In this document: positions 1-64,000 of the stretch, one piece after another
Layout of the letters: every line of letters begins with the position of its first letter
Position numbering within the stretch: position 1 is the first letter of the stretch
Source of the DNA: Dasania marina DSM 21967
Lineage (GTDB): Bacteria; Pseudomonadota; Gammaproteobacteria; Pseudomonadales; Dasaniaceae
Assembly (NCBI RefSeq): GCF_000373485.1
Contig: NZ_KB891585.1
Span: 371,727 to 435,726, forward strand
Length of the DNA stretch: 64,000 bases
Reading direction: 5' to 3'
Program-made: the position numbers and the translations under genes
The notes under the pieces: generated by a model
What the model was told of the DNA's origin: nothing
The model's database searches: none
Seen by the model: only the letters and a program-made list of their open reading frames with translations

Positions 1-34
1 AAAACTGTACTCTAATACCACGCGATAGACAGGT

Positions 35-182
35 AATGGCACAAGGTTATTGCGGAATATAAAAGATGAGCGCTGAGTGAGCGACTGAGACCGGCTGCCT
101 TCCCCGCAGGGGGAGACGGGCTCAGGCGGGAGTGAAGGCAGCCCGGAGGGCCGCCATCATGGAGCAATGACCTTGTGCCATT
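35..182. repeat. Nested inverted repeat, about 148 bp
   Basis: The outer arms at 35-53 and 164-182 are reverse complements at 18 of 19 positions (core AATGGCACAAGGT). Inside, 93-102 (GGCTGCCTTC) and 134-143 (GAAGGCAGCC) form a second perfect pair, so the element would fold into one long interrupted hairpin. There is no reading frame in it. It could be a MITE-like or REP-like dispersed element or a structured RNA; only one copy is in the window. Confidence 0.6.
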
Positions 183-516
183 CCGGGTTAAAAACTTCTC
201 ACTATGCCAACAGGCAAGCTTTTTTTTGCTGAGAGTGGCTTAAGCCAACACCGTGATTCACTAAACCCGATGGCTAAGCCGGATGCCGCCGCTACATGGT
301 CTGGCCCCTCCCCCCTTTATCTAAAAAGACGCCCGCGTCCGCTACGAGCCTTAAGGCGCTGCGCTGTCTCATCCGCAACCACGGCCAGCCCTTTTATATT
401 TCGCGACAGCACCCGGCTCAACCCTCTGACATCGCATTAAATTTAAGATTGTTAAAATAAATATGTACTACGGTACAGGTAATCACAGAGGCTTATCAGA
501 TTTAAAACCCACCAAC
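183..516. other. Intergenic stretch without a convincing gene
   Basis: I see no supported gene. A 78-codon plus-strand frame from 204 has no ribosome binding site and low-complexity, arginine/proline-rich content. A short minus-strand frame around 310-430 has no good start. The imperfect palindrome GTGGCTTAAGCCAAC lies near 236. Confidence 0.5.
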
Positions 517-557
517 AAAAAACGCCCAGCTTTTATTAAAAGCTGGGCGTTTTTTTA
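517..557. terminator. Bidirectional rho-independent terminator
   Basis: AAAAAACGCCCAGCTTTT and its reverse complement AAAAGCTGGGCGTTTTTT flank a 4-nt ATTA loop. The U-tract exists in both directions. It lies just beyond the stop codon of etfA and most likely ends the etfBA transcript. Confidence 0.9.
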
Positions 558-573
558 AACAGTAAAACAAAAC

Positions 574-1503
574 TTATAAAGCGTTGTTTAACTCAGGTAC
601 GGCTTCAAATAAATCCGCCACCAAGCCATAGTCCGCCACCTGAAATATAGGCGCGTCTTCATCTTTGTTGATAGCAACTATTACCTTGCTGTCCTTCATA
701 CCCGCTAAATGCTGTATCGCACCGGAGATGCCAACAGCTATATACAAGTCTGGCGCTACGATTTTACCGGTTTGCCCCACTTGCATATCGTTAGGGACAA
801 AGCCTGCATCTACCGCTGCGCGAGAAGCACCTACCGCAGCACCTAACTTATCAGCTACCGATTCCAACAAGGCAAAGTTCTCGCCATTTTGCATACCACG
901 GCCACCAGAGATAACAATAGAAGCTGCTGTTAATTCTGGCCTGTCGCTAACGGCTAACTCTTCACCCACAAAACTAGAAAGCCCGGCATCGTGTACCGCC
1001 GCTACACTTTCTACGCTGGCAGAGCCACCTTCAGCAGCAACACCATCAAAGGCGGTACCGCGCACGGTTAACACTTTGATAGCATCGGCAGATTGCACAG
1101 TCTCTATCATATTACCGGCATAAATCGGGTGCTTAAAGGTATCAGTACTAACCACAGCGGTCACATCAGATATTTGCGCCACGTCTAATAGCGCAGCAAC
1201 CCGTGGCAAAATATTTTTACCGTTGGTAGTCGCCGCAGCCAATACATGGCTGTAATCTTTTGCCAGCTCTGCCATTAGCAGGCTTACATTCTCGGCCAGC
1301 TGATGGCCGTAAGCGGCGTTGTCGGCCACTAGCACTTTTGCCACACCGTTGACTTTTGCCGCTTGCTCACCGGCAGCCGCACAATCGGCGCCCGCAACTA
1401 ATAAGGTGATATCACCACCAATTTGTTGGGCACAGGCTACTGTGTTTAACGTAGCCGCGTTGAGGGTAGCGTTATCGTGTTCAGCTAAAATTAAAATGCT
1501 CAT
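574..1503 (-). CDS. etfA: Electron transfer flavoprotein, alpha subunit
   Basis: Alpha subunit of the soluble ETF heterodimer. It carries FAD and passes electrons from acyl-CoA and other dehydrogenases to ETF:ubiquinone oxidoreductase, whose gene is divergent at 2555. The 309 residues match the family length. The N-terminal half is the ETF domain. The C-terminal FAD domain shows SGGRG at residues 199-203, the GQTGKIVAP segment at 243-251 and the LYIAVGISGAIQH stretch at 253-265, followed by the KDEDAPIF motif. The start codon overlaps the etfB stop (TAATG), so the two subunits are translationally coupled in an etfB-etfA operon ending at the 517-557 terminator. Confidence 0.97.
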   Translation of the reverse strand: MSILILAEHDNATLNAATLNTVACAQQIGGDITLLVAGADCAAAGEQAAKVNGVAKVLVADNAAYGHQLAENVSLLMAELAKDYSHVLAAATTNGKNILPRVAALLDVAQISDVTAVVSTDTFKHPIYAGNMIETVQSADAIKVLTVRGTAFDGVAAEGGSASVESVAAVHDAGLSSFVGEELAVSDRPELTAASIVISGGRGMQNGENFALLESVADKLGAAVGASRAAVDAGFVPNDMQVGQTGKIVAPDLYIAVGISGAIQHLAGMKDSKVIVAINKDEDAPIFQVADYGLVADLFEAVPELNNAL

Positions 1504-2252
1504 TAGATCACCTTCGCCTCATTACGTAATTTATCGACTAACTCAGCGACTGACGCCACTTTAATACCCGCAGCGCGTTCAGCAGGCGGCTCAACTTTAA
1601 CCGTGGTCAAACGCGGAGCGACATCAACGGCCAATTCTTCGGGCGTTAACACATCTAAAGGCTTTTTCTTGGCCTTCATAATATTCGGCAGCTTAGCGTA
1701 ACGAGGTTCGTTTAAGCGCAGATCGGTGGTGACTATAGCGGGCAAAGTTAAACTTATCGTTTGTAAACCACCATCCACTTCACGGGTCACCGCAACTTTG
1801 CCATCGGCAATAATTACTTCCGAAGCAAAAGTGCCCTGTGGCATATTGGCTAAAGCACCTAACATTTGACCGGTTTGGTTATTGTCGCCGTCTATCGCCT
1901 GCTTGCCCATAAGCACTAAATCGGGCTGTTCTTTATCGACCACGGCTTTTAATAGCTTGGCGATGGCTAAGGGCTGTAAATTACCCACGCTTTCAACGTG
2001 TATGCCTCTATCGGCACCTAGCGCCAGAGCGGTACGAATTTGCTCTTGGCAGGCTTTGTCGCCTACCGACACCGCTATCACTTCGCTAGCAATACCTTTT
2101 TCCTTTAAGCGCACAGCTTCTTCAACTGCGATTTCACAAAAAGGGTTAATTGCCATTTTCACATTGTTAAGGTCTGCACCGGTGCCGTCGGCTTTTGGCC
2201 TAACCTTAACGTTGTAGTCTGCTACTCGCTTTACAGCAACAAGAACCTTCAT
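1503..2252 (-). CDS. etfB: Electron transfer flavoprotein, beta subunit
   Basis: Beta subunit of ETF; in this family it binds AMP and docks the dehydrogenase partner. The 249 residues are the usual size. Visible family marks are the N-terminal [18 protein letters not shown] strand and turn, the [18 protein letters not shown] segment near the middle, and a following [14 protein letters not shown] stretch. It is the first gene of the etfB-etfA operon and shares one base with etfA. The promoter must lie in the 2253-2554 region, back to back with that of ETF-QO. Confidence 0.97.
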
Positions 2253-2554
2253 AGACTCACCGTTTTATTCATTATGGATTTTTTGACTATAGCAAGCATA
2301 GATCACATGCTGCCATACCTCTAACAAGGGGGCCGCCATAGTGACTATTATTGAATAATCGGTCAATAGGCTAATCTGCCCACCCCTATTAACATTTATA
2401 CCCATTCTGCTGTTCACAGTAAAACATAGGCAAATCAAAGGGTTTAAACATTGCGGTTTCATTTTCACCCACTATATAATCGAGCGCTATTAACTCGCTG
2501 GTAGCACTTTAGCGACCCCCCATGTACAAGATGTGCAAGCAAGAGGACTATTTC
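2253..2554. promoter_or_regulatory. Divergent promoter region, etfBA / ETF-QO
   Basis: An AT-rich 300-bp gap between divergent operons whose products work together. It contains the small inverted repeat TATTGA-N8-TCAATA at 2349-2368, a possible operator. No textbook -35/-10 pair can be assigned with confidence. ATGs at 2522 and 2531 lie in frame with ETF-QO but lack its ribosome binding site. Confidence 0.45.
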
Positions 2555-4210
2555 GTGGAAAGAGAATCAATGGAGTTCGACGTTGTTATCGTCGGTGCAG
2601 GCCCTGCAGGCTTATCGGCCGCTTGCCGTATCAGGCAGCTCAGCCTAGAGAGCGGCAACGACGTTAGCGTCTGCGTAGTCGAAAAAGGCTCTGAGGTGGG
2701 CGCCCATATACTCTCTGGTGCAGTGTTTGAACCCACGGCCCTCAATGAGTTGTTTCCAGACTGGAGCGACAAAGGCGCACCGTTACACACCAAAGTCAGC
2801 CACGACGACATCTGCTATATGACCAGTGCCGACAAAGGCATAAACGTGCCGGGCTGGGCTGTACCCAAAACCATGCACAATGAAGGCAATTATATTATCA
2901 GCCTAGGCAACCTATGCCGCTGGCTGGCTGAACAGGCTGAAGAACTAGGGGCCGAAATCTACCCCGGTTTTGCCGCCGCCGAAATTCTCTACCATGAAGA
3001 TGGTCGCGTCAAAGGCATAGCCACTGGCGATATGGGTGTCGCCGAAGATGGCAGCCACAAAGACAGCTATGCCGAAGGCATGGAGCTACACGCCAAGTAC
3101 ACCCTATTCTCTGAAGGTTGCCGCGGTCATTTAGGCAAGCAGTTGATAGAGCAATTCCAACTTGATGCCGGTAAAGACCCTCAACACTACGGCCTGGGCA
3201 TTAAGGAAATCTGGAAGATTGCTGACGACAAACACCAGCAAGGCAAAGTGTTTCACTCTACTGGCTGGCCTTTAAGTGAAAGCGGCAGCTTTGGTGGCGG
3301 CTTCCTCTATCACGTAGAAGACAACCAAGTCTCGCTGGGCCTTATCACCGATCTAGGTTATAGCAACCCACACCTCAGCCCCTATGAAGAGTTTCAGCGC
3401 TTTAAGCAGCACCCTGCGGTTAAGAGCGTATTGGAAGGCGGTGAGCGCCTATCCTACGGTGCCAGAGCGATAGCCAAGGGCGGCCTGCAATCGCTACCCA
3501 AAATGACCTTCCCCGGCGGCTTACTCATAGGCTGTGATGCGGGCACCTTAAACTTTGCCAAAATTAAAGGCAGCCACACCGCCATGAAATCGGGCATGAT
3601 CGCCGCCGAAACGGTACATGCGGCTATCAGCCAAGAGCAAAAAGAGGGGCAGGAACTAACTGAGTACACCACCGCCTTTGAAAGCTCATGGCTGTATAAA
3701 GAGCTCAAAGCACAGCGTAACTTTGGCCCAGCGCAACACAAATGGGGCAATCTATTCGGCTCGGCCTATGCCTTTATCGATATCAATATCTTTAACGGTA
3801 ACCTACCCTGGACCTTGCAAGACAGCAAACCTGATCACGCGCAAATGCTACCTGCAGCCGAGTGCAAAAAAATACCTTACACCAAGCCCGACGGCGTGAT
3901 TAGTTTTGACCGCCCAAGTTCGGTATTTTTATCCAACACCAACCACGAAGAAGATCAACCCTGCCACCTCACCCTAAAAGATGCCAGCATCCCTATTAGC
4001 CACAATTTACCGCTATACGATGAACCGGCGCAGCGCTACTGCCCAGCGGGTGTGTATGAAGTGGTGACTACAGATAATGGCGAACCGCGTTTTCAGATTA
4101 ACGGCCAAAACTGCGTGCACTGTAAAACCTGTGATATTAAAGACCCAACGCAAAATATCGTATGGGTAACCCCCGAAGGACTAGGCGGCCCCAATTACCC
4201 TAACATGTAG
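2555..4210 (+). CDS. Electron transfer flavoprotein:ubiquinone oxidoreductase
   Basis: Membrane-associated flavoprotein with a 4Fe-4S cluster that moves electrons from reduced ETF to ubiquinone. I chose the GTG at 2555: it is preceded by AAGAGG at the right distance, and the protein then begins with the ERESMEFDVVIVGAG stretch typical of Pseudomonas homologues. An ATG 33 bp upstream is in frame but unsupported. The FAD motif GAGPAG is at residues 14-19. The C-terminus carries the cluster ligands, one in CPAGVYE and three in NCVHCKTCDI, then the usual GGPNYPNM ending. At 551 residues it is full length. Divergent from etfBA and followed by a strong terminator. Confidence 0.96.
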   Translation: MERESMEFDVVIVGAGPAGLSAACRIRQLSLESGNDVSVCVVEKGSEVGAHILSGAVFEPTALNELFPDWSDKGAPLHTKVSHDDICYMTSADKGINVPGWAVPKTMHNEGNYIISLGNLCRWLAEQAEELGAEIYPGFAAAEILYHEDGRVKGIATGDMGVAEDGSHKDSYAEGMELHAKYTLFSEGCRGHLGKQLIEQFQLDAGKDPQHYGLGIKEIWKIADDKHQQGKVFHSTGWPLSESGSFGGGFLYHVEDNQVSLGLITDLGYSNPHLSPYEEFQRFKQHPAVKSVLEGGERLSYGARAIAKGGLQSLPKMTFPGGLLIGCDAGTLNFAKIKGSHTAMKSGMIAAETVHAAISQEQKEGQELTEYTTAFESSWLYKELKAQRNFGPAQHKWGNLFGSAYAFIDINIFNGNLPWTLQDSKPDHAQMLPAAECKKIPYTKPDGVISFDRPSSVFLSNTNHEEDQPCHLTLKDASIPISHNLPLYDEPAQRYCPAGVYEVVTTDNGEPRFQINGQNCVHCKTCDIKDPTQNIVWVTPEGLGGPNYPNM

Positions 4211-4230
4211 CCTCAGGCTATAACGCAAAC

Positions 4231-4259
4231 AAAAAACCCCAGCTAGGCTGGGGTTTTTT
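4231..4259 (+). terminator. Rho-independent terminator after ETF-QO
   Basis: AAAAAACCCCAGC-TAG-GCTGGGGTTTTTT, a short perfect hairpin with T-run 21 bp past the stop. The A-run on the other side means it could also stop transcripts from the minus-strand gene ending at 4284. Confidence 0.92.
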
Positions 4260-4283
4260 ATGCTCGCAAATTACATATTACAC

Positions 4284-4535
4284 TTAGTGCAGCGTGTGCT
4301 CGGCACTATCAATAATTTCGGCCTTGGCCACACCGCGATCGTCAGCGATGGCTGACGCTACTTCTATGCCGGCCTGTATCATGGCCTTGGCGACATCGAT
4401 AGTACCATCGTCTATAAACGCTTTGGCTTCATCGGAAAAACGGATAGTCACTAAAGCATCATCATCATGATCTGGATGCTTTAATACAATGTCGCCATTG
4501 GCTAATTCAATAATTTCTAATACGGATGAGGGCAC
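4284..4535 (-). CDS. Small conserved protein downstream of topA
   Basis: About 83 residues, cytoplasmic, acidic. I recognise the pattern of the small conserved proteins found next to topA in Pseudomonas: a strand-rich N-terminus (VLEIIELANGDIVL), a central VTIRFSDEAKAFI segment and a helix DVAKAMIQAGIEVAS. I chose GTG 4535, preceded by TTAGG, because the family starts just before this strand; a longer frame to 4598 would overlap the upstream gene and add an unrelated N-terminus. Last gene of the topA-DUF6586-small protein run. No function is known to me. Confidence 0.65.
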   Translation of the reverse strand: MPSSVLEIIELANGDIVLKHPDHDDDALVTIRFSDEAKAFIDDGTIDVAKAMIQAGIEVASAIADDRGVAKAEIIDSAEHTLH

Positions 4536-4591
4536 GATAATAAACCTAACACTGTGAATCTGCCGACTATGGTAACAGCCAGCACTACAGA

Positions 4592-5089
4592 CTACCACTC
4601 CTGCGTAAAACTGCGCTGGCTTTCTATTAACTGACTTAAAGCCTCATGGCTCGCCTGCAAGGCCTCTAAATCCAGCATGCTGGGCATCAAGGCGGTTAGC
4701 CTTATCTGGTCAGGGGATGAGGCTTGCGGTGTTGTAGCTGCGGTTATAGCGCCTGTAGGCGCTAACAGCCGTGACAGCCAACTGGCTTCATTCGCCTCTA
4801 ATTCACAGAGCTGGGTCATTTCAGCCGCAATGATATTTTGCGCGGCCATAAGCGGCGCTAACTGCCGAGCACTAGTAACGCCCGCAGCTACAACATTATA
4901 AGCCTGAGCCAGTTCTAATAAATACGCTTGATAAGCGCGCTGTAAGTGCGCCAGCCCCGCCTCCCCCGCCCAGCACCGTATGACATTTACAGGCAACTCG
5001 GCGGCGGCAAGCCTTTGTTGATAGAACTCTAACTGCAGGCGACAACAATACAGGCGTAAATTAACCTCATCGCGCAGTGTGTTAGCCAT
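4592..5089 (-). CDS. DUF6586-like conserved protein
   Basis: A 165-residue, mainly helical cytoplasmic protein with no signal peptide. The N-terminus (LRDEVNLRLYCCRLQLEFYQ), the Trp-containing AGEAGLAHLQRAYQAYLLELA segment and the position immediately after topA fit the small helical proteins found next to topA in Pseudomonas that I place in DUF6586. The gene begins 5 bp after the topA stop, so it is almost certainly co-transcribed. The family assignment rests on pattern and synteny; no biochemical role can be read from the sequence. Confidence 0.6.
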   Translation of the reverse strand: MANTLRDEVNLRLYCCRLQLEFYQQRLAAAELPVNVIRCWAGEAGLAHLQRAYQAYLLELAQAYNVVAAGVTSARQLAPLMAAQNIIAAEMTQLCELEANEASWLSRLLAPTGAITAATTPQASSPDQIRLTALMPSMLDLEALQASHEALSQLIESQRSFTQEW

Positions 5090-5094
5090 AACGC

Positions 5095-7749
5095 TTACTT
5101 CTTTTTAGCCGCAGCTTTGCGTTTGACCGGTGGCTCTTCTACCTGCCACTTGCCTTTGCTGTAAAAGGCTTTCCAACCGGTGGCCTTACCCTCTACCTCA
5201 GACTGTACATATTGCTCTTTAGTTTTACGGCTAAAGCGCACCACCGTTTTGATACCGTTATTGTCTTCGGTAGGCGCTTTCATGATATGCGCATACTTAA
5301 TATCGATCTCGTCTTTGTGGGGTACTAACTCCTCCACTAAAGGCGCGCGGGTTTCACGGTTTTTAGGGAAGTTGCTGGCCGCCAAAAACAAGCCTGAGGC
5401 ACCATCGCGTAAAATATAGTGATCATCTACTTTTACGCACTGTAATTCGGGCATGGGCACAGGGTCCATTTTCGGTGGCGCGGCCTCACCACTGCGCAAT
5501 AATTTACGGGTATTTTTGCAGTCTTCACTGGTGCAGCCAAAGTATTTACCAAAGCGGCCGGTTTTTAATTGCATCTCTGCAGAACATTTATCGCATTCAA
5601 GAACCGGGCCTTCGTAGCCTTTAATTTTGAAAGCGCCTGTTTCTATTTCATAACCTACGCAATCTGGGTTATTACCACAAACATGTAGCTTGCGACCTTC
5701 ATCTATAAGGTAACTGTCCATAGCGGTATTACAAATAGAGCAACGACGCTTGTTAATTAATAACCGTGATTCCGCTTCGTCATCAGTATCGTCGGCGCTA
5801 ACCACTTCATCGCCAGACACTAAATTAATGGTGCTTTTACAGCGCTCTTTCGGTGGCAAACCATAGCCCGAGCAACCTAAAAACACACCGGTACTAGCCG
5901 TGCGTATCTGCATATGGCGGCCACATTTGGGGCACTCTATATTGGTTTCGGTAGGCGCGTTTTCACGCATGCCACCTTCGGGGCTGCTGGCCAGCTCTAA
6001 CTTGGCTTTAAAGCCGGTATAGAAATTGTTTAACAGGGCTATCCAATCACTTTCACCGGCAGCCACTTTATCTAAGGAGGCTTCCATAGTAGCGGTGAAG
6101 TTGTAATCTAATAGGTCATCAAAACTTTCGACTAAGCGCTCGGTAACCACATCGCCCATTTTCTCAGCATAAAAGCGCCTATTTTCTACCCGCACATAAC
6201 CGCGATCTTGTATGGTTGAAATGATCGCGGCATAGGTAGACGGTCGGCCTATGCCACGCTTTTCTAACTCTTTCACTAAGCTGGCTTCGCCGTACCTAGC
6301 GGTGGGCTTGGTGAAGTGCTGACTGGGGTCTATTTTTTTAACATCGAGTACATCATCAACCTTAACGTCAGGAATGATAACGTCTTCATCTTTTTTAGAC
6401 GATGATGGCTGCGCTAATAAGAAACCGTCAAAGCGCAAAATTCTACCACGTGTACGCAGCTCAAACTCACCGGCTTTAACGGTAATACTAGTGCTAGTAA
6501 ATTCAGCAACTGTCATTTGACAGGCCACGAACTGGCGCCAAATTAATTCATATAAACGCTCGGCATCGCGCTCCATATTTTTGAGATTTTTAGTTTCCAC
6601 ACTAACATCTGAGGGGCGTATAGCCTCATGCGCCTCTTGTGCGCCCTCTTTGCTGCTGTAGGAAATAGCTGCTTCAGGCAGATAGCGCTTGCCATAACGC
6701 TCATCGATATAGTCTCTACAATTGGCCACCGCATCAGCACTTAAGTTGGTAGAGTCGGTACGCATATAAGTGATGTAACCCGCCTCGTATAAACGCTGCG
6801 CCATCATCATGGTTTTTTTAACGCCAAAACCTAAGCGCGTGCTAGCCGCCTGTTGCAAGGTAGAGGTAATGTACGGCGCACCTGGTTTGGACGTGGTGGG
6901 CTTATCATTGCGTTGGGCAACCACAAATTCCTGTTGTTTAAGTGTCGTTAAGGCGGCATCGGTTTGCTGCTCACTATTGGGGCGAAAATTAGTGTCACCC
7001 TGCTTCTTAAGCTCTAAGCGTAACTCGCCGGCCTTGGCCTCGGCATCGACAAATACCTGCCAATATTCTTCCGGTACAAAAGCGCGTATTTCTTGCTCGC
7101 GCTCTACCACTAAACGGGTGGCGACTGATTGCACACGACCTGCCGATAACCCCCTGGCCACTTTTGACCATAACAGCGGCGACACCATATAACCCACCAC
7201 GCGATCTAAAAAGCGCCTAGCTTGCTGGGCATTAACCCGGCTGATATCTAAAGTGCCCGGTTTTTTAAAGGCTTCCTGTATCGCTTTTTTGGTAATTTCG
7301 TTAAACACTACGCGGCTATAACGGCTGTCATCGCCACCTATCGCTTCGCGTAAATGCCAAGCTATGGCTTCTCCCTCGCGATCCAAATCCGTTGCCAGAT
7401 AGATGTGGTCGGCATCTTTAGCCAATTGTTTTAATTCGTTAACTACCTTTTCTTTACCCGGCAAAATTTCGTAATGGGCTTCCCAGTTTTTATCGGGGTT
7501 AATACCCATACGTTTAATTAGCTGTTCGGTGGTTTTCTTCTTTTTATAGGTTTCTTTCGCCTTGGGCGTCATTTTGCGGGTTTTAGCCGCTTGCTTGGCG
7601 CGCTCTTTAGGGTCAGATTTACTGCTGCCCGCAGTCGGTAAATCCCGTATATGGCCGACACTGGACTTAACGATAAAGTCTGTACCTAGGTACTTATTAA
7701 TCGTTTTTGCTTTCGCCGGCGACTCAACTATTACTAATGACTTTGCCAT
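5095..7749 (-). CDS. topA: DNA topoisomerase I (type IA)
   Basis: Relaxes negatively supercoiled DNA through a single-strand break. The 884 residues show the TOPRIM domain at the N-terminus (catalytic Glu9 in [16 protein letters not shown] at 121-127), the central gate domains and the active-site Tyr328 in [10 protein letters not shown]. The C-terminus has three tetracysteine zinc ribbons (starting CPKCG, CSICN and CDKCS) and a lysine-rich tail. This is the Pseudomonas/E. coli-like long form. It heads a run with two small downstream genes at 5 bp spacing or less. The ATG at 7749 gives the canonical [11 protein letters not shown] start. Confidence 0.97.
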
Positions 7750-7911
7750 ACTGTCCTTCTGTAGGGGGGATTACGGGAATGTTTAATTGCGACATATATA
7801 AGTGCTGGAAGCACGAGGGTCAAGAAGAAGATTTTATTTTTTAGATAATCCTTGGTCGTTTTTAGCGATTAACGACCTACAGCCGCGCAAAAAACAAACA
7901 ATTTTTTACGG

Positions 7912-8151
7912 TTATAAATCAGCCTCTGCTGTGGTACTAGCAGCTAGCCAAGCAAAGCGCGGCAGGCTCTTACCCGCTATGGTTACGGTTTCCGTAAACA
8001 TCGTTAAAGGCCTTACCCATAAAGCTTTTTCACCGTATAGCGGCCTGTACACCACTAGGCTTTCCCCAGTTTCGGAATGGGTGGCCACTTCATACACTTG
8101 ATAGTATTTGCCCTTGTAATGTCTATAGATACCGGCCTGTAGTGTACTCAC
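7912..8151 (-). CDS. DUF1653 domain protein
   Basis: A 79-residue single-domain protein: GIYRHYKGKYYQVYEVATHSET, then VVYRPLYGEKALWVRPLTMF, the standard DUF1653 pattern of aromatic-rich strands. The start is a GTG at 8151 that overlaps the stop of the upstream 180-residue gene by 4 bp (GTGA), so translation is coupled. Function is unknown in the family; it is widely found as a stand-alone cytoplasmic protein. The roughly 160 bp between it and topA contain no further gene I can support. Confidence 0.85.
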   Translation of the reverse strand: MSTLQAGIYRHYKGKYYQVYEVATHSETGESLVVYRPLYGEKALWVRPLTMFTETVTIAGKSLPRFAWLAASTTAEADL

Positions 8152-8690
8152 GAGATTAGCTCTCCTTGTTTTAGCTGCTCACGCAGCGCTGCTAATGCCG
8201 ATTTAATTTGATCAACAGCAGCGTTACCGCCGCGCTCCTGCCAATAGCAAGCTACACCCGCGGCGCTATATTCTATGGCTACCGCACTAGCCGGGCAATG
8301 CTGTAATGCCGCAGTAAACTCAGCCTCCACCGCCGCTAGACTATCACCTTGCCACTCATAGACATCAGCCTGCGGCGAGGTTACCGCCGGCTCAGGCTGC
8401 GGACTAAATTGATCACTCACGAACTCTGCTCTACTTAGGCAATAGACTTGCGTCATCGTAATCGGACGCTTGTTAGCCAGCGGCAAACGATAAATTACAC
8501 CTTGCTTAGCGGGCGCTTTACGTACACGCTGGCGGTGACTTTGCGGTAGATCACAAACCTTAATTTGCAGCCCCTGCGCCAAGGCATACTGCCTAAGCGC
8601 TACTTGTTGCCGCTGCCTAGTGCTGGGCATCATCCACATAATCGGACCCAACACTATCGCAACTATGATGGCTATAATGAAATAATTCAT
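8148..8690 (-). CDS. Membrane-anchored protein of unknown function
   Basis: 180 residues with one N-terminal transmembrane segment (residues 2-20, YFIIAIIVAIVLGPIMWMM) followed by a basic stretch (STRQRQQVALRQYAL) and a soluble, probably cytoplasmic domain. It ends in a helix with several Gln/Ala residues. No catalytic motif is visible. The gene is translationally coupled to the DUF1653 gene, which is the only clue to its partner. Similar single-TM proteins sit near uup/usp in other gammaproteobacteria, but I cannot name a family. Confidence 0.7.
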   Translation of the reverse strand: MNYFIIAIIVAIVLGPIMWMMPSTRQRQQVALRQYALAQGLQIKVCDLPQSHRQRVRKAPAKQGVIYRLPLANKRPITMTQVYCLSRAEFVSDQFSPQPEPAVTSPQADVYEWQGDSLAAVEAEFTAALQHCPASAVAIEYSAAGVACYWQERGGNAAVDQIKSALAALREQLKQGELIS

Positions 8691-8798
8691 AAGCTAAACG
8701 CCATGAGTGCAACCTTTTTATTGATCTGTATCACTAGACTTAGCTCCAATTTTATACCTTAATTACTAACATCAATGCTTACATAAGAAGGATCCGCA

Positions 8799-9239
8799 AT
8801 GAGTGATTATAAAAATATACTGTTAGCCCTCGATCTCACCGAAGACGCCGAGCAAGTAATAACCAGAGCCCTCAGTATTAGTCAGGGCGAGGGTAGCACG
8901 CTGCATATGATACATGTGGTTGAGCCTATTAGCTTTGCTTACGGAGGGGATATCCCCATGGACTTTTCCACTATACAAGACGACATACAACAACAGGCCA
9001 AGCAACAGCTAAGTGCACTGGGCCTGCGTCACAACATACCCGCTGAACAGCAACACATCGTACTAGGTAGGCCCGAAACCGAAATTCACAATGTTGCCGA
9101 AGAGCTTAATGCCGATGTTATTGTCATAGGCAGCCACGGCCGCCACGGCTTGGCCCTGCTGCTGGGCTCTACCGCCAATAGCGTATTGCACGGGGCAAAA
9201 TGCGATGTCTTGGCGGTGCGCGTAGGCACTACCAATTAA
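8799..9239 (+). CDS. Universal stress protein, UspA family
   Basis: 146 residues, a single USP domain. The nucleotide-binding signature GSHGRHGLALLLGSTANSV (G-x2-G-x9-G-S) is intact, placing it in the ATP-binding class rather than the UspA type that lacks ATP. Cytoplasmic. The ATG at 8799 is preceded by AAGGA. The gene converges on uup, whose stop overlaps its last 4 bp, a usp-uup neighbourhood also known in Pseudomonas. Usually induced in stasis or oxygen limitation; no specific operator is visible here. Confidence 0.93.
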   Translation: MSDYKNILLALDLTEDAEQVITRALSISQGEGSTLHMIHVVEPISFAYGGDIPMDFSTIQDDIQQQAKQQLSALGLRHNIPAEQQHIVLGRPETEIHNVAEELNADVIVIGSHGRHGLALLLGSTANSVLHGAKCDVLAVRVGTTN

Positions 9240-11128
9240 TCGGCTAACGCCTCCCAACGCTCATAGGCCTGCTGCAAACGCTGGTCTATGGCCGCAAGCT
9301 GCTGCAACTTAGTATTGACCACCGCCTGCTCCTGCTGATAAAAATCAGGCGCTACGGTTACCACTTGCAAGGCTTGCTGCTGCGCTTCCAAGTCTTCTAT
9401 CAAGCTAGGTAATTCATCTAATTCGCGCTGCAACTTATAGCTTAGCTTTGTTGGCTTACTCGTTACTGCTGCTTTTTGTGTAACGGACTGCTTTTCTTGT
9501 TGCTTTTGCAGCTGCGCCCGTTTTTCACGTATAGCCGCAAAACCGCCCGTTTGGCGTATCCAGTCTTCATAGCCGCCCACGTAATCATTGACCACACCGT
9601 CGCCTTCAAATACTAAGGTGCTGCTGACTACGTTATCCATAAACTCTCTGTCGTGGCTAACTAATAAGATAGTGCCGCCAAAGTCTATAAAGATGGACTC
9701 CAGTAGCTCTAAGGTTTCCACATCCAGGTCATTGGTAGGCTCATCCAACACTAAGATATTGGCAGGTTGGCTAAACAAACAGGCTAGTTGCACCCGGTTG
9801 CGCTCACCACCTGACAGTGCTTTTAACGGCGTACGAGCACGCTCTGGCGAAAACAGAAAGTCGCTGAGGTAGCTCATAATATGGCGGTCCTTGCCATTAA
9901 TAGTAATGCTGTCCCGGCCCTGCCCCACGGTATCGACAATGGTTTTATTGTCGTCTAAGCGGTCGCGCATTTGGTCGAAATACACCACATCCTGTTTGGT
10001 ACCCAGCTGCACCTTACCGCTAGTGGCTTGTAATTCACCTAGGATAATTCTTAATAAGGTGGTTTTACCTACGCCATTAGGGCCGATTAAGCCTATCTTG
10101 TCACCGCGCATAACGCGGGTAGTCACGTGCTGAAACAGAGGTTTATCGCCATAACCAAAGCTAATATCGGTTAGCTCCGCTACCAGCTTGCCCGACAGGC
10201 TGGATTGCTCTACCTGAATATTGGCTGAGCCTACTTGCTCGCGGCGCTCGGAACGCTCGTTACGCAATTTTTTAAGCGCTCGCACGCGGCCTTCGTTACG
10301 GGTACGGCGAGCTTTAATGCCCTGTCGAATCCACACTTCTTCTTGTGCTAGGCGTTTATCAAACAGGGCGTTTTGTTGATCTTCCACCTCTAGCTGATGC
10401 TCTTTTTCAACCAAATAATTATCATAATCGGAGGGGAATAATTGCAAGTTGCCCCTATCCAGCTCTACCACCTTGGTGGCTAGGCGTCTAACTAGAGATC
10501 TATCATGGGTGATAAACAGTATGGCGCCATTAAACTCTAATAAATGTCTCTCCAGCCACTCTATGGTTTCTATATCCAAGTGGTTGGTGGGCTCATCCAG
10601 CAGTAGTATATCCGGGCTGGTAACCAGCGCCTGAGCCAGCGCCACGCGGCGGCGCCAACCGCCCGACAAAGCATCCATACGCTGCTCACGGGGCAGCCCT
10701 AAACGGGTAATCACCTCGTCTACTTTTTGCTGTAGTGACCAACCATCCACCGCTTCCAGCTTGTGCTGTAGCCGTGATAGCTGCTCTAACGCTTTTTCAT
10801 CCATAGCGGCACTGGCCAGTGCGTCATATTGCTCCAGCAGCGCTGCGGTCTCAGCTAAGCCTTCGCTGACAAACTCCAGCACGGTACGATGATCTGCCGG
10901 CGGCAACTCTTGCTCCAACCTGGCCACCTTAATGCCGGGGCGAAACCAAATAGAACCAGCATCGGGCTGTATCTGCTGGGCCACCAACTTCATTAGGCTG
11001 GATTTACCGGCACCATTGCGGCCTATTAAACAAATCCTGTCGCCTTTGTATAACTGTAAACTAGCGTCTTCGAGTATGACATGGGGGCCAAAGGACAGGC
11101 CCAAGTTATCTATCCGTATTAACGGCAT
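9236..11128 (-). CDS. uup: ABC-F type ATPase Uup
   Basis: Cytoplasmic ATPase with two ABC modules and no membrane domain, the ABC-F/Uup architecture linked to ribosome function and to precise excision of transposons. Walker A motifs are GRNGAGKSS and GPNGVGKTT; signatures are LSGGWRRRVAL and LSGGERNRVQL; Walker B regions read LLLDEPTNHLD and LVLDEPTNDLD. The last 80 residues form the Gln-rich coiled coil typical of Uup. I start at ATG 11128 because AAGGTGG precedes it and the protein then begins MPLIRIDNLGLSFG; a longer in-frame extension to 11260 is unsupported. Length about 630 residues, as expected. Confidence 0.95.
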   Translation of the reverse strand: MPLIRIDNLGLSFGPHVILEDASLQLYKGDRICLIGRNGAGKSSLMKLVAQQIQPDAGSIWFRPGIKVARLEQELPPADHRTVLEFVSEGLAETAALLEQYDALASAAMDEKALEQLSRLQHKLEAVDGWSLQQKVDEVITRLGLPREQRMDALSGGWRRRVALAQALVTSPDILLLDEPTNHLDIETIEWLERHLLEFNGAILFITHDRSLVRRLATKVVELDRGNLQLFPSDYDNYLVEKEHQLEVEDQQNALFDKRLAQEEVWIRQGIKARRTRNEGRVRALKKLRNERSERREQVGSANIQVEQSSLSGKLVAELTDISFGYGDKPLFQHVTTRVMRGDKIGLIGPNGVGKTTLLRIILGELQATSGKVQLGTKQDVVYFDQMRDRLDDNKTIVDTVGQGRDSITINGKDRHIMSYLSDFLFSPERARTPLKALSGGERNRVQLACLFSQPANILVLDEPTNDLDVETLELLESIFIDFGGTILLVSHDREFMDNVVSSTLVFEGDGVVNDYVGGYEDWIRQTGGFAAIREKRAQLQKQQEKQSVTQKAAVTSKPTKLSYKLQRELDELPSLIEDLEAQQQALQVVTVAPDFYQQEQAVVNTKLQQLAAIDQRLQQAYERWEALAD

Positions 11129-11331
11129 ATACCACCTTAAAACGTGCGACCTAACGCACAACAACTGATCGTAAAACAAGATCTTGCTTGTATAACAATA
11201 AAAACGAGTCTTGAACGGGGGCGGGATTATACTACAGAGCAGAGCTGAAAATAGCAGCATATCTAGCTATCGCAGCTATTTTTCATTCGCAACAGCCATT
11301 AGGCCGTCGTAACAGGGCTGAGCGGCTCGCG

Positions 11332-12273
11332 TTATCGCAGCATGATAGTTTTTACCCGGGCCTGTACTTCTTCGGCCATTTTGTCGGGCTGGAATTTGGA
11401 TAAGAAGCCATCACAGCCCACTTTCTTCACCATCGCATGGTTAAAACTACCACTCAAAGACGTGTGCAATACCACGAACAAATCCTTCAGCGCTGGATCT
11501 TTCCTGATCTCAGTGGTTAAGCTATAGCCATCCATCTCCGGCATCTCTGCATCGGTGATGACCATCAGTAATTTTTTACCCACATCTATGCCTTCATCAC
11601 GCCATTGCTGCAAACGCCGTAAGGCTTTTAAACCATCCATCTCTACGATCACTTTCAGGCCCAGCTCGCGCAGTGTCGCCGAGGCCTGCTCTATAGCCAT
11701 ACGGGAGTCATCTACCAGCAATACCTCCATACCCTGAGAATATTCTAAGATATCCTGCTCTAATAACTCTTTAGAGACACGGGTATCAAAATGCACCACG
11801 GTGGCCAACACCTTCTCAACATCAATAATTTCAACGATTTTGCCATCGACGCGGGTAATAGCGGTTAAAAAGTTATCCCTACCTGAGGCAGCTGGCGGCG
11901 GCATAACCTCATCCCAGTTGAGGTTAACAATCCCATCCACCGAGCCCACCACAAAGGCCTGTAGTGAGCGATTATATTCAGTCACTATAATAACGGCGTC
12001 ACCATCCAAAGGGATGGCACTGCGGCCCACCGCCAAACTTAGATCTATCACGGCTATGGTTTCACCCCTAACCGTCGTCACGCCTACTACTACGGGGTTG
12101 CTTTTCGGCAAGCAGGCGAAACGAGGGACTTTCTGTACTTCCTGTACTTCCTGCACTTTAAAAACATTAATGGCAAATAACTGCGAGCCTTTAAGCCTAA
12201 AGGTCAACAACTCCAACCGGTTTTTACCTACTAAGTTGGTACGAGAATCAACGTTTTTTAAAAGATCAGACAT
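11332..12273 (-). CDS. cheV: Chemotaxis coupling protein CheV
   Basis: 313 residues: a CheW-like domain (about 15-165) fused to a receiver domain (about 183-312). The receiver has the acidic pair at 188-189, the phosphoacceptor Asp241 in MVITDAEMPEMDGYS and the conserved Lys in FLSKFQ. It links chemoreceptors to CheA and can buffer phosphoryl groups. No other chemotaxis gene is nearby, which is usual for cheV. A 9-bp tandem duplication (TGTACTTCC on the plus strand, 12134-12151) adds an extra Gln-Glu-Val in the loop after FKV. Confidence 0.95.
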   Translation of the reverse strand: MSDLLKNVDSRTNLVGKNRLELLTFRLKGSQLFAINVFKVQEVQEVQKVPRFACLPKSNPVVVGVTTVRGETIAVIDLSLAVGRSAIPLDGDAVIIVTEYNRSLQAFVVGSVDGIVNLNWDEVMPPPAASGRDNFLTAITRVDGKIVEIIDVEKVLATVVHFDTRVSKELLEQDILEYSQGMEVLLVDDSRMAIEQASATLRELGLKVIVEMDGLKALRRLQQWRDEGIDVGKKLLMVITDAEMPEMDGYSLTTEIRKDPALKDLFVVLHTSLSGSFNHAMVKKVGCDGFLSKFQPDKMAEEVQARVKTIMLR

Positions 12274-12463
12274 AAGGCTTACTGCTTTGAAAGAGGGGAT
12301 GAATAAAGACCATACATAAGCGTTACTCGCAGTGTAATAGAATATCCCACTGATAGGAAAGTGATTCTCCCGCTACCCTCGTCGCACAAACAGCAAAATA
12401 GGATTACTTACAAAGAGTTACGACGATATACTAAGCCGCTTGCCGCAACCATGACACCATTCT

Positions 12464-13285
12464 ATGAATACGCCCGCACCACACAGCGCCCACGCCAGCA
12501 TCGATATAGGCGCCAACCTCAGCCACCCACGGTTTAGCAAGGATGTGGACCAGGTAATTTATCGGGCCCAGCAGGCCAATATCAGCCATATTATCGTCAC
12601 CGGCACTTGCCTAGAGAGCTCCACCGCCGCCATAGCGCTGTGCCAACAATATCCAGATTACCTCTATTGCACCACCGGACTACATCCACACGATGCCAGC
12701 CAGTTTAATCACCAGAGCTATCAACAGCTTATACAACTGGCCAGCCACCCCAGCGTAGTGGCCATAGGCGAAACCGGGCTGGATTTTAATCGCAATTTTT
12801 CCAGCCCCGAACAGCAAATTCACGCCTTTGAGCAGCAAATAGCGCTGGCCATAGAACTGCAACTGCCGCTGTTTCTACACGAGCGCGATGCTCACCAAAC
12901 ACAATTAGATATGCTTAAGCACTATCGCCCGCAACTGGTTAACGCGGTAATACATTGTTTTACCGGTGACCAACAGCAGTGCTTTAATTACTTGGACTTG
13001 GATTTACATATAGGCATTACTGGCTGGATTTGTGATGACCAGCGCGGGCTTAGCCTGCGTGAGTGCGTTAAGGAGATACCTAAGCACAGGTTGATGTTAG
13101 AAACCGATGCGCCCTACCTGACCCCTAAAACCCAACCCAAGCCTAAGCTGGCCAGCAAGGGCCGCAACGAACCCTGTACACTGAGTTATGTGGCCGAGGC
13201 CGTAGCCCTTTACAGCCAGCGGCCACTGGCAGCGGTAGTCGAAGATTGCGCTCACACCAGCCGTTTATTTTTTGGCTTGAGCTAA
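12464..13285 (+). CDS. tatD: TatD family metal-dependent DNase
   Basis: 273 residues in the amidohydrolase-like TIM barrel of TatD enzymes, exonucleases acting on single-stranded DNA. Visible metal and active-site motifs are TGLHPHD, AIGETGLDFNR, FLHERDAH, HCFTGD and LMLETDAPYLTP, in the right order. The N-terminus is a few residues longer than in E. coli before IDIGANLSHPRF, so the true start may be slightly internal. The 3' end overlaps the convergent glutaredoxin-like gene by 4 bp. Confidence 0.92.
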   Translation: MNTPAPHSAHASIDIGANLSHPRFSKDVDQVIYRAQQANISHIIVTGTCLESSTAAIALCQQYPDYLYCTTGLHPHDASQFNHQSYQQLIQLASHPSVVAIGETGLDFNRNFSSPEQQIHAFEQQIALAIELQLPLFLHERDAHQTQLDMLKHYRPQLVNAVIHCFTGDQQQCFNYLDLDLHIGITGWICDDQRGLSLRECVKEIPKHRLMLETDAPYLTPKTQPKPKLASKGRNEPCTLSYVAEAVALYSQRPLAAVVEDCAHTSRLFFGLS

Positions 13286-13533
13286 GCGTCTGCGGCCATA
13301 AAAGCCTGCAGTATATCGGCATCAAAAGGCCAGTCTAATTCCAGCTGTAAATCGTCCCGGTACAACACCGGTATGCGCAGGACGTAAAGCGACATCAGTT
13401 CGGCTGATTCACTAATATCCGGCTCTTCAAGCGTGTAGCTACTAGCCGGCAAGCTATCGATCAGTAAGGCTTTGGCCTGCTCACATAAGTGACAACCTAA
13501 TGTGCCGTAGAGCTGTAATACTATCTGCTGCAT
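13282..13533 (-). CDS. Glutaredoxin-like protein (DUF836)
   Basis: 83-residue thioredoxin-fold protein with the N-terminal redox motif GCHLCEQA (CxxC) and the cis-proline region RIPVLYRD. This is the short glutaredoxin-like DUF836 family, found as a lone gene in many Pseudomonas relatives. Cytoplasmic. It lies 8 bp downstream of the DUF416 gene and is probably co-transcribed with it. Substrate unknown. Confidence 0.88.
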   Translation of the reverse strand: MQQIVLQLYGTLGCHLCEQAKALLIDSLPASSYTLEEPDISESAELMSLYVLRIPVLYRDDLQLELDWPFDADILQAFMAADA

Positions 13534-13541
13534 AAGCCGCC

Positions 13542-14102
13542 CTAAGTGGTCTCTATACCTATATTGCTAGTCGCGATACTGCCAGCAAACGCTTTTAATG
13601 CTTTGACGCCATCTTTTTGGCTAGCCGTAGTATCAGCCAAACGCTGTTGCAGCTCAGTAAAATACGCCTGAGCATCGGCCATTAAGGCGTGCTGTTCAGC
13701 ATCGGCGTCGGGCTCAGCAAATTCCAGATAGGCCATAATCGTAGAGCAATACAGCGTTTCAAAAGCCTCGGTTTCTAAAGGCTGATTACCGGCACAGCCA
13801 TCAAACAACATCGTTAACGCTACGCAGGCATCAGCCGCTGGCCTTACTCCAAAAAAGTCACAACTCTCGGTATCAGGCATGGCGGGCTCTAGCTTTTCTA
13901 GCAGCTTATTAAAGTCCACGGTTTGCTCATGGCCGGCACAACTGGCCCACAAGGTATCCAAACCATTTCTTAACAGCTTCGCGTCACCCTGCTCGGTAAG
14001 CTCAGAAAACAAACAATAATTAGGGTACATGCGCTCAATCAACGCTGTGCAATAGGCAATATCGCGCCAGTTACTGGCTAGTAAAGTCTCAAATTTCATC
14101 AA
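13542..14102 (-). CDS. DUF416 family protein (YjaG-like)
   Basis: 186 residues, helical and acidic, cytoplasmic. The N-terminal CTALIERMYPNYCLFSELTEQGD matches the E. coli YjaG pattern (CERMYPNY...FG/GD), and the C-terminal half has the family helix around YLEFAEPDAD. No catalytic motif is evident and the family has no established role. Upstream of, and probably co-transcribed with, the glutaredoxin-like gene. Confidence 0.88.
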   Translation of the reverse strand: MMKFETLLASNWRDIAYCTALIERMYPNYCLFSELTEQGDAKLLRNGLDTLWASCAGHEQTVDFNKLLEKLEPAMPDTESCDFFGVRPAADACVALTMLFDGCAGNQPLETEAFETLYCSTIMAYLEFAEPDADAEQHALMADAQAYFTELQQRLADTTASQKDGVKALKAFAGSIATSNIGIETT

Positions 14103-14237
14103 AGTTCACACTCTTAGCCACAGGCTAATAATAAATTACAGTAAAATGCTCAAACTAAACTATACTATCAGCTTAATTAAGTAACACATTGATCAATAAC
14201 GATATTATTCATCTCAAAGTGAGACATATACAACAGC

Positions 14238-15878
14238 ATGGTTTCCCCTCATCTCGCCCTAATAAGACTTTTTAAACAAAAGACCGCACTCATTATTGAT
14301 GACTACCCGGATATGCGGGGGTCTATACGACGTATGCTGGTTAATTTTGGTGTCGAGAGTATAGACACCGCGTCCAATGGTGACGAAGCCATACTAAAAT
14401 GTGAAGACAACCAGTACGACATTATACTTGCCGATTACAACTTAGGCGATGGCAAATCAGGCCAACAAATTTTGGAAGAGATGCGTTACAAAGGCACGCT
14501 TAAACAAACCAGCCTGTACATGATGATTACCGCAGAAACCACCAAGAGCATGGTATTTGGTGCCCTAGAATACCAACCCGACGATTACCTCACCAAGCCC
14601 TTTACCCAAAGTGTGTTGCAAAAACGGTTAGGCCGTATGGTGCTAGAAAAAGAAGCGCTGTACGAAATCAATAAAGCCATGGACATGCTGGATTTTGACC
14701 TAGCTATAGAATTATGCAAAACCCGTATCGCCCAGCACGATAAATATGAGAGCCGCTGCCACCGAATTATGGGCAGCTGCTTTTATAAAAAACACAAATA
14801 TGGCCAAGCCAAAGAGCTGTATAAAAAAGTATTATCCGAACGCGATGTAGAATGGGCCAGTATAGGCTTAGGCAAAAGTTTAATGGCGCTAAATGAACTA
14901 GATGAAGCCGAAGAAATATTTAGCAAGCTCATCAACAGCGGCTGCCAATGCTTGGAAATTTATGACTGCATGGCCGACATCTATGTACGCAAAGGCGATG
15001 CCGAAGAAGCACAGAGACTGTTAGAAAAAGCCGCCGAAATATCCCCTAACGCCATACTCAGGCAGGAAAAAATTGCCGAGCTAGCTGAAACCAACCACGA
15101 CTGGGCTCGCGCTGAAGCGGCTCATAAAAAAGTTATACGCCTAGGCAATAACTCTGTTTACGAAACACCAGAGCATCACTTTAAACTAGCTCGCTGCATC
15201 TCGGCCGAATTAAAACACAGCAACGACAAGCCCAAGCAACGCATTAAAGACGCGGAAGAAATACTACGCCGCGCCCGGCGCAAATACAAAAACCACGAGG
15301 ACATAAATTTACAGTCCGACATTATTGAAGCGGGTATATACGCCGACGCAGGAGAAACCGAAAAAGCTAAAGAAAAGGTTAGCGCCAACCAGTCACGTAT
15401 AGAAAAAATTGAGAGCCGCTCCGTACAGCTCAGCCTAGATATGGCCAAAACCTACAAAGCTATAGGTGATGACAAAAAGTCCATGGAACTATTAGTTGAT
15501 CTTGCTAAAAAGCACGCTAATGATCCTGACATCTGTATGAAAATTGACGCCATGTCCGACGAACCCATTACCGAACACGGTAAACGTAAAGCGATAGAGC
15601 TCAACCAAACCGGTAAAAAACTATTTGCCGACAAAGAATTTAATAAAGCCATTCAGTTATTTAGCCAGGCACTGATGCACTACCCCAACAATGCTGGCCT
15701 AAACCTCAATCTTATGCTGGCCTTAGTTAAGAAAATGACCGTAGATGGCTGCAGCACTAGAGGTATAGCGCGGGGTCGAGAGGCGGCAGAAAAACTAGCG
15801 CATTTAGAAAGCGGCCATATGCTCTATGATCGTTTTCAAGCGGTAAATGCCCACTTAGAAAAAATGGCTCAAAAATAA
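14238..15878 (+). CDS. Response regulator with TPR output domain
   Basis: 546 residues: receiver domain at about 14-135 (acidic pair D21/D22, phosphoacceptor D66 in IILADYNLGDGKSG, Lys in YLTKPF), then a long helical array of tetratricopeptide-like repeats (about 150-300 and 400-535), with no DNA-binding or catalytic output. It probably works by protein-protein contact. The next gene, 15 bp on, is a histidine kinase without a sensor domain, the natural phosphodonor candidate. The pair is found in Pseudomonas-type genomes but its process is unknown to me. Confidence 0.9.
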   Translation: MVSPHLALIRLFKQKTALIIDDYPDMRGSIRRMLVNFGVESIDTASNGDEAILKCEDNQYDIILADYNLGDGKSGQQILEEMRYKGTLKQTSLYMMITAETTKSMVFGALEYQPDDYLTKPFTQSVLQKRLGRMVLEKEALYEINKAMDMLDFDLAIELCKTRIAQHDKYESRCHRIMGSCFYKKHKYGQAKELYKKVLSERDVEWASIGLGKSLMALNELDEAEEIFSKLINSGCQCLEIYDCMADIYVRKGDAEEAQRLLEKAAEISPNAILRQEKIAELAETNHDWARAEAAHKKVIRLGNNSVYETPEHHFKLARCISAELKHSNDKPKQRIKDAEEILRRARRKYKNHEDINLQSDIIEAGIYADAGETEKAKEKVSANQSRIEKIESRSVQLSLDMAKTYKAIGDDKKSMELLVDLAKKHANDPDICMKIDAMSDEPITEHGKRKAIELNQTGKKLFADKEFNKAIQLFSQALMHYPNNAGLNLNLMLALVKKMTVDGCSTRGIARGREAAEKLAHLESGHMLYDRFQAVNAHLEKMAQK

Positions 15879-15893
15879 ACTAAGGACAGCGCA

Positions 15894-16571
15894 TTGCCTA
15901 ATAATAAAATCAACTTCCCCATGCTATTAGCATCCTCAGTGCACGATATCAAAAATTCATTGAGCATGTTACTCAACTCACTAGAAAGCATGATAGAAGT
16001 CAAAGATGCCGATGCTAAGTTACGCCATGAATTTAGCGTGCTACACGGCGAGGCCTCGCGTATTAACCACTCCTTAATCCATTTATTAGGCTTATACCGA
16101 CTAGACAATAATCAGTTATCTATCAATAGTGAAGAAATCTACATGGAGGACTATTTAGAAGAGCAAATAGCCAGCCAGCAGCTATTACTAGACGTTAACA
16201 ACATAGCTATAGAGCTGCATTGTGACAGTAATCTTAGCGCCTATTTTGATGAAAATTTAATCAGCGGGGTGATAGGAAATATACTGGTCAATTGCGCCAA
16301 ATACACTAAAGATCACATCGCTATATATTGTGAAAAGGCTGATACAGGCATTATCATACACATCAAAGATAATGGCTCAGGATACCCGCAAAGCATTATT
16401 GAAAACCTGGCCAACCATGAGCGCAGCCTGGATTTCAATACCGGTAGCACCAACCTAGGCTTATTTTTTGCCGCTGAAATAGCCCAGCTACACCACTGCA
16501 AAGAAAAAACAGGTTATATCAGCCTATCAAACCACGACAACGGTGGCTGCTTTACTTTATCATTGCCCTAA
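15894..16571 (+). CDS. Soluble sensor-less histidine kinase
   Basis: 225 residues. A phosphoacceptor helix has His17 in ASSVHDIKNSLSMLL, and the HATPase domain shows the N box (NILVNCAKYTKD), G1 (IKDNGSGYP) and G2 (GSTNLGLFFAAEIAQLH). There is no transmembrane or PAS segment, so input must come from a partner. The start is a TTG at 15894, set by AAGGA 7 nt upstream; no ATG is available before the His box except Met10. It sits 15 bp behind the receiver-TPR gene, so the two likely form a two-component pair in the cytoplasm. Confidence 0.88.
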   Translation: MPNNKINFPMLLASSVHDIKNSLSMLLNSLESMIEVKDADAKLRHEFSVLHGEASRINHSLIHLLGLYRLDNNQLSINSEEIYMEDYLEEQIASQQLLLDVNNIAIELHCDSNLSAYFDENLISGVIGNILVNCAKYTKDHIAIYCEKADTGIIIHIKDNGSGYPQSIIENLANHERSLDFNTGSTNLGLFFAAEIAQLHHCKEKTGYISLSNHDNGGCFTLSLP

Positions 16572-16592
16572 TCATGTAATAGGCAGGCGTTA

Positions 16593-17375
16593 ATGACACA
16601 AGCAAGCGATCAACCTCAAGACTCAGAGCAATATAAAAAAAAGCAGCAGTTTTTTAAAAGCCTGCTCACCATCTATGGCCGCAAGCCTATTTTAGAAGCC
16701 CTGCAAAACCCGCAACTAGAATTCTTTAAATTACACCTAGCCGACTCCAATAAACCGCAAGGGATCATTGCCGAGATATTACAGCTGGCAGAGCAACGAG
16801 AAATTGAGGTGCAGTACCACGATAAAAAAGCCTTATCGCGCATCTCAAAAAACGCCAAACAAGATCAAGGCATAGCCGCTGATATCAAGCTTAAACAATA
16901 CTTATCAGTAGAGCAGTTTTTAGCCAGTAACAACAAAGATGCCACCCTGATTGCACTGGATAGAATTACCAACCCACAGAACCTAGGCATGATCATACGC
17001 TCAGTCTGTGCTGGTTACGTGGATGGGCTGATACTGCCGCAGAAAGGCTGCGCCGCCCTCTCTCCCTTAGTGATCAAGGCTAGTACCGGCACCGTTTTTA
17101 AAACGCCGCTACTGTATAGCGAGAGCATAGAGCAGGCTTTGCAATTATTAAGTGATAATGGCGCTACCATCTGCACCCTTTCCTCCCACGCCAAAACCTC
17201 ATTGTTTGACTACCAAGCAAAGGGCGTCACGGTGTATGTCTTAGGCAATGAAACAGATGGGGTAAGTCAGCAGGTAGCCCAGCTGTCTGATCATCAACTC
17301 ACCATACCGATGAGTAACGATGTGGAGTCTTTGAATGTAGCCATTACAGCGGCATTAATTGCATTTAAAAAATAA
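16593..17375 (+). CDS. SpoU/TrmH family RNA methyltransferase
   Basis: 260-residue SPOUT enzyme predicted to 2'-O-methylate a ribose in rRNA or tRNA using SAM. The three family motifs are present: ALDRITNPQNLGMIIRSV, VYVLGNETDGVS and IPMSNDVESLNVAITAALI. The N-terminal 90 residues resemble the RNA-binding substrate domain of RlmB-type enzymes (YGRKPILEALQNP). The target nucleotide cannot be told from sequence. The gene follows the kinase gene by 21 bp and converges with the VWA gene 2 bp beyond its stop. Confidence 0.9.
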   Translation: MTQASDQPQDSEQYKKKQQFFKSLLTIYGRKPILEALQNPQLEFFKLHLADSNKPQGIIAEILQLAEQREIEVQYHDKKALSRISKNAKQDQGIAADIKLKQYLSVEQFLASNNKDATLIALDRITNPQNLGMIIRSVCAGYVDGLILPQKGCAALSPLVIKASTGTVFKTPLLYSESIEQALQLLSDNGATICTLSSHAKTSLFDYQAKGVTVYVLGNETDGVSQQVAQLSDHQLTIPMSNDVESLNVAITAALIAFKK

Positions 17376-17377
17376 GA

Positions 17378-18553
17378 TTACGCTGACAAATAACGCATGG
17401 CGCGCTCTAAGCCATTAACCGTAAGTGGGTACATCTGGCCTTCTAGCAATTGCTGGCAATAGCCTATGGTTTGGGTATAGCGCCAGGATTTTTCCGCCAC
17501 GGGATTGAGCCAAACCACCTTGCTATAGGCAGCGGTTAAGCGTTTAAAATAGGCTTCGCCGGCCTCCTCATTCCAGTGCTCTATGCTGCCGCCTGGGTAG
17601 CTAATTTCGTAGGGTGACATAGAGGCATCCCCCACCACTATCACTTTATAATCAGCGCCGTATTTATGCAGAATCTCATCCAACGTCGTGCGCTCATCGC
17701 GGCGGCGCTGGTTATCATCCCACAGGGATTCATAAATAAAATTATGGAAATAAAAATATTCCATGTGTTTAAATTCTGAGCGCGCTGCCGAAAACAGCTC
17801 TTCACAGTTTTTGATATAGGAATCCATAGAGCCGCCGACATCAAAAAACAACAACACCTTTACTGCATTATGCCGCTCCGGCACCATTTTAATATCCAAT
17901 AAACCAGCATTGTTGGCGGTGCTGCGTATAGTGTCGTTTAAATCCAATTCCTCAGATGCGCCGGTGCGGGCAAACTGGCGTAAGCGTCGCAGGGCCACTT
18001 TTATATTTCTAGTACCCAGCTCTACATCATCATCTAAGTTTTTAAATTCGCGTTTTTCCCATACCTTAGCTGCACGCTTATTACGGCTTTCGCCGCCTAT
18101 TCTGACCCCTTCGGGATTGTAGCCGCTGTGACCAAAGGGCGAGGTGCCGCCGGTGCCTATCCATTTACTGCCGCCTTGGTGGCGTTTTTTTTGCTCTTCC
18201 ATGCGTTCTTTAAAGGTTTTTATCAGTTCCTCTAAGCCACCCAAAGATTGAATTTTCTCTTTATCTTCTTCACTCAGTGTTTTTTCAAACTCCTTGCGTA
18301 GCCATTCTTCGGGTATTAAGGCATCGATGATATTGTCTATATTTTCCAGCTGCTGAAAATACAGCGCAAAAGACCTATCAAAACGGTCGTAGTACTTCTC
18401 ATCTTTTACCATTACCGCGCGGCTTAAATAATAAAACTCATCCATGTCAGCAAAAGCCAGATGGTTTTTTAACGCCAAGATAAGATCCAGCAACTCTTTA
18501 GTGCTAACCGGTACGCCTTGCGATTTTAATAGCTGGAAAAAATTAATCAGCAT
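17378..18553 (-). CDS. CoxE-like VWA domain protein
   Basis: 391 residues, cytoplasmic. The C-terminal half is a von Willebrand A fold with a modified MIDAS, FFDVGGSMDSY instead of DxSxS, a form seen in this MoxR-partner family. The N-terminal half is charged and helical (LSEEDKEKIQSLGGLEELI). Its gene shares one base with the stop of the MoxR ATPase gene (TAATG), so the two form a coupled chaperone-like AAA+/VWA pair of the type used to assemble or metallate large enzymes. The client is not evident from neighbours. Confidence 0.9.
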   Translation of the reverse strand: MLINFFQLLKSQGVPVSTKELLDLILALKNHLAFADMDEFYYLSRAVMVKDEKYYDRFDRSFALYFQQLENIDNIIDALIPEEWLRKEFEKTLSEEDKEKIQSLGGLEELIKTFKERMEEQKKRHQGGSKWIGTGGTSPFGHSGYNPEGVRIGGESRNKRAAKVWEKREFKNLDDDVELGTRNIKVALRRLRQFARTGASEELDLNDTIRSTANNAGLLDIKMVPERHNAVKVLLFFDVGGSMDSYIKNCEELFSAARSEFKHMEYFYFHNFIYESLWDDNQRRRDERTTLDEILHKYGADYKVIVVGDASMSPYEISYPGGSIEHWNEEAGEAYFKRLTAAYSKVVWLNPVAEKSWRYTQTIGYCQQLLEGQMYPLTVNGLERAMRYLSA

Positions 18554-19398
18554 TAACGCTGTTCCCGGCGCTGCAAAAAGGCCAAGCGTTCTAGCATATG
18601 CACATCTTGCTCATTTTTTAATAACGCGCCATATAAAGGCGGGATGGCTTTGCTGCTATCGTGATTTTTTAAGATCTCGTCAGGCATATCGTCGGCCATG
18701 AGCAACTTCAACCAATCAATTAACTCAGAGGTGGAGGGCTTTTTTCGTAAGCCCGGTATATCTCTAACGTCAAAAAACATATCCATGGCTTCATTGACCA
18801 GCTCTAGCTGTATATTGGGAAAATGCACATCAACGATGCGCTTCATGGTTTCCCTATCGGGGAAACTGATAAAGTGGAAAAAGCAACGCCGTAAAAACGC
18901 ATCGGGCAGCTCTTTTTCATTATTGCTGGTAATAATGATAATAGGCCGATGCTTGGCCTTAATCGTTTGGCCAGTTTCGTAAACAAAAAACTCCATTTTA
19001 TCCAGCTCTACCAATAAATCATTGGGGAACTCTATGTCGGCCTTATCCACTTCATCGATTAGCAACACCACCTGCTGCTCGGATTCAAAGGCCTGCCACA
19101 GTTTGCCCTTGCGTATGTAGTTAGCGATATCATGTACACGCTCGTCACCCAATTGTGAGTCGCGCAAGCGCGATACCGCATCGTAGTCATACAAGCCCTG
19201 CTGGGCTTTGGTGGTGGATTTAATATGCCACTGGATTAACTCTAAGCCCAACGAGTTTGCCACTTGTTCGGCCAGTAAGGTTTTGCCCGTGCCCGGCTCA
19301 CCTTTGATTAGCAGCGGGCGCTGTAAGATCACCGCGGCATTAACCGCTGTTTGCAAATCATCGGTAGCAATATAGGTGTTTGTGCCTTGAAATTTCAT
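18553..19398 (-). CDS. MoxR-family AAA+ ATPase
   Basis: About 281 residues. Walker A GEPGTGKT near residue 34, Walker B VVLLIDEVDKAD, sensor 1 region IIITSNNEKELPDAFLRR, and the lid helices with GLRKKPSTSELIDWLK. I use ATG 19398, preceded by GGAACG; an upstream in-frame TTG (19410) is less likely. MoxR proteins act with VWA partners as unfolding or insertion chaperones; here the partner gene follows directly. Confidence 0.93.
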   Translation of the reverse strand: MKFQGTNTYIATDDLQTAVNAAVILQRPLLIKGEPGTGKTLLAEQVANSLGLELIQWHIKSTTKAQQGLYDYDAVSRLRDSQLGDERVHDIANYIRKGKLWQAFESEQQVVLLIDEVDKADIEFPNDLLVELDKMEFFVYETGQTIKAKHRPIIIITSNNEKELPDAFLRRCFFHFISFPDRETMKRIVDVHFPNIQLELVNEAMDMFFDVRDIPGLRKKPSTSELIDWLKLLMADDMPDEILKNHDSSKAIPPLYGALLKNEQDVHMLERLAFLQRREQR

Positions 19399-19513
19399 AC
19401 AACGTTCCAACAGTTTATTAACGCCACCAGCCTAACCATTCTGCTTCGCACTGGCAACAATGTAGCCTACCAATATTGCTGTATACAACATATAAGCTAT
19501 ACAACAACGAAAA

Positions 19514-19545
19514 ACGCCCCGCTTATATAGCTATAAGCGGGGCGT
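19514..19545 (-). terminator. Rho-independent terminator of the VWA gene
   Basis: ACGCCCCGCTTA and TAAGCGGGGCGT flank an 8-nt loop, a 12-bp perfect stem. On the minus strand it is followed by TTTTT. It sits 15 bp past the stop of the 707-residue VWA gene and upstream of moxR. Confidence 0.88.
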
Positions 19546-19560
19546 AATTAAGATAAGACA

Positions 19561-21684
19561 TTATTTTTTATCGGGGTCTATATCTATGGCCTCATCGGGC
19601 AGATCCAAGATGTCATCGACATCGGCTAAATCATCTATATCACCGTCATCTATTTCGCTATCTAAATCCACCTCTATACTCGCCTCTTCATCGGCTGGCT
19701 CTGTAGCGATAGGTTCGTCGCCTATGTCTGCCGGCTCACCTAAATCTAATTCTAGGTCAGCCTCTGCTGCGTCAGGCTCAGATTCTGGTTCTGGTTCTGG
19801 TTCTGGTTCTGGCGTAGTGTCGCCATCAGTAAGATCTTGCTCTAGCTCATCAGACTGGCCTAGCACATCAGACTTATCCGCCCCCATCACCATTTTGTAA
19901 GCAAAATAGCCCAAGCCTATAGTTAATATATTCCCTAACACCACCCCGGCATAAAGCAATATGTCGGATAGGGTAATGCCCTCGTCAGCTTCAGGCTGCG
20001 CCGCTACCGGCTCGGCTTTGGGCGGCGCTGGCTTTTCTTCGGCGATAGGTGCGGGTTCAAGTGCGGGCTCTGGTTCTGGTTCTGGCTCCAGCAAAGGCGC
20101 CGACCCTAGCACAGCATGAATAATCTCTACCGCCTCAGAGCTATAATCAAAACGGCCGCCAGTTTGGTACTGACCGGTAGCCTCAAAATTAACCCAGTAG
20201 CTACCCGTCTGTTCTACACCGCTAAGCTCTAGCTGCCAGGTCCTTTCTTTTAACACCTGCACCGCTTTTAAGGCGGTGCTGCCATCAGGGCTTTTAACTC
20301 TAGCTAATACCGTAGAGCCCTCAGTATCAATAGCCGGATTTTGCGCAAACAAAGTAACACTGTGGTTAGGTGGCATATCATCACTAGTGCTTTGCTTGAT
20401 ATCGAAGGTTTCTCTTACCGCTATGGTTTGTTTTTGCTCGCGCTGAAAGCTTTTACCATCAGCCCGCACACTAATATCATATATACCGGCCTCCGCCAGC
20501 ATCGCCAACGGACTGCTAAACAAGCCATTACTAGGCGCACCTTGATCACTTAACGACAACTGCCACTGCTGCTCATCATCACGGCGTTTAATGGTCAACT
20601 GTATATCCACTAAAGAGAGCAGCTTGGCATCCATAATGGTTTTGCCCTGCTCTTGTAAAAGCGCTGACAGTTCACTATCCGCCCCCACAAACATACTGGC
20701 GGGTAAGCGTGACGCCACTAAACTGAGATTACTGATTATGGTAACGCGGCTGCCAGGCTCTAAGTCAGCGACTAACTGCCACTCCCCTTCGTAGGGTGAC
20801 TTAACCGTAATCAACTCGTAGTTGTTATCGCTAAACCAACGGCTATCACTATCGTGCTTAGCTTCTGTGCTGCGTTTATTATCCGGCGAGACTAATGTGG
20901 CTGCCTTGCTACCCGGTTTTTTAAAAATCAGCGCAGTAAATTCTTCTATGCTGGAATCGACAATAAAAGTATTGCCATCTAGGGGCAGCTGTTCTGCGGG
21001 GGCGGCAGCATCAAAGGCCTGTAAAAAAACCGCCATTAATTCTTCCGCGGTTTCGGCTACGGCAGTCAGGCCATTAGTTTCTACCGCCAAGCGCTCCATC
21101 AGATCGCTATCGGCATTTTTAGATAAGGCCACGGTATGTATGGTGATACCAGCATCGCGCAGCTTAGGTAAAATCTCGTTAATGATTCTATCTCTGGCGG
21201 CTGTGTTTTCTTGTTTAGATTTGGAAATATCCACCATGCCGTCGGTTAGCAGTATCATGTGGGTGGCGTAGTTGGGGTCTAGCTTACTGAGATCCATGGC
21301 TGCCTTTTCTAGCGCCAGTGGAATATTGGTGTGCAGGGCAACCGAGTTAATTTTTTGCGCCGCCAACAGCGCACTATCGCGCCATTTATCGTCGACTTGA
21401 CCGTGCTTAACCAGCATATTAACCCACTGACCAAAAGTCCAAACCCCGGCCTTAGCATCTTTGGGGAACAGTTTCACCAGTAGCTCTAATGCTGGCCTAC
21501 GTAGATTTTCGGGGTCATTACTTTTCATGCTGCCCGATATATCAATCACCACACGTACATCTGGCGCTTTGCTAGTGCTGGCCAGCGCGGCATCTATGGT
21601 TTGGGTTTGGGTTTGGGCTTGCGCTAGCCAGTTAACGCTCAATAAAATCAGTAAAGTGATTAAACTGCGTGCAATCGCCATCAT
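19561..21684 (-). CDS. Exported VWA protein with acidic tail
   Basis: 707 residues. Signal peptide at 1-23 (LITLLILLSVNWLAQAQ), VWA domain at about 42-235 with an intact MIDAS (DISGSM) and LLTDGMVD, a long beta-rich middle region, one transmembrane segment near 570-597 (ILLYAGVVLGNILTIGLGYFAY), then a very acidic C-terminal tail. Two stretches of Glu-Pro repeats flank the membrane segment and are encoded by 6-bp DNA repeats (near 19790 and 20070), so repeat number can vary in frame. Predicted periplasmic VWA with a cytoplasmic tail. Similar large VWA proteins occur in other marine gammaproteobacteria; role unknown. Confidence 0.85.
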   Translation of the reverse strand: MMAIARSLITLLILLSVNWLAQAQTQTQTIDAALASTSKAPDVRVVIDISGSMKSNDPENLRRPALELLVKLFPKDAKAGVWTFGQWVNMLVKHGQVDDKWRDSALLAAQKINSVALHTNIPLALEKAAMDLSKLDPNYATHMILLTDGMVDISKSKQENTAARDRIINEILPKLRDAGITIHTVALSKNADSDLMERLAVETNGLTAVAETAEELMAVFLQAFDAAAPAEQLPLDGNTFIVDSSIEEFTALIFKKPGSKAATLVSPDNKRSTEAKHDSDSRWFSDNNYELITVKSPYEGEWQLVADLEPGSRVTIISNLSLVASRLPASMFVGADSELSALLQEQGKTIMDAKLLSLVDIQLTIKRRDDEQQWQLSLSDQGAPSNGLFSSPLAMLAEAGIYDISVRADGKSFQREQKQTIAVRETFDIKQSTSDDMPPNHSVTLFAQNPAIDTEGSTVLARVKSPDGSTALKAVQVLKERTWQLELSGVEQTGSYWVNFEATGQYQTGGRFDYSSEAVEIIHAVLGSAPLLEPEPEPEPALEPAPIAEEKPAPPKAEPVAAQPEADEGITLSDILLYAGVVLGNILTIGLGYFAYKMVMGADKSDVLGQSDELEQDLTDGDTTPEPEPEPEPESEPDAAEADLELDLGEPADIGDEPIATEPADEEASIEVDLDSEIDDGDIDDLADVDDILDLPDEAIDIDPDKK

Positions 21685-21835
21685 GTTATAAACTCTAAAA
21701 TAGATTTAATGCTTGAGCAGCGCTGCACAAGCAATGAGAAAATTGTTTATTAACAACTATTTATAGCAGGTTTCTGATAATTAACAACAGACTTTTATTA
21801 TTATAATCAAGGCCTTAAGCTCATATATTAAGGCC

Positions 21836-22180
21836 TTACTTTTGTGCAGAAGCTCGCTTGAGCTTAGTCCGCAGCAGTCGCCATAGCAACGACAGCGATA
21901 CCAGCAGCAGCATCACAACTAATATAGGCCATAAGCGCTTAACACCACCATCTATACCCATGGTGACAGTATCAATTAACGCGGCCATAAACGCAGGCGC
22001 CCAATAGTTTGATCCTGCCGCTATAGGCACAGGAGTGAATAACAACGCCGCAGCCAATATCAGTAGAATAAACCGTAAATCTAGCAACTTAATACCCGCC
22101 GTTACTCGCCATAGCATTAACAGCAGCAACAAGGTCGCAGCCACATAGCAGCCCCAGGCCAGTAAATAATCAGCAGCCAT
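21836..22180 (-). CDS. Small membrane protein, unknown
   Basis: 114 residues with about three hydrophobic segments (YLLAWGCYVAATLLLLLML; FILLILAAALLFTPVP; LWPILVVMLLLVSLSLLW) and a basic C-terminal end (RTKLKRASAQK), so the tail is probably cytoplasmic. I do not recognise a named domain. It lies between the VWA gene (152 bp downstream, with an AT-rich gap) and ycgN (42 bp upstream), on the same strand. Confidence 0.7.
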   Translation of the reverse strand: MAADYLLAWGCYVAATLLLLLMLWRVTAGIKLLDLRFILLILAAALLFTPVPIAAGSNYWAPAFMAALIDTVTMGIDGGVKRLWPILVVMLLLVSLSLLWRLLRTKLKRASAQK

Positions 22181-22222
22181 GCTGCCTCCCAGTAATTGTT
22201 ATTAAGATTACGTACACAGGGG

Positions 22223-22690
22223 TTACTCCACCCAGTGAACAATATGCTCTTCGTAGCCATCGGGGTGCACAAAGTTCTCGCTAAGCGCCCTACCCTTAAT
22301 CGATATCCCGGCTTCGTGTACCGAGTCGGCACGGCCGCTTAGCAAGGGATGCCAGTTAGCTAGCGGCTTACCCTCATGCACTAGCCTATAGGCGCAGGTA
22401 GACGGCAGCCAGTGAAAACTCTCTATATCCTCTGGCCTCAACCACACACAGTTAGGCACCAGTTCGTTGCGACGCTGATATTCAGTGCAACGGCAGTCAT
22501 CATCCATATAACGGCACACCACCTTGGTGTAATAAACTTGGCCGTCATCTTCATCTTCTAATTTATGCAGGCAGCATTTAGCACAGCCGTCGCACAGCGA
22601 CTCCCACTGTTCACGATTCATATCTGCTAACGCGACTGTCTCCCAAAAGGGCTTTTTTTCCGTCATATCAGCTACTGTCACCTTAGCCAC
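22223..22690 (-). CDS. ycgN: YcgN family cysteine cluster protein
   Basis: 155 residues in the UPF0260/YcgN family. A dense Cys pattern (CDGCAKCCLH, then single Cys in VVCRYMDDDCRCTEY and VPNCVWL, and later TCAYR) looks like a metal or Fe-S binding site. The tail motif HPLLSGRADSVHEAGIS is the family hallmark. Function unproven. The gene overlaps ycgL by 8 bp; ycgL-ycgN pairing next to rnd is usual in Pseudomonas-type genomes. Confidence 0.93.
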   Translation of the reverse strand: MAKVTVADMTEKKPFWETVALADMNREQWESLCDGCAKCCLHKLEDEDDGQVYYTKVVCRYMDDDCRCTEYQRRNELVPNCVWLRPEDIESFHWLPSTCAYRLVHEGKPLANWHPLLSGRADSVHEAGISIKGRALSENFVHPDGYEEHIVHWVE

Positions 22691-22976
22691 CCATTTTGCT
22701 GTTTTTTTGGTGTAATTCTTTCATATATTCATCACCGGATGCCGAGGGTGGCATTTGCAGGAAAAAACCTTGTTCACCGATAGCATTCAGCACCTGAGTA
22801 ACATTTACTCGCGCCAACTTACGTTCTGGGTGTAATAGCAACACCATAGCGTGTTCGGGCTTACCAAATTTTTTCAGCAAGGCCTCAGGCACCCGCGCCA
22901 AATCCTCAGCCTTATCTACATATAAATACATACCCTCTTTTTTAGGGCTGCGATAGATGGTGCAAATTTTCTTCAT
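22683..22976 (-). CDS. ycgL: YcgL domain protein
   Basis: 97 residues, single YcgL domain: KKICTIYRSPKKEGMYLYVDK at the N-terminus and LLKKFGKPEHAMVLLLHPERKLARV in the middle. Small cytoplasmic protein of unknown role. It lies 14 bp after rnd and overlaps ycgN, so rnd-ycgL-ycgN is one transcription unit. Confidence 0.93.
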   Translation of the reverse strand: MKKICTIYRSPKKEGMYLYVDKAEDLARVPEALLKKFGKPEHAMVLLLHPERKLARVNVTQVLNAIGEQGFFLQMPPSASGDEYMKELHQKNSKMGG

Positions 22977-22990
22977 GCTTAACTCGTCAC

Positions 22991-24109
22991 CTAGCCTTTA
23001 AGCTGGCGTAATAATACATCGCCAATAACGGCTTTGCGCCAGCCCGATAAAGAAGCTGGTAATTGATAGGGCTTGCCCGACATACCTGAACGCAGCAAGC
23101 TTTCGTAGTCGCGTTTTTTAACTAGAATTTCGCTGGCCATATTTAATTCTTCGGCCACTTGTTTTACCTGCGCCTTCAATTGTTTTAAAACACCACCGGT
23201 TTGCACCGGCAAGGGCTTAGGCAAGGCCTTGGGTAAATCATCGGCGGCTTTAGCCTCTGCCACTAGGGCAATAATTTTGTCGCCATCTACCCGCAGGGTT
23301 TTTGGGCCCAGCTCACTAATTTTAGCCAACTGATTGATTTGGCTAGGCATGATGCTAGCTATTTCAAAGCAGCTTTTATCTTTAATCACTCGGCCTCTAG
23401 GCACGTCGCGCTGGCGGGCCTGCTGCTCACGCCAATGGGTTAGGCTAGCTAACACTTGCAATTGTTTAGGGGTCAACTTCCACGCTGACTTTACTTTTTT
23501 GTAATAGGGCTCGTTACTATAAAAGCTCGCCACCTGCTCGGCACAATCGTGCTGCAGCCAAGCTAAGCGATCTTTGGCGACTAAGCTATCATGCATTTGT
23601 TGATAAATTTCCGGCAAATACTCTACATCTAAGGCGGCATAGTGACACTGCGATGGGCTTAAAGGCCGCTGCAACCAGTTGGAGCGTGTCTCACCCTTTT
23701 CTACATGCACATCCAAAATAGCCGCCACCAAGTTTTGATAACTCAAACTAAAACCAAAGCCCAACATGGCTGCAGCTAACTGAGTATCAAACAAAGGCGT
23801 AGGTAATACCCCAAATAGTCGCTCAAACACTTCCAGGTCTTCGCTGCAGGAATGTAGCACTTTAACGATGCTGGGTTGCTGCAGCAAAACCACTAAAGGC
23901 TGCCATTCATTAATACTTAAAGGGTCTATTAAATAATTGTCCGCTCCGGCAGAAAGCTGCAATAACCCCGCTATAGGGTAAAAGGTATCGGTGCGTATAA
24001 ATTCAGTATCCAGCGCTAAAAAAGTGGCATCTTGCCATTGCACACAGCATTGCGCTAACTGCTCATTATTGGTGATAAAGATATAATTTTCACTAGGGTT
24101 ACTACTCAT
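22991..24109 (-). CDS. rnd: Ribonuclease D
   Basis: 372-residue 3'-5' exoribonuclease of the DEDDy class, used in tRNA 3' maturation. Exo motifs are FLALDTEFIRTDTFYP (Asp and Glu), LHSCSEDLEVF and YAALDVEYLPEIY (Tyr plus Asp). An HRDC domain follows (about 210-290, LTHWREQQARQRDVPRGRVIKD). Size agrees with E. coli Rnd. It begins 2 bp after recR, suggesting a recR-rnd read-through. Confidence 0.95.
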   Translation of the reverse strand: MSSNPSENYIFITNNEQLAQCCVQWQDATFLALDTEFIRTDTFYPIAGLLQLSAGADNYLIDPLSINEWQPLVVLLQQPSIVKVLHSCSEDLEVFERLFGVLPTPLFDTQLAAAMLGFGFSLSYQNLVAAILDVHVEKGETRSNWLQRPLSPSQCHYAALDVEYLPEIYQQMHDSLVAKDRLAWLQHDCAEQVASFYSNEPYYKKVKSAWKLTPKQLQVLASLTHWREQQARQRDVPRGRVIKDKSCFEIASIMPSQINQLAKISELGPKTLRVDGDKIIALVAEAKAADDLPKALPKPLPVQTGGVLKQLKAQVKQVAEELNMASEILVKKRDYESLLRSGMSGKPYQLPASLSGWRKAVIGDVLLRQLKG

Positions 24110-24111
24110 AA

Positions 24112-24711
24112 TCAGCTTATTACCTGACGGCCTTCTAGGGCGTGAGCAAGCGTGCCCACATCAACAAACTCCAGCTCGCCCCCTAAGGGCACGCCGTGAG
24201 CAATACGTGAAACCGTCACACCCAGAGCTTTAAGCTGCGCGGTAATATAATAGGCGGTGGCCTCACCCTCTACGGTGGGATTGGTGGCCAGTATGACCTC
24301 TTTAACCTGCTGCGCTGTAACGCGACTAAGTAAATGACTCAAACCTATTTCTTCGGGGCCAATGCCATCGATGGGCGATAATCGGCCCATTAATACAAAA
24401 TACATGCCGCGATATTGCCCGGACTGCTCTAAGGCCAGCACATCACTAGGGGCCTCGACTACGCACAAGGTTTGATGGTCGCGTTTAGCGTCAGCGCAAA
24501 TCGCGCATTTAGGCTGCTCGGTGAGCGTGCGGCACTGCTCACAGCGCTTAACACCCGCCATAGCCAGCTCCAAATGTTGGGCAAGTTTGACCCCACCTTC
24601 GCGGTCGCGCTCTAATAAATGAAACGCCATACGCTGCGCCGACTTAGGGCCTACCCCTGGTAAACAGCGCAGGGAATTAACTAATTGATCGATTAAGGGA
24701 CTGTAAGCCAT
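24112..24711 (-). CDS. recR: Recombination mediator RecR
   Basis: 199 residues. HhH region [17 protein letters not shown], a C4 zinc finger ([18 protein letters not shown]), and a TOPRIM domain with [15 protein letters not shown] and [16 protein letters not shown]. With RecO it loads RecA at gaps. It lies 5 bp downstream of ybaB in the classic dnaX-ybaB-recR order. Confidence 0.97.
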
Positions 24712-24716
24712 GATAA

Positions 24717-25037
24717 TTAAAACGGCATTTTAAAACCGGGGATATCTAACCCGCCGGTCATATTTTTCATGGCTTGCTGATTACTCGCTTCCACTTTGCG
24801 TACCGCATCGTTGACTGCGGCGGCGAGTAAATCTTCTACAATTTCTTTGCTCTCTGACATTAAGCTGTCGTCTATGCTCACGCGGCGTACGTCGTGGCGA
24901 CCATTCATCAGTACTTTAACCAAGCCAGCACCCGACTCACCCTCAACTTCTGCCTTGGCTAAATCGTCTTGCGCCTGCTTCATCTTTTCCTGCATTTGCT
25001 GCGCTTGCTTCATGAGGTCATTTAAATCGGGAGTCAT
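24717..25037 (-). CDS. ybaB: YbaB/EbfC nucleoid-associated protein
   Basis: 106 residues, dimeric DNA-binding protein of the YbaB family. The N-terminus is a helix ([19 protein letters not shown]), followed by the strand region [19 protein letters not shown] and the C-terminal helix with [14 protein letters not shown]; it ends with [12 protein letters not shown], a typical tail. Placed between dnaX and recR as usual. Confidence 0.95.
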
Positions 25038-25130
25038 AATTTTTCTCTATCATTAGCTACTGTATCTATAATGCTATTTTTTTGCGCCAAGCATTACACC
25101 ATATATTACAACATGTGTTACCCGAGCGAT

Positions 25131-27083
25131 TTAATGCACCGAGCTAACCGATTCTAAATCTAAGCTGGCGCCAAACTCCTCAACCAACAAACGTATATTG
25201 GGGTCGTTTTGTAAGGCTCTAGTGGCCTGCTGCTTTTGTTCGGTTTTGCATTTGTGGTTATAGCTGGCCGGTGTTTCACCCGCCACCTGGGTCACCATCA
25301 CCGATACCTTTACCGGGCAATTTAGCGTTACCGTTAGATGCTGCTGCATTCTGTCGGCATAGCCTTCATTGTAAAGGCTGGCATTGTTTTCATCTAAGAC
25401 AAAGGACAATTCCTCACCCTTGCGCTCTACCAAGGCACAGTGAGCAGCGATATTGCCCACTACCCCACCAAAACCCAAGCGCGAGTACAACGCTGGCCAA
25501 TTATCCACACTGATATCGTCTATACGTAGCGGCTGCTCGCTGTCATGTGCTGCAGCTACAGGCTGGATATCAGCCCCTGCAGCACTTAACCCTGACGGTA
25601 TATCCACCGAACCCGCCGGGCCGGTAACCGGAATCTCCGCTGGCTTAGGGCTAGGGTTGAGAAATTCTGCCTTAACAGCAGCCAAGGCCTTATTGATAGG
25701 CCGCTCTGCAGGTGCTGGTACCGATGGCACGGGCTGCTGCAGTGGCTCGGTTGCGAGCTCAACGGCCGCTGCGGCCGGTGTTAGGGTTGCTGTCTCCGCC
25801 GCAACCTCAGCGGTTTCAGACTTTTTTACCGGTACAGCTGCCTCTGGTGCAGCCTGCATGGGCTGTGTAGGCTCTGCTTGCGGTTGCACTTGCGACGGTA
25901 CCGCCTGAGCTGGAGGCTGTAGTTGCGGCTCAGGTTGGTTGCCGACAGGTGTAACTATCGGGCTATTTTGTAGCGTAACCTCGGAAGCTTGTGGCACACC
26001 GGCAGGTTTAAAAGCTAGCATGCGCAACATCAGCATTTCAAAACCGCTGCGAGGGTCGGGGCTAAGTGATAAATCGCGACGACCTACCAAGGCCATTTGA
26101 TAAAACAGCTGTATGTCTTCCGCGGTAATCGAACGCGCCAATTCGCCAATAAGCTCGGCATCACCGTGGCTATTGTCTATAGCGCCAGGCACCACTTGGG
26201 CTATGGCTATGCGGTGCAACAGGGTAAGCATTTCTTCTAACGCGCCGCTATAATCGGGAGCAAATTGCGACAACTTATCTACCGAGGCCAACACTTGGGC
26301 GCCATCGTGCGCCATCAGGCCACGCAGCACATCCACCACAAAATGCTGATCGATAGTGCCCAGCATTTGCCTAACATCAGTTTCGCTAAGGCTGCCGGAG
26401 CCAAAAGCGATAGCTTGATCGGTTAAGCTCAGTGCATCACGCATGCTACCATCGGCGGCACGGCCCAGCTGCCACAATGCGGGCTCTTCAAAGGGCACCA
26501 CTTCTTGCTGTAGCACATGTTGTAAATGCCCTACTATGCGCTCGGGTGTCATGTTTTTTAAATTAAACTGTAAGCAGCGCGACAGCACCGTGGCCGGTAG
26601 CTTCTGTGGATCGGTGGTAGCTAATAAGAATTTTACGTGCGGCGGCGGCTCTTCCAAGGTTTTTAACAAGGCATTAAACGAGCTATTAGACAGCATGTGC
26701 ACCTCATCGATGAGGTACACCTTGTAGCGGCCAGCTGTGGGCGCGTACTGTACGTTTTCCAGCAACTCGCGGGTGTCTTCCACCTTGGTGCGCGAGGCAG
26801 CATCCACCTCTATCAGGTCAATAAAGCGGCCATCGTTAATTTCATTACAGGCCGAACATTGACCGCAGGGCACCGAGCTAACCCCTACTTCACAATTAAG
26901 GCACTTGGCCAAAATACGCGCAATAGTCGTTTTACCCACTCCACGGGTGCCGGTAAATAAATAGGCATGATGTAGCCGGTTGTGATCTAAGGCATTGATT
27001 AAAGCCTTGAGTACATGCTCTTGGCCTACCATTTCCCTAAAGGTTTTGGGGCGCCATTTACGGGCCAACACCTGGTAACTCAT
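25131..27083 (-). CDS. dnaX: DNA polymerase III gamma/tau subunits
   Basis: Clamp-loader ATPase and organiser of the replisome. The 650-residue tau form has Walker A GTRGVGKTT (45-53), zinc module Cys64, Cys73, Cys76 and Cys79, Walker B LIDEVHML, and the SRC motif (168-170). A long Ala/Pro/Glu/Gln linker (about 370-500) precedes the C-terminal domain that contacts polymerase and helicase. At codons 419-421 the mRNA reads GTA-AAA-AAG; a -1 slip there would make a 422-residue gamma protein (see the separate site). The 4.5S RNA gene lies about 150 bp upstream on the same strand. Confidence 0.97.
   Translation of the reverse strand: MSYQVLARKWRPKTFREMVGQEHVLKALINALDHNRLHHAYLFTGTRGVGKTTIARILAKCLNCEVGVSSVPCGQCSACNEINDGRFIDLIEVDAASRTKVEDTRELLENVQYAPTAGRYKVYLIDEVHMLSNSSFNALLKTLEEPPPHVKFLLATTDPQKLPATVLSRCLQFNLKNMTPERIVGHLQHVLQQEVVPFEEPALWQLGRAADGSMRDALSLTDQAIAFGSGSLSETDVRQMLGTIDQHFVVDVLRGLMAHDGAQVLASVDKLSQFAPDYSGALEEMLTLLHRIAIAQVVPGAIDNSHGDAELIGELARSITAEDIQLFYQMALVGRRDLSLSPDPRSGFEMLMLRMLAFKPAGVPQASEVTLQNSPIVTPVGNQPEPQLQPPAQAVPSQVQPQAEPTQPMQAAPEAAVPVKKSETAEVAAETATLTPAAAAVELATEPLQQPVPSVPAPAERPINKALAAVKAEFLNPSPKPAEIPVTGPAGSVDIPSGLSAAGADIQPVAAAHDSEQPLRIDDISVDNWPALYSRLGFGGVVGNIAAHCALVERKGEELSFVLDENNASLYNEGYADRMQQHLTVTLNCPVKVSVMVTQVAGETPASYNHKCKTEQKQQATRALQNDPNIRLLVEEFGASLDLESVSSVH
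25816..25827 (-). promoter_or_regulatory. Probable programmed -1 frameshift site in dnaX
   Basis: On the coding strand, 25827 to 25821 is the heptamer A-AAA-AAG in the frame used by E. coli dnaX. A -1 slip makes the next codons GTC and TGA (stop at 25818-25816), giving a protein ending Lys-Lys-Val at residue 422, close to the 431 residues of E. coli gamma. AGAGG lies about 13 nt upstream. GC-rich hairpins lie downstream (GGTTGC-N10-GCAACC, and CGGCC-GCAGC-GGCCG). Heptamer and stop are seen directly; that slippage happens is inferred from the E. coli precedent. Confidence 0.7.
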
Positions 27084-27236
27084 TCACTAAGCCTGTTATT
27101 AAGTTAAGTGGCAATAAGGCAGCAATACGCTGAATCTAAATGCAGAGATCATACACTAGCCGCCGCCCTACATAAACTGCTGTAAAGGCCGCAAAGGGTT
27201 TGTGTTTAGCAATAGAGATGTAACAAGGGGGATATT

Positions 27237-27354
27237 AAGGTGGCAGTCCAACCAGCCACATCCCGGCACACGATTTGGTAACTACCGTTGCTCCCTTCCA
27301 GGCCTGGCGGAGTTTGCTACCTATCGTTGCGAGAGGACCAGAAGGACCACCATA
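27237..27354 (-). ncRNA. ffs: 4.5S signal recognition particle RNA
   Basis: Read on the minus strand, the segment has the short bacterial SRP RNA hairpin: complementary ends (GGTGGTCC near 27345-27352 and GGACTGCCACC near 27239-27249), the conserved domain IV apex with a GGAA tetraloop (CAGGCCTGGAAGGGAGCA, about 27288-27305), and the 3' segment GTGTGCCGGGATGT that closely matches E. coli 4.5S RNA. It binds Ffh for co-translational membrane targeting. Exact ends are estimated. It lies just upstream of dnaX, as in Pseudomonas-type genomes. Confidence 0.93.
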
Positions 27355-27417
27355 ACGTCTTTGACGGGCTTGCTCAAAGGCCGCGTATTGTGCTGAAAAA
27401 TAGCAGCACTTGCAAGC

Positions 27418-27972
27418 CTATTTAGGCGGAAAACGATTAATAATAGCGGTAACCGTTTCATTCACAAATTGATCGCGCTGCGCCGGCGTAACCGAACCAG
27501 GCAAACGACGCTCACTGACGCCACGCCACAATAACTCGCGTTTTTCAGGCTCAATAATATCGATCATAAAAGAACCCGCGCGATATTGTTTAATCTCTAT
27601 ATCACTGTCGTGATGAAAGCCGGCGCGAAAACAATGAAAGCAAGGGTAGTAACCAAAGTGGTTGCGATAACTTTTCACCGACAATTTTTCGTTGGAACTC
27701 AATTGATAAGTAATCAATACATCAGCACTTTCAAGGGCAACTTTTTCATAACCCTGCGCAGCCATTTGCTGCTCCATCGCCCGGTATAAACGCTGATGCA
27801 TTAGGCTGTTATCCATATGCGGATCGGGCGCCTTCTTATCTTTAGCGGGCAACCATGCATAGGTTTTAATGGCGGCAAAGTTATAAGCCACATCATAATC
27901 AGTGGCTACCCGCAGCTGGCTGCTACAAGCTACTAAGCCCATAAGTAACACCAACAAGAATACTTTTTTCAT
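27418..27972 (-). CDS. DUF4136 lipoprotein
   Basis: 184 residues with a lipoprotein signal peptide: MKKVFLLVLLMGLVACSS, Cys16 being the lipidated residue; Ser at +2 predicts outer-membrane sorting. The mature part has the DUF4136 pattern, starting VATDYDVAYNFAAIKTYAWLP and ending in an NRFPPK tail. Role unknown; the family is often found in pairs in envelope regions. It follows the next minus-strand gene by 32 bp. Confidence 0.88.
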   Translation of the reverse strand: MKKVFLLVLLMGLVACSSQLRVATDYDVAYNFAAIKTYAWLPAKDKKAPDPHMDNSLMHQRLYRAMEQQMAAQGYEKVALESADVLITYQLSSNEKLSVKSYRNHFGYYPCFHCFRAGFHHDSDIEIKQYRAGSFMIDIIEPEKRELLWRGVSERRLPGSVTPAQRDQFVNETVTAIINRFPPK

Positions 27973-28004
27973 TGCTAACTCCCTCTATTGTTATACACCC
28001 ACTC

Positions 28005-29096
28005 TTATAGATAGGGGCATAACTGTATGTTTCTGGCGGTAATACTACCGACTAGCACTTGCCCGCCCAGCTTAACGGCCGAGCTCATGGCGGATTGTTC
28101 AAAACCCAAGCTGGTCATTTTGACCACGGGTTCAGCCAAAAGGTCATTGTCGGCAGCGATATAGTAAAGCTCACTGGCCGAGGATTTGAGCCCTTTGCTC
28201 ATAATATGACGCAGGTAATCCAGCGGCCTTAGCGCGCCCACCACCCATAAGTCACCGTTACCATCTATTTGTATCTGCTCCGGCGCAGCCGCTAGCACCA
28301 CCTCTGCACTATAGCTTAGCTCACCACTTAATAAATCGCGCTTATAATTAATAACCCTGCGCCCCTTAGCATCAGCCACATAAACTCGGTGACCATCGGC
28401 AGTAGCCGCCACCGAACTTAAAAAATGATGCTGATCGAGCACAGTTTTAATAACGCCGCGATCATAGTACAGCAACGTAGACTTAGGCCCCACACCCATC
28501 ATGGCCTTATAGCGGCCCAATAGCGATGCCGGCGGCGGCCCGGTGAGGACATAAAACTGATCGTAGCCCACCACCGCCACATCAATAGCGCGTTGAAACA
28601 AGTCATTTTTTAGGGTTTTAGCAAACACCGGCTGGTTACCCGCAGCGAGGGTAAGTACTTCTATAGTATCTTGGCCGGTGGCGCGGTTATTCACCACATA
28701 TAAGCGCCCTTGGCTCTCGCTGCTGTCGCCATTAGCACTATAAAGGCTGATACCAGCCGGTTTAAAATCGATTAAACCGGGTAGGTTTTTGATACTGTAA
28801 CTACTCGGCAGTTGCTGACTATTGAGCACCACAATATCACCATTGGCTTGGCCTCCCTGTGAACTAAGTCCCTGCGAGCTATCAGCCTGCAATACACCCA
28901 AGCGATCGTATACCGCCATAAAGCCCACACCACTGCGGTAATTAAAGGCCATATCCGCTGCTGCACCCACACCATTAATCATCTGGCAGGAGCCCGCCGA
29001 TTTCGGGGTAACCGAACGAAAGCCATCCAGCTGCCAATAACTCCACCCCGCCACCACACCAGCCAGCAACACCGTAAGCAGTAATAATTTTTTCAT
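28005..29096 (-). CDS. Exported protein, probable beta-propeller
   Basis: 363 residues with an N-terminal signal or anchor segment (LLLLTVLLAGVVAGWSYWQ). The rest consists of repeated beta-strand units such as GRLYVVNNRATGQDTIEVLTL, HRVYVADAKGRRVINYKRD and GDLWVVGALRPLDYL, suggesting a six- or seven-bladed propeller resembling SMP-30/arylesterase proteins of the paraoxonase type. Periplasmic. The catalytic calcium ligands of true paraoxonases cannot be confirmed by eye. Followed by the DUF4136 lipoprotein gene. Confidence 0.65.
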   Translation of the reverse strand: MKKLLLLTVLLAGVVAGWSYWQLDGFRSVTPKSAGSCQMINGVGAAADMAFNYRSGVGFMAVYDRLGVLQADSSQGLSSQGGQANGDIVVLNSQQLPSSYSIKNLPGLIDFKPAGISLYSANGDSSESQGRLYVVNNRATGQDTIEVLTLAAGNQPVFAKTLKNDLFQRAIDVAVVGYDQFYVLTGPPPASLLGRYKAMMGVGPKSTLLYYDRGVIKTVLDQHHFLSSVAATADGHRVYVADAKGRRVINYKRDLLSGELSYSAEVVLAAAPEQIQIDGNGDLWVVGALRPLDYLRHIMSKGLKSSASELYYIAADNDLLAEPVVKMTSLGFEQSAMSSAVKLGGQVLVGSITARNIQLCPYL

Positions 29097-29144
29097 CCTT
29101 TATCCTTTGTTTTTATTATTAATCCCAAGCACTACTTTATCTGT

Positions 29145-29169
29145 AGTCAGCTATTAGTAATAGCTGACT
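29145..29169. repeat. 25-bp perfect palindrome
   Basis: AGTCAGCTATTA and TAATAGCTGACT flank a single G, a 12-bp perfect dyad. It lies 49 bp upstream of the 28005-29096 gene start. As DNA it is a strong dimeric-regulator site candidate; as RNA a 12-bp stem with a one-base loop would be strained. It also covers the end of a possible degraded small frame. Confidence 0.6.
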
Positions 29170-29280
29170 CGTAGCGAGCATCCACCACAAAAGGGTTGCT
29201 GCGCCGCTCCTCACCAAAGCTAGAGCTGGGGCCGCCCTCTATCGCCGACCATCACTGCCGCCCTGCCATTGCGCCGACAT
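29147..29280 (-). pseudogene. Possible frameshifted small gene
   Basis: On the minus strand an ATG frame (MSAQWQGGSDG) runs into a stop, while the adjacent frame continues as AIEGGPSSSFGEERRSNPF, then VVDARYESAITNS and a TGA at 29147. Joined by one frameshift this would be about 45-50 residues of protein-like composition. There is no clear ribosome binding site. The rest of the 29097-29504 gap holds the weak hairpin AGCGCCAAG...CTTGGGCGCT with a following T-run (about 29287-29356). Confidence 0.2.
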
Positions 29281-29504
29281 ATAAGCGCCAAGCAATTTAG
29301 TTGCTAATGAGTAACAGAGACAGCTACGCACTTGGGCGCTGATGATTTTTTATTCAATTACAGCCTCTACTGATAAAGACAAAACGCTATCATAGCAAGG
29401 CAACAATAAATTTCAGTAAAAAAGCCTAAAGCCGCCCAAACCATGCACCCAGAGTTGCCAAGCGACTGATTCTCCTATACATTAGCGCCCCTCAAACAGT
29501 CATA

Positions 29505-29590
29505 GGTGAGGTGTCCGAGTGGCCGAAGGAGCACGCCTGGAAAGTGTGTATACGCAAGTATCGTGGGTTCGACTCCCACTCTCACCGCCA
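29505..29590 (+). tRNA. tRNA-Ser (GGA)
   Basis: 86 nt with CCA encoded at 29588-29590. Acceptor ends GGTGAG and CTCACC pair. The anticodon loop is CTGGAAA with GGA at 29539-29541. The long variable arm typical of tRNA-Ser follows (GTGTATACGCAAGTATCGT), then the T arm GGGTTCGACTCCC. It reads UCC/UCU codons. A terminator follows directly, so it is probably a single-gene transcript. Confidence 0.97.
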
Positions 29591-29600
29591 TAAATAAAAG

Positions 29601-29626
29601 AACCGGCCCTGTGCCGGTTTTTTTAT
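29601..29626 (+). terminator. Terminator after tRNA-Ser
   Basis: AACCGGC-CCTGT-GCCGGTT followed by TTTTTATTTAT, 10 bp past the tRNA CCA end. Confidence 0.88.
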
Positions 29627-29639
29627 TTATGGCGGTTAC

Positions 29640-29775
29640 GGGACGGACGAGAATCCGAGCAGGGTTCGAAAAATTACGCCCACGGCGGAATTTTAACGCC
29701 TGCCTTCAAAAGGCGCCCGCAGAGTCAGAATAGCCTCAAGCTATTCTGATTAATCCCTCCCTCTTTTCTTTTTTA
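29640..29775 (+). ncRNA. Candidate structured RNA downstream of tRNA-Ser
   Basis: Four successive hairpins are readable: GAATCC/GGGTTC (29651-29667), GGCG/CGCC (29684-29700), GCCTT-CAA-AAGGC (29702-29714), and the 10-bp stem TCAGAATAGC-CTCAA-GCTATTCTGA (29725-29749), followed by a pyrimidine-rich, T-rich tail. No coding frame is convincing. It could be a small RNA, a second terminator with spacer, or a remnant of integration at the tRNA. I have an unverified impression that similar sequence follows tRNA genes in other gammaproteobacteria. Confidence 0.35.
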
Positions 29776-29877
29776 CCACAGCCCTCACTTTTTTCTTGCC
29801 CCTGCCCATAGCAACAGCCTCTCAATCAAAACGTCCACAACAAATCTGGGCTTTATGCTTAAGCTAAAGCTAAAAGC

Positions 29878-30312
29878 TTAGTCGTCATCAAGCTTCGCCG
29901 AGGACGCAGGCAGGCCGAAGGCGCAATCGAAGGCCCAGGTAAAAGTAATCGCATAGACAAAGAAAAACACCAATAAGCCAAGGTTCGCCAGTAACGCACT
30001 GAGCAGTGAGATGTTCAACCAAAGAGCCATCACAGGAACCAGTATGATCACGAGGCTGCCCTCAAAACCACTGCCATGCAACAACCGCCTAGCAAATGAC
30101 CGGCCTCGTACGGGCTGGCGCGCCTCCCAGCTTTCAAATATTGAATTGAATACGTAGTTCCATCCTAGCGCGACGCTAGATAATACAATCGCGAGGCCTA
30201 TGGTTGAGGTAGGCGGCTTATCAAAAATAATACTCAAAACAGGGGCAACAAAGGCAATGGCAAAAACTTCATATAGCAATGCTTGCAGTATCCGTCGTTT
30301 TTTGGGGCTCAT
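29878..30312 (-). CDS. PACE family efflux transporter
   Basis: 144 residues, four transmembrane helices arranged as two tandem two-helix units, the bacterial transmembrane pair of PACE proteins (AceI-type chlorhexidine/biocide efflux). The N-terminus (SPKKRRILQALLYEVFAIAFVAP) has the conserved Glu in helix 1, and the second half has GSGFEGSLVIILVPVMALWL with another conserved acidic residue. Inner membrane, proton-coupled in known members. AGAGA precedes ATG 30312. It sits just after tRNA-Ser, a common site for acquired genes. Confidence 0.87.
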   Translation of the reverse strand: MSPKKRRILQALLYEVFAIAFVAPVLSIIFDKPPTSTIGLAIVLSSVALGWNYVFNSIFESWEARQPVRGRSFARRLLHGSGFEGSLVIILVPVMALWLNISLLSALLANLGLLVFFFVYAITFTWAFDCAFGLPASSAKLDDD

Positions 30313-30783
30313 AGCAAATCTCTAGAGTGGTGCCTGGTTTAATTGAGGCCTAACGAGCCGGTAGCAAAACGTTGTGACACCATCGCCCGTCCATCGCTCA
30401 CTTCGTATTGGTTTTTTTAAAATGATTCTACTCTGGGTAGCAACCACCCAAATCAATTTAATATGATGCCATCTTAGGCGCAGCAATGTGAATAGATAGA
30501 GACTTATCTCGTTTATCGTCCGCTCCATAAACGTCTACGCTAAGCACTTAAGTACGCACCCAATAAGATAAATTATTGATAAAGATTGCAGGCTAGGTTC
30601 ACGGTAGCCTTAGCGGTATACGTGGCCGGAATAAATGCCTAGCCTTTTGGCAGTATCAGGAGCCATGGTATTGAATCATCCGCCTATTTGACAGCTGCAC
30701 AGCGAAATTTTTCAGCGTAGTGCTTGTACTTATTTTCATTAGCCACCTCATATCACCTCGTTAACGGGCAAGTAAAAAGGCAG
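30313..30783. other. Gap between PACE and DUF4105 genes
   Basis: No supported gene. A 68-codon minus-strand frame (30322-30528) has no ribosome binding site or recognisable motif. Near 30705-30760 the minus strand reads YEVANENKYKHYAEKFRCA and then a stop, which could be the tail of a lost gene. No complete attC-like site is present. Confidence 0.4.
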
Positions 30784-31851
30784 CTACTTTTGTGGGTAAT
30801 TTAACACCTTAACCCCAGGTACCGTTTGCCGAATCGAGATTGAAAAATCTAACCCTGAGATATTAGACTCAAGCGCGCGCTGGTTAATGTAACCTAGCGA
30901 TTGCAGCTCGAGGAAGCTATAGCCTGGCGTTAGCACACCCAAATCATGAGCGTATTCGGCGAAATGTCCGGACAGCAGCAACCGGTAGTCCAGTGGCAGA
31001 TCCGGCGCAATGACCCGGCCGAGTTCAAATACAACAGTCGTACAGTTGCCGGTTAGGCTATTGTAAAAACGTGGTGTGTTGCGCAGCTCCTTAGCCGCCT
31101 GCAAGTACGCCACAAACAAGTCTCGAACTTGCGCGGGCTTCATTTTTAATCGATAAAGGTAGACATTCTCACCCCGGGTATTGCTGCGGGTTTTTAGAAT
31201 ATCGCGCTCATCTGCCGCCACCAAAACTTGTTCGTACTGGCGGAAAAAGCCAGCGATCGCAGAAAAGTTTTCCTGGCGCTCTTTGCGAATTTCCAATGAA
31301 AAAACTAACTGTTCGCCGTCGTCAAAACCGAATGACACCAACGTGTGGGCTATATGCGGCCCCATCCAGTAGGAAAGCACGAGGTCAGCCGTGCGTAGGC
31401 TTTCGAGGTTGTAACTGCGTTTCTCCCACCGAGGGTCGTAGTCAGTTTCGCTGCGCCACTCGAAATTACGCACGTTTTTCAGGTGAACCCAGCTGCCGTC
31501 AACATTGGATTCGAGCAGTTGTGCCACATCATCAGCCCACAGGCGCTGATGTGATGGCTGCACCCCACTCCACCAGCTGGCCATAATCACAATGGCACTG
31601 GCAAACAGAATAGTCGCTAAGCTACGCGCACGTCGCTTGCCTTTAAACAGACCCGTGAGCGCCGCAAGCATGGCCAGCCCGGCAGCTATCCACAGCGCCA
31701 TGGCTATCCATCGCACTAGCCACAATGCTACTGGCTGTTGCGGTAACTGCAGCCACAACGCCATGGCTCCCCAAACCATTAACAGCAGCACCGCAAGGCA
31801 AAATATTAAGCGTGCCAGCCACTGCCACGTGCCATGTTTTGTCTTATTCAT
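30784..31851 (-). CDS. DUF4105 membrane protein
   Basis: 355 residues. Three N-terminal hydrophobic segments (LARLIFCLAVLLLMVWGAMALWL; LVRWIAMALWIAAGLAML; SLATILFASAIVIMASWWSG) precede a periplasmic DUF4105 domain from about residue 115, with AHTLVSFGFDDGEQLVFSLE and the Cys-containing FYNSLTGNCTTVVFEL motif. The Asn-Cys in an NCTT context and the earlier His resemble a papain-like (NlpC-type) arrangement, but activity is unproven. Flanked by the PACE gene and the ribbon-helix-helix gene on the same strand. Confidence 0.83.
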   Translation of the reverse strand: MNKTKHGTWQWLARLIFCLAVLLLMVWGAMALWLQLPQQPVALWLVRWIAMALWIAAGLAMLAALTGLFKGKRRARSLATILFASAIVIMASWWSGVQPSHQRLWADDVAQLLESNVDGSWVHLKNVRNFEWRSETDYDPRWEKRSYNLESLRTADLVLSYWMGPHIAHTLVSFGFDDGEQLVFSLEIRKERQENFSAIAGFFRQYEQVLVAADERDILKTRSNTRGENVYLYRLKMKPAQVRDLFVAYLQAAKELRNTPRFYNSLTGNCTTVVFELGRVIAPDLPLDYRLLLSGHFAEYAHDLGVLTPGYSFLELQSLGYINQRALESNISGLDFSISIRQTVPGVKVLNYPQK

Positions 31852-31973
31852 GGGTTTGTATTAGCTCAAGGCGTAATCGCCCATAGAATTTTTAGTTTCG
31901 CCAACGGGAAGCTATGCTCAATCAAATCACTTTCACGCGATGCACCTTTAGGCGCAATTAGGTAGCCACGACG

Positions 31974-32177
31974 TTACTCTTTTTTACCCTCATTATTAAA
32001 GACCTGCTCTTTCCAATCAGACCCCAATGCTTGCTCTATATAGTCGCGCATAAATTGGCGAATTTTTTGCGAAGGAGTGACATCCTCCTGATCACACAGT
32101 TTTTCAAAGGCTGCTTTCTTATCAGGGTCGACTAAAACCGTTAATCGTGCAGTGCGTTTTTCCATGGTGAAACTCAT
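31974..32177 (-). CDS. Small CopG-like ribbon-helix-helix protein
   Basis: 67 residues. The pattern RTARLTVLVDPDKKAAFEKLC (strand then helix A) followed by DVTPSQKIRQFMRDYIEQAL (turn and helix B) is a ribbon-helix-helix DNA-binding fold. The start may be ATG 32177 or ATG 32165 (MEKRTARL). It lies upstream of the 32222-32261 hairpin and behind pckA on the same strand, with no toxin-like partner gene beside it, so it looks like a lone regulator rather than an antitoxin. Confidence 0.82.
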   Translation of the reverse strand: MSFTMEKRTARLTVLVDPDKKAAFEKLCDQEDVTPSQKIRQFMRDYIEQALGSDWKEQVFNNEGKKE

Positions 32178-32221
32178 TAATTTATTAGGCTAAATATGCA
32201 GATTTAATAACTACATTTGTG

Positions 32222-32261
32222 TGCTTGAGCAGCGTTACTAGATAGAGACCCTGCTCAAGCA
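32222..32261 (-). terminator. Hairpin after pckA, possible terminator
   Basis: TGCTTGAGCAG and CTGCTCAAGCA form an 11-bp perfect stem with an 18-nt loop, 11 bp beyond the pckA stop. No strong T-run follows on the minus strand, so termination would be weak, or the stem may instead protect the pckA mRNA end. Confidence 0.5.
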
Positions 32262-32272
32262 TAGGTTTAGGC

Positions 32273-33889
32273 TTAGTCCGTAATAGCAGGACCTGCGCTT
32301 CTTAAATCCGCACCCTTTGAAGTATCGGTAAACTGTTCGAAATTGGCGATAAATTTTCCAGCTAAAGATAAAGCCTTTTCCGTCCACTGCTCGGGCTGGC
32401 TGTACGTCTGGCGCGGGTCTAGCAGCTTGGCGTCAACGCCAGTAAGGGCGACAGGGGTTTCCAAGTTGAATATCGGTAAGGTGTTAAAATCGGCCTGCTC
32501 TATCGAGCCATCCAAAATGGCATCAATAATCTGGCGAGTCGCTTTAATAGAAATCCGTTTACCGCTGCCGTTCCAGCCAGTGTTAACGAGGTAGGCTTGG
32601 GCACCCGACTGGGTCATACGGTTCTTAAGGGTGGCGGCGTACTGGGTGGGATGCAAGCTTAAAAAAGCCGCTCCGAAGCACGATGAAAAGGTTGGCGTGG
32701 GTTCAGTAATACCGCGTTCAGTACCCGCCAGTTTTGAGGTATAGCCCGAAAGAAAATAATACTCAGCTTGCGCTTTAGTTAAGCGCGCTACAGGCGGCAG
32801 CACACCAAAGGCATCGGCAGTAAGAAAAATAACTTTGCTAGCATGGCCTCCCACCGATACAGGCTTAACAATATTCTCTATGTGATAGAGAGGATAAGAC
32901 ACGCGGGTGTTTTCCGTTTTGGAACTATCGGCATAATCAATAGTGCCCTCTGCATCAACCGCTACATTTTCTAATAGCGCATCGCGTTTGATGGCGGCGT
33001 AAATTTCTGGCTCTTGCTCTTGGCTTAAGTTAATTGTTTTGGCATAACAGCCGCCCTCAAAATTGAAAACGCCATTGTCGTCCCAGCCATGCTCGTCGTC
33101 ACCAATTAAAGCCCGCTTAGGGTCGGTGGACAAGGTAGTTTTACCCGTGCCCGACAGGCCGAAAAAGATGGCAGTATCACCGTCTTCACCGACATTGGCG
33201 GAACAGTGCATGGAGGCAATGCCCTGTTGCGGCAATAGGTAGTTCATGACCGAGAAAATGCCTTTTTTCATTTCACCGCCGTACCAAGTACCGCCGATCA
33301 ACTGTATGCGCTCGGTCATATTAAAGGCGACAAAGTTTTCCGAATGCAAGCCCTGCTCTTGCCAATTGGGGTTGCTGGTTTTGGCGCCGTTTAGCACCAC
33401 AAAATTAGGCTCAAAATTTTCTAGCTCTGCCGCACTGGGGCGAATAAACATATTGCTGACAAAATGAGCTTGCCAAGCTACCTCGGTAACAAAGCGCACC
33501 TGTAAACGGGTAGCGGGATTAGCACCACAAAACAGGTCATTTACAAAAAGACGTTTACCGCTAAGCTGCTCACCTACCACGTCCTTGAGCGACGACCAGA
33601 CTTCCGGGGTGATGGGCTTGTTATCGTTGTTGCCTTGGTCCGACCACCACAAGGTATCGCGGGTGGTATCGTCTTTAACAAAATACTTATCCTTGGGTGA
33701 GCGTCCGGTAAAAATACCGGTATCAACGGCAACCGCCCCGCTCTTGGTTACATGGCCGGCTTCATAGCCACTGAGCTCGGGACGTGTTTCTTCACGAAAC
33801 AGCGTGTCGTAATCGGCGTTGTAGAGAATTTCCTGTGGCTTATGTATGCCGTAGCTAGCGAGTGCTTGTTGCAGTCGAGACTGAGTCAT
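32273..33889 (-). CDS. pckA: Phosphoenolpyruvate carboxykinase (ATP)
   Basis: Converts oxaloacetate plus ATP to phosphoenolpyruvate, the entry to gluconeogenesis. 538 residues, the normal size of the ATP-dependent enzyme. Visible motifs: kinase-1a P-loop [12 protein letters not shown], kinase-2 [23 protein letters not shown], substrate-binding RSPKDKYFV near the N-terminus, and the metal-binding Lys/His region. Growth on aromatics through the downstream lig pathway would yield oxaloacetate and pyruvate, so the enzyme fits that lifestyle, though it is a common housekeeping gene. Confidence 0.97.
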
Positions 33890-33944
33890 AGAGGTATCCT
33901 TTGGTTTGCAGAAGATTCTTAATGGGAAGTTTATTACTCATTTA

Positions 33945-33963
33945 ATGATAATTATATTATCAT
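33945..33963. promoter_or_regulatory. Palindrome between pckA and sulP
   Basis: ATGATAAT-TAT-ATTATCAT, a perfect 8-bp dyad in an AT-rich stretch 55 bp upstream of the pckA start. It looks like a Fur-type site with a spacer two bases longer than the 7-1-7 consensus, so the regulator is uncertain. It could serve either divergent gene. Confidence 0.45.
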
Positions 33964-34013
33964 ACAACACTCATCACGCTAACCTTTTCTTACCCATAAA
34001 CTAGGTTTTAGCG

Positions 34014-34039
34014 TCCAAGCTTGCTAGAACCAGCTTGGA
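34014..34039 (+). promoter_or_regulatory. Leader hairpin upstream of sulP
   Basis: TCCAAGCT and AGCTTGGA form an 8-bp stem around a 10-nt loop, about 50 bp before the sulP start. It lies in the probable 5' leader. No matching T-run follows, so it is not an obvious terminator. Confidence 0.4.
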
Positions 34040-34089
34040 TAACAACCTATAGCAGATAGTTGCTAAAAAACCGAGCCAGGAGTACAGCT

Positions 34090-35832
34090 ATGTCTCACCG
34101 CAAACACCTCTTTTCTTTACGGGTGGGCTATGCATTGCGTGAAGCGCTGGCCGAGGGCTATGGCCGCAACAGCTTATTGAAAGACCTTATCGCCGGCATG
34201 ACTGTTGGCGTAATCGCGATTCCACTAGCCATGGCGCTAGCCATAGCCAGTGGCGTGCCACCGCAATACGGTTTGTATACGGCGATTATTGCCGGCGCCA
34301 TCATTGCTTTCACCGGTGGCAGCCGCTACAGCATTTCTGGGCCAACCGCCGCGTTTGTGGTTATCCTACACCCATTAACAAGCCAATACGGCCTAGCTGG
34401 CCTGTTGTTGGCCTCGGTAATGGCCGGCCTCATTCTTATTGCCATGGCTTACGCCCGCCTCGGCCGTTTTATTGAATACATTCCTGAATCGGTAACGCTG
34501 GGCTTTACCGGCGGCATCGCTATTGTCATTGCCGTTTTGCAGATTCCCGATTTTCTCGGCCTAAGCATAGTCAATTTACCGGAGCACTTTGTAGGTAAAA
34601 TAACGACCATAGGCGCCCATCTGCAGCAGTTGGATATAGGTAGCACCCTAACTGCTGGTTTTACCTTGGCGGTAATGCTGCTCTGGCCGCGACTGCGTAC
34701 GCCCATCCCACCCCACCTACCCGCACTGGTATTGGCCTGCCTACTGGCAGTGGTGCTGGCGACCTTTGGTATTGAGGTGGACACCATAGGTTCTCGCTTT
34801 CACTACCTGTTACCCGACGGCACTGAAATGGCTGGCATCCCCCCTTACCTACCGACACTGGAGTGGCCGTGGGACCGGGCTGGCGCCTCCGGGCAGCCGC
34901 TGGGCATATCCCTAGAGCTGATCTCGAATTTACTGCCCGCCGCATTTGCTATCGCCATGCTGGGGGCGATTGAATCGTTGTTATGCGCCGTGGTATTGGA
35001 TGGTATGTCGGGCAAGCGCCACAGCGCTAACAGTGAACTCTTGGCGCAGGGAATGGCCAATGTCATTGCTCCTTTCTTCGGCGGCATTACGGCAACAGCC
35101 GCCATCGCCCGCTCTGCCACAAACTTTAAAGCCGGCGCCGTTTCGCCCCTGGCCGCCTTCATCCACGCTATTGTTGTTTTGTTAGGCCTGCTACTGTTGG
35201 CAGGGGCGCTAGCCTATGTACCCATGCCAGCAATGGCGGCACTGTTAATGGTAGTTGCCTGGAATATGAGCGAGGCGCACAAGTCGGTAAAATTGGTGAA
35301 AAAATCACCCAGAAGCGATGTATTAGTGTGGCTAACCTGCCTGTCACTCACCGTCTTTTTTGATATGGTGATCGCCATTACCGCCGGTATTCTGCTAGCA
35401 TCCATTCTTTTTATGAAAGAAATCGCTACGCTCACCCAGGTGGTCGATATAACTGACAATAACGACTTTGTACGCAAGCCCTTGCCCGCTAACTGGAAAG
35501 TATTCAAAATTAACGGTCCGTTATTTTTCGCAGCGGCGGATCGTATCTTTGGTGAATTATCCCAGCACATCGACGGCTACGATGGTTTGATTTTAGATAT
35601 GCGTTATAGCGCCTATCTCGATGCAGGCGGCCTTGCTGCCATCGAAAAATTACTGGCCCACTGTGAAAAAAATGCCATACAGCTGCATTTTTCCGCTTGG
35701 CAGTTTCAGCCTTTGAAAACGCTATCCAGGGCACGCGGCGAGCTAAAAAGCCCTCTGGATATCTCGTTCTCGACGCTGGACGATGCAGCTAAGCATGTTT
35801 TAAAAAGAGAGGTAGGCCATGAAACTGAATGA
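34090..35832 (+). CDS. SulP family anion transporter
   Basis: About 580 residues. SulP transporters move sulfate, bicarbonate or other anions across the inner membrane. An N-terminal membrane domain has 10-14 helices, beginning DLIAGMTVGVIAIPLAMALAI and including the SISGPTAAFVV signature and the GGITATAAIARSATN motif. A C-terminal STAS domain spans about 470-570 (KINGPLFFAAADRIF; LILDMRYSAYLDAGGL). I chose ATG 34090, preceded by CAGGAG at 7 nt; an upstream in-frame ATG (34060) lacks one. The next gene overlaps its last 14 bp. The anion cannot be told from sequence; no carbonic anhydrase is adjacent. Confidence 0.93.
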   Translation: MSHRKHLFSLRVGYALREALAEGYGRNSLLKDLIAGMTVGVIAIPLAMALAIASGVPPQYGLYTAIIAGAIIAFTGGSRYSISGPTAAFVVILHPLTSQYGLAGLLLASVMAGLILIAMAYARLGRFIEYIPESVTLGFTGGIAIVIAVLQIPDFLGLSIVNLPEHFVGKITTIGAHLQQLDIGSTLTAGFTLAVMLLWPRLRTPIPPHLPALVLACLLAVVLATFGIEVDTIGSRFHYLLPDGTEMAGIPPYLPTLEWPWDRAGASGQPLGISLELISNLLPAAFAIAMLGAIESLLCAVVLDGMSGKRHSANSELLAQGMANVIAPFFGGITATAAIARSATNFKAGAVSPLAAFIHAIVVLLGLLLLAGALAYVPMPAMAALLMVVAWNMSEAHKSVKLVKKSPRSDVLVWLTCLSLTVFFDMVIAITAGILLASILFMKEIATLTQVVDITDNNDFVRKPLPANWKVFKINGPLFFAAADRIFGELSQHIDGYDGLILDMRYSAYLDAGGLAAIEKLLAHCEKNAIQLHFSAWQFQPLKTLSRARGELKSPLDISFSTLDDAAKHVLKREVGHETE

Positions 35833-36043
35833 AGCCATAGAGCGAAAAGGCAGTTGGCAAGAAGCACAGATAAGAATAAGCCCGGGCAGTAGAACGCAAT
35901 GGTTCGTCATGCTGCACGACTGTAACTACAAGTCTTTTATTCTCGCAGATAATAATGATCAATCCATTGCCACTGAAGATATCAATGCGCTGGCTGAACT
36001 GATTAGATCTATAGGCTTGAAAGAATTTACCGTTTTTTTATAA
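35819..36043 (+). CDS. Small protein coupled to the SulP transporter
   Basis: 74 residues, soluble, no recognised domain. The start ATG lies 14 bp before the sulP stop, with GAGAGGTAGG upstream, so translation is coupled. Composition and spacing look real: KGSWQEAQIRISPGSRTQWF, then strand MLHDCNYKSFILADN and helix INALAELIRSIGLKEFTVF. The fold could be a small alpha/beta domain. It may modulate the transporter, inferred only from coupling. Confidence 0.72.
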   Translation: MKLNEAIERKGSWQEAQIRISPGSRTQWFVMLHDCNYKSFILADNNDQSIATEDINALAELIRSIGLKEFTVFL

Positions 36044-36067
36044 CCACCCTATTGTAAGGATTTTACT

Positions 36068-36412
36068 ATGAGCAGTTATCCCCCGTGCCCCAAATGCCAG
36101 TCACAGTACGCCTATGAAGATCGTGACACACTGGTATGCCCTGAATGTGCACACGAGTGGAACCCCGCCGCTGGCGAACAGAATGAAGATGTTGCGGTGG
36201 TAAAAGACGCCAATGGCAATGATATTTTTGAAGGCGATAACGCCACCCTAATCAAAGATTTAAAAGTGAAAGGCAGCTCAAGCGTGTTAAAAGTTGGCAC
36301 CAAAGTAAAAATTAATCGTATCGTTGATGGCGATCACAATATCGATTGCCGAGTCGACAAAGTGGGTGTAATGATGCTGAAGTCGGAGTTTGTTAAAAAA
36401 GCGACTGCCTGA
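36068..36412 (+). CDS. yjdM: YjdM/PhnA-type zinc-ribbon protein
   Basis: 114 residues. N-terminal zinc ribbon with four Cys ([21 protein letters not shown]), then the PhnA-like domain [26 protein letters not shown] ending [11 protein letters not shown]. The old name links it to alkylphosphonate use, but the E. coli protein is not needed for that; real function is unclear. TAAGGA precedes the ATG. It follows the 74-residue gene by 24 bp and is probably in the sulP operon, ending at the 36434-36462 hairpin. Confidence 0.93.
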
Positions 36413-36433
36413 TATATACGCTGAACGACTATA

Positions 36434-36462
36434 GGAAGCCAGTGATTATTGATCTGGCTTCC
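36434..36462 (+). terminator. Hairpin after yjdM
   Basis: GGAAGCCAG and CTGGCTTCC form a 9-bp perfect stem with an 11-nt loop, 21 bp after the stop. No T-run follows, so intrinsic termination is uncertain. Confidence 0.5.
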
Positions 36463-36530
36463 ACAGCCAATTATCGCCATTTACAAGCGAGTTTTACCTT
36501 TTATTTTAACCTTTAGAAGTGATCTAACTA

Positions 36531-37310
36531 TTGAACAATTTCAGCGACATTCGCGCCTTACCTTATCAGGATGGTGGCAAAGTTATTCATTTGGGCAAGG
36601 ATGATCACGGGCGTATTTTAGTGATCGACTATGGTAATCAGCGGGTATTAAATTTTGATTCGCTGTTTGAGCAAAGCTGTATGCAGCTGTCGCAACCTTT
36701 TCAGCTAGTGCATAAATACACCCAGTTTATGGCGCTAGTGCTTGCCTATATAGATCCCGACCACATCACATTTCTCGGCCTAGGCGGCGGCAGCTTGTTA
36801 CGTACTTTCCATCACATATTACCCACATGTTATTTCACGGCGGTAGAGCTGCGGCAGGATGTAGTGACTGCGGCTAAAGAATATTTTTTATTACCTGACG
36901 ATCATCGCGTTAGCATTACGATTAACGATGCCTTTGTTGAGGTGACGCAGCTTGCGGATAATAGCAGCGATATTATTGTGGCCGATATATACGACGCCTA
37001 CCGTATGGAGCCTGCACAAATACAGCAAGAATTTTTAGAGGAGTGCGCTAGGGTATTAACTGATAGCGGCTGGCTGGTGATTAATATGCACAGCGTGCCT
37101 AGTGACCGAGCAGAGTTTTCTGACATGTTGGCTGCTATTTTTCCAACCGTGCTGTTGATGAGCTCAGTTACTGACAATTCTATTTTGTATGCCTCTAATG
37201 CTCTGCCTGCAGATGCCAAACCTATCCCCCAGCGTGTTGAGGCTATGGAAGAAAAATTAAAGCAACGGCTGACACCGCTGATGACTAGAATTAAACTCTT
37301 CGACGATTAA
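36531..37310 (+). CDS. Spermidine synthase-like methyltransferase-fold protein
   Basis: 259 residues with the Rossmann core of polyamine aminopropyltransferases: ITFLGLGGGSLLRTFHHIL (nucleotide-binding loop), TAVELRQDVVTAA (acidic ribose ligand), and VADIYDAYRMEPAQIQ in place of the usual D(A/S)xDP catalytic loop. Because this loop departs from true SpeE, the reaction is uncertain; such short homologues are often annotated only as spermidine synthase-like. The start is a TTG at 36531 with AGAAG upstream; no better start exists nearby. It converges with zapE. Confidence 0.78.
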   Translation: MNNFSDIRALPYQDGGKVIHLGKDDHGRILVIDYGNQRVLNFDSLFEQSCMQLSQPFQLVHKYTQFMALVLAYIDPDHITFLGLGGGSLLRTFHHILPTCYFTAVELRQDVVTAAKEYFLLPDDHRVSITINDAFVEVTQLADNSSDIIVADIYDAYRMEPAQIQQEFLEECARVLTDSGWLVINMHSVPSDRAEFSDMLAAIFPTVLLMSSVTDNSILYASNALPADAKPIPQRVEAMEEKLKQRLTPLMTRIKLFDD

Positions 37311-37334
37311 ATTTCATGATAATGGTTTTGAATG

Positions 37335-38444
37335 CTATACAAAACGCTGATATTGCATAGCTTGCAAACGGCTAAGGGTACGACGGAACGGTGCCGTTAA
37401 ATGCCCTTCGATATACAGCTCGGTTAATGGTACTGCCGCGTCTATATACAGCGGTATACGTCGGTCATAACACTCATCAACCAACATAATAAATCGCCGC
37501 ACGCTGTCGTCGGTGGCGGACAAGGCGGGTAACTCGCGGTCCCCTGCCACGACACGTTCTACACCATCCTCGGTACCGCGCGCAATTTTGGCGGCTTGTG
37601 TTTTACCACTCAAGTTAGGTACCTCGCTCAGTAAAATAGCTGGGAAGCGATCACACAGCGCAATAAAATCTGTTGCCGCAATGGGCTGGCCACACAGGTC
37701 CACAAACCGCAAGAAAATGGCAGACTTACTATACTTTAGCGCTTGCAACGGGCGCTTATTGAATTGCAGTGGCTTATCCGAAACCGGTAGCGGACCACTC
37801 AAGCGCGCAAACACAGCCGTTAAGGCAGCGGGATTATTTACCCAATAGCGCTGATGCCCCGCGCCCGGATGCAGGCGATGATCCACCCCTCCGTCCAGCG
37901 CTACCACCTGCATATGCTGTTGTATTGCCGCAATGGCGGGCAGCAATCGCTCACGGTTAAAGCCGCCCTCATACAATTGCTCGGGAGCTTGGTTGGAGGT
38001 GGCGACTATGGCTATGCCGGCATCAAATATGGCTTGAAACAGTTTACCCAGCAACATGGCATCGCCTATGTCAGTGATGAATAATTCATCGAAACACAGC
38101 ACCTGTATATCTTGAGCGAGTTCAGTGGCTAAGGTGTTGAGTGGCTCGGCGGTTCCCGTTAAGGCAAACAGCCGGCGATGTACCCACTGCATAAAATGGT
38201 GAAAATGCTGACGCCGGGCAGGCACTTGCAAACTGCAATGAAACATATCCATCAGCCAGGTTTTGCCACGGCCCACTGGCCCCCACAAATAAACGCCCTG
38301 TAGCCTTGCGCGACCGGGCTTGTGCAGCATGCGATAACATTGTTCGAGTAATTCTATCGCGAGAGTCTGTGACGCGTCGTCGACAAATTCTGTCTGTTGC
38401 TTAGCGTGTAGGTACGCTTGTTTAGGCGAGGTCTGGGTCATCAT
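37335..38444 (-). CDS. zapE: Cell division ATPase ZapE
   Basis: 369 residues, AFG1-type P-loop ATPase that interacts with FtsZ in E. coli. Walker A WGPVGRGKTWLMD, Walker B LCFDELFITDIGDAM, the VATSNQAPEQLYEGGFNRE sensor region, and the C-terminal YIEGHLTAPFRRTLSRL. Two Met codons at the start (38444, 38441) are both usable. It lies 24 bp downstream of the DUF2970 gene on the same strand, a neighbour without a known link. Confidence 0.95.
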   Translation of the reverse strand: MMTQTSPKQAYLHAKQQTEFVDDASQTLAIELLEQCYRMLHKPGRARLQGVYLWGPVGRGKTWLMDMFHCSLQVPARRQHFHHFMQWVHRRLFALTGTAEPLNTLATELAQDIQVLCFDELFITDIGDAMLLGKLFQAIFDAGIAIVATSNQAPEQLYEGGFNRERLLPAIAAIQQHMQVVALDGGVDHRLHPGAGHQRYWVNNPAALTAVFARLSGPLPVSDKPLQFNKRPLQALKYSKSAIFLRFVDLCGQPIAATDFIALCDRFPAILLSEVPNLSGKTQAAKIARGTEDGVERVVAGDRELPALSATDDSVRRFIMLVDECYDRRIPLYIDAAVPLTELYIEGHLTAPFRRTLSRLQAMQYQRFV

Positions 38445-38468
38445 ATTGCGTTAATAACGGACGCCTCC

Positions 38469-38822
38469 TCAGCTGACTATCACATTGACCAACATAATCA
38501 ATGCCCCGACGACCAACAGGAAGTAAACAATGGCGGCGATAAACACGTGTAAGCCATTGGCGCGGCGAAAATCCTCCTCGCGATGGCTACGCGAACGCAC
38601 CCCGATATGGCTAGAAAACAAGATCACCATTAGGCGCAGTAGCCCTATGGGTTTTTCACCGGGGTCTGGTCGCTCAAAATAGCGTTTGGAATGGGCGGTA
38701 GTGGAGGTATTGTCTGCTGTCTCTGTAGGCGCATCAGCTGTTGCTTTACAGCTGTCGCTATCGACGCTGTGGTTATCGGCATTACTGGTTGGTGTTGGCT
38801 TATCGGTGGGCGATGCGGGCAT
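38469..38822 (-). CDS. DUF2970 membrane protein
   Basis: 117 residues. A low-complexity, Thr/Ala/Asp-rich N-terminal half (1-50) is followed by the DUF2970 motif (LRLMVILFSSHIGVRSRSHREEDF) and a C-terminal transmembrane segment (FIAAIVYFLLVVGALIMLVNVI). Most family members lack the long hydrophilic head, so it is either an extension or a later start is used. Inner membrane, unknown role. It precedes zapE. Confidence 0.75.
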   Translation of the reverse strand: MPASPTDKPTPTSNADNHSVDSDSCKATADAPTETADNTSTTAHSKRYFERPDPGEKPIGLLRLMVILFSSHIGVRSRSHREEDFRRANGLHVFIAAIVYFLLVVGALIMLVNVIVS

Positions 38823-38884
38823 AGCAGATATCCTTCAAAGCAGCAGGAGGTGGCGGATGATAAGGCACTATCACCGCCCTACTC

Positions 38885-38938
38885 CTAGTTCTAGTTCTAG
38901 TTCTAGTTCTAGTTCTATTAATAGCTCTATTAATAGCT
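38885..38938. repeat. Hexanucleotide and 12-bp tandem repeats
   Basis: Five copies of CTAGTT (38885-38914) run directly into two copies of CTATTAATAGCT (38915-38938). The second unit is a near-palindrome. The array lies about 60 bp upstream of the DUF2970 start and could change promoter spacing through slippage. Confidence 0.9.
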
Positions 38939-39222
38939 AGGCTGCCTGTGTCGCACTAACCCAGTCCAACACTACAACCTGATAAGCATTGTATGTTAAT
39001 CAAAAGCACATTGATACAGCCACTCAGAGTATCGGCCGCGCTTTCAACTTTCCCTATATTAGCCGCACTCAGGGCCTGTGTATGTCATGGGATCACTAGC
39101 AAAATGCCTATCAACGCTGCGCGACCTTAGGTTAAATTGAGTTGAAAAAACATTCTAATCACGCTAATTAGCAGCTACCTTTGCCCCTTCTGACTACGAA
39201 ACCAAGAGTAAGATTCGTCGCC
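38939..39222. other. Gap between the repeat array and marR
   Basis: I see no gene and no strong hairpin. AT content is moderate. It should contain the transcript end of the minus-strand marR gene and perhaps the promoter of the DUF2970-zapE unit. Confidence 0.5.
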
Positions 39223-39693
39223 TTAATCCCTCAGCGTATGCAGTATCTCCTGCATCTGCTTTTGGGTGGCCTTATCCAAGTGCCCCAGGCAGCGTTGTTC
39301 ATGTTGTGCTATCACTGTTTCAACCTGCAAGGCCAGCTTGTCACCTTGAGGGGTTAGCACCAAAGCATGGGCGCGGCCATCAACGGTACGCTCCACCAAA
39401 CCGCGCTGTTCCAGCTGAGCGACTATAGGCGTCATATTGGCCCGTTTAATCGCCAAGCAACGCCCTACCTCAATTAGCTTTACCTTAGGATTTGCCTTAA
39501 TCACCAGTAATACCGAGGCCTCCGCCGGGCTGAGTTCAACGCTGGATAAGGCTTCGTGTAAATCTTTCATGATAAGAATAGATGCACGACGCAGCTGGTA
39601 ACCCAGCAGATTTTCCAGCGGATCGACTAACTCCACACTTTTAGCACGTGAAGCCGCCTGTAATGTCGCCTGAGATATAGCCTCTGATGCCAT
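39223..39693 (-). CDS. MarR family regulator of the ferulate/coumarate genes
   Basis: 156 residues, dimeric winged-helix regulator: the HTH core spans VLLVIKANPKVKLIEVGRCL and IKRANMTPIVAQLEQRGLV, with the wing VDGRAHALVLT. It is divergent from the dehydrogenase-hydratase/lyase-synthetase genes and separated from them by three matching operators. This is the arrangement of FerC/FerR-type regulators that respond to hydroxycinnamoyl-CoA thioesters in Sphingobium and Pseudomonas. The ligand is inferred from that precedent. It probably also controls itself, since the first operator ends before its own start. Confidence 0.88.
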   Translation of the reverse strand: MASEAISQATLQAASRAKSVELVDPLENLLGYQLRRASILIMKDLHEALSSVELSPAEASVLLVIKANPKVKLIEVGRCLAIKRANMTPIVAQLEQRGLVERTVDGRAHALVLTPQGDKLALQVETVIAQHEQRCLGHLDKATQKQMQEILHTLRD

Positions 39694-39710
39694 GTCAAAA
39701 CCTCAATAAA

Positions 39711-39776
39711 TGTTATTGCAGATAACAATATAGAATGTTATAAAGTATAACAATCGCAGTGTTATGAATAATAACA
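39711..39776. promoter_or_regulatory. Three tandem MarR-type operators
   Basis: Three sites of identical form TGTTAT-N5-ATAACA occur at 39711-39727, 39736-39752 and 39760-39776. Half-sites are perfect in all three and only the 5-bp spacer varies. Centres are 25 and 24 bp apart. They fill the gap between marR and the GTG start of the dehydrogenase at 39797 and would cover both promoters. Confidence 0.9.
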
Positions 39777-39796
39777 GTAACCCCAAGGAGATCCCA

Positions 39797-41248
39797 GTGA
39801 CTACACAGACTATTTCCCTATCCATAGGCGGCGCTGAGCACGGCACTGCTAACAGTTTTGAACGTCTAAACCCGATCTCCGGAGCAGTGGCAACCCGCGC
39901 AGCAGCCGCTACGGTAGACGATGCCAAGGCCGCTGCCGATGCTGCCAGTCGTGCACTACCCGCTTGGTCTGCCTTGGGCCCTAACGCCCGCCGCGCCGCA
40001 CTCAACAAAGCCGCCGACGCCTTAGAAGCCAAGGCCGAAGACTTTGTTGCCGCCATGATGGCCGAGATAGGCGCCACTGAAGGCTGGGCTAGGTTTAACC
40101 TCATGCTGGCCGTTTCCATGGTGCGTGAAGCCGCTGCCTTAACCACCCAAATAGGCGGCGAAGTTATCCCTTCCGATAAGCCGGGCTGCATAGCCATGGC
40201 CAGCCGTGAAGCCGCCGGTGTGGTGTTGGGTATCGCCCCTTGGAACGCACCTATAATCTTGGGCGTACGCGCCATTGCGGTACCTTTAGCCTGTGGCAAC
40301 ACCGTCATACTGAAAGCCTCAGAGCTATGCCCACGCACCCATGCATTAATTATTGAAGCCTTTATAGAGGCCGGTTTGGGTGATGGCATTGTTAATATGA
40401 TTAGCAATGCCCCGAAAGATGCAGGCGACGTAGTCGGCGCGATGATAGATCACCCCGCCGTGCGCCGTATTAACTTTACCGGCTCAACCAACGTAGGCCG
40501 CATTATTGCCAAGCGCGCCGCTGAAAACTTAAAACCGGTGTTATTAGAATTGGGTGGCAAAGCCCCCATGCTAGTCCTGGATGATGCCGACCTAGACGAA
40601 GCAGTAAAAGCTGCCGCCTTTGGTGCCTTTATGAATCAGGGCCAAATTTGTATGTCCACCGAGCGCTTAATCGTTGTTGATAGCATTGCCGATGCCTTCG
40701 CCGAAAAATTCAAAGCCAAAGTCAACACCCTAGCCGTAGGTGACCCACGTGAGGGCAATACGCCACTGGGCGCGGTAGCCGATCAAAAAACCGTCAGCCA
40801 TGTACAAGCCTTAATCGCTGATGCTATAGCACAGGGTGCCACGCAACTGAATGGCGGTGATGCCAAAGGCGTGCTAATGCCTGCAACGGTTATCGACCAT
40901 GTTACCCCCAGCATGAAGCTGTTTCGCGATGAGAGCTTCGGCCCAGTCGTTGCGATTATTCGCGCCAATGATGAAGCCCATGCCATAGAGCTGGCTAACG
41001 ATACCGAGTACGGTTTATCGGCAGCGGTATTCACCCGCGATACAGCCAGAGGCTTGCGCGTAGCTAAACAAATTAAGTCTGGCATGTGCCACATTAACGG
41101 CCCCACAGTACACGACGAAGCACAAATGCCTTTTGGTGGTGTGAAGTCATCAGGCTACGGCCGCTTCGGTGGCAAAGCCGGCATAGAAGCCTTTACTGAA
41201 CTACGCTGGATTACTATGGAAACTGAGCCTGGGCATTACCCTATTTAA
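39797..41248 (+). CDS. vdh: Vanillin/4-hydroxybenzaldehyde dehydrogenase
   Basis: 483-residue NAD(P)-dependent aldehyde dehydrogenase expected to oxidise 4-hydroxybenzaldehyde, vanillin or protocatechualdehyde, the products of the next gene. Catalytic Cys285 is in MNQGQICMSTERLI; the general-base Glu is in LLELGGKAPMLVLDDADLDEA; the cofactor loop FTGSTNVGR and the NAPIILGVRAIA segment are those of the vanillin dehydrogenase branch. The start is GTG 39797 with AAGGAG 6 nt upstream; the ATG at 39764 lies inside the third operator and lacks a ribosome site. A repeat array begins at its stop codon. Confidence 0.9.
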   Translation: MTTQTISLSIGGAEHGTANSFERLNPISGAVATRAAAATVDDAKAAADAASRALPAWSALGPNARRAALNKAADALEAKAEDFVAAMMAEIGATEGWARFNLMLAVSMVREAAALTTQIGGEVIPSDKPGCIAMASREAAGVVLGIAPWNAPIILGVRAIAVPLACGNTVILKASELCPRTHALIIEAFIEAGLGDGIVNMISNAPKDAGDVVGAMIDHPAVRRINFTGSTNVGRIIAKRAAENLKPVLLELGGKAPMLVLDDADLDEAVKAAAFGAFMNQGQICMSTERLIVVDSIADAFAEKFKAKVNTLAVGDPREGNTPLGAVADQKTVSHVQALIADAIAQGATQLNGGDAKGVLMPATVIDHVTPSMKLFRDESFGPVVAIIRANDEAHAIELANDTEYGLSAAVFTRDTARGLRVAKQIKSGMCHINGPTVHDEAQMPFGGVKSSGYGRFGGKAGIEAFTELRWITMETEPGHYPI

Positions 41249-41374
41249 GGAGCCCGATATAGAGAAGCCTACATAAAGAGTCCAATCTAGAGAGGCCCAT
41301 TTAAGGAGTCCAATCTTAAGAAGACTATATAGAAAGGCCAATCTATAAAAGCCTATTTAAAGAGCCTTATTTAA
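41245..41374. repeat. Degenerate 28-bp tandem repeat, 4.6 copies
   Basis: Units start at 41245, 41274, 41301, 41330 and 41357, alternating 29 and 27 bp. The shared pattern is TTAAGGAGTCCAATCTAGAG followed by AAGCCTAT. The first unit begins at the stop codon of the dehydrogenase gene. Each unit contains a purine-rich AAGGAG/AAAGAG core like a ribosome binding site, but no start codon follows. The period is not a multiple of three and no frame is open. Confidence 0.88.
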
Positions 41375-41380
41375 TCTTGT

Positions 41381-41420
41381 CGCGGTTGCAATTATTCAAC
41401 CGCGTAACTTTTTTATTTTT
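41381..41420 (+). terminator. Terminator between vdh and the hydratase-lyase gene
   Basis: CGCGGTTG and CAACCGCG form an 8-bp perfect stem with an 8-nt loop, followed by TAACTTTTTTATTTTTT. It lies inside the presumed operon, so it should reduce or separate expression of the downstream genes; the coding start of the next gene is 26 bp beyond. Confidence 0.85.
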
Positions 41421-41446
41421 TGAATGTAAGCATGAGAGGTAACACC

Positions 41447-42265
41447 ATGACTGACACAGTCACCTATAAAATTGAAAACCGTATCGCCTGGGTATCGTTC
41501 AACCGCCCAGAAAAACGCAACTGCATGAACCCAGCACTAAACCGCCGCATGACAGAAGTGTTAGACGAATTAGAGTTTAACGACGACGTAGGCGTTTTAG
41601 TGTTAACAGGCGAAGGCACAGCCTGGACTGCTGGCATGGATTTAAAAGAATATTTTCGTGAAACTCAAGCCAAAGGCCTGGGCGCCATACGCCAAGCACA
41701 ACGTGAATCTTACGGCTGGTGGCGCAAGCTGCGCTGGTTCCAAAAGCCTACTATCGCCATGGTTAATGGTTGGTGCTTTGGCGGCGGTTACGGCCCACTT
41801 TATTCTTGCGACTTGGCTATTGCTTCTGAAGATGCAAAATTTGGTTTAAGCGAAATCAATTGGGGTATTTTACCTGGCGGTGGCGCTACTAAAGTCGTTA
41901 CCGATCTTATGCCTATGCGCGACGCGATGTACCACGCCCTTACCGGTGAATCTATAGACGCGCGTAAAGCGGCCGACTGGAGCTTAATTAACGAAGCGGT
42001 ACCTGCAGATCAACTAAAAACACGCGTCACAGAAATAGCAAACGTGTTATTAGAAAAAAATCCGGTTGCCTTAAAAGCAACCAAAGATGCCGTGCGCAGA
42101 GTCAATGAAATGACCTACGACAATGCCGAAGATTACCTAGTGCGCGCCCAAGAAGCTGCCCACTACTATGATGCTGAAGGCAGCAAAGAAGGCATCAAGC
42201 AATTTATCGATGATAAAACCTACAAGCCAGGCCTAGGTGCCTACGCCTTAAAGCCGCAAAAGTAA
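41447..42265 (+). CDS. ech: Hydroxycinnamoyl-CoA hydratase-lyase
   Basis: 272-residue crotonase-fold enzyme that hydrates and cleaves feruloyl-, p-coumaroyl- or caffeoyl-CoA to the aromatic aldehyde plus acetyl-CoA. It matches Pseudomonas HCHL: oxyanion region AGMDLKEYFRE, GWCFGGGYGPL, catalytic Glu136 in LSEINWG, and Tyr230 in NAEDYL, both key residues of this branch, plus the C-terminal KPGLGAY. I chose ATG 41447, preceded by GAGAGG; an upstream ATG (41420) lies inside the terminator's T-rich tail. The synthetase gene follows 20 bp on. Called FerB in Sphingobium. Confidence 0.93.
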   Translation: MTDTVTYKIENRIAWVSFNRPEKRNCMNPALNRRMTEVLDELEFNDDVGVLVLTGEGTAWTAGMDLKEYFRETQAKGLGAIRQAQRESYGWWRKLRWFQKPTIAMVNGWCFGGGYGPLYSCDLAIASEDAKFGLSEINWGILPGGGATKVVTDLMPMRDAMYHALTGESIDARKAADWSLINEAVPADQLKTRVTEIANVLLEKNPVALKATKDAVRRVNEMTYDNAEDYLVRAQEAAHYYDAEGSKEGIKQFIDDKTYKPGLGAYALKPQK

Positions 42266-42285
42266 CTAATGGCAAGAAGCAGTAA

Positions 42286-43842
42286 ATGATTAATAACAAG
42301 ACAACTACCCCAGCTGGGAATAAAGGCGCTGTTACCCACAGCGCCATAGACATGTTAGCGCTGCAAGCCCGAACGCAACCCGATCGGTTGGCGGCCATAG
42401 ATTTAAGCTATGGCCAGCAATGGAGCTACAGCGCCTTTGATAAAGCCGTTGCACAATGCGCCAGCGTATTGCTGCAACGTGGCATCAATGTGGGGGACAG
42501 AGTCGCGAGCCTGGCCAAAAACCGGGTGGAGTTAATCATGCTGCATCTGGCCTGCAGTAGAACGGGGAGCATTTATGTTCCCCTAAACTGGCGTCTGTCG
42601 CCTACCGAAATCGCAGGTTTAATTGAAGACGCTGAACCCAAACTATTATTTGGTGATGACTATTTAAAAACGATAGATTTAAACAGAATCAATCAACAAC
42701 AAACCGTTATTGAAAGCATCACTTTAGATCAGCTTGCGGAAGAAATATCGGCGGCGATACCTCTCCCCCCTGCCCCTATTAATGCAGAATTACCTTCGTT
42801 AATTTTATATACCTCTGGTACCTCAGGTAAGCCCAAAGGGGTTTTACTGTCAGAAAATAATATTACTGAAACTGCTATTAATTTTTCCTTGTTGGGCAAG
42901 GTTAACCACCACAGCGTGGTGTTATGTGATACACCCATGTTTCATGTTATAGGCCTAGTCACCAACATACGCCCATTTTTGATGCACGGCGGAAGCTTAA
43001 TCGTGTCCGATGGTTTTGTGCCAGCAACCACGCTAGCACGCTTAGCTGATCCGCAACTGGCTATTAGCCATTATTTTTGCGTGCCGCAAATGGCTGAAGC
43101 ACTGAGAGCAGAGCCTAGTTTTAACCCCGCACAATTGCGTGGTTTAACCGCCCTCTTCACCGGTGGCGCACCACACCCAGCCGCAAGCATCAATGCCTGG
43201 CTGAACGATGGTATTGCTATAGTCGACGGCTATGGCATGAGTGAAGTGGGTACCGTGTTTGGCATGCCCCTGGACCGTAAGCTTATCGCCGAACGAGCGG
43301 GTTCAGTGGGCATCGCCACAACTAGAGTGCAAACACGCATAGTTGATGTCAACGGTAACGATTGCGCCATAGGCACAGCCGGCGAATTGTTACTTAAAGG
43401 CACCAATGTCACCAAAGGCTATTGGCGTCGTGAACAAGAAACACAGGCTGCGTTTACCGCCGACGGCTGGTTACGCACCGGCGATATAGCCCGCTGTGAT
43501 GAGCAAGGCTATCACTGGTTAGTCGATAGACGTAAAGATATGTTTATCTCCGGTGGCGAAAATGTTTACCCGGCAGAAATTGAAGCTGTATTAGCGGGCC
43601 ACCCTCAGATTAAAGAGAGCGCCGTTGTTGCCAGAGCTGACCAGCGCTGGGGTGAAGTTGGCCATCTCTATTTAGTTGCCAAGCCAGGCAGCGAATTAGC
43701 AACCGACAGCATTATTGCTTACTTAGAACAAAAAATTGCCCGCTACAAAGTGCCGAAATATGTCAGCTTAATTGACGCCCTGCCCCGTAATGGTGCTGGC
43801 AAAGTATTAAAAAACACACTGCGTGATTTAATTGATAATTAA
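42286..43842 (+). CDS. fcs: Feruloyl/p-coumaroyl-CoA synthetase
   Basis: 518-residue adenylate-forming ligase activating hydroxycinnamic acids with ATP and CoA. Motifs in order: LILYTSGTSGKPKGVLLS (P-loop), VDGYGMSEVG (adenine binding), GWLRTGDIA, DRRKDMFISGGENVYPAEIE (hinge) and the C-terminal catalytic Lys in NGAGKVLKN. Pairing with the hydratase-lyase, rather than with beta-oxidation genes, is what makes hydroxycinnamate the likely substrate. It is the last gene of the unit and ends before the bidirectional terminator near 43962. Confidence 0.9.
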   Translation: MINNKTTTPAGNKGAVTHSAIDMLALQARTQPDRLAAIDLSYGQQWSYSAFDKAVAQCASVLLQRGINVGDRVASLAKNRVELIMLHLACSRTGSIYVPLNWRLSPTEIAGLIEDAEPKLLFGDDYLKTIDLNRINQQQTVIESITLDQLAEEISAAIPLPPAPINAELPSLILYTSGTSGKPKGVLLSENNITETAINFSLLGKVNHHSVVLCDTPMFHVIGLVTNIRPFLMHGGSLIVSDGFVPATTLARLADPQLAISHYFCVPQMAEALRAEPSFNPAQLRGLTALFTGGAPHPAASINAWLNDGIAIVDGYGMSEVGTVFGMPLDRKLIAERAGSVGIATTRVQTRIVDVNGNDCAIGTAGELLLKGTNVTKGYWRREQETQAAFTADGWLRTGDIARCDEQGYHWLVDRRKDMFISGGENVYPAEIEAVLAGHPQIKESAVVARADQRWGEVGHLYLVAKPGSELATDSIIAYLEQKIARYKVPKYVSLIDALPRNGAGKVLKNTLRDLIDN

Positions 43843-43961
43843 GAGCAAAAACATAGGATCAATAATTAAACGTTACTTATTTTGTTAACGTTAATTAATT
43901 CTCGTCTTATCAGGCTTCGATCCAGTATCCATAGACTTTAAAATAACAAACAAAAGACAAT

Positions 43962-43998
43962 AAAAAACGGGGACCATCACTGATGCTCTCCGTTTTTT
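43962..43998. terminator. Bidirectional terminator between fcs and the lig block
   Basis: AAAAAACGGGGA and TCTCCGTTTTTT form a stem with one mismatch; A- and T-runs allow termination from both sides. It separates the convergent fcs and DUF3237 genes. Another dyad, AACGTTA...TAACGTT, lies near 43868-43893. Confidence 0.82.
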
Positions 43999-44042
43999 AT
44001 TACTAATTCAGTGAGCGCTAAGCCCACCTTATAAATATCTAA

Positions 44043-44648
44043 TTAGTCGCCTTTAAGCAAATAACTACTCACCAGCACCGATAAACCATCGTCGGCCATA
44101 TCTACAGTACCAACAAAAACATAATCCTCTAACCAGTCATGCTTGCCCGGCTGGGTTTTAAAATCAGGCACGGTTCGGTAATACACATCTTCCGGTTTTA
44201 GCGACAATCCCTTTGCCATTTTCTCCACCGCGAGTTTAGTTGGGTTCCAGATACCTTTGTTGTGGATAATAATGATTTGGCCATCATCGGTTTTTAACCT
44301 GTACAGCGCATCAATAATGGTCACGCCATCGCGACGCTCTAAAGCAAAGTCGGCACCGCCTGGCACCACCGTACCGCGCATTCCTTTACCTACAAAGGTA
44401 CCGCCTATAATCGGGTAGTTATAGCGATGGCCATCGGCACTTAGGCCCATGTCTTCTTCTTCGCCTAGCTTAACGTCTATTTGTAACACTAGCTCGCTAG
44501 TCATTCTTTTTTCATATTTAGCTGCATCGCTAAATAGTTTTGCAGGCTCTGCCCAGCTTTGGCTGCTTAACGTTGCCAGGCTAATAGCGACTAAACAGCT
44601 AACGCTAAATATTGTAGAGCGATAAATAAGCTTACACATAGTACTCAT
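44043..44648 (-). CDS. Exported DUF3237 protein
   Basis: 201 residues. Signal peptide ends at about residue 33 (LVAISLATLSSQSWA). The mature part is a DUF3237 beta-barrel-like domain: YNYPIIGGTFVGKGMRGTVVPGGADF and RRDGVTIIDALYRLKTDDG, finishing LEDYVFVGTVDM. DUF3237 proteins often accompany aromatic and steroid catabolic clusters but are usually cytoplasmic; an exported one suggests binding or handling of aromatics in the periplasm. It is the last gene of the minus-strand lig block, 32 bp after the MFS gene. Met4 is an alternative start. Confidence 0.8.
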   Translation of the reverse strand: MSTMCKLIYRSTIFSVSCLVAISLATLSSQSWAEPAKLFSDAAKYEKRMTSELVLQIDVKLGEEEDMGLSADGHRYNYPIIGGTFVGKGMRGTVVPGGADFALERRDGVTIIDALYRLKTDDGQIIIIHNKGIWNPTKLAVEKMAKGLSLKPEDVYYRTVPDFKTQPGKHDWLEDYVFVGTVDMADDGLSVLVSSYLLKGD

Positions 44649-44680
44649 AGGTGTTCTCCATCATTAAACAATAGCAAGTC

Positions 44681-46033
44681 TTAAGACTTAGCAGCACTTA
44701 CCGCATCGCTTTGATAATCCGTTGTTTTATCGACTGCGGCATCTTTACTCACAAAATAAACGGCGACCATGGCGCACAATAAAGGCATGGAAAACAGCAT
44801 AAACAATGAACCGCTCTGCCACTGCTGCTCGAGCAAAAAACCCGCAATAATGGGTGAGAAAATTGCGCCCAAACGTCCTATACCTATGGCCCAGCCCATG
44901 CCTGTGGTGCGTATAGAAGTGGCGTACTTAGCTGGGGTAAGTATATATAAACCTATCATAGAGCCAAATAAGAAGAAGCCCATAATCACACCTAGGCCCA
45001 GCGCTAAAGTAAGCTGCGACCAAAATAAACCAAAAGCCAGCATTAACACCGTGGTTGCGAACATATAAATCATGAGAATTTTGCGCAGGGCAAAACGCGA
45101 AGAGATATAGCCCAGTAGCAAACCACCGGTAATACCGCCTAAGTTAATTAACACACCGCCAGAAATTCCTTCTGCGGTAGACAGCCCTGCCGCCACCAGC
45201 AACTTAGGCGTCCAGCTTAAAACAAAATAAAAGCTGAACATCACCATAAAAAAGGCCAGCCAAATTAGTAGTGTTGAACGCCTTACCTCAGGGGCAAACA
45301 AGCTGCGGAGCTTTGTTTGTGGCAGTTCGCCGCTATCCGATAATGGCGGCAGGCTTGCCAAAGTCTGATGGCCCATACGGGTCATTAGGCGATTAATTTT
45401 TTGCAGAGCATTGGCTGGTCGCTTACTCAGTAAAAAATCTAAAGATTCCGGCAAACACAACAAGGCCAAAGGGATCAGCAAAAAAGACACCAGCGAGCCA
45501 AATAAAAACACTGAACGCCAGTCATAGTGCAACATTAAAACTGCGGCTATAGAGCCACCCACTACCGCACCGATGGGATAACCCACACCCAATAAACTGA
45601 GAATAAAATTATTCCATTTTGCCGATGAATACTCAGAGGCAACCACGGTGAGAGTGGCCAACATACCGCCTATACCCAAGCCGGTTACTAAGCGCAACAT
45701 ACCCAGTTCTATCATACTGTTGGCAAAGGCCGACAAACCCATACCTACGCTGATAATCACTAAGCAGCTTAACACCAGCGCGCGGCGGCCAAACTTATCG
45801 GCCAGTGGCGCAATAAATAAAGAGCCTCCGGTCATGCCAAATAAGCCGGCACTGAGTAGCAAGCCGACCTGCGAGGCTTGCAAGCCCCATTCTTTAGCAA
45901 CGGGGGCGGCGGTAAAGGCCATAACCAATACATCAAAACCATCAAGCATATAGAGTATGACGCACAGTGACACCGCCACGATCTGGTAGCGTGACATAGA
46001 GTTGTTTTTAATGATGTTATTAATATTATTCAT
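44681..46033 (-). CDS. Aromatic acid:H+ symporter, MFS
   Basis: 450 residues, 12 transmembrane helices. It carries the aromatic acid symporter (AAHS, PcaK-like) marks: DGFDVLVMAFTAAPV in helix 1 with the two key Asp residues, and the loop 2-3 motif APLADKFGRRALVLS. It would import 4-hydroxybenzoate, protocatechuate, vanillate or hydroxycinnamates across the inner membrane. A second Met (residue 13, MSRYQIVAV) may be the true start. It lies between the AKR and DUF3237 genes in the lig block, so it is presumably expressed with the pathway. Confidence 0.9.
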   Translation of the reverse strand: MNNINNIIKNNSMSRYQIVAVSLCVILYMLDGFDVLVMAFTAAPVAKEWGLQASQVGLLLSAGLFGMTGGSLFIAPLADKFGRRALVLSCLVIISVGMGLSAFANSMIELGMLRLVTGLGIGGMLATLTVVASEYSSAKWNNFILSLLGVGYPIGAVVGGSIAAVLMLHYDWRSVFLFGSLVSFLLIPLALLCLPESLDFLLSKRPANALQKINRLMTRMGHQTLASLPPLSDSGELPQTKLRSLFAPEVRRSTLLIWLAFFMVMFSFYFVLSWTPKLLVAAGLSTAEGISGGVLINLGGITGGLLLGYISSRFALRKILMIYMFATTVLMLAFGLFWSQLTLALGLGVIMGFFLFGSMIGLYILTPAKYATSIRTTGMGWAIGIGRLGAIFSPIIAGFLLEQQWQSGSLFMLFSMPLLCAMVAVYFVSKDAAVDKTTDYQSDAVSAAKS

Positions 46034-46080
46034 TGCATTACGCCGTGTTGTTGTTAGAGGGCCACGGAGGCTTTTAAAAA

Positions 46081-47094
46081 TCAGGTTTCCATAGTCGCCA
46101 GCATGCTGGCGTTGTAACGTTCGCCTTGCACGCTGTCGACATTTATCAATTGTTCTAGGCTTACCATGGTGGCATCGCTTAACTGTATATGACTAGCGCC
46201 GGCATTCTCTACCGCATAGTCGTCATGCTGCGTGCCGGGTATGGGGATAATGATTTCGTCTTTATTCAGCAACCAGGCCAAGGCCAGTTGCCCCGGGCTG
46301 CAGTGGTTAGCTCTAGCGATAGCACTATAGCTTTCCAACAGCTGGAGGTTGGCGCTAAAATTGTCGCCCAAAAAACGTGGCATGCTGTGCCGTAAATCAC
46401 TGGTTTGTAATAAAGTCATATCGCGTACATGACCAGTCAAAAATCCGCGTGCCAATGGGCTAAAGGCAACAAAGGCCACACCCAATTGTTTGCAAGTTTC
46501 CAGCACTGCCCCTTCGGGGTTTCTGGTCCATAGCGAATACTCAGATTGCAATGCGGTGATAGGATGCACTGCATGGGCGCGTTTTAAAGTCTGCGCCGAG
46601 ACTTCAGACAGACCTATGGTTTTTATTTTACCTTCAGCTACTAGCTCCGATAAAGCGCCTATTGAGTCTTCCACCGGCACATTGGGGTCAACCCGGTGTA
46701 GGTAATACAAATCGATTACATCGGTTTTTAAACGTTTGAGGCTGTCTTCACAGGTTTGCTTAATTACTTCAGGTCTACCGTTTATCGCTCGCTTGCCTTC
46801 ACTGTTTTTAAACAGGCCACACTTACTGGCTAACACAAACTCGTCGCGACGTTCATGTAACACTTCGCCTAATAAGCTTTCGTTTGCACCAAAACCGTAT
46901 AGGGCGGCGGTATCTAAAAAGTTGTAACCTATATCCAGCGCGCGATGTAAGGTAGCTATGGCAGACGCCTTATCGGGCTTGCCATAGGCGTGAGACATGC
47001 TCATGCAGCCCAAGCCTATGTTAGCCACAGTAAAGGGGCCTAGCTTACGACTTTTCATCGCTGTATTCATAGACGACTGCATTGTTACGGGCAT
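46081..47094 (-). CDS. Aldo/keto reductase
   Basis: About 337 residues, NADPH-dependent TIM-barrel oxidoreductase. The catalytic tetrad is visible: Asp and Tyr in FLDTAALYG, Lys in LASKCGLFKN, His in DLYYLHRVDP; cofactor loops read GLSEVSAQTL and IPIPGTQHDDYAVENAGA. I start at ATG 47094 (GGAAC upstream), which avoids overlap with ligB; a longer frame to 47178 is unlikely. In the lig block it may reduce aromatic or semialdehyde intermediates, or act on a related upstream substrate; the exact role is not shown. Confidence 0.85.
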   Translation of the reverse strand: MPVTMQSSMNTAMKSRKLGPFTVANIGLGCMSMSHAYGKPDKASAIATLHRALDIGYNFLDTAALYGFGANESLLGEVLHERRDEFVLASKCGLFKNSEGKRAINGRPEVIKQTCEDSLKRLKTDVIDLYYLHRVDPNVPVEDSIGALSELVAEGKIKTIGLSEVSAQTLKRAHAVHPITALQSEYSLWTRNPEGAVLETCKQLGVAFVAFSPLARGFLTGHVRDMTLLQTSDLRHSMPRFLGDNFSANLQLLESYSAIARANHCSPGQLALAWLLNKDEIIIPIPGTQHDDYAVENAGASHIQLSDATMVSLEQLINVDSVQGERYNASMLATMET

Positions 47095-47146
47095 AGGCTG
47101 TTCCGAATGTTTACGACTAGACAGGAGTTGATAGCATTCACCGCCA

Positions 47147-47992
47147 TTACTCTTCCGTATTTTCCAACACCAACACACCTGCGCCGGTATTAGAAATAGG
47201 TGCGTGATAGTGCTTGTGAACCACCTTAACTTTTTCAGTCAGTGCGCCACGCATTACCATCCACATTATAGTTTCTATACCTTCGGTGCCGGCCCGCTCC
47301 ATAATTTCTGTATTACTTAACTGCGTAAATTTTTCAGGATTGTGGATAATATTTTCTATACACTCAATATCGAAATCGGTATCGATAATACCAGCACGCT
47401 CACCCTGTAATTGGTGTGACATGCCGCCGGTACCCACGATAACCACTTTTATGTCTTCACCGTAAGATTCAATCGCAGTACGCAAAGCCTTGCCTAACTC
47501 AAAACAACGCTCCGCGGTTGGTAATGGATGCTGCACAGTGTTAACCGCTAGTGGCACTAGCTTTACCGGCCACTTGTCATGTTCGCCCCACAATACCGTC
47601 ATAGGCACAACAAAGCCGTGATCGACGCGCATTTCCTGGCAGATGGTCATATCAAACTTATCTGCCACCAGCGACTCAATCATATGCCATGAAAAGGGTG
47701 CGTCACCGTCAAAGCCTGTTAGGGTTTTTAAGCCCCAGCCTTCATCGGCGTTTTCATAACGTTGCGCGGTACCCATGGCAAAGGTAGGCATGGTATCGAG
47801 AAAAAAGTTAAGGCCATGATCATTGGCTACCACGATGGCGACATCGGGTTTGACTTTAGCCAACCATTCTTTAACTGGCGTGTAGCCATCAAAAAAACGT
47901 TCCCAGTAGGTGTCGTGTCGCAGGCCCTGGCTAATAGCATTACCTATTGCGGGTATGTGAGAGGTGGTAATACCACCTACGATTTTAGCCAT
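47147..47992 (-). CDS. ligB: Protocatechuate 4,5-dioxygenase beta subunit
   Basis: Catalytic subunit of the extradiol dioxygenase that opens protocatechuate to 4-carboxy-2-hydroxymuconate-6-semialdehyde. From ATG 47992 (GGAGG upstream) the 281 residues have the iron ligands His12 (ITTSHIPA), His59 (VANDHGLN) and Glu240 (GTEGIETIMW), and the catalytic His193 (GGMSHQL), all equivalent to Sphingobium LigB. It overlaps the end of ligA by 8 bp, coupling the two subunits. Confidence 0.96.
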   Translation of the reverse strand: MAKIVGGITTSHIPAIGNAISQGLRHDTYWERFFDGYTPVKEWLAKVKPDVAIVVANDHGLNFFLDTMPTFAMGTAQRYENADEGWGLKTLTGFDGDAPFSWHMIESLVADKFDMTICQEMRVDHGFVVPMTVLWGEHDKWPVKLVPLAVNTVQHPLPTAERCFELGKALRTAIESYGEDIKVVIVGTGGMSHQLQGERAGIIDTDFDIECIENIIHNPEKFTQLSNTEIMERAGTEGIETIMWMVMRGALTEKVKVVHKHYHAPISNTGAGVLVLENTEE

Positions 47993-48386
47993 GGAAATAA
48001 CCTCCAATAGTATGCAATTGTTGTTCAAAACCTTCGCTATTGTTTAATAATTTGGCTTTGAATTGGTCGGTGCTAATACCACCCATTTGGGCACCGGCAT
48101 CCTGCACGGTGAGGCCATGAAAGATAGCGATTTTTGCTAAATAATAAATATTGCCACCTAGACGCATCAAGCTTAGAAAGTCACCGGCCACCACTGCAGC
48201 CCTGGCTTCATCACTCAACTGAAACTTACGGCAGTAGGCATCCATATCACCGGCAAACTCTTCACGATTGCTGGCATCATTAAAACTAAAGGCCATTTTA
48301 TTAATGCCATAGCCTTGTGCCGAACGCTCGCCGTTAAACACGTAGGTGCCCGGTATATGATCGTAGTCGTGTTTGTCCCAACTCAT
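47985..48386 (-). CDS. ligA: Protocatechuate 4,5-dioxygenase alpha subunit
   Basis: 133-residue helical alpha subunit that caps the active site of LigB. Family marks: MAFSFNDASNREEFAGDMDAYCRKF, LSDEARAAVVAGDFLSLMRLGGNIYYLAKI and the C-terminal GMST/HTIGGYFHG end (here QMGGIST). It is translated just before ligB with overlap and lies 24 bp after ligC. Confidence 0.95.
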   Translation of the reverse strand: MSWDKHDYDHIPGTYVFNGERSAQGYGINKMAFSFNDASNREEFAGDMDAYCRKFQLSDEARAAVVAGDFLSLMRLGGNIYYLAKIAIFHGLTVQDAGAQMGGISTDQFKAKLLNNSEGFEQQLHTIGGYFHG

Positions 48387-48410
48387 TTTTAAAAAACCTT
48401 TTGTTATGGT

Positions 48411-49352
48411 TTAAACCAACTGCTGTTCTAATTTATCTAACGTGGCCATAGCCGTTAAACATTGGGCGACACTGGCATTAGGCTCGCGCCCTTCTTTTAT
48501 AGCGCTGATAAATTCGCGGTCGCACAGCTCTATGCCGTCCATAGAAACGTCAACTTTAGAGACATCGATGGGGGTTTCTTTGCCGTCGTATAACTCGTCG
48601 TAGCGAGCAAGAAATGTTCCCTGATCACAGATATAACGGAAGAACGTACCGAAGGGGCCGTCGTTATTAAACGACAAGGACAAGGTACAGATAGCACCGG
48701 AAGGCACTTTCATACCTATGCTCATATCCATAGCTATGCCTAAGTCAGGGTGTATAGGCCCCTGTAAGGCGAAGGATTCGGAAGCCACTTGCCCGGTTTG
48801 ATACTGAAACAAATCAACGGTGTGGCAGGCGTGATGCCATAACAAATGATCGGTCCAGCTGCGTGCTTGCCCCAAGGCATTAGCGTTAGTACGGCGGAAG
48901 AAATAGGTTTGCACGTCCATTTGCTGCACGGTTAATTCACCTGCCTGTATCTTATTGTGTATCCACTGGTGGCTGGGGTTAAAGCGGCGGGTATGCCCTA
49001 CCATGGCCACTAAGCCGGTCTCTTTTTGCACATCCACAACCGCTTGCGAATCGGCCAAGCTATCGGCCATGGGGATTTCTACCAACACATGCTTGCCTGC
49101 GCGCATTGCTGCTATTGCTTGCTCGGCGTGCATTTGGGTAGGGGTGGTTAAAATTACCGCTTCAACCTCGGGGTTATCTAATGCTTCTTGATAATTAATC
49201 GTCCAGTGAGGGATGCCCCGCTCTTCGGCTAAGGCCGCAGTAGATTCTGGACGCCTGCCCACTAATGACACGACGTTAACACCGTCTATGCGTGCAAGGG
49301 CGTCTAAGTGTTTTTTGGCAAAAGCGCCAACACCGGCTAGACAAATTTTCAT
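48411..49352 (-). CDS. ligC: CHMS dehydrogenase (LigC)
   Basis: 313-residue Gfo/Idh/MocA oxidoreductase. It oxidises the ring-opened 4-carboxy-2-hydroxymuconate-6-semialdehyde, as its hemiacetal, to 2-pyrone-4,6-dicarboxylate with NADP. N-terminal Rossmann GVGAFAKKHLDAL at about residues 7-19, the MIS/EIPMADSLADS region (here VLVEIPMADSL) and TRRFNPSHQW, typical of LigC rather than sugar dehydrogenases. Position between pobA and ligA supports the call. Confidence 0.93.
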   Translation of the reverse strand: MKICLAGVGAFAKKHLDALARIDGVNVVSLVGRRPESTAALAEERGIPHWTINYQEALDNPEVEAVILTTPTQMHAEQAIAAMRAGKHVLVEIPMADSLADSQAVVDVQKETGLVAMVGHTRRFNPSHQWIHNKIQAGELTVQQMDVQTYFFRRTNANALGQARSWTDHLLWHHACHTVDLFQYQTGQVASESFALQGPIHPDLGIAMDMSIGMKVPSGAICTLSLSFNNDGPFGTFFRYICDQGTFLARYDELYDGKETPIDVSKVDVSMDGIELCDREFISAIKEGREPNASVAQCLTAMATLDKLEQQLV

Positions 49353-49426
49353 GATAAAAATCCTGTGTTTATAAATGTTGTGCTAAATACTATTTCAAAA
49401 ATTATTAATACCGCCCAACTAAAGTT

Positions 49427-50769
<1,343 letters not shown>

Positions 50770-51780
50770 CTAACACTGTAAACGACTAAACACTTTGCGG
50801 GCATTGCCCTCAAATATCTTGACTCTATCCTCGTCACTCAAGCGAGTATTACCATCGATATAACGTTTGGTGTCGTCAAAATAATGGCCGGTTTCTGGGT
50901 CTATGCCGCGCACGGCACCTATCATCTCTGAGGCAAATAAAATATTGTCTACGGGGATAATATCTAGCAATAAATCGATGCCTCGTTGGTGATAAACACA
51001 GGTATCGAAAAACACATTATTAAGCATGCGCTCCTTCAAATCCCCCAGGCCTTTATCTTGTGCAATACCACGGAAGCGACCCCAGTGATAAGGCACTGCC
51101 CCGCCACCGTGAGGAATAATAAGCTTCAAGGTGGGGAAGTCTTTGAATACATCAGAAAACATCAGTTGATCAAAGGCGGTAGTATCCGCGCCTAGGTAGT
51201 GCGAGCCAGTGGTAGTAAAACAATCATTACAGGCGGCGCTAACATGAATCATGGCGGGCACATCTAGCTCTACCATTTTTTCATAGAACGGATACCAGGA
51301 TTTATCCGCCAATGAAGCATCTTGCCAATAACCGCCAGTGGTATCGGGGTTTAAGTTGCAGCCGATAAAGCCCATTTCCAACACGCAACGTTCTAACTCG
51401 GCAATAGATTTAGAGGGATCAACCCCCGGTGATTGCGGCAACTGCGCTACCGGCGCAAAGTTTTGTGGAAATAATTCGCACACACGTTTAATTAAATCAT
51501 TTTGTTGCTCAGTCCAAAAACGGCTGGTGTGCTCATTGCCCACATGGTGTCCCATCCAGCTGGCCCGTGGCGAAAAAATAGTTAAGTCGGTACCGCGCTC
51601 TTGCTGTAGGCGCAGCTGATTACTTTCTATACTCTCGCGAATTTGGTCATCACTAATGCTGATAATGCCTTTTTCACCGACAAATAAAGGATCTTTAGCC
51701 AGAGCCGCTTTTTGTTGGTCTCTATACTCGCCTACAGCGGGTGGTGTGGTGGTGTAATGGCCGTGGCAATCTATGATCAT
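50770..51780 (-). CDS. ligJ: 4-oxalomesaconate hydratase
   Basis: 336 residues, amidohydrolase fold. Adds water to 4-oxalomesaconate to give 4-carboxy-4-hydroxy-2-oxoadipate. N-terminal metal motif MIIDCHGHYTTTP, central ASWMGHHVGNE and IHVSAACNDCF, then LIIPHGGGAVPYHWGR and the C-terminal LFASEMIGAVRGIDPETG: the LigJ pattern. Separated from ligK by about 400 bp of repeat-containing sequence, so the operon is interrupted by a non-coding insertion or has two promoters. Confidence 0.95.
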   Translation of the reverse strand: MIIDCHGHYTTTPPAVGEYRDQQKAALAKDPLFVGEKGIISISDDQIRESIESNQLRLQQERGTDLTIFSPRASWMGHHVGNEHTSRFWTEQQNDLIKRVCELFPQNFAPVAQLPQSPGVDPSKSIAELERCVLEMGFIGCNLNPDTTGGYWQDASLADKSWYPFYEKMVELDVPAMIHVSAACNDCFTTTGSHYLGADTTAFDQLMFSDVFKDFPTLKLIIPHGGGAVPYHWGRFRGIAQDKGLGDLKERMLNNVFFDTCVYHQRGIDLLLDIIPVDNILFASEMIGAVRGIDPETGHYFDDTKRYIDGNTRLSDEDRVKIFEGNARKVFSRLQC

Positions 51781-52185
51781 TGATACTACCTTTTAAGCTT
51801 CTGATAATTCAGATGTTTTTTTTGTGTCTTTTAAGCCAGCTAACTTTATTGGCTTTTAATTTAATCTTTGCATTTGTTTCGCCCTGCTGGGCTAGTTACT
51901 TCTTTTGCGTGCACAAAAGAAGTAACCAAGAAAAGTGCACCCTAGTCCATCGTCGGCTACGCCGATGCCCTCCGCTACTCAGCCAATTTCGGCCGCTGCG
52001 GAACTCACGATAAAACGATAATCAATCGTTTTATCGCTCAAACAGTCCTCGCTGCTTCGCTCCGCAATTGGCCTCCGTTTCTCGGCGACTCCCAAGGGAC
52101 TATGGGCGCTCCGTAGCTTATCTCTGTCATGCCGGACTTGATCCGGCATCCATTACTAACCATTGAAAGTAACAATACTTAACGC
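51781..52185. repeat. Dispersed-repeat-like segment inside the lig block
   Basis: This 400-bp stretch has no gene. It holds a 13-bp inverted repeat (GTTACTTCTTTTG, 51895-51907, and 51914-51926), a 12-bp perfect hairpin (CGATAAAACGAT, 52008-52019, and 52025-52036), and the palindrome TGCCGGA-CTTGA-TCCGGCA (52130-52148). The last two types occur widely as intergenic repeats in proteobacteria. A 77-codon frame from 51780 runs through it but is a by-product of the repeat. Confidence 0.75.
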
Positions 52186-52884
52186 TTAGGCTTCTAACTC
52201 AGCCAAAGTCTCTACATACTCAAAACCACACTCAGCTAAACGCGGGCGCATATTGTATAAATCTATACCCAGCACACCCGAAGCTAGCTTTAGGCGCTTT
52301 TCTTCTTCTAAATTTTCTCTGGCGACACCAGCATCTAATACTTGCTTAGCCTGTTTACGTGGCACCACCACTACGCCGTCATCATCTGCAACTACCACAT
52401 CACCGGGGTTAATTAATTGGCCAGCACACACAACCGGCACATTAACGGCACCCAAGGTATTTTTTACTGTGCCTTTGGATGAAATGGCACGCGACCAAAC
52501 GGGAAAATCCATCTCTTCTAAATCGCGTACATCGCGACAACCGGCATCGATAATTAAACCCCTAACACCGCGCGCTTTGGCAGAGGTTGCCAGCAAATCG
52601 CCAAACATGCCGTCTGTGTTATCGGTGGTACAAGCCACCACTAAGATATCACCGGGCTGGCATAATTCTATCGCCACATGAATCATCCAGTTATCGCCGG
52701 GCTGCGCCATCACGGTGACCGCGTTGCCGCCTATGCGCGCACCTTTATAAATAGGGCGTATATACGGCTTTAGTAATCCTGTACGGCCCAGTGCTTCGTG
52801 CACTGTGGCCACGCCCAACTCACCCATGGCCGATACGACTTCGATATCGGCGCGTTCAATATTGCGTACGGCAACAGTTTTCAT
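52186..52884 (-). CDS. ligK: 4-carboxy-4-hydroxy-2-oxoadipate aldolase
   Basis: 232-residue class II HMG/CHA aldolase that splits 4-carboxy-4-hydroxy-2-oxoadipate to pyruvate and oxaloacetate. The RraA-like fold carries the metal/substrate region [14 protein letters not shown] (conserved Asp and the Arg-Asp pair), [17 protein letters not shown] and [14 protein letters not shown]. This is the final step of the pathway. 21 bp after ligI. Confidence 0.95.
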
Positions 52885-52905
52885 AGCTGGATTCCTGAAA
52901 TATTG

Positions 52906-53775
52906 TTAATCGTTAAATTCATAAAGTCGCGCAGGGTTATCTACCAGCAGCTTTTGTTGCAGTTCTGCGGTAGGCGCAATTAGGGGGATGGTATCAACCA
53001 AGGCACCATCATCCGGCATATGCGATTTCATATTAGGGTGCGGCCAATCGGTGCCCCATAAAACTTGATCGGGAAATTGCTCTACCAAATGGCGGGCATA
53101 GGGAATCGCATCGTGATAAGGAGGAGCTTGCTGGCTTAGCCTTTCTAGGCAGCCTACTTTTATCCACGTATTGGGACGGTTACGCACCATCTCACAAATA
53201 CGCATAAAGTCGGGGTGATCCAGGCCTTTACTAACATCGGGCCTACCCATGTGGTCTATAGCGATGGGCGTAGGCAGCTGCATTAATAACGACTCTATAT
53301 CGGCAAATTCCTGTGACTCAAAATAGACGATAATATGCCAGCCAAAAGGCGCAATTAGCTCAGCGAGTTTGCGGTAATAAGCCTCAGGCTTAATATCCAC
53401 TAAGCGTTTTACAAAATTAAAACGTATGCCGCGCACACCCACGTCATGTAAACGCTGCACCTCAGCTACGGTTAAATCATCACCCACCACCGCCACACCG
53501 CGGTAACGCCCCTCGCCAGCTTCTAACATGTCAACCATGGCACTGTTGTCGGTGCCGTGGCAGCTGGCTTGCACTAATACACTGCGCTCAAAACCTAAGT
53601 GCTTATGTAAGGAAAATAATTGCTCTTTAGGGGCATCTACAGGGGTGTACTTACGCTCCGCTGCATAAGGGAACTGCGCCGCCGGGCCAAATACATGGCA
53701 GTGAGCATCACAGGCCTTGGCCGGCAATATAAAATTCGGCTTTTTCGGCTTGGGACATACAGGTAAAAAAGACAT
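52906..53775 (-). CDS. ligI: 2-pyrone-4,6-dicarboxylate lactonase
   Basis: 289 residues, amidohydrolase superfamily. Hydrolyses the pyrone ring to 4-oxalomesaconate (keto/enol). KACDAHCHVFGPAAQFPYA holds the HxH motif, followed by IAPFGWHIIVYFE, IAIDHMGRPDV and the C-terminal LWGTDWPHPN Asp. The protein agrees in size with Sphingobium LigI. 39 bp after ligU and followed by ligK. Confidence 0.95.
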   Translation of the reverse strand: MSFLPVCPKPKKPNFILPAKACDAHCHVFGPAAQFPYAAERKYTPVDAPKEQLFSLHKHLGFERSVLVQASCHGTDNSAMVDMLEAGEGRYRGVAVVGDDLTVAEVQRLHDVGVRGIRFNFVKRLVDIKPEAYYRKLAELIAPFGWHIIVYFESQEFADIESLLMQLPTPIAIDHMGRPDVSKGLDHPDFMRICEMVRNRPNTWIKVGCLERLSQQAPPYHDAIPYARHLVEQFPDQVLWGTDWPHPNMKSHMPDDGALVDTIPLIAPTAELQQKLLVDNPARLYEFND

Positions 53776-53814
53776 AGTAATTATTACTCTCTTGCCATCA
53801 ATTCAATTAATAAC

Positions 53815-54891
53815 TTAACAAGCTTCGTCTATATATAATTCGCCGCGGCTGAGCAAGCGCGCGGTGCGCAACAAGCCAGCCTGTTTTACGCGGGGCAGCT
53901 CAGCACTGTAATCAATCGCCAAACTCACCGAAAATTCGCCGCTGGGGTGCTCTACCGATAACTTCAACGGATTACCCTCCCCTAACTGCGCGACATTTTG
54001 CGCCACTGAGCCGGGTAAGATACAGGCCGTGGCTACCGACACCGCACCTAACACACCCACTGCATCGTGACACTGATAAGGAATAAACGTACGGGTGTTA
54101 ATGGCCCCGCCATGGCTGGGTGCAGAGATCATGCACATCTTGGGTACTGCCGCGCCATCCACATCCCCTAAATTCATCTTGGGGCCTATCTGTAAGCGTA
54201 TCTTTTGCAGACGCGCTTTTAACGCCTCATTGCCATTAAGCTGCTCTGGCGTTTCGTAGCCACTGATACCTAAATCTGCCGCTCGCATCACCACCACTGG
54301 CATGCCATTATCGACGCAGGTCATTTCTATACCATCCACCACGTCTACCACATTGCCAGTGGGTAATAAGCTACCGCAGGCTGAGCCCGCCACATCGTCA
54401 TAATTGCATATAACTGGCGCTGACGTTCCCGGCACGCCATCGATGTGGGCATCACCGCAATAGGTCATTGCGCCCTGCGGGGTTTGCAAGACTAGTTCGC
54501 AAACCTTGCCGCTATTAACCATGTGCACACGCACGCGGGTTTCCGCGCTGGATACAGGCACTAAGCCAGCCTCTATCGCAAATGGCCCTACCCCCGCTAA
54601 AATATTGCCGCAATTGGGTGTGGTATCGACGCGATTTTCACCCACCACCACTTGCACAAACAAGTAATCAATATCGGCATCATCACGGGTAGACAAGCTC
54701 ACTATCGCCGCCTTGCTAGTCAGCGGGTTGCCGCCACCCAAGCCGTCGATTTGACGCCCATCACGGCCCAGTGCCGACAACAATAGTTGATTGCGGGTCG
54801 CCTCATCGGCCGGCAAATCGCCGGCTAGAAAATACAGGCCTTTAGAGCTGCCGCCACGAAATTGCATATAGGGTATCGCGCGCTGCGACAT
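53815..54891 (-). CDS. ligU: 4-oxalomesaconate tautomerase (GalD/LigU, PrpF family)
   Basis: 358-residue PrpF/diaminopimelate-epimerase-fold isomerase. MQFRGGSSKGLYFLAGDLP at the N-terminus and TTPNCGNILAGVGPFAIEAGLV with the catalytic Cys are the PrpF marks. In this setting it interconverts forms of 4-oxalomesaconate before LigJ. GalD of Pseudomonas (keto-enol) and LigU of Sphingobium (double-bond shift) belong to the same family, so which isomerisation occurs is unsettled. First gene of the minus-strand lig block, divergent from the LysR regulator. Confidence 0.92.
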   Translation of the reverse strand: MSQRAIPYMQFRGGSSKGLYFLAGDLPADEATRNQLLLSALGRDGRQIDGLGGGNPLTSKAAIVSLSTRDDADIDYLFVQVVVGENRVDTTPNCGNILAGVGPFAIEAGLVPVSSAETRVRVHMVNSGKVCELVLQTPQGAMTYCGDAHIDGVPGTSAPVICNYDDVAGSACGSLLPTGNVVDVVDGIEMTCVDNGMPVVVMRAADLGISGYETPEQLNGNEALKARLQKIRLQIGPKMNLGDVDGAAVPKMCMISAPSHGGAINTRTFIPYQCHDAVGVLGAVSVATACILPGSVAQNVAQLGEGNPLKLSVEHPSGEFSVSLAIDYSAELPRVKQAGLLRTARLLSRGELYIDEAC

Positions 54892-55190
54892 AAGCTGCTT
54901 ACTCCGGCTATAGGTCTATTGTTTTTAACGTAGTTCCGATTATGGTTTATCGCCTCACTAAATAGCTAATGCCTTTTAATTGCTAAGCCATGCAAAAAAG
55001 TATTTAGCACCATGAAAAAAGTTTGCCAATTGAATAAAGCTAACGTTTTCTCATCGCATGAAATATAAAATAACCCTTTATTACAATAGCTTACAAAATA
55101 ATGACTAGCATAAAATTATTGAGTGGTACAACTTTTTTATACTATATATACTGAATTACATTTATTTTTCATGTAGTGGGTAGCAGCGCC
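54892..55190. promoter_or_regulatory. lig/LysR divergent control region
   Basis: 300-bp, AT-rich divergent promoter region. Its central feature is the 54968-55003 element (separate entry) plus a second related half: ACTTTTTTNCATGG-type motifs occur on the minus strand at about 54989-55001 and 55011-55022, in direct orientation, 22 bp apart (two helical turns). It should contain both the lig promoter and the LysR self-control site. Confidence 0.65.
54968..55003 (-). promoter_or_regulatory. 36-bp shared element, lig copy
   Basis: Read on the minus strand it begins ATACTTTTTTGCATGGCTTA and ends AAAAGGCATT. It matches 58325-58360 (plus strand) at 35 of 36 positions, while the flanks do not match. 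It points toward ligU and lies 77 bp from that start. Most likely a regulator binding site, perhaps for the two-domain LysR protein. Confidence 0.8.
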
Positions 55191-56447
55191 ATGAGCAAAA
55201 AACCGATGGGTAACAGCCAAAGCCTGGGCATACCAAACCTTAGCTTACGCCACTTAAAAGCGGTAATGTATGTTGCCCAGTATAAGAACCTCACTCGTGC
55301 AGCGAATAAACTTAACCGCTCACAAACCGCAATCACCAAAGCTATTAGCGATCTTGAGTCCAACCTAGGGGTGCAATTATTTGATCGCTCTTCTACCGGC
55401 ATGTTACCTACCGTTTACGGCGACGCCCTAGCAAAACGCGTGATACAGGCCAACGCCGAATTTGAAGCCGCCGGTGCACAGTATGTAGAATACAATAAGA
55501 CCCGTAGCAGCTATCAAAATATTCCTATATTCACTATGGATGTTAGCTATAAACGCCTAGCCGCTTTTATTGCCTTACACGATTGCAAAGAAGTGTCTGC
55601 CGCAGCCCAGCAGCTGGGTGTCACCCGCGCCGCTATTTATAACTCGGTACGGCAATTAGAAGAACTGTTAGACCTATGTCTATTTGAGCGCGAACCCAAT
55701 GGCGTCACCAATACCGCCTTTTGTACCGTGCTGGCGCGCCACGTTAAGCTCGCCTTCGCGCAAATTCGCCACGCCATAGATGACATCGCCAATGTTAATG
55801 GCGTCACTAGAGGGAAAGTGGTGGTTGGCACCCTACCCTATACCCGAACCATCTTAACGCCGCGCGCTATAAACCACTTACTGGCAGAGCAACCGCAGTT
55901 AGACATAGCCACCGCAGAAGGCCCCTACTCCACGCTGGAGGCGGCACTACGCTGCGGAGACTTGGATTTTATTGTCGGCGCGATACGCCCCACGCAAAGT
56001 GATAGCAGCTTAAAAACAGAGCAACTATTAGAAGATAGACTGGCCTTAATCGTACGCAAGGGCCACCCTTTAGAAAGCAAACAAAACCTCAGCCTAAGCG
56101 ACCTACAACACTATGGCTGGGTGTTACCGGCTAACAACACCCCGGCACGCAACTTGTTTGACGATGTATTAAGTCGCCATCAATTAGCACTGCCAGAGCA
56201 TGCGGTGGAAACCAGCTCGCTCTCAACCGTGCGCGGCTTACTCTTGGAAAGCGATCGCATCGCCTTATTATCAGAGCATCAAATTTATTACGATAAGCAA
56301 TACGGCGCACTAATCCCACTAGCGATAGAATTAACCGACACCTATAGGCCCATAGGCGTCACCATGCGCGCGCACACCGCCCCCTCGCCTGCGGCGCAGC
56401 TGTTTTTAAATAGCTTGCGTATAGTCGCCAAAGAACTAATTCAATGA
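55191..56447 (+). CDS. LysR-type regulator with duplicated wHTH
   Basis: 418 residues, about 110 longer than ordinary LysR proteins. Two consecutive LysR winged-HTH domains are visible: residues 18-76 (LRHLKAVMYVAQYKNLTRAA, NRSQTAITKAISDLESNLG, VQLFDRS) and 119-178 (YKRLAAFIALHDCKEVSAAA, VTRAAIYNSVRQLEELL, LCLFERE), each followed by its own linker helix. A standard effector-binding domain follows from about 208 (RGKVVVGTLPYT). ATG 55191 is used; an upstream GTG at 55176 is possible. It is divergent from the lig block, the position of LigR/PmdR, so it is probably the pathway activator, perhaps binding protocatechuate. Confidence 0.88.
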   Translation: MSKKPMGNSQSLGIPNLSLRHLKAVMYVAQYKNLTRAANKLNRSQTAITKAISDLESNLGVQLFDRSSTGMLPTVYGDALAKRVIQANAEFEAAGAQYVEYNKTRSSYQNIPIFTMDVSYKRLAAFIALHDCKEVSAAAQQLGVTRAAIYNSVRQLEELLDLCLFEREPNGVTNTAFCTVLARHVKLAFAQIRHAIDDIANVNGVTRGKVVVGTLPYTRTILTPRAINHLLAEQPQLDIATAEGPYSTLEAALRCGDLDFIVGAIRPTQSDSSLKTEQLLEDRLALIVRKGHPLESKQNLSLSDLQHYGWVLPANNTPARNLFDDVLSRHQLALPEHAVETSSLSTVRGLLLESDRIALLSEHQIYYDKQYGALIPLAIELTDTYRPIGVTMRAHTAPSPAAQLFLNSLRIVAKELIQ

Positions 56448-56490
56448 TGTTATGTTAGTCATTTACAGTAAGCGGTGAGAGTATATAAAT

Positions 56491-57384
56491 ATGAAAAAAA
56501 CGCCCACCAACGACAGCATACCGGTATTTAAACTCTATGGCGGTGATCATGAATGGCTTACCCCCGACCTATTACATTGCGAGCGCATAGCCGACCGCAG
56601 CAAATTACACGCTTGGGAAATCAAACCTCATAGGCATAGCGATTTACTACAAATTTTCTATATTCAAACCGGTGAAGCTTGCATACAACTAGATGACAGC
56701 CAGCACACGCTGACCCCGCCAGTGCTTTTGTTAGTGGCAGAAATGTGCGTACACGGCTTTAACTTTTCCAGCGACACTGAAGGCTATGTACTGACGCTAG
56801 CCTCGCCTTTAGTCAATCAATTACATACACGCTTAGGCGCACAGCAAAGCCTATTAAAAGAAAGTGCCTATTATGCAGTGGCGCATGAACAAGGCTATTT
56901 TGATCACTTATTTGAACAAATAAACCAAGAGTACCGTGCTCATCTACCCGGCAGAGAATTACTACTGGACGCGCTGGTAGGCAATATTATTGTTTCCACC
57001 AGCCGCATAGCGATTAAAACCTCCGCCCCTGCCAAAACACAACAAGATAAAGGCTTGGAGCACTACAGCCAGTTTTCTCAATTGCTAGAGCAGCAGTATA
57101 AAAGCCATTTATCGATAGAAGCCTACGCCGAACAACTCAACATCACCGGCGCACACTTAAATGCCCTATGCCGGCGCATAGCCAAGCAATCGGCCTTACA
57201 AATTATTCACGAGCGCTTATTGTTAGAAGCCAAGCGCAATTTAATTTATACCGCCATGACCATTAGTGAAATTTCCAACGAGCTCGGTTTTTCAGAACCG
57301 GCCTATTTTACCCGATTCTTTAAGCGCCACTGCGATATTTCGCCGAAAAATTTTAGGCAAAAAAGCGGTACTACCACGGTTTAA
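56491..57384 (+). CDS. pobR: AraC family regulator, PobR-like
   Basis: 297 residues. N-terminal cupin ligand domain (IPVFKLYGGDHEWLTPDLLHCE; PHRHSDLLQIFYIQTGE) and C-terminal two-HTH AraC domain (LSIEAYAEQLNITGAHLNAL; TISEISNELGFSEPAYFTRFFKR). The IPVFKLYG beginning is the mark of PobR/PobC-type activators that sense 4-hydroxybenzoate and switch on pobA in Pseudomonas. The likely target, pobA, lies 6 kb away in the lig block. 43 bp after the LysR gene and probably co-transcribed with it. Confidence 0.9.
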   Translation: MKKTPTNDSIPVFKLYGGDHEWLTPDLLHCERIADRSKLHAWEIKPHRHSDLLQIFYIQTGEACIQLDDSQHTLTPPVLLLVAEMCVHGFNFSSDTEGYVLTLASPLVNQLHTRLGAQQSLLKESAYYAVAHEQGYFDHLFEQINQEYRAHLPGRELLLDALVGNIIVSTSRIAIKTSAPAKTQQDKGLEHYSQFSQLLEQQYKSHLSIEAYAEQLNITGAHLNALCRRIAKQSALQIIHERLLLEAKRNLIYTAMTISEISNELGFSEPAYFTRFFKRHCDISPKNFRQKSGTTTV

Positions 57385-57389
57385 AAAAC

Positions 57390-58196
57390 TTAATTAATTA
57401 CGCTGTTGGGTATAGCAGGAATGCCCTGCGCCAAGACTTGCTGCAAACTCTCTACGGTGGCATGCGTCATTACTGGGTCTAGCGCCAGTGTTTGTAATAA
57501 AGCTTCGGTGCACTGCATTTCATGCAGGCGTCTTTTGGCATGGGTATTTGTGCCCGCCACCAAACGGGTAATTAAGGCCGCATCTGCCGTTGCTAATTCA
57601 GTGGTAATATTACCCCACAACCATTCACTACAGCCCGCAGCTTCAGCAGCACGCATGGCCTCTATAATGACCGCGGCCAAACCTTTCATCATCACACTGC
57701 GCAAAAGTTTGCGCTGGGCTGCGGCTCCCGCTTCGCCTGCCACCACCTCTACCGGCATGGCAAATTCAGCAAATATTGACGCAAAGGATCGCGCCCCTGT
57801 GCCGGCAACCATCACCGGCGTGCGTATACCCTTGCCTGGCACTATAGACATTAACGCCACATCAACAAAATGTAATTGTCGACTAGCAGCACGCGCTGCC
57901 AGCTGTTGTTTTATGGCAACGGAGTTAGTCGAAAAGTCGGCATAAATAGCCCCCGTAGGTATGGCCTCCAAAGCTTGCTCCATAGCTGTTAGCGCATCAT
58001 CGCCTGCGGTAAGAGCAATGACCAAATCGCTAGTAGCTACCGCCTCATGAGGGGTATTAGCGCGAATAACCCCAGCCGGCGTTGCGACGTTGGCGGGATC
58101 AAATGCCGTCACCTGTACCTTTGCGTCCACTAAGTCCTTAGCCATTAATGCCCCAGCCTCGCCCAAACCGAACATTGCTACATTGAGTGCGCTCAC
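57390..58196 (-). CDS. NAD(P)-dependent dehydrogenase, DUF1932 type
   Basis: 268 residues, 6-phosphogluconate dehydrogenase/3-hydroxyisobutyrate dehydrogenase-like. Rossmann motif GLGEAGALMAKDL at residues 10-22, DFSTNSVAIKQ and the DVALMSIVPGKGIRTPV loop in place of the DAPVSGG signature, then a helical C-terminal DUF1932 region (AAQRKLLRSVMMKGLAAV with the catalytic Lys). Substrate unknown. Its place between pobR and the TonB receptor and its shared upstream region suggest co-regulation and a role on a side substrate of the aromatic pathway. Confidence 0.85.
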   Translation of the reverse strand: MSALNVAMFGLGEAGALMAKDLVDAKVQVTAFDPANVATPAGVIRANTPHEAVATSDLVIALTAGDDALTAMEQALEAIPTGAIYADFSTNSVAIKQQLAARAASRQLHFVDVALMSIVPGKGIRTPVMVAGTGARSFASIFAEFAMPVEVVAGEAGAAAQRKLLRSVMMKGLAAVIIEAMRAAEAAGCSEWLWGNITTELATADAALITRLVAGTNTHAKRRLHEMQCTEALLQTLALDPVMTHATVESLQQVLAQGIPAIPNSVIN

Positions 58197-58628
58197 CTAT
58201 TACCCGCCTTTACATATAAATAATTGAAACAAGATAACAATGAGTTTAGCAAAACTGCAAGCCTTAAGGTCATGGCAATTGCTTGACGGATAATGAAAAA
58301 AGCTTGCAGCGCTGTTATGTGGCGATACTTTTTTGCATGGCTTAGCAATCAAAAGGCATTGGCGGTTTGGACGGAAAGCAAACAATATCACCACAAGGTG
58401 ACATTTATCGTTAAAAAATATTCTTACTCTCTGCGCTAAGCATGGGGCAATGGTTAGGAGAATAAACGTTTTTTAGCTGCTTTAAATGTTACTTGATTGA
58501 GCGAACGGCTGATCGGTTGCTCTAGTTAAGCGGTAAATCTCAAAAGGATATACGGCTACTAGAGCTAGCCGATTCTAGCTGTTGGTTAAAAAACAATAAC
58601 GATAAATAAAGACCCAGAGGACACTCAC
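58197..58628. promoter_or_regulatory. Divergent control region, DUF1932 gene / TonB receptor
   Basis: 430 bp with no gene. It carries the second copy of the 36-bp element at 58325-58360 and, 20 bp before it, an inverted half-motif AATGAAAAAAGCT at 58292-58304. The last 60 bp contain a weak dyad (CTAGAGCTAG) and the ribosome site AGAGGA of the TonB receptor. Confidence 0.6.
58325..58360 (+). promoter_or_regulatory. 36-bp shared element, TonB-receptor copy
   Basis: Same sequence as the 54968-55003 element with one C/T difference near its end (AGCAATC versus AGCAATT). Oriented toward the TonB receptor, whose start is about 270 bp away, and also upstream of the DUF1932 gene, 129 bp away. It links the receptor to the lig regulon. 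Confidence 0.8.
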
Positions 58629-60950
58629 ATGAAACATAACAAGCTTTCTAAAACCGCCTTGTGCCTATCGGTAGCGTCCGTGTTATCGGCCGGTTCAACC
58701 GCGGGGCAAGCAGCCAGTAGCATAGAAGAACTGATAGTAACCGCACAAAGACGTGCTGAAACTGCACAGGAAATTCCTATTGCGATAGCTGCGTTTTCCA
58801 GTGAACAATTAAGCTCTTTAAGCACTTCTAACCTTCAAGAGTTAACCGGACATATTTCCAGTGCCGAGTTATTTGATGACCGTGGCGCGGGCCAGCCGAC
58901 CTGGGTTATTCGCGGCGTAGGCTTGGCAGACTTTAATGCCAACAACACCCCTACCGCTGCCATTTATTACGACGATCACTACCTGTCATCCAATATCTTG
59001 GGCGGCATAGGCATGTTTGATATAGATCGTGTTGAAGTATTAAAGGGCCCACAAGGCGGCCTCTATGGACGTAACACCAGTGGTGGTGCTGTGCGTATTA
59101 ATTCAGTAGCCCCCGTTCCCGGTGCCGACATTAACGGCCATGTTTCTGCGTCCTATGGCAGCTGGGATAAATCCCGAGTGGAAGCCGCTGTAGGTAGCGC
59201 CATTAATGATAAAAGCGCCTTTCGCATAGCCGCTATGACTGAGCAAGGCGGTGGCTGGCAGGACAGTTTAGCCACCCCGCAAGATGATAATTATGGCGAT
59301 AGGGATTTTTCTGCAGCCAAAGCACAGTTATTCCTACTGCCTAGTGATGATCTTGAAGTCATCATCAAAGTAGAAGGCGGTGAAGATAAATCAGAAACAT
59401 TACTAGCTTTAGCTAAAGCTATTTACAACCCTTCAGGCCCTGGCTATTGCGCCAGCGCTGTGGCCGGCAAGGCCGATTCAAATAGCTGCGCTCTGCTGTC
59501 GAATGCCACTAACGCCTTAGTCATCTCACCTGATGGAGACCCCGGTTTATTACCGTCCTTACAAAAGCAAGACGGCACTAAAGTACTAACCAACCCTATT
59601 AACGCACTGGATAACTCCTGGGGCGGCGCCAATGTTAAAGTCAATTGGGATTTTGGTGTTGCGACTTTATCGTCTATTAGCGCCTACGTAGATTACACCA
59701 ACAAACAAATTTACGATTATGATGCTGAGCCACTAGCGCTGCTACATGAAGATAGCAAAACCGAATTAAAATCCTGGTCGCAGGAATTTCGTTTAGTCTC
59801 CAATGATGATGAAGATATTTATTGGTTGGCAGGTATCTCTTATTCCAAAGATGAAATGGATGATGAAAGAACGGGCAGCCTGGATCAGAACTTTTTGGTT
59901 TTCGCCACCAACTCTACCCGTGGCTATGAACAAGTAGCTGAATCCTGGGCAGCCTACGGCCAAGTCGATAAAGATATAACTGACAGCATCACCATCAATG
60001 GCTCGTTGCGTTACACCGCGGAAGATAAAGAGTTTAATAATGCCTATCATTTTGATAATTATGGCCAGTTTTATTATCTCGAAGATCTCGATTATGACTA
60101 TAGGCTGGATGCCAACTGGTCTGGCCATGTAGGCATAGACTGGGCCCCTACTAGTGACGCTATGATTTACGGTAAAATTACCCGCGGCTTTAAGTCCGGT
60201 GGCTTTTACGGCGGCTTTGCCTTTGAACCTGAAGAGCTAGATGCCTATAAAGAAGAAACCGTTATCTCTTATGAAGTAGGCTTTAAAAGTGATTGGCTAG
60301 ACAGCACGCTACGAGTCAATGGTGCTGCGTTTTATTACGACTACCAAGATGTGCAAGGTTTTCTCGAGGAGTATAACGCTCAGACCAATACCGCTCTTAC
60401 CAAGCTAGGCAATTTAGGTGTAGCTACACATAAAGGCTTAGAACTAGACGTCACTTGGCTACCCTTTGATATTGAAGGGCTGACCTTACAACTAGGCTTA
60501 ACCTGGTTGAATGCTGAATTTACTGACTCTGATGTGGTGCTCACTGACCTATCCGATCCAGAGACTCCGGTTGGTACATTGGAAGGTTTAGATCGTACCT
60601 TCTCACCGAAATTTAGCTCTACGGTTGTTATTAACTATGAACGTAATGTGTCCGAGGATTTAGTCGGCGGCATACAGCTTAACTACAGCTATCGCGACGA
60701 TATTGCCTCTAGAGACAGCTATTTAACGGATCTCAATTATGCTGCCTATGGCCAAAAAGGTTATGAGTTACTGAATGGTCGCATCACACTTAATCCTGCA
60801 AACAACCAATGGCAGTTAGCATTGGTAGGTAAAAACTTGCTGGATGAAGTCTACGTTGCCCGCGCAACAGGTAGTGATTTGGGTAGTTTTAGTGACCTAC
60901 CTGGCCAGCCTCGTAGCTTTGCCATAGAAATGACCTATAACTGGGAGTAA
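58629..60950 (+). CDS. TonB-dependent outer membrane receptor
   Basis: 773 residues. Signal peptide 1-29 (ALCLSVASVLSAGSTAGQAAS), a TonB-box-like segment EELIVTAQRR at 33-42, plug domain with LKGPQGGLYGRNTSGGAVRI, and a C-terminal 22-strand barrel ending EMTYNWE. SD AGAGGA precedes ATG 58629. It has no iron-type gene neighbours; the location beside aromatic catabolism and the shared 36-bp element suggest uptake of a lignin-derived aromatic, as shown for DdvT in Sphingobium. The substrate is inference. Confidence 0.88.
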   Translation: MKHNKLSKTALCLSVASVLSAGSTAGQAASSIEELIVTAQRRAETAQEIPIAIAAFSSEQLSSLSTSNLQELTGHISSAELFDDRGAGQPTWVIRGVGLADFNANNTPTAAIYYDDHYLSSNILGGIGMFDIDRVEVLKGPQGGLYGRNTSGGAVRINSVAPVPGADINGHVSASYGSWDKSRVEAAVGSAINDKSAFRIAAMTEQGGGWQDSLATPQDDNYGDRDFSAAKAQLFLLPSDDLEVIIKVEGGEDKSETLLALAKAIYNPSGPGYCASAVAGKADSNSCALLSNATNALVISPDGDPGLLPSLQKQDGTKVLTNPINALDNSWGGANVKVNWDFGVATLSSISAYVDYTNKQIYDYDAEPLALLHEDSKTELKSWSQEFRLVSNDDEDIYWLAGISYSKDEMDDERTGSLDQNFLVFATNSTRGYEQVAESWAAYGQVDKDITDSITINGSLRYTAEDKEFNNAYHFDNYGQFYYLEDLDYDYRLDANWSGHVGIDWAPTSDAMIYGKITRGFKSGGFYGGFAFEPEELDAYKEETVISYEVGFKSDWLDSTLRVNGAAFYYDYQDVQGFLEEYNAQTNTALTKLGNLGVATHKGLELDVTWLPFDIEGLTLQLGLTWLNAEFTDSDVVLTDLSDPETPVGTLEGLDRTFSPKFSSTVVINYERNVSEDLVGGIQLNYSYRDDIASRDSYLTDLNYAAYGQKGYELLNGRITLNPANNQWQLALVGKNLLDEVYVARATGSDLGSFSDLPGQPRSFAIEMTYNWE

Positions 60951-61134
60951 AAACACAGCGCTAATAACGCAGCGTAACCGCTACCTTTGTAGCTAAATGC
61001 AAAGGCAGCTGTTTTTCCCATAGAGTTTATAACTCACTATTTTTTACCGATTTTAGCCATTAGCTATTGGCAGCTTGCCAATAATTCATGCTGGAGATGC
61101 TTCACCTCACTGGGGAAATTTGTGCTTCCCTTTT

Positions 61135-61165
61135 GCTCCCCCGCTTATCCGGGGGAGCTTTTTTA
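61135..61165 (+). terminator. Terminator after the TonB receptor gene
   Basis: GCTCCCCC and GGGGGAGC form an 8-bp stem with a short loop, followed by TTTTTTTATT (61159-61168). It lies 185 bp beyond the receptor stop with no gene between. Confidence 0.85.
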
Positions 61166-61636
61166 TTCCTTTCTCTTTAACGCCTCCTTATTATTTAGCC
61201 ACACCCTTTTTTGTATTTCACATCACTGCTGCCCCGTTAACTTAATCTCGTCATGCCGGGCTTGACCCCACAACTGTCTGGAATCATCTCCTAATCGTCA
61301 TACTCCCGAAAGCGGGTATCCAGTTGCGACAAACGACCTATTCACATCAACATTCAAATTTACCATTAACTACTGTAAATACAGGTTTTTATCAAACTCA
61401 AAGTAATTTTCTGGATTGACGTACTCCGTTGCTCTGGCTCCCCGCTTTCGCGAGGAGGGCATACCCCGAGAGTTTAGCGAGTGCTGGGCATGACGACTGG
61501 GGAGTCACCCCGCACACTAGTGGACGACTTTCGTCATAACAAAGAGATAAATTATGGGGAGTATTTTTAGGAAGGATGAAGCTTTCTGCTCAATTCAGAA
61601 AGCTTCATGTTGTAATTTAAAATAATAATTTACTAA
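61166..61636. repeat. Intergenic repeat cluster
   Basis: No gene. It holds a truncated copy of the CATGCCGGRCTTGA repeat (61253-61266) also seen at 52128-52148, a second module CGTCATACTCCCGAAAGCGG with GTATCCAG (61296-61323), and a partly inverted form around 61410-61495 (CTGGATTGACG ... CCCCGCTTTCGCGAGGAGG ... GGGCATGACG). The pattern is that of common proteobacterial palindromic intergenic repeats. The amidohydrolase gene ends into it. Confidence 0.7.
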
Positions 61637-63664
61637 CTACTTTTCCGCTTGATAAACCACACGGCCATCGAAGATGGTTAATAACACCTGCGTTTCACCA
61701 ATTTTCTCTGCCTTATCTTGCTCAGCCAATTGCACCAAGTTTCTATCCAGCACAATCAGGTCAGCGAGCTTGCCCTGCTCTATGCTGCCTACGTCTTTAT
61801 CTTGGCTGAGCATTTTTGCCCCGTTAAGGGTAAAAGCTTGCAGCGCCTCGTGTATATTTAAACGCTGGCTGGCATTAAGGACCTTGCCTTCAGCTGCACG
61901 GGTTAATGCTAATTGCATATTTATAAAAGGCCTAGGGTCACGGCTTTCTACTGGCGCATCACTACCAAAGGTTAGTATGCCGCCGGCATCTTTAATCGCC
62001 TTAGCGGGATAGACATTGCGCATATAATAGGTATCGGGGTTAAACAAATCATCGCGGCCGTTAACTTTTTCAATAAAGGGTATCACCATAAGATTGTAAT
62101 CGGTAAAAGGCCCCGCCCATATATAGGTAAAGACATTAAACAAACCCAGCTCGCCTATGCGACGCTGATCATCGGGGTGCACTAGCTGTAAATGCGCCAA
62201 GCTTTGGGTTAAGCCTTGTTTATCCGCGTCGGTTTTAACCGCCGCTAAAGCATCCACCGCCACTCTTACACCTTTGTCTGACAAGGCGTGTATATGCACG
62301 TGAAAGCCGGCTGCGGTAGCCTGTTTAACATACTCAAGAATAAACGCTTCCGAGTGCTCTAATATGCCACTGCTAGGAAAACATTGCGCAGGCGGATGGC
62401 CGTTGGCTAGGTTAAAGGCTTTTATGGCAGCCGGTTTTTTAAAACGCTCAGGCGTTGCTCGCACTTGCTGGCAAACCGTACCGTTAAGGTCGGCATAACC
62501 TACTACGTCCACGGCACCGGTTTCTTTATTCATCTCAAAGATGGGTTGTTTGAAACCATTGAGTACCGCCGCACCCGGTAAAGTTGGCGGATGGGTTAAG
62601 GGGTTACCTTCCAATACCGAATCGGCAAATAACTTAATGCCGTTAACCTGAATATAGCGTGAGCCTTGGTATTGTTTTCGCAAGTCCTTAAAGCCCGCCA
62701 TGATGGCTGGAATTTGTTTAAGTGCCTCAGGCTGGTGTGAATTTTCGGCATGGGCAAATAAACCAGCGCGTAGGCGAAAACTCATTTGGCCGCTGTCTTC
62801 CAGCCATTGATATTTGCTTAATGTTTCTGCCGAGGTTAACGGATCATGAATAGACGTAATGCCTCGGCTAGCCATGCCTGCGGCTATGCGCGGCATCAGT
62901 GCTTCAGGGTCGCTGCTAGAACCCAACATATCCTCTGTGAATTGTGGCCGTATTAATAAGCGTGCGCCCTCATTAACACCACCACTGGGTTCACCATGTT
63001 GATCTACCGCGATATTTTCACGCCATTGCGCAAAGTGCGTCGCTAAGGTTTCGCGACTAATGCCTAGCTGCTTGCCTTCTATACTCGCCAAGGCTAGCGC
63101 GGCACTGTTAGCTGCTCCGTGATGGCCATCATCGCCCCATAAAATAATCGGGTTGTCTTTAGACACCGCATCTAAGGCTGAGCGCAAGGTGGGGTAACGT
63201 TCACTGGGTTGATTACCGCCAGCGAAAGACCATTGCACCACGGGCAGCCATTGGCCTTTTTCTGGCGCATAGTGCTGTAAACAGGCTTTTAAAAACGGCA
63301 CCATGTCGTCCAAGGTGTAAGCCTCACTACCCAGGTCACACATATCGGGGTCAACGGTACCAAAGGCATGGACATGGGTATCGTGTATGCCAGGCATAAC
63401 CATTTTGCCTGCCAAGTCACGCACGTCGGTGTTATCACCGATAAAGGCGCGCATCTCTTCATTGCTGCCCACCCCGACGATGCGATTGCCCTGTATGGCT
63501 ACCGCCTGGGCAACACTGTGCTGCCCGTCCACGGTATAGATATAGCCATCGGTTAATACTAAATCGGCTACGTTGCTCTGCGCTGATTCCGGTTCTGATT
63601 CTTGGCTACAAGCTTGTAATAAAGCGGTAATACATACCGCAGCCCATGTTATTTTTTTATTCAC
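61637..63664 (-). CDS. Lipoprotein amidohydrolase family 3
   Basis: 675 residues from GTG 63664, preceded by GGAG at 6 nt; this start gives a clean lipoprotein signal MNKKITWAAVCITALLQACS with lipidated Cys19 (Ser at +2). A farther TTG (63676) is in frame but unlikely. The mature protein is a YtcJ-type metal-dependent hydrolase: HDTHVHAFG (HxH), WGDDGHHGAANSAAL, HVHIHALSDKGVR, FGSDAPVESRDP with the catalytic Asp. Known members act on N-acyl or formamide-type bonds, but the substrate here is unknown. Probably anchored in the periplasm. Its place next to the TonB receptor suggests it may process an imported compound. Confidence 0.88.
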   Translation of the reverse strand: MNKKITWAAVCITALLQACSQESEPESAQSNVADLVLTDGYIYTVDGQHSVAQAVAIQGNRIVGVGSNEEMRAFIGDNTDVRDLAGKMVMPGIHDTHVHAFGTVDPDMCDLGSEAYTLDDMVPFLKACLQHYAPEKGQWLPVVQWSFAGGNQPSERYPTLRSALDAVSKDNPIILWGDDGHHGAANSAALALASIEGKQLGISRETLATHFAQWRENIAVDQHGEPSGGVNEGARLLIRPQFTEDMLGSSSDPEALMPRIAAGMASRGITSIHDPLTSAETLSKYQWLEDSGQMSFRLRAGLFAHAENSHQPEALKQIPAIMAGFKDLRKQYQGSRYIQVNGIKLFADSVLEGNPLTHPPTLPGAAVLNGFKQPIFEMNKETGAVDVVGYADLNGTVCQQVRATPERFKKPAAIKAFNLANGHPPAQCFPSSGILEHSEAFILEYVKQATAAGFHVHIHALSDKGVRVAVDALAAVKTDADKQGLTQSLAHLQLVHPDDQRRIGELGLFNVFTYIWAGPFTDYNLMVIPFIEKVNGRDDLFNPDTYYMRNVYPAKAIKDAGGILTFGSDAPVESRDPRPFINMQLALTRAAEGKVLNASQRLNIHEALQAFTLNGAKMLSQDKDVGSIEQGKLADLIVLDRNLVQLAEQDKAEKIGETQVLLTIFDGRVVYQAEK

Positions 63665-63959
63665 AATATTCTCCAATTTGCACTATAGCCGTCGCTTAGA
63701 TGCGGCTTAGGCACGGTATTAGGCTGTATTTTTTGCCAACCCAGAGTAATACTTGCCTGGCTATAGCGTCTAATGCGATATGGTTGTTCGGATATGAGAA
63801 AAGATTACAGGCCATGACTTTTGTTTACATTACGGCCAACAAAGCCATGGTGTCAGGAACTACTACCTAGCCTTGTCACATTGAACGCTAGCAAACAGCG
63901 CGCCTATGCTGCGCAAAAAAGTCTGTCATTGCGCGACGCGTCCACTCTTGTAGCTTTTC
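63665..63959. other. Upstream region of the amidohydrolase gene
   Basis: About 295 bp with no supported gene; it must contain the amidohydrolase promoter. The stretch GTATTTTTTGCCAACCC near 63727 only weakly resembles the 36-bp element and I do not count it as a copy. Confidence 0.5.
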
Positions 63960-64000
63960 TTACTTAGAGGCCTTGCTGTCATAATACTGCCAGCGCTCAG
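63960..64000 (-). CDS. Possible C-terminal end of a gene cut by the window edge
   Basis: On the minus strand the last bases read ERWQYYDSKASK and a TAA stop (63962-63960). The composition looks protein-like, but 13 codons are too few to name it. Another frame here (LSAGSIMTARPLSKK) is also open, so this is only a hint. Confidence 0.2.
   Translation of the reverse strand, partial: ERWQYYDSKASK

Follow-up and report, generated by a model that had tools for sequence, protein, structure and literature searches.

The window that we analysed, a 64-kb stretch of the Dasania marina genome, carries a marR gene divergent from a set of genes that probably degrades plant hydroxycinnamates. On the minus strand, marR (39223-39693) codes for a CouR/FerC-like repressor of 156 residues, with a MarR-family winged helix that scored above the cut-offs of the Pfam families MarR_2 and MarR (PF12802 and PF01047). 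Its nearest solved relative is PDB entry 6c28, which we take to be CouR of Rhodopseudomonas palustris (E 1.1e-16; the runner-up has 3.1e-7). On the plus strand follow an aldehyde, probably vanillin, dehydrogenase with a GTG start (39797-41248; Pfam Aldedh, N-terminus aligned with those of relatives), a p-hydroxycinnamoyl-CoA hydratase/lyase (41447-42265; NF006588, 460.6 bits against a cut-off of 276) and an acyl-CoA synthetase that is probably a feruloyl/p-coumaroyl-CoA ligase (42286-43842; NF006572 above its cut-off, AMP-binding, with the role taken from context). The names "vanillin dehydrogenase" and "feruloyl-CoA ligase" are both assigned by gene context. Genes for an MFS transporter of the aromatic-acid type and for a LigAB-type dioxygenase lie farther along. 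Between the dehydrogenase and lyase genes, a terminator-like hairpin followed by a T run (41381-41404) may set the dehydrogenase/lyase ratio or imply a separate lyase promoter; however, it may be due to chance, as a scan of 10 kb gave 15 such sites where shuffles gave 12.2. Short tandem repeats, 5.5 copies of CTAGTT and then a 12-bp unit, are found downstream of marR (38885-38938).

The hydroxycinnamate cluster looks accessory in D. marina. Among 10 genomes from the genus and family, only that of D. marina has an NF006588 lyase above the family cut-off; in the class, three of 369 genomes have one, D. marina included. The sole other genome of the genus gave no MarR match, and across the genus and family such matches were weak or absent (best E 3.1e-6), which made a footprint among close relatives impossible. 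A scan of the genome contigs with the MarR protein alone returned no relative.

The initial annotation had described three perfect copies of TGTTAT-N5-ATAACA within 66 bp, and exact matching bore this out. Matches to TGTTATNNNNNATAACA, to which no strand is assigned, occur at 39711-39727 (S1, TGTTATTGCAGATAACA), 39736-39752 (S2, TGTTATAAAGTATAACA) and 39760-39776 (S3, TGTTATGAATAATAACA), with no fourth in the 64-kb window. All three lie inside the 103-bp gap between the marR start (39693, minus strand) and the dehydrogenase GTG (39797); S1 is proximal to marR and similar to the upstream member of the site pairs in relatives, and S3 is an additional unit, placed in the predicted 5' leader. The centres are 25 bp (S1-S2) and 24 bp (S2-S3) apart; with 10.5 bp to the helical turn, these distances amount to 2.38 and 2.29 turns and are indeed not integral, as had been noted. 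In the whole genome (4.1 Mb in 18 contigs) we found five exact sites, three of which are S1-S3. A high frequency of the 17-mer genome-wide had been named beforehand as the result that would speak against an operator; the exact word is instead rare. The two remaining exact sites lie within ORFs, one of 721 residues and helicase-like, the other of 128 residues, and were dropped as repressor targets because they are intragenic. The reversed pattern had no exact match in the genome, and the degenerate word TGYTATN5ATARCA gained no further site there. With up to one mismatch, the genome has 19 sites (14 beyond the exact five), as compared with 8 for the reversed pattern. With up to three mismatches, the window has 52, a number reached by one of 100 shuffles, which averaged 34.1 (sd 6.3). 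No site with three or fewer mismatches was detected at 46034-46080, upstream of the MFS transporter gene, which is therefore probably outside MarR control.

As also annotated initially, the ATG that would give the longest dehydrogenase frame lies within the third site (ATG 39764); it is in frame, and reading from it would add 11 residues. A ribosome-binding site, AAGGAG (39785-39790, plus strand), precedes GTG 39797. In an alignment, four annotated relatives (L054, L058, L055 and L059) start at or after the residue equivalent to this GTG, and the ATG of a fifth dehydrogenase (L099), whose sequence we had trimmed one codon before that ATG, aligns with the same residue. The ribosome-binding site and the aligned N-termini support the earlier assignment of GTG 39797 as the true start.

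We compared 85 loci with a similar MarR, comprising five plasmid loci (of seven plasmid matches) and 80 genome loci, the best 80 of 199. Because the 80 were retrieved with a recognition-helix pattern, a shared operator is expected among them, but this does not favour a given spacing. Plasmid loci L056 and L057 were left out of the footprint, and the upstream stretch of L057 has no such site. By our own count, 67 of the 85 have a dehydrogenase or lyase match on the opposite strand, about 400 bp or less from the MarR match. Scored with the window's word alone, not with a weight matrix, 13 of the 85 loci have an exact site in the 420 bp or so that precede the MarR match, 53 have one with up to one mismatch and 73 with up to two; the corresponding counts in 2047 control tiles (440 bp each, from the rest of the same loci) are 8, 8 and 14. 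Among the 12 loci without a site of up to two mismatches, five (L055, L098, L100, L120 and L136) carry an exact copy elsewhere in the locus, ahead of dehydrogenase or lyase genes, three (L078, L103 and L104) have a 3-mismatch site only, and four (L074, L101, L112 and L125) have no good site. Nine exact sites lie away from marR: four before a dehydrogenase gene, two before a lyase gene, one each before a TonB-receptor gene and a TRAP-transporter-like ORF, and the ninth between flavoprotein-hydroxylase-like and regulator-like ORFs, the last two names being read from translations. The sites in the relatives have the consensus TG[TC]TATG-N3-CATA[AG]CA. Being kept before similar MarR genes, S1-S3 are very probably the operators of the adjacent CouR/FerC-like repressor, in support of what had been proposed.

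For two class genomes with a lyase locus, we saw no such site in the stretches scanned around the MarR-like gene (L051) and no MarR-like gene in the ORF list (L052). Exact pairs of sites with a linker of 0-30 bp were found in D. marina only among 369 class and 398 phylum genomes (overlapping sets), and once among 397 genomes of another family, in 41 bases identical to L115; such a search misses degenerate second sites. Five loci (L062, L067, L079, L080 and L087) have, upstream of marR, operator pairs that overlap with an offset of 5 bp, a half turn, instead of 24-26 bp; they count as one-site loci in the analysis of decayed upstream operators below. Two gammaproteobacterial MAGs carry beside the hydroxycinnamate genes a 293-residue ORF that resembles two MarR proteins fused in tandem (L098:5983-6864 and L107:6493-7374). 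In L098 the likeness rests on two Pfam MarR stretches and in L107, where a separate MarR of 153 residues lies next door, on similarity of the translation. An exact TGTTATTTAGCATAACA precedes the lyase gene in both, and the ORF is possibly a single-chain dimer. A more distant MarR homologue, in L019, has the recognition helix RSAM in place of RANM, and a palindrome, TGTTTATGCTATAAACA, lies between the MarR match and the start of a divergent enoyl-CoA-hydratase-like ORF (L019:1446-1462). Together, the two hint at a helix-to-operator code.

A promoter geometry is embedded in the predicted operators of the relatives. The counts of pairs, single sites and third sites given below rest in part on a weight matrix that was built from the same loci; near-identical loci were merged for the non-redundant pair and one-site counts. 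Read in the catabolic direction, the pairs follow the pattern TGYTAT-TGnnn-ATARCA, linker, TGnTAT. Of the 36 pairs, 32 have a TTG at positions 6-8 of their upstream site (20 of the 24 non-redundant ones); in the downstream site, 0 of 24 have it there. If TTGnnn is assumed to be the -35 and TATnnn (positions 4-9) the -10, the promoter spacer equals the site distance minus 8, and operator distances of 24, 25 and 26 bp correspond to spacers of 16, 17 and 18 bp. The implied spacer in the 24 non-redundant pairs is then 15 bp in one, 16 in 7, 17 in 14 and 18 in two, hence 16-18 bp in 23. Among 28 non-redundant one-site loci, 18 have the TTG at a spacer of precisely 17 bp from the -10; none of the other spacers between 8 and 33 bp is represented by more than 3 of the 28. 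Moreover, where the upstream operator has decayed (27 one-site loci), its left half retains T4 in 8 loci and A5 in 6, while T6, T7 and G8 are kept in 17, 17 and 20; some of its right end also remains (C16 in 16, A17 in 15). The TTG thus outlasts the left half of the upstream operator, and it is therefore the hexamer, more than the operator, that fixes the distance.

In the window, the predicted -35 of the catabolic promoter, TTGCAG (39716-39721, plus strand), lies inside S1, with its TTG at the place conserved in relatives. The predicted extended -10, TGtTATAAA (39736-39744, plus strand; hexamer at 39739-39744), lies inside S2, 17 bp after the -35 and also at a conserved place. By rule of thumb, the transcript is expected to start near 39751. 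TTGCAG matches the consensus at three of six positions, and a plain sigma-70 promoter scan listed no promoter at TTGCAG-17-TGtTATAAA, because the -35 is weak and the scan demands a T at the last -10 position. As neighbouring registers score as well or nearly as well in the window alone (ATTGCA-18, TGCAGA-16 and ATAACA-18-TATAAC), the choice of the TTGCAG-17 register rests on the relatives.

We consider it likely that the operators of this divergent CouR/FerC-like MarR carry the two halves of the catabolic promoter in S1 and S2, that S3 is an extra site and that the inducer is a hydroxycinnamoyl-CoA. In the mechanism that we infer, MarR dimers would occupy S1 and S2 when the inducer is absent and mask the -35 and the extended -10; with both covered, RNA polymerase would be excluded from the dehydrogenase-lyase-ligase promoter. 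The 25 bp between S1 and S2 would represent a 17-bp spacer plus the fixed places of the hexamers within the operators. Because each operator carries one promoter hexamer, the operator distance would follow the promoter spacer. In the predicted transcript, S3 falls at about +9 to +25, where a dimer sitting on it would stop RNA polymerase early in elongation and make repression tighter; S3 possibly acts on marR too. Hydroxycinnamoyl-CoA, the product of the ligase, would then release the repressor. It counts against this mechanism that S3 corresponds to no position conserved in the relatives and that its distance of 24 bp from S2 does not follow from the promoter geometry.

S3 may instead serve marR as a marR-side element, with overlapping divergent promoters and an extended -10 toward marR in S2 or S3. 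Both sites do contain such -10-like sequences on the minus strand, TGtTATACT in S2 and TGtTATTAT in S3, each with five of six consensus positions and a TG in front, and a role of S3 for marR is therefore possible; a CTGGGA is also present 18 bp upstream of the S3 hexamer. However, no TTG-like -35 lies 16-18 bp before the S2 hexamer, and a TTG toward marR is found at 16, 17 and 18 bp in just 1, 0 and 2 of the 28 one-site relatives. Also, the sequence ATCAA (TTGAT toward marR, maybe a marR -35), which by our own count occurs in the linker of 21 of 36 pairs of the relatives, is absent from the window. We regard this reading as possible but improbable.

Alternatively, S3 (or S2) could have arisen recently by tandem duplication of a unit of 24-25 bp and be functionless by itself. 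A search for triples of sites scoring at least 7, which covered the stretch upstream of marR, found none in the 85 relatives, and the best candidate for a third site downstream of the main one scored -0.1. In comparison with L054, S1 lies 34 bp and the L054 site 30 bp from the ATG on the marR side, and S3 lies 20 bp and the L054 site 19 bp from the start on the dehydrogenase side, as if one unit had been inserted between the marR-side and the dehydrogenase-side sites. Yet S3 is a perfect palindrome and the highest scoring of the three (27.1, against 24.2 for S2 and 20.5 for S1), and drift would soon erode a site without function. Duplication without function is a tentative explanation, and on the whole a doubtful one.

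The initial annotation had ascribed the regular spacing to contacts between MarR dimers, which would bind cooperatively on rotated faces of the DNA and cover both divergent promoters. The pairs in the relatives do hold 23-26 bp, and S2 and S3 are 24 bp apart despite the lack of a good promoter between them in the plus direction. This last distance, which is outside the promoter geometry, is the sole observation that still favours dimer packing, or else plain duplication of a unit. Against contacts, 35 of the 68 loci that have both a divergent gene and a site show a partner at 23-26 bp and 33 show none; furthermore, distances of 24-26 bp coincide with promoter spacers of 16-18 bp, and the TTG persists at 17 bp even in loci with a decayed operator. 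Cooperative binding as the cause of the spacing is therefore unsupported, and we think it unlikely. More speculatively, three abutting dimers at about 0, 137 and 240 degrees would form a helical array in which one inducer switches a sharply cooperative, all-or-none blockade of both promoters; the operators would serve as promoter as well, and added units of 24-25 bp would tune the steepness. To this extended scheme we give little credence. The probability that the sites are functionless AT-rich palindromes arisen by chance, as the AT-rich gap might suggest, is practically negligible, since 73 of the 85 relatives have such a site but only 14 of the 2047 control tiles do.

The arrangement that we favour, with promoter halves carried by S1 and S2, is of an ordinary and well conserved kind, in which the operators of a divergent MarR repressor overlie the promoter; its unusual detail is the third site. 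It provides a predicted operator word, TG[TC]TAT-N5-ATA[AG]CA, that would hold for hydroxycinnamate repressors of a wide group, as well as a rule by which operator distance tracks the promoter spacer, with one promoter hexamer per operator. Both would be useful for biosensor design and regulon annotation. The rule also cautions that operator spacing need not carry a helical-phase meaning, and the triple site offers a natural test of the effect of an added operator. We found neither a triple operator of this kind nor the spacing rule described in the literature searched, a result to which little weight attaches since the primary papers on FerC and R. palustris CouR lay outside the search.

Among known systems, R. 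palustris CouR (6c28) is the closest solved relative of the window MarR by sequence. The likeness is one of protein sequence, not of the operator, and the recognition helices read ILRPNF in CouR and IKRANM in the window MarR. As in CouR/FerC-type repressors, marR adjoins genes for a CoA ligase and a hydratase/lyase (the AMP-binding synthetase and the NF006588 lyase, with the aldehyde dehydrogenase), and the predicted operator is an inverted repeat overlapping the promoter. Excerpts of the literature describe CouR and FerC as MarR repressors released by hydroxycinnamoyl-CoA (PMC4737184, PMC10458429, PMC5487221); related excerpts on MarR repressors are found in PMC9594313 and PMC6888825. R. palustris CouR is described there as released by p-coumaroyl-CoA (PMC10458429, PMC5487221), and FerC of Sphingobium sp. 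SYK-6 as the repressor of a ferulate operon whose DNA binding is inhibited by feruloyl-CoA and other hydroxycinnamoyl-CoAs (excerpt of PMC5487221). We liken FerC itself by description; other Sphingobium loci that we compared have the gene order and operator of the window. HcaR of Acinetobacter, a weaker match to the window MarR (E 6.9e-6, against 1.1e-16 for CouR), represses a hydroxycinnamate pathway of the same ligase and hydratase/lyase type, according to passages in PMC10458429 and PMC5487221. The best NCBIfam model for the window MarR is NF053777, the family of Saro_0803 of Novosphingobium aromaticivorans, but the score falls short of the curated cut-off (71.6 against 200 bits). The part of PMC10046596 on Saro_0803 describes a MarR-like regulator with the repeat GCAATA------TATTGC and resveratrol as ligand. 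Finally, CouR of R. jostii RHA1 (5cyv) has, in the sections of PMC4737184 on this protein, an inverted repeat with a 5-bp spacer that overlaps the -35 box and occurs once between two divergent promoters, and Arg36 and Arg38, which bind both DNA and CoA and are masked by the CoA. These arginines are not conserved in the window MarR, which has Ser55 and Ala57 in their place in a profile alignment. R. jostii CouR and the window share a 6-N5-6 inverted repeat over a -35, a predicted one in the window, but the R. jostii box is cATTGA-N5-TCAATg, with one per promoter region described, whereas the window has TGTTAT-N5-ATAACA three times.
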